DNA from: an uncultured Eubacteriales bacterium
Lineage (GTDB): Bacteria > Bacillota > Clostridia > Oscillospirales > Oscillospiraceae
DNA length: 21,271 nucleotides
Assembly: GCA_900554705.1 (NCBI GenBank)
Contig: USIH01000021.1
Coordinates: forward strand, 1 to 21,271
Direction of reading: 5' to 3'
The notes beneath the pieces are model-generated. The model was given only the letters and a program-made list of their open reading frames with translations, ran no database searches and had not been told where the DNA came from. This document shows positions 1-21,271 of the stretch, piece by piece (the stretch's first letter is position 1; every line of letters begins with the position of its first letter). A program made the position numbers and the translations under genes.

Positions 1-302
1 TCGTCGCTCAGGAGGATCTTCTGGAAGGAATCTTTACGCTGCGTGGGATCGTCGATCCACGGCGTGTTCTCCTGCGCAAGTCCCGACAGCATGGTCTCGA
101 CCTCGGCCGCCGTCAGTGCGGGACGCATCTTCGCACACAGCACCGCGTTGTTCAGCGGAACAAACACGGTCGCATTCTCGCGGTAGATTGGCCGGAGTAC
201 ATAGTACTGCGCCGTTTCGCGTCCGATCTTCATCTCGCGGATCTCCGACACGATGCAAACGCCCTCTGTGCCGTACACGACAGTCTGACCTATGGAAGCC
301 AT
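1..302 (-). CDS. CarD-family transcriptional regulator (3' end cut by window edge)
   Basis: About 100 codons of the N-terminus are visible; the rest lies beyond the left edge. The protein opens MASIGQTVVYGTEGVCIVSE, the pattern of the CarD/CdnL/TRCF RNA-polymerase-interaction domain (a small Tudor-like beta barrel): G-x-x-V-V-Y near the start, then Y-Y-V-L-R-P and V-F-V-P-L around residues 34-51. CarD/CdnL proteins bind the RNA polymerase beta subunit and adjust open-complex stability at many promoters. The helical DNA-binding part starts around residue 65 (A-L-T-A-A-E-V-E) and is only partly present. The ATG at 302-300 is preceded by a purine-rich GAAGGGGGG stretch and by a good promoter of its own. 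It lies 76 bases downstream of the copper ATPase on the same strand with no strong terminator between, so read-through is possible. The family call is firm; the target genes are unknown. Confidence 0.85.
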   Translation of the reverse strand, partial: MASIGQTVVYGTEGVCIVSEIREMKIGRETAQYYVLRPIYRENATVFVPLNNAVLCAKMRPALTAAEVETMLSGLAQENTPWIDDPTQRKDSFQKILLSD

Positions 303-330
303 ACCGCTTACCCCCCTTCGTTCTGCTTCC

Positions 331-360
331 ATTATAGCAGATTTCGGAGAAAAATGTCAG
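331..360 (-). promoter_or_regulatory. Promoter of the carD-like gene
   Basis: Read on the minus strand, CTGACA (360-355) is followed after 18 bases by a perfect TATAAT (336-331), about 29 bases upstream of the ATG at 302. This gives the gene its own start, separate from the copper ATPase upstream. Confidence 0.7.
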
Positions 361-378
361 GGGGAAAATAAAACTTTT

Positions 379-570
379 TTATTTGACAATGCTATAACCG
401 GCATCAACAATCGCCTGTTCCAGTGCTTCCGGATCCGCGTTTCCCGTCACCTTCGCGCACTTCTTTTCCAGACTGACTTCGACGCTCTCGACGCCCGCCA
501 CGGCGCGCAGCGCCTTTTCCACATGGCTGCGGCAGTGCTCGCACATCATGCCTTCGATCTGAATGGTCAT
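379..570 (-). other. Internal start that could release a free 63-residue CopZ
   Basis: Within copA and in the same frame, an ATG at 570-568 lies 7 bases after AGGAGG (583-578, minus strand; AAAGGAGGC context). Translation from it would give a 63-residue protein that is exactly one HMA domain, with G-M-M-C-E-H-C near the start and no extra residues. That is the length of a stand-alone copper chaperone CopZ. The same bases are read as E-K-G-G-N-E-M in the long protein. I infer either a dual product (pump-chaperone fusion plus free chaperone) or a recent loss of the stop codon between once separate copA and copZ genes. Confidence 0.6.
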
Positions 571-2757
571 CTCGTTGCCTCCTTTCTCGGTTTCTTCCTG
601 CGGCCGGAACCGGCGCAGGCGCAGGGCGTTGCTGACGACGCAAACGGAGCTGAAGCTCATCGCCGCGGCGCCGATCATCGGATTGAGCAGACCCAGCGCG
701 GCTACGGGGATCCCGAGCGAATTGTAGAAAAATGCCCAGAACAAATTCATGCGGATGTTTTTAATGGTAGCACGGCTGAGCTTTACGGCGGTCGCCACAT
801 CGCGCGGGTCGCTGCGCATCAGCACAACGTCCGCCGACTCGATGGCAATGTCGGTACCTGCGCCGATGGCGATGCCAACGTCCGCACGCACCAGCGCGGG
901 CGCGTCATTGATCCCGTCGCCGACCATGGCGACGCGGTGTCCCTGCTGTTGTAGCTGCGCGACCTCCTGCTCCTTCTGCGCAGGGAGCACCTCGGCGCGC
1001 ACGTCGTCCAGTCCGAGGCGCTGCGCGACGCTCTGCGCCGTTGCGCGGTTGTCGCCGGTGAGCATACGGACATGGATGTGCTGCGCGTGGAGCTGCCGGA
1101 CGGCGCTGCGTGCGGTCTTCTTCTCCACGTCCGCCAAAACGAGCACGCCAAGATAGGTGTCGGCGCTGCCGCAGAAGAGCAGCGTTCCGACCGGAAGCTC
1201 CCGCTGCGGGATGGTGATCCCCTGCTGCTCCAAATAGCCGCGGTTGCCGCAGAACCAGCGCTTGCCTTCAATGACGGCACACACGCCCTTGCCCGGCGTC
1301 GCCTCGAAGGACTCCGCCGCAGGCAGCGCCGCGCCGCGCTTCTCCGCCTCGGCCAGAACGGCGCGGGCGATCGGATGCTCCGAAGCGCTCTCCAGCGCGC
1401 CCGCGATCCGCAAAAGGCGCTCCGGATCCTCGCCGAGCAGCTGCGTTACAAAGAGCTTGCCCTCCGTCAGCGTGCCGGTCTTGTCCATCACAACGGTATC
1501 GACATGGTGAAGCGTCTCCAGCGCCTCCGCCGAACGGATCAGGATGCCGAGCTTTGCGCCGCGGCCGGTGCTGACCATAATGGCCACCGGCGTCGCAAGT
1601 CCGAGCGCGCAGGGGCAGGAGATCACGAGCACGGAGATCGCGGCGGAAAGCGCAAAGGCGACACCCTTGCCCAGCAGCAGCCAGACCAGCAGCGTCAGCG
1701 CCGCGATGCCGATCACAACGGGAACGAACACGCCCGCGACGCGGTCGGCCAGCCGCGAGATCGGCGCTTTGGAGCTGCCCGCCTCCTCGACCAGACGGAT
1801 CATCTGCGCAAGGGTGGTGTCCTCGCCGACCTTGTCCGCCCGAAAGATCAGCGCACCGGTCTGGTTCATGGTCGCCGAGGCGACGGTGCTTCCCACCGTT
1901 TTGTGTGCCGGTATGCTCTCGCCGGTCAGAGCGCTTTCGTCCACGTCGCTCTCGCCGCTGAGCACGGTGCCGTCCACGGGGATCCGGCTGCCGGGGCGCA
2001 CCTGAACGCGCTCTCCCTGCCGCACCTGTGCCGTCGGCACCTGCACCCAAGCGCCGTCGCGCTCGACGGTCGCCGTCTGCGGAGAAAGATCCATAAGCGA
2101 CGCGATCGCCTCGCCCGTCTTGCCCTTGGACTTCGTCTCAAAATACTTGCCCAGCGTCACAAGCGTCAGGATCATCGAGGCCGACTCGTAGTAAAGCTCG
2201 CCGCCGTGGTGGCCAAGTGCCATCTGCACCGTAACGGCGATCCCGTAGAGCAGCGCCGCGCCCGAGCCGATGGCGATCAGCGTGTCCATATTGGGCGCGC
2301 CGTGCAGAAGGGTCTTAAGCCCCTTTGCATAATAGGTTCGGTTGACGATGACGACCGGCAGGGTCAGCGCAAGCTGCAAAAGCCCCATCCACACCGTGCC
2401 GTGCAGGGCGTGGGTGAGCGGAAGGTGCAGCATATGCCCCATGGAGAAATACATCAGAACGATCAAAAACGGGATGGACACGCGCAGACGCAGGCGCATC
2501 TTCCGCATGGCTTCCTCCTGCGACGCGTTCTTTCGGGGCATGGCGTCGGTGATCTTCTCCGCGCCGTAGCCGGCGTCCTTGACCGCCTGAACGATCTTCT
2601 CCGGCGTAAGGCGCGTCTCGTCGTAGTCGATCTCCATCGTACCGGCAAGCAGGTTCACATTGGAGCTGTTCACGCCGTCGAGCGCCTGCGTCACGCGCTG
2701 CACCCGCGCGCTGCACGCTGCGCAGGACATACCTGTTACGCGATACTTTTCCTTCAT
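379..2757 (-). CDS. copA: Copper-exporting P1B-type ATPase with C-terminal CopZ-like domain
   Basis: The 792-residue pump moves Cu(I) out of the cytoplasm using ATP. Domains in order: N-terminal HMA metal-binding domain with GMSCAAC (C12, C15); TGES actuator loop at 278-281; the Cu-selective CPC in the membrane at 381-383; phosphorylated Asp in DKTGT at 425-429; HP at 461-462; GDGINDAP at 613-620; and M-S-F-S-S in the last membrane helix near 700. CPC plus this last motif is the P1B-1 (Cu+) signature. Unusually, a second HMA domain (residues 730-792, CEHC at 739-742) follows the last helix. It has the size and layout of the free chaperone CopZ, with its own Met and a strong ribosome site in frame. 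The ATG at 2757 gives a normal HMA start. No copY or csoR gene is next to it, but an inverted repeat overlaps its promoter. Function is near certain; the fused tail is the odd part. Confidence 0.95.
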
Positions 2758-2775
2758 CGTGGTTCACCTCTTCGC

Positions 2776-2803
2776 ATAGTTTGATTTTTTTCAACCAAAC
2801 TAT
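2776..2803. promoter_or_regulatory. Inverted repeat over the copA promoter, possible operator
   Basis: Two perfect 8-base arms, ATAGTTTG (2776-2783) and CAAACTAT (2796-2803), are separated by 12 bases. The right arm overlaps the predicted copA -10 element and the left arm lies in the early transcribed region, the usual place for a repressor site. It does not match the copper-box sequence I know for CopY (TACANNTGTA), so the binding protein is unknown. Confidence 0.4.
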
Positions 2804-2827
2804 ACCACTTTACTCTGATTTTCGCAA
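2799..2827 (-). promoter_or_regulatory. Promoter of copA
   Basis: On the minus strand, TTGCGA (2827-2822), 17 bases, then TATAGT (2804-2799), about 41 bases upstream of the ATG. The -35 matches 4 of 6 and the -10 matches 5 of 6. Confidence 0.5.
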
Positions 2828-2835
2828 GTCCTCGC

Positions 2836-2864
2836 TTGCATTTTCTTTTCGTTTCCCGTATGAT
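2836..2864 (+). promoter_or_regulatory. Promoter of the RluA-family gene
   Basis: TTGCAT (2836-2841), 17 bases, then TATGAT (2859-2864), followed by GGGAGGG and the TTG start at 2889. It is divergent from the copA promoter; the two -35 boxes are only 8 bases apart (2822-2827 and 2836-2841). It also rules out an upstream ATG at 2781 as the start. Confidence 0.65.
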
Positions 2865-2888
2865 ATAGAAAATGGGAGGGATGCGCGC

Positions 2889-3482
2889 TTGAATACCGAT
2901 TTTTCCGTTGTTTATGAAGATGCGCGGCTCGTCGTGTGCGTAAAGCCGCACGGCGTGCTCTCGGCAAAGGACGCCTCCGGCAAGCCCGCCGTGACCGACC
3001 TTCTCGCGCCGCGCGCGCTGTTTCCCGTGCACCGTCTGGATCGGGAGGCGGCGGGGCTGATGGTATTTGCCAAGGACGCGCAGGCGGCCGCTTTTCTCTG
3101 CGCCGCGATGGGAAACGGCTTTGAAAAGGAGTACCTTCTGCGCTGCCACGGCACGCCGCAGCCTCCGGAGGGCGAAATGGAAGACCTGCTGTACCACGAC
3201 CGGCAGAAAAACAAGACCTACGTCGTCTTCCGCAGCCGACGGGGCGTAAAGCCCGCGCGGCTCTCCTACCGCGTCTTGCAGGCGGGCGAGGACGCGCTTG
3301 TTCGCGTGCATCTGTTTACCGGCCGCACGCACCAGATCCGTGTGCAGTTTGCCTCGCGCGGCTTTCCGCTCCTCGGCGACCGAAAGTACGGCTCGCAAAC
3401 GGGCGGCACGCTTGCGCTCGTCTCCGTTTTTCTCGCCTTTCCGCATCCGGACGGCGGCCGGAAGACGTTTTCCCTCTTGTAA
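2889..3482 (+). CDS. RluA-family pseudouridine synthase (short form)
   Basis: Converts specific uridines in rRNA or tRNA to pseudouridine. The 197-residue protein has the RluA motif HRLD at 48-51, with D51 the expected catalytic nucleophile, and the later signature GRTHQIRVQ around 145-153 followed by LLGDRKYG. It lacks an N-terminal S4 RNA-binding domain, so it is of the short RluA/TruC-like kind. After HRLD the usual T-S-G is replaced by E-A-A-G. I place the start at TTG 2889 because GGGAGGG ends 8 bases upstream and the promoter at 2836-2864 leaves no room for an earlier start; an in-frame ATG at 2781 lies upstream of the promoter. It is followed by murC on the same strand, which has its own promoter. 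The target uridine cannot be told from the sequence. Confidence 0.85.
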   Translation: MNTDFSVVYEDARLVVCVKPHGVLSAKDASGKPAVTDLLAPRALFPVHRLDREAAGLMVFAKDAQAAAFLCAAMGNGFEKEYLLRCHGTPQPPEGEMEDLLYHDRQKNKTYVVFRSRRGVKPARLSYRVLQAGEDALVRVHLFTGRTHQIRVQFASRGFPLLGDRKYGSQTGGTLALVSVFLAFPHPDGGRKTFSLL

Positions 3483-3505
3483 ACCCGCCGCGACTATACT
3501 ATAAT
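3477..3505 (+). promoter_or_regulatory. Promoter of the murC-ldh operon
   Basis: TTGTAA (3477-3482), 17 bases, then a perfect TATAAT (3500-3505). The -35 box includes the TAA stop codon of the preceding gene. A small hairpin (GCGGCG 3523-3528 with CGCCGC 3535-3540) lies in the leader just before the ribosome site CGGAGG at 3544-3549. Confidence 0.65.
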
Positions 3506-3558
3506 AATGTATCAGAAATGAAGCGGCGCTCATCCGCCGCATTCGGAGGTTTGAAGCC

Positions 3559-4941
3559 ATGTCAATTCGTAAACGTCTGGACAGCTATCTTGTTGCCGGA
3601 AAGCACGTGCATCTGGTCGGTATCGGCGGCGTTTCCATGCGCCCGCTGGGTCTGGTGCTGCGCGGAATGGGAATGATCGTCACGGGATCGGATATGAACT
3701 CCTCCGTTTCCACCGACGAGCTGATCGCCAAGGGCATTACCGTTCATATCGGCCACAGTGCCGAAAACATCGAGGGCGCAGATTGCATCATCCGCACCGC
3801 CGCCGCGCATAACGACAATCCCGAGATCGCCGCCGCGCGCGCCATGGGCATTCCCGTTTTCGAGCGCGCGCAGGCATGGGGCGTCCTGATGCGCGAATAC
3901 AAGAACGCCATCTGCATCGCCGGCACGCACGGCAAAACGACCACGACCTCCATGGTGACGCACATTTTCATGGAGGCGCAGCGCGACCCCACGGTCATGC
4001 TCGGCGGCTATCTCCCGCTGCTGCACGCCGGTCATCGGGTTGGAAACGGCGACACCATCATCATGGAAAGCTGCGAATACTGCGACTCTTTCCTGAACTT
4101 CTACCCCACCGTCGCCGTGATCAACAACATTGAGGCGGATCATCTGGACTATTTTAAGGATCTTGCAGCCGTCGAGCGCTCCTTCCGCAAATTTGCCGGT
4201 CTGGTGCCGCGCACGGGCTATGTCATCGCAAACGGCGACGACGAGAACACCGTGCAGACGCTCGCCGACCTGCACTATGTCTCCTTCGGCCTGCGCAAAG
4301 AAAACGACGTGCATCCGGAGAACCTCTCGGAGGACTTCACCTCTTTTGACCTTGTCTGCTTCGGAAAGAAGATCTGCCATATCCGGCTGAGCGTTTACGG
4401 GCGGCACAATGTGTTTAACGCCCTTGCCGCCTCCGCCGCCGCCTACGTCATGGGCGTCGAGGGCGAGCACATCAGCGCGGGGCTTGCCTCCTTCACGGGC
4501 GCCGGCCGCCGCATGGAATACAAGGGCGAGGTCAACGGCGCAAAGCTCTATGACGACTATGCGCACCACCCCGGCGAGCTGCACGCGCTGATCGACACGG
4601 TCAAGCAGATGGGCTTCCGCCGCGTGATCGTCGCCTTCCAGCCGCACACCTACACGCGCACCAAGGCGCTGTTTCAGGATTTCGTAAACGAGCTGTGCCG
4701 CGTGGACGTCGCCGTGCTGGCAGAGATCTACGCCGCGCGCGAAAGCAACAAAATCGGTATTTCTTCGCGCGATCTTGCGCAAAATATCCCCGGGGCGGTC
4801 TACTTTGAGACCTTGCCGGAGGTCGCCGCCTATCTCAAGTCCATTGCCCAAGCGGGCGATATTATTCTGACGGTAGGCGCGGGCGACATTTATAAGGCCG
4901 GAGACCTGCTGCTCAAAAAAATAAGCGGGAGGCTTCTATGA
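3559..4941 (+). CDS. murC: UDP-N-acetylmuramate--L-alanine ligase
   Basis: Adds L-alanine to UDP-MurNAc, the first step of peptidoglycan stem-peptide assembly, in the cytoplasm with ATP. The 460-residue length is normal. Visible are the N-terminal Rossmann motif H-L-V-G-I-G-G-V-S-M (18-27), the Mur ligase ATP loop AGTHGKTTTT at 121-130, E-S-C-E-Y-C-D-S-F near 170-178, N-N-I-E-A-D-H-L-D-Y near 189-198, and D-D-Y-A-H-H-P-G in the C-terminal part. These fit MurC better than Mpl, MurD or MurF, and the H-H-P motif is typical of MurC. CGGAGG lies 9 bases before the ATG. The stop overlaps the next start (ATGA, 4938-4941), so translation of the dehydrogenase is probably coupled. No other cell-wall or division gene is adjacent, so murC sits outside the usual dcw cluster here. 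Confidence 0.95.
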   Translation: MSIRKRLDSYLVAGKHVHLVGIGGVSMRPLGLVLRGMGMIVTGSDMNSSVSTDELIAKGITVHIGHSAENIEGADCIIRTAAAHNDNPEIAAARAMGIPVFERAQAWGVLMREYKNAICIAGTHGKTTTTSMVTHIFMEAQRDPTVMLGGYLPLLHAGHRVGNGDTIIMESCEYCDSFLNFYPTVAVINNIEADHLDYFKDLAAVERSFRKFAGLVPRTGYVIANGDDENTVQTLADLHYVSFGLRKENDVHPENLSEDFTSFDLVCFGKKICHIRLSVYGRHNVFNALAASAAAYVMGVEGEHISAGLASFTGAGRRMEYKGEVNGAKLYDDYAHHPGELHALIDTVKQMGFRRVIVAFQPHTYTRTKALFQDFVNELCRVDVAVLAEIYAARESNKIGISSRDLAQNIPGAVYFETLPEVAAYLKSIAQAGDIILTVGAGDIYKAGDLLLKKISGRLL

Positions 4942-5969
4942 GGATCGCGTTTTTTGATACGAAAAGTTATGATGTTCCCTGTTTTGAGGCCGTCGGGAAG
5001 GCGCGCGGCATCACCTTCAAATTCTTCGAAGCCAAGCTCACCGAGGACACGGCGGAATTGGCGCGCGGTTTTGACGGCGTGTGCGTCTTTGTCAACGACA
5101 CGGTAAACGCCGCCGTCATCGACCGGCTCTGCGCACAGGGCGTTCGGCTGCTTGCGCTGCGCTGCGCAGGCTTTAACAACGTCGATGTGCGCCACTGCTT
5201 TGGAAGGCTGCACGTCGTCCGCGTTCCGGCCTACTCGCCCTACGCCGTCGCGGAGCACGCCATGGCGATGCTCCTGACCATCGACCGGCGGACGCACAAG
5301 GCCTATATCCGCACGCGCGACTTTAATTTCCGGCTGGACGGGCTGGTCGGCTTTGACCTGCACGGAAAGACCGTCGGCGTCGTGGGCACGGGTAAGATCG
5401 GCCGTGTGTTCATCGACATCTGCCGCGGCTTTGGCATGAAGGTCATTGCCTACGACAAATACCCGCTTTCTGACAGCGGCATCACCTATGTTTCCCTGCC
5501 GGAGCTGCTTGCGCAGAGCGACGTGATCTCGCTGCACTGCCCGCTGACGGAGGAGACGCACCACATGATCGGATGTGACGCCATTGCCGCGATGAAGACG
5601 GGTGTCGTGCTCATCAACACCTCGCGCGGCGCGCTGATCGACGCGGAGGCGCTGCTGGACGGGATCAAGGCGCACAAGATCGGTGCGGCCTGTCTGGACG
5701 TCTACGAAGAGGAGTCCGACTTCTTCTTTGAAGACTTCTCCGACCATATCATGCGCGACGACCGCTTGGCGCGGCTGATCTCCATGCCGAACGTCCTTGT
5801 CACCTCTCATCAGGCTTTTTTAACACACGAGGCGCTTTCGAACATCGCCGCCACCACGGCAGAGAACATTCTCTCCTTCTTTTCCGAAGGGGTCTGCGAA
5901 AATGAGCTATGCTATCGCTGCGGAAAAGTCGAATCCTGCGACAGACAGCACCCACGCAAGTGCTTCTAA
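4938..5969 (+). CDS. D-lactate dehydrogenase (2-hydroxyacid dehydrogenase family)
   Basis: Reduces pyruvate to D-lactate with NADH, a fermentation step that regenerates NAD+. The 343 residues carry the D-2-hydroxyacid dehydrogenase layout: R-C-A-G-F-N-N-V-D near 75-83, the NAD-binding GTGKIG at 150-155 with D173 (Y-D-K-Y) favouring NADH, and the catalytic set R230 (N-T-S-R-G), E259 (D-V-Y-E-E-E) and H291 (S-H-Q-A-F-L-T). The D-V-Y-E-x-E and HQAFLT motifs are those of fermentative LdhA-type enzymes. The first base overlaps murC (ATGA). The odd part is the C-terminus: after the usual end near residue 325 comes a Cys-rich tail with cysteines at 320, 325, 328, 334 and 342. A VanH-like role in making D-lactate for peptidoglycan is possible given the murC linkage, but no D-Ala-D-Lac ligase is seen, so fermentation is the safer call. 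Confidence 0.88.
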   Translation: MRIAFFDTKSYDVPCFEAVGKARGITFKFFEAKLTEDTAELARGFDGVCVFVNDTVNAAVIDRLCAQGVRLLALRCAGFNNVDVRHCFGRLHVVRVPAYSPYAVAEHAMAMLLTIDRRTHKAYIRTRDFNFRLDGLVGFDLHGKTVGVVGTGKIGRVFIDICRGFGMKVIAYDKYPLSDSGITYVSLPELLAQSDVISLHCPLTEETHHMIGCDAIAAMKTGVVLINTSRGALIDAEALLDGIKAHKIGAACLDVYEEESDFFFEDFSDHIMRDDRLARLISMPNVLVTSHQAFLTHEALSNIAATTAENILSFFSEGVCENELCYRCGKVESCDRQHPRKCF

Positions 5970-5997
5970 AATAAATAGAGAAAAGGAGACCCTAACC

Positions 5998-6531
5998 ATG
6001 CAGTTTCTGACCGGCAGCACCTTCTTCTACCTTATCATCGGCATCGTCGCCTGCCTTGCGATCGCCGCCCTTGTGCTCTCGAAGACGCTTGGCCTGACGC
6101 GCGCGGATCGAAAGACGGAGGGCAACAGCAACTCCTTCAGCGTCCGCCAGCCCTTTTCGCGCCTGCTCACGGGCTTTGCCTTCCTGCTGGGCGGCGTCGT
6201 GCTCTTTGTCCTTGTGGATCTGATCAAGACCACCCCGACGCTGCGTCTTGTCACCTTCGGGCTTGCGCTGCTCTGCGCGCTGATCTTTGCCGTGACCTGC
6301 TTCCAGTACAACCGTTTCCGCGTGATCGTGCGCGGCGACGACGCGCTGGTCTGCCCGACGGTGGGAAAGCGCTATGAATTTCACATCAGCGAGGTGAAAA
6401 AAGCGCGCATCGTCGAGGAGCTGGACGACAACACGCACTATATCCGTCTGCGCACGCAGGAGGGGCATCGTCTGAAGCTCGGCAGCCGCATGATCGGCTA
6501 CGATCTGTTTAAGGATAAGCTGGGCAGATGA
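5998..6531 (+). CDS. Membrane protein with C-terminal PH-like domain, function unknown
   Basis: I do not recognise a named gene. The 177-residue protein has three predicted membrane helices (about 9-28, 56-75 and 81-102), with a charged loop at 34-55 between the first two. A soluble part at 105-177 alternates short beta strands (F-R-V-I-V, A-L-V-C, Y-E-F-H-I, A-R-I-V-E, H-Y-I-R-L-R, R-L-K-L) and ends in a helix, the pattern of bacterial PH-like domains at the end of small membrane proteins. The start at ATG 5998 is set by AAGGAG (5983-5988) 9 bases upstream; an open frame reaching back to 5902 overlaps the dehydrogenase gene and has no such site. It follows that gene by 28 bases and is last in the operon before a strong terminator. 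Topology and fold are inferred from the sequence pattern only. Confidence 0.7.
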   Translation: MQFLTGSTFFYLIIGIVACLAIAALVLSKTLGLTRADRKTEGNSNSFSVRQPFSRLLTGFAFLLGGVVLFVLVDLIKTTPTLRLVTFGLALLCALIFAVTCFQYNRFRVIVRGDDALVCPTVGKRYEFHISEVKKARIVEELDDNTHYIRLRTQEGHRLKLGSRMIGYDLFKDKLGR

Positions 6532-6546
6532 ACCTGCTCAAATAAG

Positions 6547-6574
6547 AAGGCCTTCTCGTCAGAGAAGGCCTTTT
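6547..6574 (+). terminator. Rho-independent terminator of the murC operon
   Basis: Perfect 11-base arms AAGGCCTTCTC (6547-6557) and GAGAAGGCCTT (6562-6572) with a GTCA loop, followed by TTTT (6571-6574). It lies 16 bases after the last stop codon of the operon. Confidence 0.9.
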
Positions 6575-6638
6575 GCCTGCCCTAAAATGTACCCCCCTCT
6601 GTGTCCATTTTTAGTTTACCACTTCACATCCCATAGGA

Positions 6639-6672
6639 AAACCACCCCTGCCGAGCGATCGGCAGGGGTGGT
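6639..6672 (-). terminator. Terminator of the large SLH protein gene
   Basis: Perfect 15-base arms (6639-6653 and 6658-6672, built around CCACCCCTGCC and its complement) with a 4-base loop. On the minus strand the stem is followed by TTTTCC. It lies just after the stop codon of the gene that ends at 6681. Confidence 0.88.
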
Positions 6673-6680
6673 TGTTTCTG

Positions 6681-9600
6681 TTATTCCTGAGATTCCTGCG
6701 GTGTGCGCAGCTTGTCGTAGCGCATGATCATCGTTGCGACTTCCGCACGGGTCGCGTTATTGAGCGGGTTGATCTGGCCGTTATCGCCCTGAATGAGCTT
6801 CGCGGCGACCGCCCACGCCATTGCTTCCTTGGCATAGGAAGAAACGCGGCCGGCATCCTTAAAGTCCTTCGTGATGTCGGCGCGATCCTTCGAGGCAAAG
6901 CCGCTGGCGTCGGCATAACGGAAGAGGATGGTAACGATCTGCTCGCGCGTGATCTTCGCCTCGGGCGCAAAGTGCGTCTCGTCAATACCGTTGACGATCT
7001 TGTTCTTATAAGCCCAGTTGACGGCTGCCGCGTACCAGCATCCGTCGGGAACGTCCGCAAATACCGTGCTGGACGTATCCTCAAAGTTGGGAGAACCGAC
7101 CAGGCGCCACAGGACGGAGACCAGCTCCGCACGGGTCATGGAGGCATTCGGGTCGAAGATCATCTCATTGCGGCCGTTGAAGAGGCCGTGATGGACAACA
7201 TAGTCCACCGTGGGCGCGAACCAGTCGGTGTCCTTCACATCGACAAAGGTCAGATCATAGATCGTCATTCTGCCGCATCTGGAGCAGATATAGTAGACGC
7301 TGCCGTCTTCGTTGGTCTTCGGCACGTTGATATGCGCGCCCGCGCGGCTGAGTTCGACGGTCTTCGTCTCGCCGCACTCGCACTTGACGGTCTTCTTGCC
7401 CTGCACGCCGCAAGTCGTCACGGTGTTCTCGGTGACGGTGACCTTATGCTCCTCGCCCGTCTTGGCGTCGAAGTGGTAAAGATCCTCGCCGATGGTGAAC
7501 CAGCCGGTCTTATACTTGCCTGCAAGGAAGTACATCCGCTTGCCGCTCTTGGAATCCTTTGCCCAGCCGGTGTAGTCCGCGGGGGCTTCCTTCTGGGTGC
7601 AATCGGTCTCGGTGCAGGTCAGCTTACCGGTCGTGCGGTCGTAGATATAGTCGTGCTTCTCGGGGGTGGGATCGGGATCCGTCTTCCGCTTTTCCTTCGA
7701 GACGGAGTCTATCACGGTGCCGTCGACATTGTAGGCGGTGACGGTCATCTTGCCGTCGTTCAGCTCGACCATCAGGTAGACCGCGTCGTAGTTCTGCGTG
7801 ATCTTCGCAAAGTGGAAATCGGGGTTATCCTCGGGCTTGTACTGGGAGCTGCGAGACTTCTCGCCGAGGTCGCCGCAGATGAAGTACACAACACCGTTCT
7901 GCTCATTCACCTCACCGTTCAGGATGGGGCTTGTGCGGGCATAGGAATGGTCATGGCCGGAGAACACGAAGTCAATGCCAGCCTGCTCCGCCGCAGCGGG
8001 GATCGCCTTGTTATACGGCGCGCTGGAGCCCTTCGGGTTGGTGTAGTAAGGCGGCTGATGGAGCGTCAGGATCTTCCATGTGCAGTCGCTCTTAGCAGCA
8101 TCTTCGACCAGCCACTTCGCGGCGGATGCAATATCGGCATTGCAGTTGATAACCGCGACGTAGACATCGCCGTACTGCACGGAATAGTAATCCTTATCGG
8201 GGAGATTGAAGATCGCGGCAGCCTTGTCGCCGGTCATATCGCCGTAGTACTCATGATTGCCGAGCACCTGAATGATCGGGGTGGTCGGGTACTGCGCGGC
8301 AAAGAGACCTTGGATCTGGTTCCACGCGCCCAGACTGTTGGCAACGTCAATATAGTCGCCGGTCTGGATGCCGAAGTCAACGCCCTTCTGCGCGATCGCT
8401 GCGGCGATCGCTTCCATGTAGGCGATCGACTCGGCGTCGGAGGCGGGGTTGTTGCTCAGCTGCGTGTCGCCCATGACGAAGAAAGACGTCTTGCCCGACT
8501 CCTTGGCCGTGGTGAAGGTGGAGACCTCGGAGAAGTGGCCTTCGATGCCGTCGCCGACACGGTAGCAGTAGGTCGTGCCTGCCTGCAGGCCGGAGAGCGT
8601 AACGGTGTTGAGCAGGGTGGCGTTGTTGTCGTCGCCGCTGCCGTTAAAGGCGATGAGCTTGCTCGTTCCGGTGACGGTGGTAAACTCGTAGGTGCCGGAC
8701 TGGTAGGCCGCCTGCGTCGTAAACTGGACGACGGCCTTCTGCGCGGTATACTCGGCCGCGCTGAACCACGTGAGGCTCTGCGTCGTGGTCGCGTCCTTGC
8801 CCGCGTTGAGGCGGACGTTGATGGGCGTGACCTCGTTGCTGCCGATGCCGTTGGTGACGCCGGAGACGCGGAAGGAATAGCCGCTCTCGCCCTTGGCGTA
8901 GATGACAAACTTCTCGCCCGCCGTGCGGCAGAAGCGGTTCGTTACCAGAACGCCGCCGTTGTTCGTGGTGCCGACCAGTTCGTCCTCCTCGCCTTCCTTC
9001 ACGGCATAGACGCTGACCTTACCCGCGCTCTTGCCGTCTGCGGTCGTGACGTAGATCTTGCCGGTCGAGCCGGCCACCATGATGTCAGCGGAGAGCGCAT
9101 AGGGCGCGGTCACGCCGACGGTCGCGGTGCTCTGGGCGAAGGTGAGCGAATTTTCGCCGTCCTCGAAGGTTCCCTTCTCGACGGTGTAGGACATGACGGT
9201 GCCCTTGGCAATGGAGGGAGCCAGCGTGAAGACGATCTTCGCGGCAGCGCCCGCCTTGGGTGCGTCGGTTGTCGCCTGAACGGTCAGGATGCCGCTTTCA
9301 TAGGCGCTTGTTCCGGTGTAGCCGTCCGTAAACTCGACCGTCGGCGCACCGAAGGTCTCGGTCAGCTTGATCTGTGCCTCAAGGGACTTGACCTGATCGG
9401 AGTTTTCCACCGCCAGCGTGAGGGCATAGGTGGTGCCGATCGTCGCGGTCGCTTCGCCGGTCAGCGTGATCTTGCCGAGCTTGCTCTGCGCGGCATTGAC
9501 GGTGAAGTAGCGCGTGACCTTGGTGACGTTACCGAACTTATCGGCGACGGAGATCATAACGCTGTGCTCGCCGTTCGGGAGCGTGACGGTGACGGAAGCA

Positions 9601-12170
9601 TTCGTCGCGGTCGCGGTGGGCAGCTCCTGATGCAGGCCGTCCACGTAGATCGCGGTCTTCTCGGCATGGATGCCGGTGGCATTATCGCCGTCGGGATCGG
9701 TAAAGGCAGCGGCCAGCGTGATCTTGCTGTCGGTCAGAACGCTGGAGCCGTCCTCCTTCAGCTCCGTGCCGTTGGCGGTCAGAGAGCTGACGACGGGGTT
9801 GTCCATATCGTCGACGGTGTCGCCGTAGACGACGCGGAAGTTATCAAAGTAGATGCTGCCCTTGGCAAAGTCGCCCATCGGGATCTTATCGCCGTTTTCG
9901 TTCGCGGAGCCGCCGGGGATGAAGGTCATCAGGATCAGCGGACGTCCGGTGATGAGCTTGAGCGGATGCTCGGGCGTGACATACTGTGCAAGGCCGCTCA
10001 GGTCTGCCTCGCAGTACATCCAGCCGTCCCAGTAAATGCCGTTATACTGAATGCTGCGGCCCTCCTGCGTGGTAAAGTGGAGGTAAGCGTCCTTGTAAAG
10101 GCCGCTCGCCTCATCCCAGTAGGCGACGGTCGTCCAGAGCCAATAGTTCGGCGTGCCTTCCGGCGCATAGACCCAAACGCCCAAACCGGAGGGGGTGCCG
10201 TCGATGGCATAGCCGGAGTTGACGTCGGTGGTCACGTCGTCGGCGAGCTTGGCGTTGCGGATGTACAGATTCACGTTTCTGTAGCCGGGCGCAAGGTCGG
10301 TGTAGTCATATTTCAGCTCCATCGCGTGGTCGCCGAAACGAACCTGACCGTTGTCTGCGGTCACATTATTCAAAAGGGCGGAATGCTGCTTCATATAGCC
10401 GGTGTGCCACGTGAAGAAGCTGTAGCCTCTCGCTCCGAGCAAGGTGGAGGCGGGATGATAGGTCGCATCGTTCGGGCCGTCCAGATAAGAGCCGTCGAAG
10501 GTGAACGGGCCGGACTCGTTCTTCGTGATCAGTGCATTCGCGGCAGCGTCCCAACCGAGGTAGGTGATCGGGTCGGTATCTTCCGGCCACGTCGCGCCGT
10601 AGCTGCTGTTGCCCCAGTCGTACTCGCCGTATTTCAGAACGTTGCCGTTCTCATCCGGTTCGAAGTCAAAGATGACCTGCGGCATCCTGCCGATCTCAAC
10701 AAAAATGGTGTCGGACAGAACCGTTCCGTCCGTTCTGGTATAGGAGACCTCAACGGTCGCCTGTAGCGTCTCGGCCGCCTTGACCGCCGTGAACGTATTG
10801 CCGGAGAAAGAGCCGATCTGCTCGGGCGTCTTGCCTTCGGAAACGGGGGTGAGCTTCCAGTTGAAGGTAAAGCCGCTCAGCTCCATCAGACGGTTCTGGC
10901 AATAAACGCGCAGGCCAAGATCGGAGCTTGCCTTGAAAGCAAGGTTGATGGAATTGGAGGCAAAGGAGAGCGCGTCCGGCTCCTGCACCTCGATGCTGGT
11001 CGCGCCGACGGTGTCGCCTCGCCACAGCAGCTCGACTTCGACGGTGCCGCACTTGCCGTTAGAACGGAAGAGGCCGGAGGCGTCGATGGTGCCGAAGCTC
11101 GCGTCCTTCAGCTTCCAGGTGAGGCTCTCGGGCAGAGCAACGGGATAGCCCGTACCGTCAACGCCGTTTGCGGTAAACTGCACCGACGAACCCGCAACAA
11201 ACAGTTCGTTATTGGGCTTGAGCGCGGCATGGTCAAATTTGCCTGTGCTCTTCTCGGTCTTGACGAACAGCAGCGTAGAAGCGACGACGCGCTCTGGGCC
11301 GTCGGAGGGATGGTTCTGAATTTCCAGCCGCTCGCTGCCTTCGTGGCGGGAGCTGAAGGTAGCAGAACCGCCGCCGTCAAGGTAAATTGCGTTGACGACG
11401 CCCTGCGCCTTCTGGATCTTTGCGATCTCATAGACCGTCATACCAGCGGAAAGTCCCGCACGGCCGTCTGCCATAAAGACGACCAGCGTGCCGTCTTCCT
11501 TCAGACCGATGGAGTGGCGCGGTGCAAGCGTCGGATCGGTATCCGCAACCATGATCTCGCCGTTTTTGACCAGCCAGAACGGGCCGGAGATCGCCTCGGC
11601 GACATCATCGTGCGGCGTGCCATAGTCGCGGATGACATAGCTGCCGTCCTTCAGAACCGCGAAATACGGCTCCTGCTCAACACCGGTCTGCACAACGTTG
11701 CCTTCCATAATGAGGTAGCCAAGCGACTGGCAGGTCTGCATATTATAATAGTCGCCGTTGACCGCCAGAGCGACCTGCTCACCGGTCGCCTTCTCGTAGT
11801 CGGCCGCCTGACCGGTCGTGGTGCGAAGATCCCACTTCAGGCTCTTCGCGGCCTCGGCACGGCTCGTGACGGTGCTACCCTCGGTGTAATATCCTGCATA
11901 GGATGCCTTCGGCTTCACGGAGGCGTTCGGTGCGATCGTCGCCATGTAGCCATACACCTGTGCGGTGCCCTCGGAGTTATTTAGAATTACCTGCGTCTCC
12001 TTTACGCCTTTTGCGATGGTGTAGTCCGTCTCGGCGACGATGACTCTGCCATCGGGCTTCTGAAAGCCACGTGTTTCGCCCTGTGCCGATACAAAAGTCG
12101 GGCACAGCGCCGCGATCATCGCCGCCATGAGCAGCAGACAGATGATACGCCGGGTGAACGTGTGTTTCAT
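6681..12170 (-). CDS. Secreted SLH protein: phosphodiester glycosidase fused to purple-acid-phosphatase-like metallophosphoesterase
   Basis: The 1829-residue surface protein has two hydrolase domains. Order: signal peptide 1-29 (R-R then a hydrophobic run, ending V-S-A-Q); phosphodiester glycosidase (NAGPA family) about 60-305 with V-N-G-D-Y-Y at 137-142 and L-D-G-G-G-S-A at 264-270; two Ig-like regions 315-495; a jelly-roll CBM-like region 499-785 rich in W, Y and D; an Ig-like domain 790-893; a cohesin-like domain 897-1022; an FnIII-like purple acid phosphatase N-domain about 1115-1222; a metallophosphoesterase 1227-1475 with G-D-T-Q (1234), G-D-Y-I-D (1271), G-N-H-E-Y-Y-G-D (1304), L-H-Q-P-P-Y-Y (1370) and G-H-D-H-S-Y (1405); a cell-wall-binding-like motif near 1535-1570; paired cysteines near 1597-1632; and three SLH repeats 1641-1822. 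The SLH repeats should tether it to secondary wall polymer. The start at ATG 12170 follows GGAGG by 8 bases; a longer open frame upstream lacks a signal peptide and overlaps the leader. Substrates are unknown. Confidence 0.88.
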   Translation of the reverse strand: MKHTFTRRIICLLLMAAMIAALCPTFVSAQGETRGFQKPDGRVIVAETDYTIAKGVKETQVILNNSEGTAQVYGYMATIAPNASVKPKASYAGYYTEGSTVTSRAEAAKSLKWDLRTTTGQAADYEKATGEQVALAVNGDYYNMQTCQSLGYLIMEGNVVQTGVEQEPYFAVLKDGSYVIRDYGTPHDDVAEAISGPFWLVKNGEIMVADTDPTLAPRHSIGLKEDGTLVVFMADGRAGLSAGMTVYEIAKIQKAQGVVNAIYLDGGGSATFSSRHEGSERLEIQNHPSDGPERVVASTLLFVKTEKSTGKFDHAALKPNNELFVAGSSVQFTANGVDGTGYPVALPESLTWKLKDASFGTIDASGLFRSNGKCGTVEVELLWRGDTVGATSIEVQEPDALSFASNSINLAFKASSDLGLRVYCQNRLMELSGFTFNWKLTPVSEGKTPEQIGSFSGNTFTAVKAAETLQATVEVSYTRTDGTVLSDTIFVEIGRMPQVIFDFEPDENGNVLKYGEYDWGNSSYGATWPEDTDPITYLGWDAAANALITKNESGPFTFDGSYLDGPNDATYHPASTLLGARGYSFFTWHTGYMKQHSALLNNVTADNGQVRFGDHAMELKYDYTDLAPGYRNVNLYIRNAKLADDVTTDVNSGYAIDGTPSGLGVWVYAPEGTPNYWLWTTVAYWDEASGLYKDAYLHFTTQEGRSIQYNGIYWDGWMYCEADLSGLAQYVTPEHPLKLITGRPLILMTFIPGGSANENGDKIPMGDFAKGSIYFDNFRVVYGDTVDDMDNPVVSSLTANGTELKEDGSSVLTDSKITLAAAFTDPDGDNATGIHAEKTAIYVDGLHQELPTATATNASVTVTLPNGEHSVMISVADKFGNVTKVTRYFTVNAAQSKLGKITLTGEATATIGTTYALTLAVENSDQVKSLEAQIKLTETFGAPTVEFTDGYTGTSAYESGILTVQATTDAPKAGAAAKIVFTLAPSIAKGTVMSYTVEKGTFEDGENSLTFAQSTATVGVTAPYALSADIMVAGSTGKIYVTTADGKSAGKVSVYAVKEGEEDELVGTTNNGGVLVTNRFCRTAGEKFVIYAKGESGYSFRVSGVTNGIGSNEVTPINVRLNAGKDATTTQSLTWFSAAEYTAQKAVVQFTTQAAYQSGTYEFTTVTGTSKLIAFNGSGDDNNATLLNTVTLSGLQAGTTYCYRVGDGIEGHFSEVSTFTTAKESGKTSFFVMGDTQLSNNPASDAESIAYMEAIAAAIAQKGVDFGIQTGDYIDVANSLGAWNQIQGLFAAQYPTTPIIQVLGNHEYYGDMTGDKAAAIFNLPDKDYYSVQYGDVYVAVINCNADIASAAKWLVEDAAKSDCTWKILTLHQPPYYTNPKGSSAPYNKAIPAAAEQAGIDFVFSGHDHSYARTSPILNGEVNEQNGVVYFICGDLGEKSRSSQYKPEDNPDFHFAKITQNYDAVYLMVELNDGKMTVTAYNVDGTVIDSVSKEKRKTDPDPTPEKHDYIYDRTTGKLTCTETDCTQKEAPADYTGWAKDSKSGKRMYFLAGKYKTGWFTIGEDLYHFDAKTGEEHKVTVTENTVTTCGVQGKKTVKCECGETKTVELSRAGAHINVPKTNEDGSVYYICSRCGRMTIYDLTFVDVKDTDWFAPTVDYVVHHGLFNGRNEMIFDPNASMTRAELVSVLWRLVGSPNFEDTSSTVFADVPDGCWYAAAVNWAYKNKIVNGIDETHFAPEAKITREQIVTILFRYADASGFASKDRADITKDFKDAGRVSSYAKEAMAWAVAAKLIQGDNGQINPLNNATRAEVATMIMRYDKLRTPQESQE

Positions 12171-12260
12171 CTTTTTTCCTCCAGAAAAAACAAATTTTTG
12201 GTTCTGCCGGCATGCTAAAAATTGTAACATATTTCCAACGCAGCCGGCATTCACACCCCT

Positions 12261-12289
12261 ATTATTGCATTAATCCGCATGAAAGTCAA
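12261..12289 (-). promoter_or_regulatory. Promoter of the large SLH phosphatase gene
   Basis: On the minus strand, TTGACT (12289-12284), 17 bases, then AATAAT (12266-12261), each 5 of 6 to consensus. This gives a leader of about 85 bases before the ATG at 12170. The 8-base GCCGGCAT occurs twice in this leader (12206-12213 and 12243-12250). Confidence 0.6.
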
Positions 12290-12327
12290 GACTAACGCTA
12301 AAATGTGTGCAATCTGCCAAAAGGTAC

Positions 12328-12356
12328 TTGCGAAAAAAGTCAAAAACTGATATACT
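12328..12356 (+). promoter_or_regulatory. Promoter of the cotH-exporter operon
   Basis: TTGCGA (12328-12333), 17 bases, then TATACT (12351-12356). It is divergent from the phosphatase promoter, with 38 bases between the two -35 boxes (12290-12327). A 6-base-pair hairpin (AAGGTG 12363-12368 with CACCTT 12375-12380) would sit at the very 5' end of the transcript. Confidence 0.6.
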
Positions 12357-12391
12357 TTCTGGAAGGTGTTCCGGCACCTTAAAAACGCAGC

Positions 12392-12398
12392 AAAGGAG
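12392..12398 (+). promoter_or_regulatory. Ribosome site AAAGGAG with ambiguous start choice
   Basis: AAAGGAG is the only good ribosome site before the CotH gene. It is 4 bases before an in-frame TTG (12403), 6 bases before an out-of-frame GTG (12405) and 28 bases before the in-frame ATG (12427) that begins the signal peptide. The GTG would open a 36-codon frame ending at 12515, overlapping the CotH start. Confidence 0.5.
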
Positions 12399-12426
12399 TG
12401 AATTGTGCCTTCGGGCGCATTTGCAC

Positions 12427-14712
12427 ATGAAAAAACAGCTTCGATGGATGCTCTCCATGCTGCTTGTGCTGAGTCTCAGCCTTGGGCTGATGACCGGCCT
12501 TGTCAGCGCGGATGAAAAACTGGAATTTCAGGCCGTCTGGTCCTCCGGCGACGCCTCGCTGGAAAACGCACGCTCCAACGTCAAGACCATCGGCGGCGTC
12601 AATTATCTCTTCCTCTCCGCCTCGGAGGAGCCGACCGCCGCACACATCTACTTCCGCCTCAGCGACGCTTCGGCGATGACGGCGGTGCGCGGCGCGGTCT
12701 CCGCCTGCGGCATCGGCAGCGGTGAGCCGGTCGATCTCAAGGAGATCTGCGGCGAGGGCGACACCTATCCGATCACGCTGCTGGCGCAGTCCGGCGACCA
12801 AACCTGCGAATATGCCGTGACGGTCGTGCCGACGACAGGCGTCGCAAGCCTGTATCTCGTCAGCGACGATCCGGTGAACAAGGGCAGAGCTTGGGTGGAA
12901 TCCAGCCCGACGAAGTCCAACAAGGCCACCGGCGCCATGGTGCTTGTCAATCCGGACGGCTCGGTCGTCCATGAGGGAAAGCTCAAGCAGATCAAGGGGC
13001 GCGGCAACTCCACATGGCAAAACGACAAAAAGCCCTACCAGATCAAATTGGAGCAGAAGGCCGACCTGCTCGAAACGGGCGAAAAGGCCAACGCTTCGAG
13101 GACATGGGTGCTGCTGACCAACGCGGCCGACCCCACGATGCTGCGAAACAACATCGTCTATGATCTGTCCGTCGCGCTGGGCATGATGGGCGCGATCCAG
13201 TGCCGTCCGGTCAGCCTGTTCTACGACGGCGAATACCGCGGCGCTTACCTGCTGTGCGAAAAGGTCGAGATCGGCAAGGGACGCGTGAACATCACCGACA
13301 TGGAAGACCTCAACGAGGAGGCAAACCCGGGCGTCGATCTGGAAAGCCTTCCCATCGAGAAGGGTACGACGGAAAACGGCGCGACCTACACCTACTGCAA
13401 GGGCATGAACTCCCCGTCCGACATCACGGGCGGATACCTGCTGGAGATGGACTCGGCGGTGCGCGCGCAGGCGGAGCTTTGCTACATCACGACGAGCCGC
13501 AACAACTACGTCGTGGTAAAGAGTCCGGAGTGCGCAAGCAAGGAGGAAATGGACTACATCGCCTCCTACTATCAGGACTTTGAAGACGCCGTTTATGCGC
13601 AGGGCGTCAACAACCGCACCGGAAAGAAGACGTCGGACTACGCCGACATCGAGAGCTTTGCAACGAACTATCTGGTAAACGAGCTGACCAAAAATCCGGA
13701 CGGTTTCCGCACCTCCAACTTCATGTATAAGGACAAGGGCGAAGACGCAAAGCTGGTGGCAAATCCCGTCTGGGACTACGACCTGAGCTTCGGCATCTCT
13801 TGGGGTCCTTATGTGGATAACTGCGCGCAGCCGGACGGCTTCTTCACGCTCTACGGTAACTTCGCGCAGGCAATGTACAACGACGGCGCGTTCCGCCAGA
13901 GCGTGCACGACGTCTACCTCGGCAGGATCTCCCCGCTTGTCAAGGCGATGCTCTCCGGCGAGAGCGTCGACCCCGCTATGAGCGCCTTTGAGGCCTATCG
14001 TCAGGAGCTTTCCGCCTCCGCGCGCGCCAACAGCATCGTCTGGGGCGCGGTGGACTGGGGCGGGAATGTGAACGCGCTGCGCAGCTATATCACCACCCGC
14101 GATGCTTGGCTGACGGAAAACTACGCAAGCTGGAACAAGGACAGCAAGGAAGACCTGATCGTCTTCTACGATGTGCCGCAGAACGTCTGGTACTACGAAA
14201 GCGTGATGAGCGCCGCGCGCTACGGCCTGCTGCAAGGCGTCGGCTTCGGCATCTTCGAGCCGCTGGGCAACACGACCCGCGCGCAGACCGCGCAGGTGCT
14301 CATGCGCCTGTCCGGCGATGAGCGCGTGGCCTACAGCCGCGTCTTCTCCGACGTAGACAATGGCGAGTGGTTCGCGCCGGCCGTCATGTGGGCATATAAA
14401 AAGAACGTGGTCAACGGCTATGACGACGGCACCTTCCGTCCGAACGAGCCGATCACGCGGCAGGACGTCGTCGTGCTGCTCTACCGCTACCTCGGTTCGC
14501 CCGCCGTGCAGGGCACGAGCAATCTTGGCCGCATGAAGGACAGCTGGAGTGTCTCCAATTACGCAAGAAACGCCGTGGAATGGTCGATCGAAAACAAGGT
14601 GATCGTCGGCTATGAGGACGGCACCTTCCGCCCGTTTAACAACATCACCCGCGCCGAGCTTGCGGCGATCATCACGCGCTTCTACGAGGCTTTTATCGCG
14701 GACAGGGAGTGA
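12427..14712 (+). CDS. CotH-kinase family surface protein with three SLH repeats
   Basis: The 761-residue protein has a signal peptide (1-28, K-K-Q-L-R then a hydrophobic run to V-S-A), an N-terminal beta-rich region to about 140, a CotH kinase domain at 140-560 and three SLH repeats at 580-757. CotH motifs seen: K-G-R-G-N-S-T-W at 190-197, K-K-P-Y-Q-I-K-L at 201-208 (the conserved Lys region), R-G-A-Y-L-L-C-E-K-V at 271-280, G-G-Y-L-L-E-M-D at 335-342 and W-D-Y-D-L-S-F-G at 449-456 (metal and catalytic Asp region). Spore CotH is an atypical protein kinase that phosphorylates coat proteins; this homologue is exported and wall-tethered instead. The start is uncertain: ATG 12427 gives a clean signal peptide but lacks a close ribosome site, while TTG 12403 would add eight residues. 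The exporter gene follows after 4 bases. Kinase activity outside the cell, where ATP is scarce, is not shown by the sequence. Confidence 0.88.
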   Translation: MKKQLRWMLSMLLVLSLSLGLMTGLVSADEKLEFQAVWSSGDASLENARSNVKTIGGVNYLFLSASEEPTAAHIYFRLSDASAMTAVRGAVSACGIGSGEPVDLKEICGEGDTYPITLLAQSGDQTCEYAVTVVPTTGVASLYLVSDDPVNKGRAWVESSPTKSNKATGAMVLVNPDGSVVHEGKLKQIKGRGNSTWQNDKKPYQIKLEQKADLLETGEKANASRTWVLLTNAADPTMLRNNIVYDLSVALGMMGAIQCRPVSLFYDGEYRGAYLLCEKVEIGKGRVNITDMEDLNEEANPGVDLESLPIEKGTTENGATYTYCKGMNSPSDITGGYLLEMDSAVRAQAELCYITTSRNNYVVVKSPECASKEEMDYIASYYQDFEDAVYAQGVNNRTGKKTSDYADIESFATNYLVNELTKNPDGFRTSNFMYKDKGEDAKLVANPVWDYDLSFGISWGPYVDNCAQPDGFFTLYGNFAQAMYNDGAFRQSVHDVYLGRISPLVKAMLSGESVDPAMSAFEAYRQELSASARANSIVWGAVDWGGNVNALRSYITTRDAWLTENYASWNKDSKEDLIVFYDVPQNVWYYESVMSAARYGLLQGVGFGIFEPLGNTTRAQTAQVLMRLSGDERVAYSRVFSDVDNGEWFAPAVMWAYKKNVVNGYDDGTFRPNEPITRQDVVVLLYRYLGSPAVQGTSNLGRMKDSWSVSNYARNAVEWSIENKVIVGYEDGTFRPFNNITRAELAAIITRFYEAFIADRE

Positions 14713-14716
14713 CCGG

Positions 14717-15496
14717 ATGGAAACAGTGACCCTGCCGATCGAGCAGGCGGACACCGTTTTGTGCGCCGCGCTGGATGTCGGTGAGCATATTTTGAAAAGC
14801 GGCGGCGAGATCCACCGCGTCGAGGACACCATCGAGCGCATTTGCGCTGCCTACGGCGCGCAGCACGTGGAGGTCTTCACCATCCCGTCGCTCATCGTCG
14901 CCTCCGTGCAGATGCGCGACGGCGTGCGTTCCCAGCAAATGCGGCGCATCTACGAAACGAAGAACAATATGTATATGGTCGAGGCGCTCAATGAGATCTC
15001 GCGCGAGCTTTGCACCGGCGCGCTGCCGCTGTCAAAGCTGCGGGCGCGGATCGTCGAGGCAAAGTCGCGCCGCCCCTACCCCTTCTGGCTTGTCTGCTTG
15101 GGGGCTATGTGCGCCGCTGCGGGGTTCGTCTTCTTCTTCGGCGGCAACCTGCTTGACAGCCTCTGCGCCGCCGCAGCCGGCTGCGCGGTGACGATCTTCC
15201 AGCGCTATGCGCCGCGCTTTGTCAATCGCATGATCGTCATGGTGCTCGCTTCCCTGCTGGCCGGTCTGGTCGGTCTCGGCCTGACGCGGCTCGGACTTGG
15301 GCAGCATCCGGACAAGATCATGATCGGCACCATTATGATCCTCGTGCCCGGGGTGGCGCTGAACAACGCCGTGCGCGACATGATGGGCGGCGACGTGATC
15401 TCCGGCGCGCTCCAGCTCATCCAGTCGGTGCTGCTTGCCGTCATGATCGCCTTCGGCTTCGCCATTGCGATCTACATCATGGGAGGCGCAGTATGA
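14717..15496 (+). CDS. Threonine/serine exporter ThrE, N-terminal half (YjjP-like)
   Basis: The 259-residue protein is the first half of a two-gene ThrE-type transporter (DUF1212/YjjP family). Residues 1-118 are soluble and carry S-G-G-E-I-H-R-V-E-D-T-I at 28-39 and V-F-T-I-P-S at 53-58, both family hallmarks. Then come about five membrane helices from 122 to 255, with L-V-P-G-V-A-L-N-N-A-V-R-D at 209-221, a conserved motif. In Corynebacterium the single ThrE exports Thr and Ser; in E. coli YjjP with YjjB has been linked to succinate export, so the substrate is open. The start at ATG 14717 follows GGGAG (14705-14709) by 7 bases; that ribosome site lies inside the last codons of the CotH gene, pointing to coupled expression. 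Its stop overlaps the next start (ATGA, 15493-15496). Confidence 0.9.
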   Translation: METVTLPIEQADTVLCAALDVGEHILKSGGEIHRVEDTIERICAAYGAQHVEVFTIPSLIVASVQMRDGVRSQQMRRIYETKNNMYMVEALNEISRELCTGALPLSKLRARIVEAKSRRPYPFWLVCLGAMCAAAGFVFFFGGNLLDSLCAAAAGCAVTIFQRYAPRFVNRMIVMVLASLLAGLVGLGLTRLGLGQHPDKIMIGTIMILVPGVALNNAVRDMMGGDVISGALQLIQSVLLAVMIAFGFAIAIYIMGGAV

Positions 15497-15924
15497 AAGA
15501 GTTTCTCGTCCCCCTGCTCAGCGCACTGTTCGGAACGCTCGGCTTTGCCATTCTCTTCGGCGTTCGCCCGCGCCACCTTGTCTACACGGCGCTCTGCGGC
15601 GGCGTAACGTGGGTGATCTACCTGCTGTGCGCCCCCGTCGGCAGCTTTTTCGCCAACACGATCGCGGCCTTCTGCATGACCATGTACTGCGAGGTCGCCG
15701 CGCGGCTGCGCAAAGCGCCGGTCGTCACCTTTCTGACGCCTGCCATCGTTGTCCTCGTGCCGGGCGGCTCGCTCTACTACACCATCGCGAACATTCTCTC
15801 AAACAACTACGCAGCGGCGGGTGACTACGGTCTGAAGACACTGGATGCCTGCCTCGGCATCAGCGCGGGCATTCTGCTTGCCTCGCTCTGCGTGCGGCTG
15901 TTTTACCGAAACAAAGCAAAATAA
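15493..15924 (+). CDS. Threonine/serine exporter ThrE, C-terminal half (YjjB-like)
   Basis: The 143-residue, highly hydrophobic protein matches the second half of ThrE (DUF3815/YjjB family): about four to five helices, with P-A-I-V-V-L-V-P-G-G-S-L-Y-Y-T around 82-96 as the diagnostic motif. It mirrors the V-P-G motif of the partner protein and is expected to form the transporter with it. The 4-base overlap with the upstream gene supports a stable pair made in equal amounts. It ends the cotH-exporter operon and is followed directly by a terminator. Substrate as for the partner: Thr/Ser or a small dicarboxylate, not decidable here. Confidence 0.9.
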   Translation: MKEFLVPLLSALFGTLGFAILFGVRPRHLVYTALCGGVTWVIYLLCAPVGSFFANTIAAFCMTMYCEVAARLRKAPVVTFLTPAIVVLVPGGSLYYTIANILSNNYAAAGDYGLKTLDACLGISAGILLASLCVRLFYRNKAK

Positions 15925-15926
15925 GA

Positions 15927-15963
15927 AGCAGCGCCGCCTCCTTTGGGAGGCAGCGCTGCTTTT
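15927..15963. terminator. Bidirectional terminator between exporter and adenosine deaminase
   Basis: AGCAGCGC-C-GCCTCC (15927-15941), loop TTTG, GGAGGC-A-GCGCTGCT (15946-15960): a 15-base stem with one C/A mismatch, followed by TTTT on the plus strand. On the minus strand it is followed by a T-rich stretch (TTCTTATTTT), so it can also serve the convergent gene. Confidence 0.85.
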
Positions 15964-15967
15964 ACAA

Positions 15968-16942
15968 TCAAAGTTTTTCCAACAGCGCGGGCTTCTCTGC
16001 CTCCGGCAGGAACGCGCCGCCGATGGCGTTTCTGTCCATCAGCCGGAAGTCTTCGTCACTGAAATGGAACGCGTTGAAGAGTACTTCGTGCTCACGCTTG
16101 AGGGTCGTATTGGAGCAGGTCATGTTGTCGGTGTTCACCGTGACGGCAAGGCCGCGGTGGAAGAATTCCGCGATCGGATGCTGCTCGGGGCGGGCAACGA
16201 TCTTCGTGTGCAGGTTGCTGACGGGGCAGGTCTCGATCACGATGCGCTCGCGCCGGAGAAGCTCCATGCAAGCCTCGCTGCGGATGGCGCCGCAGCCGTG
16301 TCCCACGCGGCGCGCACCAAGCTCGACCGCCTTGCGGACATTTTCCGCGTTGCCGCGCTCGCCCGCATGCAGCGTGAAGGGGATCTGCTCGCGGTAGGCC
16401 TCGCGGAAGATGGGCGCGTAGTCCTCGATCGGATAAACGTCTTCTGCACCCGCAAGGTCGACGCCCACGACACCCTGTCCCGCAAAGTCGGCGGCCAGCG
16501 GCACGATCTGCTCGTTGGTCTGCCGGTCGCTGCCCAGCATCGCGCACAGCAGGACGCCCGCGCGAATGGACGGATTGGCCTCCTGCGCCTGCCGCACGCC
16601 GCGCAGAACGCTGCGCACCACCTCGCTCTGCGTCATGCCCTGACGGGTGTGCAGCTGCGGAGCAAAGCGGATCTCGGCATAGACCAGTCCCTGCCGCGCC
16701 AGACGGCCGACCAGCTCAAAGGCGCTGTATTCCAGCGCGTAGGGTGTTTGCAGCACGCGCGTGGGCAGCTCGAAGCGCTTTAAGTACTCGACAAGATCGG
16801 TGCAGTTTTCCGGAACGTAGATCGCATCGCAGATCTCCTGCATGGTCATCGGAAATCCGCCGCGCTGCGCCAATTCAAAAACGACCTGCTCCGACAGCGA
16901 TCCGTCCAGATGCAGATGCAGGTCGACCTTTCCCTGATACAT
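15968..16942 (-). CDS. add: Adenosine deaminase
   Basis: Deaminates adenosine (and deoxyadenosine) to inosine in purine salvage, a cytoplasmic Zn enzyme. The 324-residue protein shows the full active-site set: H9 and H11 in D-L-H-L-H-L-D-G-S, H192 and E195 in H-A-G-E, H215 in V-G-H-G, E-T-C-P-V-S-N near 237-243, and D272 in N-T-D-N. The last motif has Asn where many family members have a second Asp (N-T-D-D); the N-T-D-N form is common in Gram-positive and actinobacterial relatives, so I do not read it as inactive. The start at ATG 16942 is chosen for the GGAGGAG site just upstream and because the N-terminus then begins right before the metal motif; an open frame reaching to 17011 runs through the promoter. 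It is a single-gene unit with its own promoter and a shared terminator. Confidence 0.92.
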   Translation of the reverse strand: MYQGKVDLHLHLDGSLSEQVVFELAQRGGFPMTMQEICDAIYVPENCTDLVEYLKRFELPTRVLQTPYALEYSAFELVGRLARQGLVYAEIRFAPQLHTRQGMTQSEVVRSVLRGVRQAQEANPSIRAGVLLCAMLGSDRQTNEQIVPLAADFAGQGVVGVDLAGAEDVYPIEDYAPIFREAYREQIPFTLHAGERGNAENVRKAVELGARRVGHGCGAIRSEACMELLRRERIVIETCPVSNLHTKIVARPEQHPIAEFFHRGLAVTVNTDNMTCSNTTLKREHEVLFNAFHFSDEDFRLMDRNAIGGAFLPEAEKPALLEKL

Positions 16943-16975
16943 AAGTTCTCCTCCCATGGTATCCTTTTTCCTATC

Positions 16976-17004
16976 ATTATACACCATAAAGCAACGCTTT
17001 TCCA
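16976..17004 (-). promoter_or_regulatory. Promoter of add
   Basis: On the minus strand, TGGAAA (17004-16999), 17 bases, then a perfect TATAAT (16981-16976), about 34 bases upstream of the ATG at 16942. Confidence 0.6.
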
Positions 17005-17053
17005 GTCCCAAATTTACATTTTTACCAAAGCGAAAAAATGCGGCCGGAGGGTC

Positions 17054-17082
17054 TTGACAAACGACCCGCGCTGTGGTTTAAT
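17054..17082 (+). promoter_or_regulatory. Promoter of the T-box leader and trpB2
   Basis: A perfect TTGACA (17054-17059), 17 bases, then TTTAAT (17077-17082). Transcription should begin near 17089, just before the T-box stem I. Confidence 0.75.
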
Positions 17083-17088
17083 ACGGTA

Positions 17089-17344
17089 AACCGTTGAAGG
17101 CGCGTAAGTAAGCGTTTTGCGAAAATCACAGAGAGCCGCCGTTGGTGGGAGTGCGGTATGGACGCGGATGCCGAATGGGCGCCTGAGGGCAAGCTGAAGC
17201 AAGTAGGCAAGACGGAGCCGACCCTTCGTTAACAAGGTCAGCGTATGCAGGTACGCATGAGCGGGCGCGCAAGCGCCAAGCCGGGTGGCACCGCAGGAAG
17301 ATTTTATTCCTGTCCCAGCAATTTTTCTGGGACAGGATTTTTTT
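17089..17344 (+). ncRNA. T-box riboswitch (tRNA-Trp sensing) upstream of trpB2
   Basis: The leader senses uncharged tRNA and lets transcription continue when the amino acid is short. Base of stem I: GGCGC (17099-17103) pairs with GCGCC (17179-17183). The distal loop has the AGAGAGCC...GTTGGTG pattern (17130-17147). The likely specifier is TGG (Trp) at 17176-17178 in context GAA-TGG-G. A GCAA-capped hairpin lies at 17264-17277. The T-box GGGTGGCACCGC is at 17283-17294; its TGGC (17286-17289) would pair with a tRNA ending G-CCA, which fits tRNA-Trp (discriminator G). The antiterminator can pair GGG (17283-17285) with CCC (17314-17316) and CAGGAA (17294-17299) with TTCCTG (17307-17312), which competes with the terminator arm. 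Confidence 0.92.
17308..17344 (+). terminator. T-box-controlled terminator
   Basis: Perfect 11-base arms TCCTGTCCCAG (17308-17318) and CTGGGACAGGA (17327-17337), followed by seven T. The left arm is shared with the antiterminator, so the two folds exclude each other. Confidence 0.93.
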
Positions 17345-17381
17345 ATCCTTTCCCGACCCATTTTTGAAAGGAGCAAGAACC

Positions 17382-18743
17382 ATGGAAATCCCCTACAAGA
17401 TCTATCTGGAAGAATCGGAGCTGCCGCGCGCATGGTACAACGTCCGCGCCGACATGAAAACGAAGCCCGCACCCCTGCTCAATCCCGCGACGCACGAGCC
17501 GATGACGCTCGACGAGCTTTCCGGCGTTTTTTGCCGCGAGCTTGCGCAGCAGGAGCTGGACTGCGACACACCCTATCTCCCGATCCCGCAGGAAATTCGG
17601 GACTTTTACCGGATGTATCGCCCGTCGCCGCTGGTGCGCGCCTACTGTCTGGAAAAGAAGCTCAACACCCCCGCGCACATTTACTACAAATTTGAGGGCA
17701 ACAACACCTCCGGCAGCCACAAGCTCAACTCCGCCATCGCGCAGGCCTACTATGCCAAGAAGCAGGGGCTGCGCGGCGTGACCACCGAGACCGGCGCCGG
17801 TCAGTGGGGCACCGCGCTTTCCATGGCGTGCGCCTACTTCGATCTGGACTGCCGCGTCTATATGGTCAAGGTCTCCTATGAGCAGAAGCCCTTCCGCCGC
17901 GAGGTCATGCGCACCTATGGCGCAAGCGTGACACCCTCTCCCTCCGACACGACGCAGGTCGGCCGCCAGATCTTGGAGCGCTTCCCGAACACGAACGGCT
18001 CGCTCGGCTGCGCGATCTCGGAGGCGGTCGAGACGGCAACAAAGCTCGACGGCTATCGCTACGTTCTCGGCAGCGTCCTGTCTCAGGTTCTGCTGCATCA
18101 GTCGGTCATCGGTCTGGAATGCAAGACCGCGATGGACAAATACGGCATCCGTCCCGACATCGTGATCGGCTGCGCGGGCGGCGGCTCCAATTTAGGCGGT
18201 CTGATCGCGCCCTTCGTCGGGCAGAAGCTGCGCGGCGAAGCGGATATGCGCATCATCGCGGTCGAGCCTGCCTCCTGCCCCTCGATGACACGCGGCGTCT
18301 ATGCCTACGACTTCTGCGACACCGGCATGGTCTGCCCGCTGCAAAAGATGTACACGCTGGGCAGCAGCTTCATTCCCTCCCCCAACCATGCGGGCGGCCT
18401 GCGCTACCACGGCATGAGCGGCATCATCTCGCAGCTCTATGCCGACGGCTATCTGGAGGCGACGAGCGTCGAGCAGACGGCGGTCTTTGCCGCTGCGGAG
18501 GAATTTGCACGTTCGGAGGGCATTCTGCCCGCGCCGGAGAGCAGTCACGCCATCAAGGTCGCCATCGACGAGGCGATCCGCTGCCGCGAAACGGGCGAAG
18601 CGAAAAACATTCTCTTCGGCCTGACCGGCACGGGCTACTTTGACCTCTATGCCTACAAGAACTTCAATGACGGCACGATGACCGACAGCATTCCGACCGA
18701 CGAGGACATCGCAAAGAGCCTCGCCAAGCTGCCTAAGTTCTAA
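17382..18743 (+). CDS. trpB2: Tryptophan synthase beta chain, TrpB2 type (stand-alone)
   Basis: Condenses indole with L-serine to L-tryptophan, using pyridoxal phosphate. The 453 residues exceed the roughly 400 of classical TrpB1 and fit TrpB2. Key residues: PLP lysine K114 in S-G-S-H-K-L-N; catalytic E136 in E-T-G-A-G-Q-W-G, where Trp in place of the His of TrpB1 marks the TrpB2 group; phosphate-binding G-G-G-S-N at 266-270. The N-terminus has the TrpB2-type A-W-Y-N region near 17-20. No trpA or other trp gene lies next to it, and it is a single-gene unit under a Trp-type T-box. This suggests salvage of free indole rather than channelling from TrpA. The start at ATG 17382 follows AAAGGAG by 8 bases. 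Some TrpB-like proteins have other beta-replacement roles, but the Trp codon in the leader argues for tryptophan. Confidence 0.93.
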   Translation: MEIPYKIYLEESELPRAWYNVRADMKTKPAPLLNPATHEPMTLDELSGVFCRELAQQELDCDTPYLPIPQEIRDFYRMYRPSPLVRAYCLEKKLNTPAHIYYKFEGNNTSGSHKLNSAIAQAYYAKKQGLRGVTTETGAGQWGTALSMACAYFDLDCRVYMVKVSYEQKPFRREVMRTYGASVTPSPSDTTQVGRQILERFPNTNGSLGCAISEAVETATKLDGYRYVLGSVLSQVLLHQSVIGLECKTAMDKYGIRPDIVIGCAGGGSNLGGLIAPFVGQKLRGEADMRIIAVEPASCPSMTRGVYAYDFCDTGMVCPLQKMYTLGSSFIPSPNHAGGLRYHGMSGIISQLYADGYLEATSVEQTAVFAAAEEFARSEGILPAPESSHAIKVAIDEAIRCRETGEAKNILFGLTGTGYFDLYAYKNFNDGTMTDSIPTDEDIAKSLAKLPKF

Positions 18744-18749
18744 AATGAC

Positions 18750-18778
18750 GAGCCGCCTCCTTCGGGAGGCGGCTCTTT
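18750..18778 (+). terminator. Terminator of trpB2
   Basis: Perfect 11-base arms GAGCCGCCTCC (18750-18760) and GGAGGCGGCTC (18765-18775) with a TTCG tetraloop, then TTT. It lies 6 bases after the stop codon. Confidence 0.9.
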
Positions 18779-18789
18779 CCATGAAATAA

Positions 18790-18816
18790 AGGCGTCAGGC
18801 AGTTTGCCTGACGCCT
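18790..18816 (-). terminator. Terminator of malQ
   Basis: Perfect 12-base arms AGGCGTCAGGCA (18790-18801) and TGCCTGACGCCT (18805-18816) with a 3-base loop. On the minus strand the stem runs into TTTATTT. It lies just after the malQ stop codon and tail to tail with the trpB2 terminator. Confidence 0.88.
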
Positions 18817-18823
18817 CAGACCG

Positions 18824-20287
18824 TCAAGTTCTGTTTCCGAGCACGGCAAGCTCGCGCATCTCCTGCGCTACTGCGTCGGTCAGTTCGCCGCGGCGCAGCC
18901 GCCAGACCCAATTCTCCGCGTCGGTCGTGCCCGGACGGTTCATGCGCGCGTCCAAGCCGAGGTAGTCCTGCATCTGTGCCATAAACAGATCGGAGGCGCA
19001 CTGCGCGCCGCAGCGCAGGATCGCGCGGCGCAGATCGTCCTGCGGCGTAACTTTGAGATAGGTGCGCGCCGTTTCGAGCACCTCCGGCGTCGCGAGGCAC
19101 AGCCACCCGGCCAGCGTTTCGTTGTCGTGCGTGCCGGTATAGCAGGCGCTGTTTTCCGTATAGGTATCGGGCAGATAATTGCCCGGTTCGCGCGGGTCAA
19201 AGGCAAACTCCAGCACCTTCATGCCGGGGAAGCCGGAATGCCGCAGCAGCTCCCGCACCTCCGGCGTCAGGAAGCCAAGATCCTCCGCGATGAAGCGCAC
19301 CTCCGGCAGGGCGGCACGGATCGCGTCGATCAGCGCCGCGCCCGGGCCTTTGACCCAGCGGCCAAAGCGCGCGGAGGCCGCGCCCCACGGCACCGACCAA
19401 TAGCTCTCCAGCCCGCGGAAATGATCCAAGCGGATGCGGTCGTAGCAGCTTGCCGCCGCGCGCAGGCGGCGGATCCACCAAGAAAACCCGTCCTTTTCCA
19501 TCCGCGCCCAGTCATAGAGAGGGTTGCCCCAGAGCTGGCCGTTGGCGTTAAAGGAGTCCGGCGGGCAGCCCGCGACCGCCGCCGGCGTGCCGTCGCGCGT
19601 GAGCTGGAACCACTGCGGCTCCGCCCAGACGTCGGCGCTGTCCAGCGGGACGTAGATCGGCACATCGCCGATCAGGCTGATCCCCTGCGCGGCGGCGTAG
19701 GCGCGCAGCGCCTTCCACTGGCGGAAGAAAAGATACTGCGTAAAGCAGTAAAAATCCAACGTGTCCGCGTTTTCGTCGGCAAAGACGCGCAGCGTGCGTG
19801 CGTCGCGGTTGCGGTAGGGTGCGTCCCACTGCGTCCAAGGCTGCGCACCGAAATGATCCTTGAGCGCCATATACAGCGCGTAGTCCCGCAGCCACGAATG
19901 GCCGCTGCAAAAGGCCTCATACTCCGCCGTCGGGCGGAAGCGGGAGTGCGCAACGCGCAGCAGCGCCAAACGGTTGCGGTAGAGCGCGCCGAAATCGACG
20001 CGGCGCTCGTCGCTGCCCCAGTCGTAAGCCTCCGGCTCGTCGGCAAGGAGCAGTCCCTCCTGCACAAGCTGCCGCAGGTCGATCAGATAAGGGTTCCCCG
20101 CAAAGGTGGAAAGGCACTGATAGGGCGAATTGCCGTAGCCCGTGGGATACAGCGGCAGGAGCTGCCAGCAGCGCTGGCCGGAACGGCGAAGAAAATCAAT
20201 AAAGCTATAGGCTTCCGCTCCCATCGTGCCGATGCCCCAAGGGGACGGCAGCGACGAAAGGTGGAGCAAAACACCGCTTTCACGCAT
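18824..20287 (-). CDS. malQ: 4-alpha-glucanotransferase (amylomaltase, GH77)
   Basis: Transfers alpha-1,4-glucan segments between maltodextrins, releasing glucose, so that short malto-oligosaccharides can be used; cytoplasmic. The 487-residue length is normal for GH77. Family marks: G-V-L-L-H-L-S-S-L-P-S near the N-terminus, P-T-G-Y-G-N-S-P-Y-Q near 48-57, the nucleophile D288 in R-L-D-H-F-R-G, the acid/base E335 in I-A-E-D-L-G, and the third carboxylate D388 in G-T-H-D-N-E. The start at ATG 20287 follows TGAGG (20300-20296) by 8 bases; an open frame reaching to 20335 overlaps the regulator gene. Its ribosome site overlaps the TGA stop of the upstream LacI-type gene, 10 bases away, so the two are one operon. 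Regulation by that repressor in response to an alpha-glucoside is the natural inference. Confidence 0.93.
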   Translation of the reverse strand: MRESGVLLHLSSLPSPWGIGTMGAEAYSFIDFLRRSGQRCWQLLPLYPTGYGNSPYQCLSTFAGNPYLIDLRQLVQEGLLLADEPEAYDWGSDERRVDFGALYRNRLALLRVAHSRFRPTAEYEAFCSGHSWLRDYALYMALKDHFGAQPWTQWDAPYRNRDARTLRVFADENADTLDFYCFTQYLFFRQWKALRAYAAAQGISLIGDVPIYVPLDSADVWAEPQWFQLTRDGTPAAVAGCPPDSFNANGQLWGNPLYDWARMEKDGFSWWIRRLRAAASCYDRIRLDHFRGLESYWSVPWGAASARFGRWVKGPGAALIDAIRAALPEVRFIAEDLGFLTPEVRELLRHSGFPGMKVLEFAFDPREPGNYLPDTYTENSACYTGTHDNETLAGWLCLATPEVLETARTYLKVTPQDDLRRAILRCGAQCASDLFMAQMQDYLGLDARMNRPGTTDAENWVWRLRRGELTDAVAQEMRELAVLGNRT

Positions 20288-20297
20288 AAAAACAACC

Positions 20298-21271
20298 TCA
20301 TTTTTCCTTTGGCGATGCAACGCTTTCGCCCTCAATCAGGCTAAACTCGACCGTCTCATGGCGTGCGCTGCGGCCGTTTTCAATGCAATCGGTCAGGATG
20401 CGGACGCTGCGAACGGCAAGCTGCCGAATATCCTGACGGACGGAAGTCAGCTGCGGAGACATATACGCCCCGATCTGCAAGCCGTCGAAGCCGACCACAG
20501 AGACGTCCTCCGGAACGTGCTTGCCCGCCTCGCGGATCGCGCGCATCGCGCCGATGGCGACGACGTCCGCCACGGCGAAGGCCGCCGTGACGTCGGGGCT
20601 GCGCTTGAGCACCTCGCGCATGGCAAGATAGCCGCCCTGATAGGAATAGCGCGTCGGCGTGCAGGGCAGCCGCTCCGGCGCGACGCCGTGCGCTTCGCAG
20701 CTGTCCGCCCAACCGAGGTAGCGCAGGTGGGACGTATCGGAACGGTCGCCGCCGCCAAGCAGCGCAATGCGCCGGTGGCCGCTGCGGAACAGGCGATCGA
20801 CCGCGCAGCGCGCGGCCGCACGATCGTCGGTGCTGACGCTCGACAGTCCGGAAAGGTGCAGCTCGCGCGCGTCGTTCGTGACGATGACGCAGGGGACGGA
20901 GATCTTTTGAAAATCCGTCCGGAAGTTGCGGTTGCTGCCGCCGAGGAAGAGCACCCCCAGCGGCTTGCGCTCGGCGCACAGCTGCACCGCGCGGCGCACC
21001 TCGTTGTCGTCCTCGTCGATATAGTCCGTGATCAGTTCGTATTTTGAGTCGTAAAAGAGCTTCTGCATCTGCTCGACCATCGCGGCAAAAAGATCGTTCG
21101 ACGTGCCCTTGACGATGGCGATGATGCTCTTGGAGCGCTGCTGTTTCAGGTTTTTCGCATTGGCATTGACGGAAAAACCGTACCGTTCCACGGCTGCAAG
21201 GATCGTTTTGCGCGCCTTGTCGCTGACGTTCGGATGGTCATTGAGGGCGCGAGAAACGGTACCGATGGAGT
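20298..21271 (-). CDS. LacI/GalR-family transcriptional regulator (5' end cut by window edge)
   Basis: The first visible residues, S-I-G-T-V-S-R-A-L-N-D, are the second half of the LacI helix-turn-helix, followed by the hinge-side V-E-R-Y-G-F-S-V-N-A-N-A. Only about the first ten codons should be missing beyond the right edge; a GTG at 21191 in the same frame lies after the DNA-binding helix and is not the start. The rest is a periplasmic-binding-protein-like sensor: S-I-I-A-I-V at its start, L-G-V-L-F-L-G-G, a central R-R-I-A-L-L-G-G strand, A-F-A-V-A-D-V-V-A-I-G-A-M-R, and D-V-S-V-V-G-F-D-G. The frame ends in TGA at 20300-20298, 10 bases before malQ, so it probably controls malQ and itself. 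By context it senses maltose, a maltodextrin or another alpha-glucoside; the ligand cannot be read from the sequence. Confidence 0.9.
   Translation of the reverse strand, partial: SIGTVSRALNDHPNVSDKARKTILAAVERYGFSVNANAKNLKQQRSKSIIAIVKGTSNDLFAAMVEQMQKLFYDSKYELITDYIDEDDNEVRRAVQLCAERKPLGVLFLGGSNRNFRTDFQKISVPCVIVTNDARELHLSGLSSVSTDDRAAARCAVDRLFRSGHRRIALLGGGDRSDTSHLRYLGWADSCEAHGVAPERLPCTPTRYSYQGGYLAMREVLKRSPDVTAAFAVADVVAIGAMRAIREAGKHVPEDVSVVGFDGLQIGAYMSPQLTSVRQDIRQLAVRSVRILTDCIENGRSARHETVEFSLIEGESVASPKEK

Follow-up and report, generated by a model that had tools for sequence, protein, structure and literature searches.

A divergent gene pair in the window (the whole 21,271-nucleotide stretch of DNA analyzed here) encodes two predicted wall-anchored surface proteins: P1, which combines a phosphodiester glycosidase with a phosphoesterase, and P2, which carries a CotH kinase domain. 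Relatives of the two are repeatedly linked or fused, which argues that kinase and hydrolases act together, and this functional coupling is well supported. On balance, we consider it somewhat probable that P1 and P2 form one functional module for processing phosphate at the outer surface of the bacterium itself.

Architecture of the divergent gene pair

The P1 gene (6681–12170, minus strand, ATG at 12170) encodes a secreted protein of 1829 residues with NAGPA, calcineurin-like phosphoesterase and SLH domains, and the P2 gene (12427–14712, plus strand, ATG at 12427, with TTG at 12403 as an alternative) a secreted CotH kinase and SLH protein of 761 residues. The two divergent reading frames, their strands, signal peptides and domains, and the three SLH repeats in each had been proposed from the letters alone, and Pfam searches together with by-eye reading of the signals confirmed all of them. 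The GTG starts given for both genes in the open reading frame list were dropped in favor of the two ATGs, which agree with the homologues; for P1, the homologue P0121 likewise has 1829 residues, and P0122 begins with MKHTF at the same methionine. With these starts, the coding regions lie 256 bp apart. Promoter-like sites were found for P1 (TTGACT-17-AATAAT, 12261–12289, minus strand) and for P2 (TTGCGA-17-TATACT, 12328–12356, plus strand), with −35-like boxes at 12289 (minus) and 12328 (plus) and 38 bp between them, so that the anticipated back-to-back promoters 38 bp apart are present as matches to the consensus. The 601-bp region holds three such consensus matches compared with 0.6 expected from shuffles. 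A search for an operator-type inverted repeat between the promoters returned three repeats with arms 137–168 nt apart, none of them compact enough, and the window yielded no Rfam match at gathering scores, no tRNA and no tandem repeat.

All P1 features lie on the minus strand. The signal peptide (12081–12170, read by eye) runs from MKHTFTRR through a hydrophobic core to VSAQ and is followed by the NAGPA phosphodiester glycosidase domain (PF09992, 11265–11777; E = 7.7e-33, 114.5 bits against a curated cut-off of 25), the core of which can be aligned with the solved NAGPA structure 6pki (phmmer, E = 4.7e-15). A long, beta-rich middle stretch separates it from the PAP-type FN3 domain and includes a lectin/CBM-like beta-sandwich region (9819–10691), which weakly resembles parts of glycan-degrading enzymes, and a cohesin-like module (9105–9485), which resembles modules of the Clostridium perfringens GH33 and GH84 glycosidases. 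These are followed by the FN3-like Pur_ac_phosph_N domain (PF16656, 8508–8825, E = 7.9e-13), the calcineurin-like metallophosphoesterase domain (PF00149, 7941–8483, E = 6.3e-14) and three SLH repeats as wall anchor (6699–7250). The phosphoesterase contains the five metal motifs GDTQ, GDYID, GNHEYYG, LHQPPYY and GHDHSYAR, so that the glycosidase and the complete metallophosphoesterase motif set expected in P1 were both found. The original prediction had further called this domain purple-acid-phosphatase-like, which fits its PAP-type N-terminal domain. True purple acid phosphatases are marked by the charge-transfer tyrosine of GDxxY, which is missing both from the window protein (GDYID) and from the consensus of a 32-sequence alignment (GDFVD). 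The label of a true purple acid phosphatase was rejected, and by its motifs the P1 enzyme is classified as a calcineurin-like phosphoesterase preceded by a PAP-type domain.

P2, on the plus strand, consists of a signal peptide (MKKQLRWMLSML...LVSA; 12427–12510, read by eye), an N-terminal Ig-like domain (12511–12834), the CotH kinase domain (12838–14136) and three SLH repeats (14161–14694). The CotH match is strong (PF08757, E = 8.7e-32, 111.3 bits against a curated cut-off of 23.8), and the motifs KKPYQIKL and WDYDLSFG, which had been quoted as evidence for it, are present. The kinase fold and the catalytic residues are intact (K241, K247, E318, D465, W489 and D490 in an 801-residue numbering). 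The available part of one study reports two essential aspartates in Bacillus subtilis CotH, D228 and D251 (PMC7821199); given these residue numbers and a spacing of 23 residues between the motifs of 5jd9, we infer that D465 and D490 are their counterparts.

The other scanned genes of the window look unrelated to the pair. They encode a pseudouridine synthase, a Mur ligase, a D-2-hydroxyacid dehydrogenase, an adenosine deaminase, a TrpB-like enzyme, a 4-alpha-glucanotransferase, a LacI-type regulator and a two-gene ThrE-type threonine/serine exporter (PF06738, PF12821; 14612–15924), which follows P2 on the same strand. The listed start of the exporter overlaps the end of P2, and its true start is probably further in. 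The reading frame at 379–2757 is presumably a copper ATPase, and a VanH label for 4938–5969 was rejected because the score of 243 bits falls short of the model cut-off of 540.

Linkage, fusion and descent in related genomes

Homologue searches at E ≤ 1e-10 returned 2014 matches to P2 among 7997 scored candidates and 872 matches to P1 among 7994. CotH is combined with SLH in all of the best 120 of the 2014 P2 homologues. The best 120 of the 872 P1 homologues comprise 72 unfused proteins, of which 71 contain NAGPA, and 48 fusions (P0193–P0240), in which a single protein of 2562–2736 residues unites CotH, NAGPA, phosphoesterase, fn3 and SLH domains. A query with the CotH portion of a single fusion gave 1495 matches, and the best 120 combine CotH with phosphoesterase in every case and with NAGPA in 119; this search admits proteins of 0.55–1.75 times the query length and therefore shows how CotH proteins of such length are built, not how frequent they are. 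Unfused homologues also occur together. Among the 72 unfused P1 homologues, at least 15 have a longest contig identical in size, to the base, to that of one of the best 120 P2 homologues, which we took to mean the same contig and which says nothing on orientation; a control in which sizes were shifted by 1–100 bases either way (200 shifts) yielded 0.3 matches on average and never more than 2. One P1 homologue, P0180 (45% identical), is labelled Oscillospiraceae by its source.

Whole-genome surveys revealed linkage in some, though not most, P1-like loci. A class-level search found matches in 18 of 391 genomes at 1e-40, of which 12 were matched in the SLH region alone, and the cut-off was therefore set to 1e-60 for later matches. 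At this threshold, a survey of 349 genomes from one family gave P1-like genes in 8, and a survey of 393 from its order gave them in 7, corresponding to nine distinct genomes; in one (G629) the gene is cut by the contig end, which leaves eight. CotH is linked to the P1-like gene in three of these: in G493 and G814 as a same-strand tandem NAGPA–CotH pair (with 22 and 7 bp, respectively, between the ORF bounds) and in G098 as a fusion. The remaining five (G417, G430, G459, G472 and G805) have no linked CotH within the 17.5–20 kb fetched. Some form of CotH is found in 75 of the 247 family genomes surveyed, and the probability of finding at least two linked genes among six loci is about 0.003, a rough value for which 1.5 CotH genes per 2-Mb genome were assumed. 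Chance adjacency of P1-like and CotH genes is thus unlikely. Adjacency confined to this strain, by which the original prediction would have been refuted, is not what was found, given the tandem pairs in two other genomes, the fusions and the common contigs. The divergent order was not seen in relatives, in which the linked genes are tandem or fused and the contig coincidences carry no orientation. No closer relative of the window was found in the genera of G493 and G814, in the family of G814 (also that of G098, searched in full) or in the family of G805, and no relative was found in viral contigs. Among genome contigs, one search hit just one locus; the match covers residues 580–751, in the C-terminal SLH region, and the genome lacks CotH.

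Several P1-like loci show features of their own. G805 contains two tandem P1-like genes (L075:4359–10385 and 10862–17443; 2008 and 2193 residues) and lacks CotH across the 20 kb retrieved, and in G417 a second SLH protein of 485 residues (L067:12306–13763) is encoded 31 bp upstream of the 2774-residue P1-like protein on the same strand. The tandem pair of G814 is flanked by perfect ACAG arrays of 32.8 and 35.8 copies (L074:8774–8904 and 18366–18508) and by a 214-nt direct repeat of 99% identity; the 181-base flank beside the first array occurs in just these two places of the G814 genome (100% and 87%). By its flanks, this pair has the look of a cassette that recombination might remove or relocate.

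In a maximum-likelihood tree of 58 CotH domains (the window, 30 of the 120 SLH-type rows, 16 listed fusions and G098, two tandem proteins and eight unlinked controls), the SLH-type (31, including the window), fused (17) and tandem (2) domains are split from the eight controls by a 100/99 branch. The controls were drawn from 30 CotH loci. Most are high-scoring proteins of about 500 residues found in the G098 family, and their contigs show no P1-like match, although L047 and L051 belong to genomes with a P1-like gene on another contig; the set leaves out other long SLH-bearing CotHs without NAGPA. The tree program warned of one long row (CTRL_L060), of odd composition in two controls and of long branches that meet, those of the fusions with the tandem and control sequences, so that rooting and tandem placement are unsure. 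Mean identity to P2 is 39.4% for fused CotHs (29 rows), 28.4% for the tandem ones (2) and 26.0% for the controls (8); on this measure the fused CotHs are clearly closer to P2 than the controls, the tandem CotHs hardly so. CotH and NAGPA distances are correlated (r = 0.876 for 18 pairs and 0.569 for the 16 SLH-type pairs; in neither case did any of 5000 permutations reach the observed value); fusions were left out of this test, as was P0097, which shares contig 68568 with another CotH, and some of the correlation reflects common species history.

Catalytic residues were counted in aligned columns of 206 CotH domains that passed a length filter: all 120 listed SLH-type proteins, 75 of 149 fusions (148 P identifiers and G098), the two tandem proteins, 8 of 15 controls and the window. 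This count replaced regular-expression counts (265 of 268 for CotH), which are loose, as they also are for several P1 motifs, because the patterns may match elsewhere in long proteins. The residues are kept in 195 of 195 SLH-type and fused domains. Both tandem CotHs have Ile at the D465 position and keep K241, K247, E318, W489 and D490; with the catalytic Asp replaced, they should be inactive or work differently. These two proteins (L062:5374–8433 and L074:14889–17987) form a predicted pseudokinase branch. In the unlinked controls, D465 and D490 are present in eight of eight and K247 in just four, and in all 75 fused domains D492, two residues past the WD aspartate, is replaced by Glu. A CotH-like domain of about 30% identity also occurs in 36 of 50,697 phage records, 22 of them from mycobacteriophages (e.g., MK524516, 36608–37672), and the annotations among 20 listed include hypothetical protein, kinase and minor tail protein.

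Possible roles of P1 and P2

In the single-module reading, both proteins would be exported and held to the wall by their SLH anchors. P2 would most likely move phosphate from a presumed donor onto a hydroxyl of a putative surface acceptor. The NAGPA domain of P1 would most likely strip a sugar that caps a phosphodiester, presumably on surface glycans or glycoproteins, and the calcineurin-like domain would then, in the probable order, take off the bared phosphomonoester, its likely substrate, while the lectin-like and cohesin-like modules would keep P1 in contact with its glycan target and its partners. P1 and P2 may be seen as putative opposite arms on one target. A stricter version is full extracellular reversible phosphorylation, in which anchored CotH would write on surface glycans or proteins and the NAGPA–phosphoesterase would uncap and erase, in some relatives within one polypeptide, by analogy with the animal route of Fam20 kinase, uncovering enzyme and phosphatase; we regard it as possible, if rather doubtful. 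Fam20B is a xylose kinase and Fam20C a protein kinase, and these secretory-pathway kinases are distant from CotH in sequence, so that the likeness is one of working and not of family membership. The original prediction of a paired phosphate writer and eraser stands as far as the enzymes are linked (by fusions, common contigs, tandem neighbors and correlated divergence) and CotH has the fold and residues of a kinase, but it is weakened by the CotH-less P1 loci (five of eight, two of them in runs with teichoic-acid-type genes) and by the tandem CotHs without the catalytic Asp. The CotH-less loci, the Asp loss and near-control identity of the tandem CotHs (28.4% against 26.0%), the change of D492 to Glu in the fusions and the lack of a divergent order among the relatives found also speak against a single module. 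Extracellular ATP is normally scarce, which is a further point against it.

The pair might instead remodel a wall polymer, an explanation we hold only tentatively. P1 would carry out most of the chemistry, releasing phosphate or sugar as it trims a sugar-phosphate polymer, teichoic-acid-like or other, and CotH would prime or mark the polymer, as a glycan kinase in the manner of Fam20B, or merely bind it, with no protein writer/eraser cycle. The genomic setting of two CotH-less P1 relatives points this way, since their genes stand last in same-strand runs that include an ABC exporter; for its ATPase, the top-scoring models are those for teichoic-acid export, with scores that stay under the model cut-offs. 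The P1-like gene of G430 (L065) comes immediately after the exporter pair, and a Glyphos_transf/TarB-like gene is located 4.3 kb upstream of it. That of G472 (L063) comes immediately after two TupA-like genes, and here the exporter pair is located 5 kb upstream. The loss of the catalytic Asp in the tandem CotHs is consistent with such a role, as is the production of extracellular glycerol by the phosphoesterase ShfP, presumed in the available part of the source to derive from lipoteichoic acid (PMC11488536). However, catalytic residues are intact in 195 of 195 SLH-type and fused CotH domains, polymer genes accompany just two of the five CotH-less loci, and none was recognized adjoining the pair among the scanned reading frames of the window. 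The G472 exporter permease, moreover, has its best, though weak, match in the capsule model KpsM, and the polymer may therefore be something other than teichoic acid.

It is improbable that the pair uncaps and dephosphorylates glycans of host or dietary glycoproteins for binding or feeding. The cohesin-like module, with its resemblance to those of the C. perfringens GH33 and GH84 glycosidases, and the lectin-like region, with its weak resemblance to parts of glycan-degrading enzymes, would suit this role, but a kinase fits glycan feeding poorly, and no sugar transporter or secreted glycosidase was recognized beside the pair among the scanned window reading frames. That P1 and P2 are unrelated proteins merely sharing a surface-gene region, as the abundance of SLH proteins and the five CotH-less loci might suggest, is highly improbable and already disfavored by the fusions, common contigs, clade structure, correlated divergence and rough chance estimate of about 0.003.

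The conserved partnership of CotH with a phosphodiester glycosidase and a phosphoesterase, which many relatives carry as a covalent fusion, directs the search for what surface CotHs act on toward phosphate on surface glycans or proteins. The matched pairs, the triple fusions and the predicted pseudokinase form provide material to probe this substrate.

Relation to known systems

Each part of the pair is already known, and the P1-type architecture is covered by work on ShfP; for the CotH partnership and the triple fusion, no description was found in the titles and abstract openings of the open-licence papers searched. P1 shares with the mannose-6-phosphate uncovering enzyme NAGPA (6pki) the catalytic-domain family and the DGGGSAT core, and differs from it in having a phosphoesterase joined in one chain. 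Residues 1198–1471 of its 1857-residue reading resemble the purple acid phosphatase 6gja (E = 9.9e-12), from which P1 differs in the missing GDxxY tyrosine.

P2 resembles the spore-coat kinase CotH of B. subtilis and B. cereus (5jd9/5jda) in its kinase fold and two essential Asp, but its signal peptide and SLH anchor predict a wall-attached, outside location, and it has an additional N-terminal Ig-like domain. As far as the available text of the sources goes, CotH is associated with bacterial spore coats and fungi, and a role at Pel loci is only proposed (PMC7821199, PMC9973265, PMC7112168); in the accessible part of a further paper, CotH kinase appears in the reference list only (PMC12484212). 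The Pel loci contain groups of CotH, polyphosphate polymerase and DUF4956 genes, which, like the pair, place CotH in a surface-polymer setting in non-spore-formers, but for which the accessible text names no NAGPA or phosphoesterase partner (PMC7112168).

A close counterpart of P1 is described in work on ShfP of B. subtilis, a surface calcineurin-like phosphoesterase whose family, according to the available part of the paper, includes fusions to SLH, cell-wall-binding and NAGPA domains (PMC11488536); the word CotH is absent from its main text. P1 has the same make-up, being secreted and containing a PAP-type FN3 domain, a five-motif calcineurin-like domain and adhesion domains. It differs from ShfP in its CotH kinase partner, which is fused to it in relatives, and in its lectin-like and cohesin-like modules.
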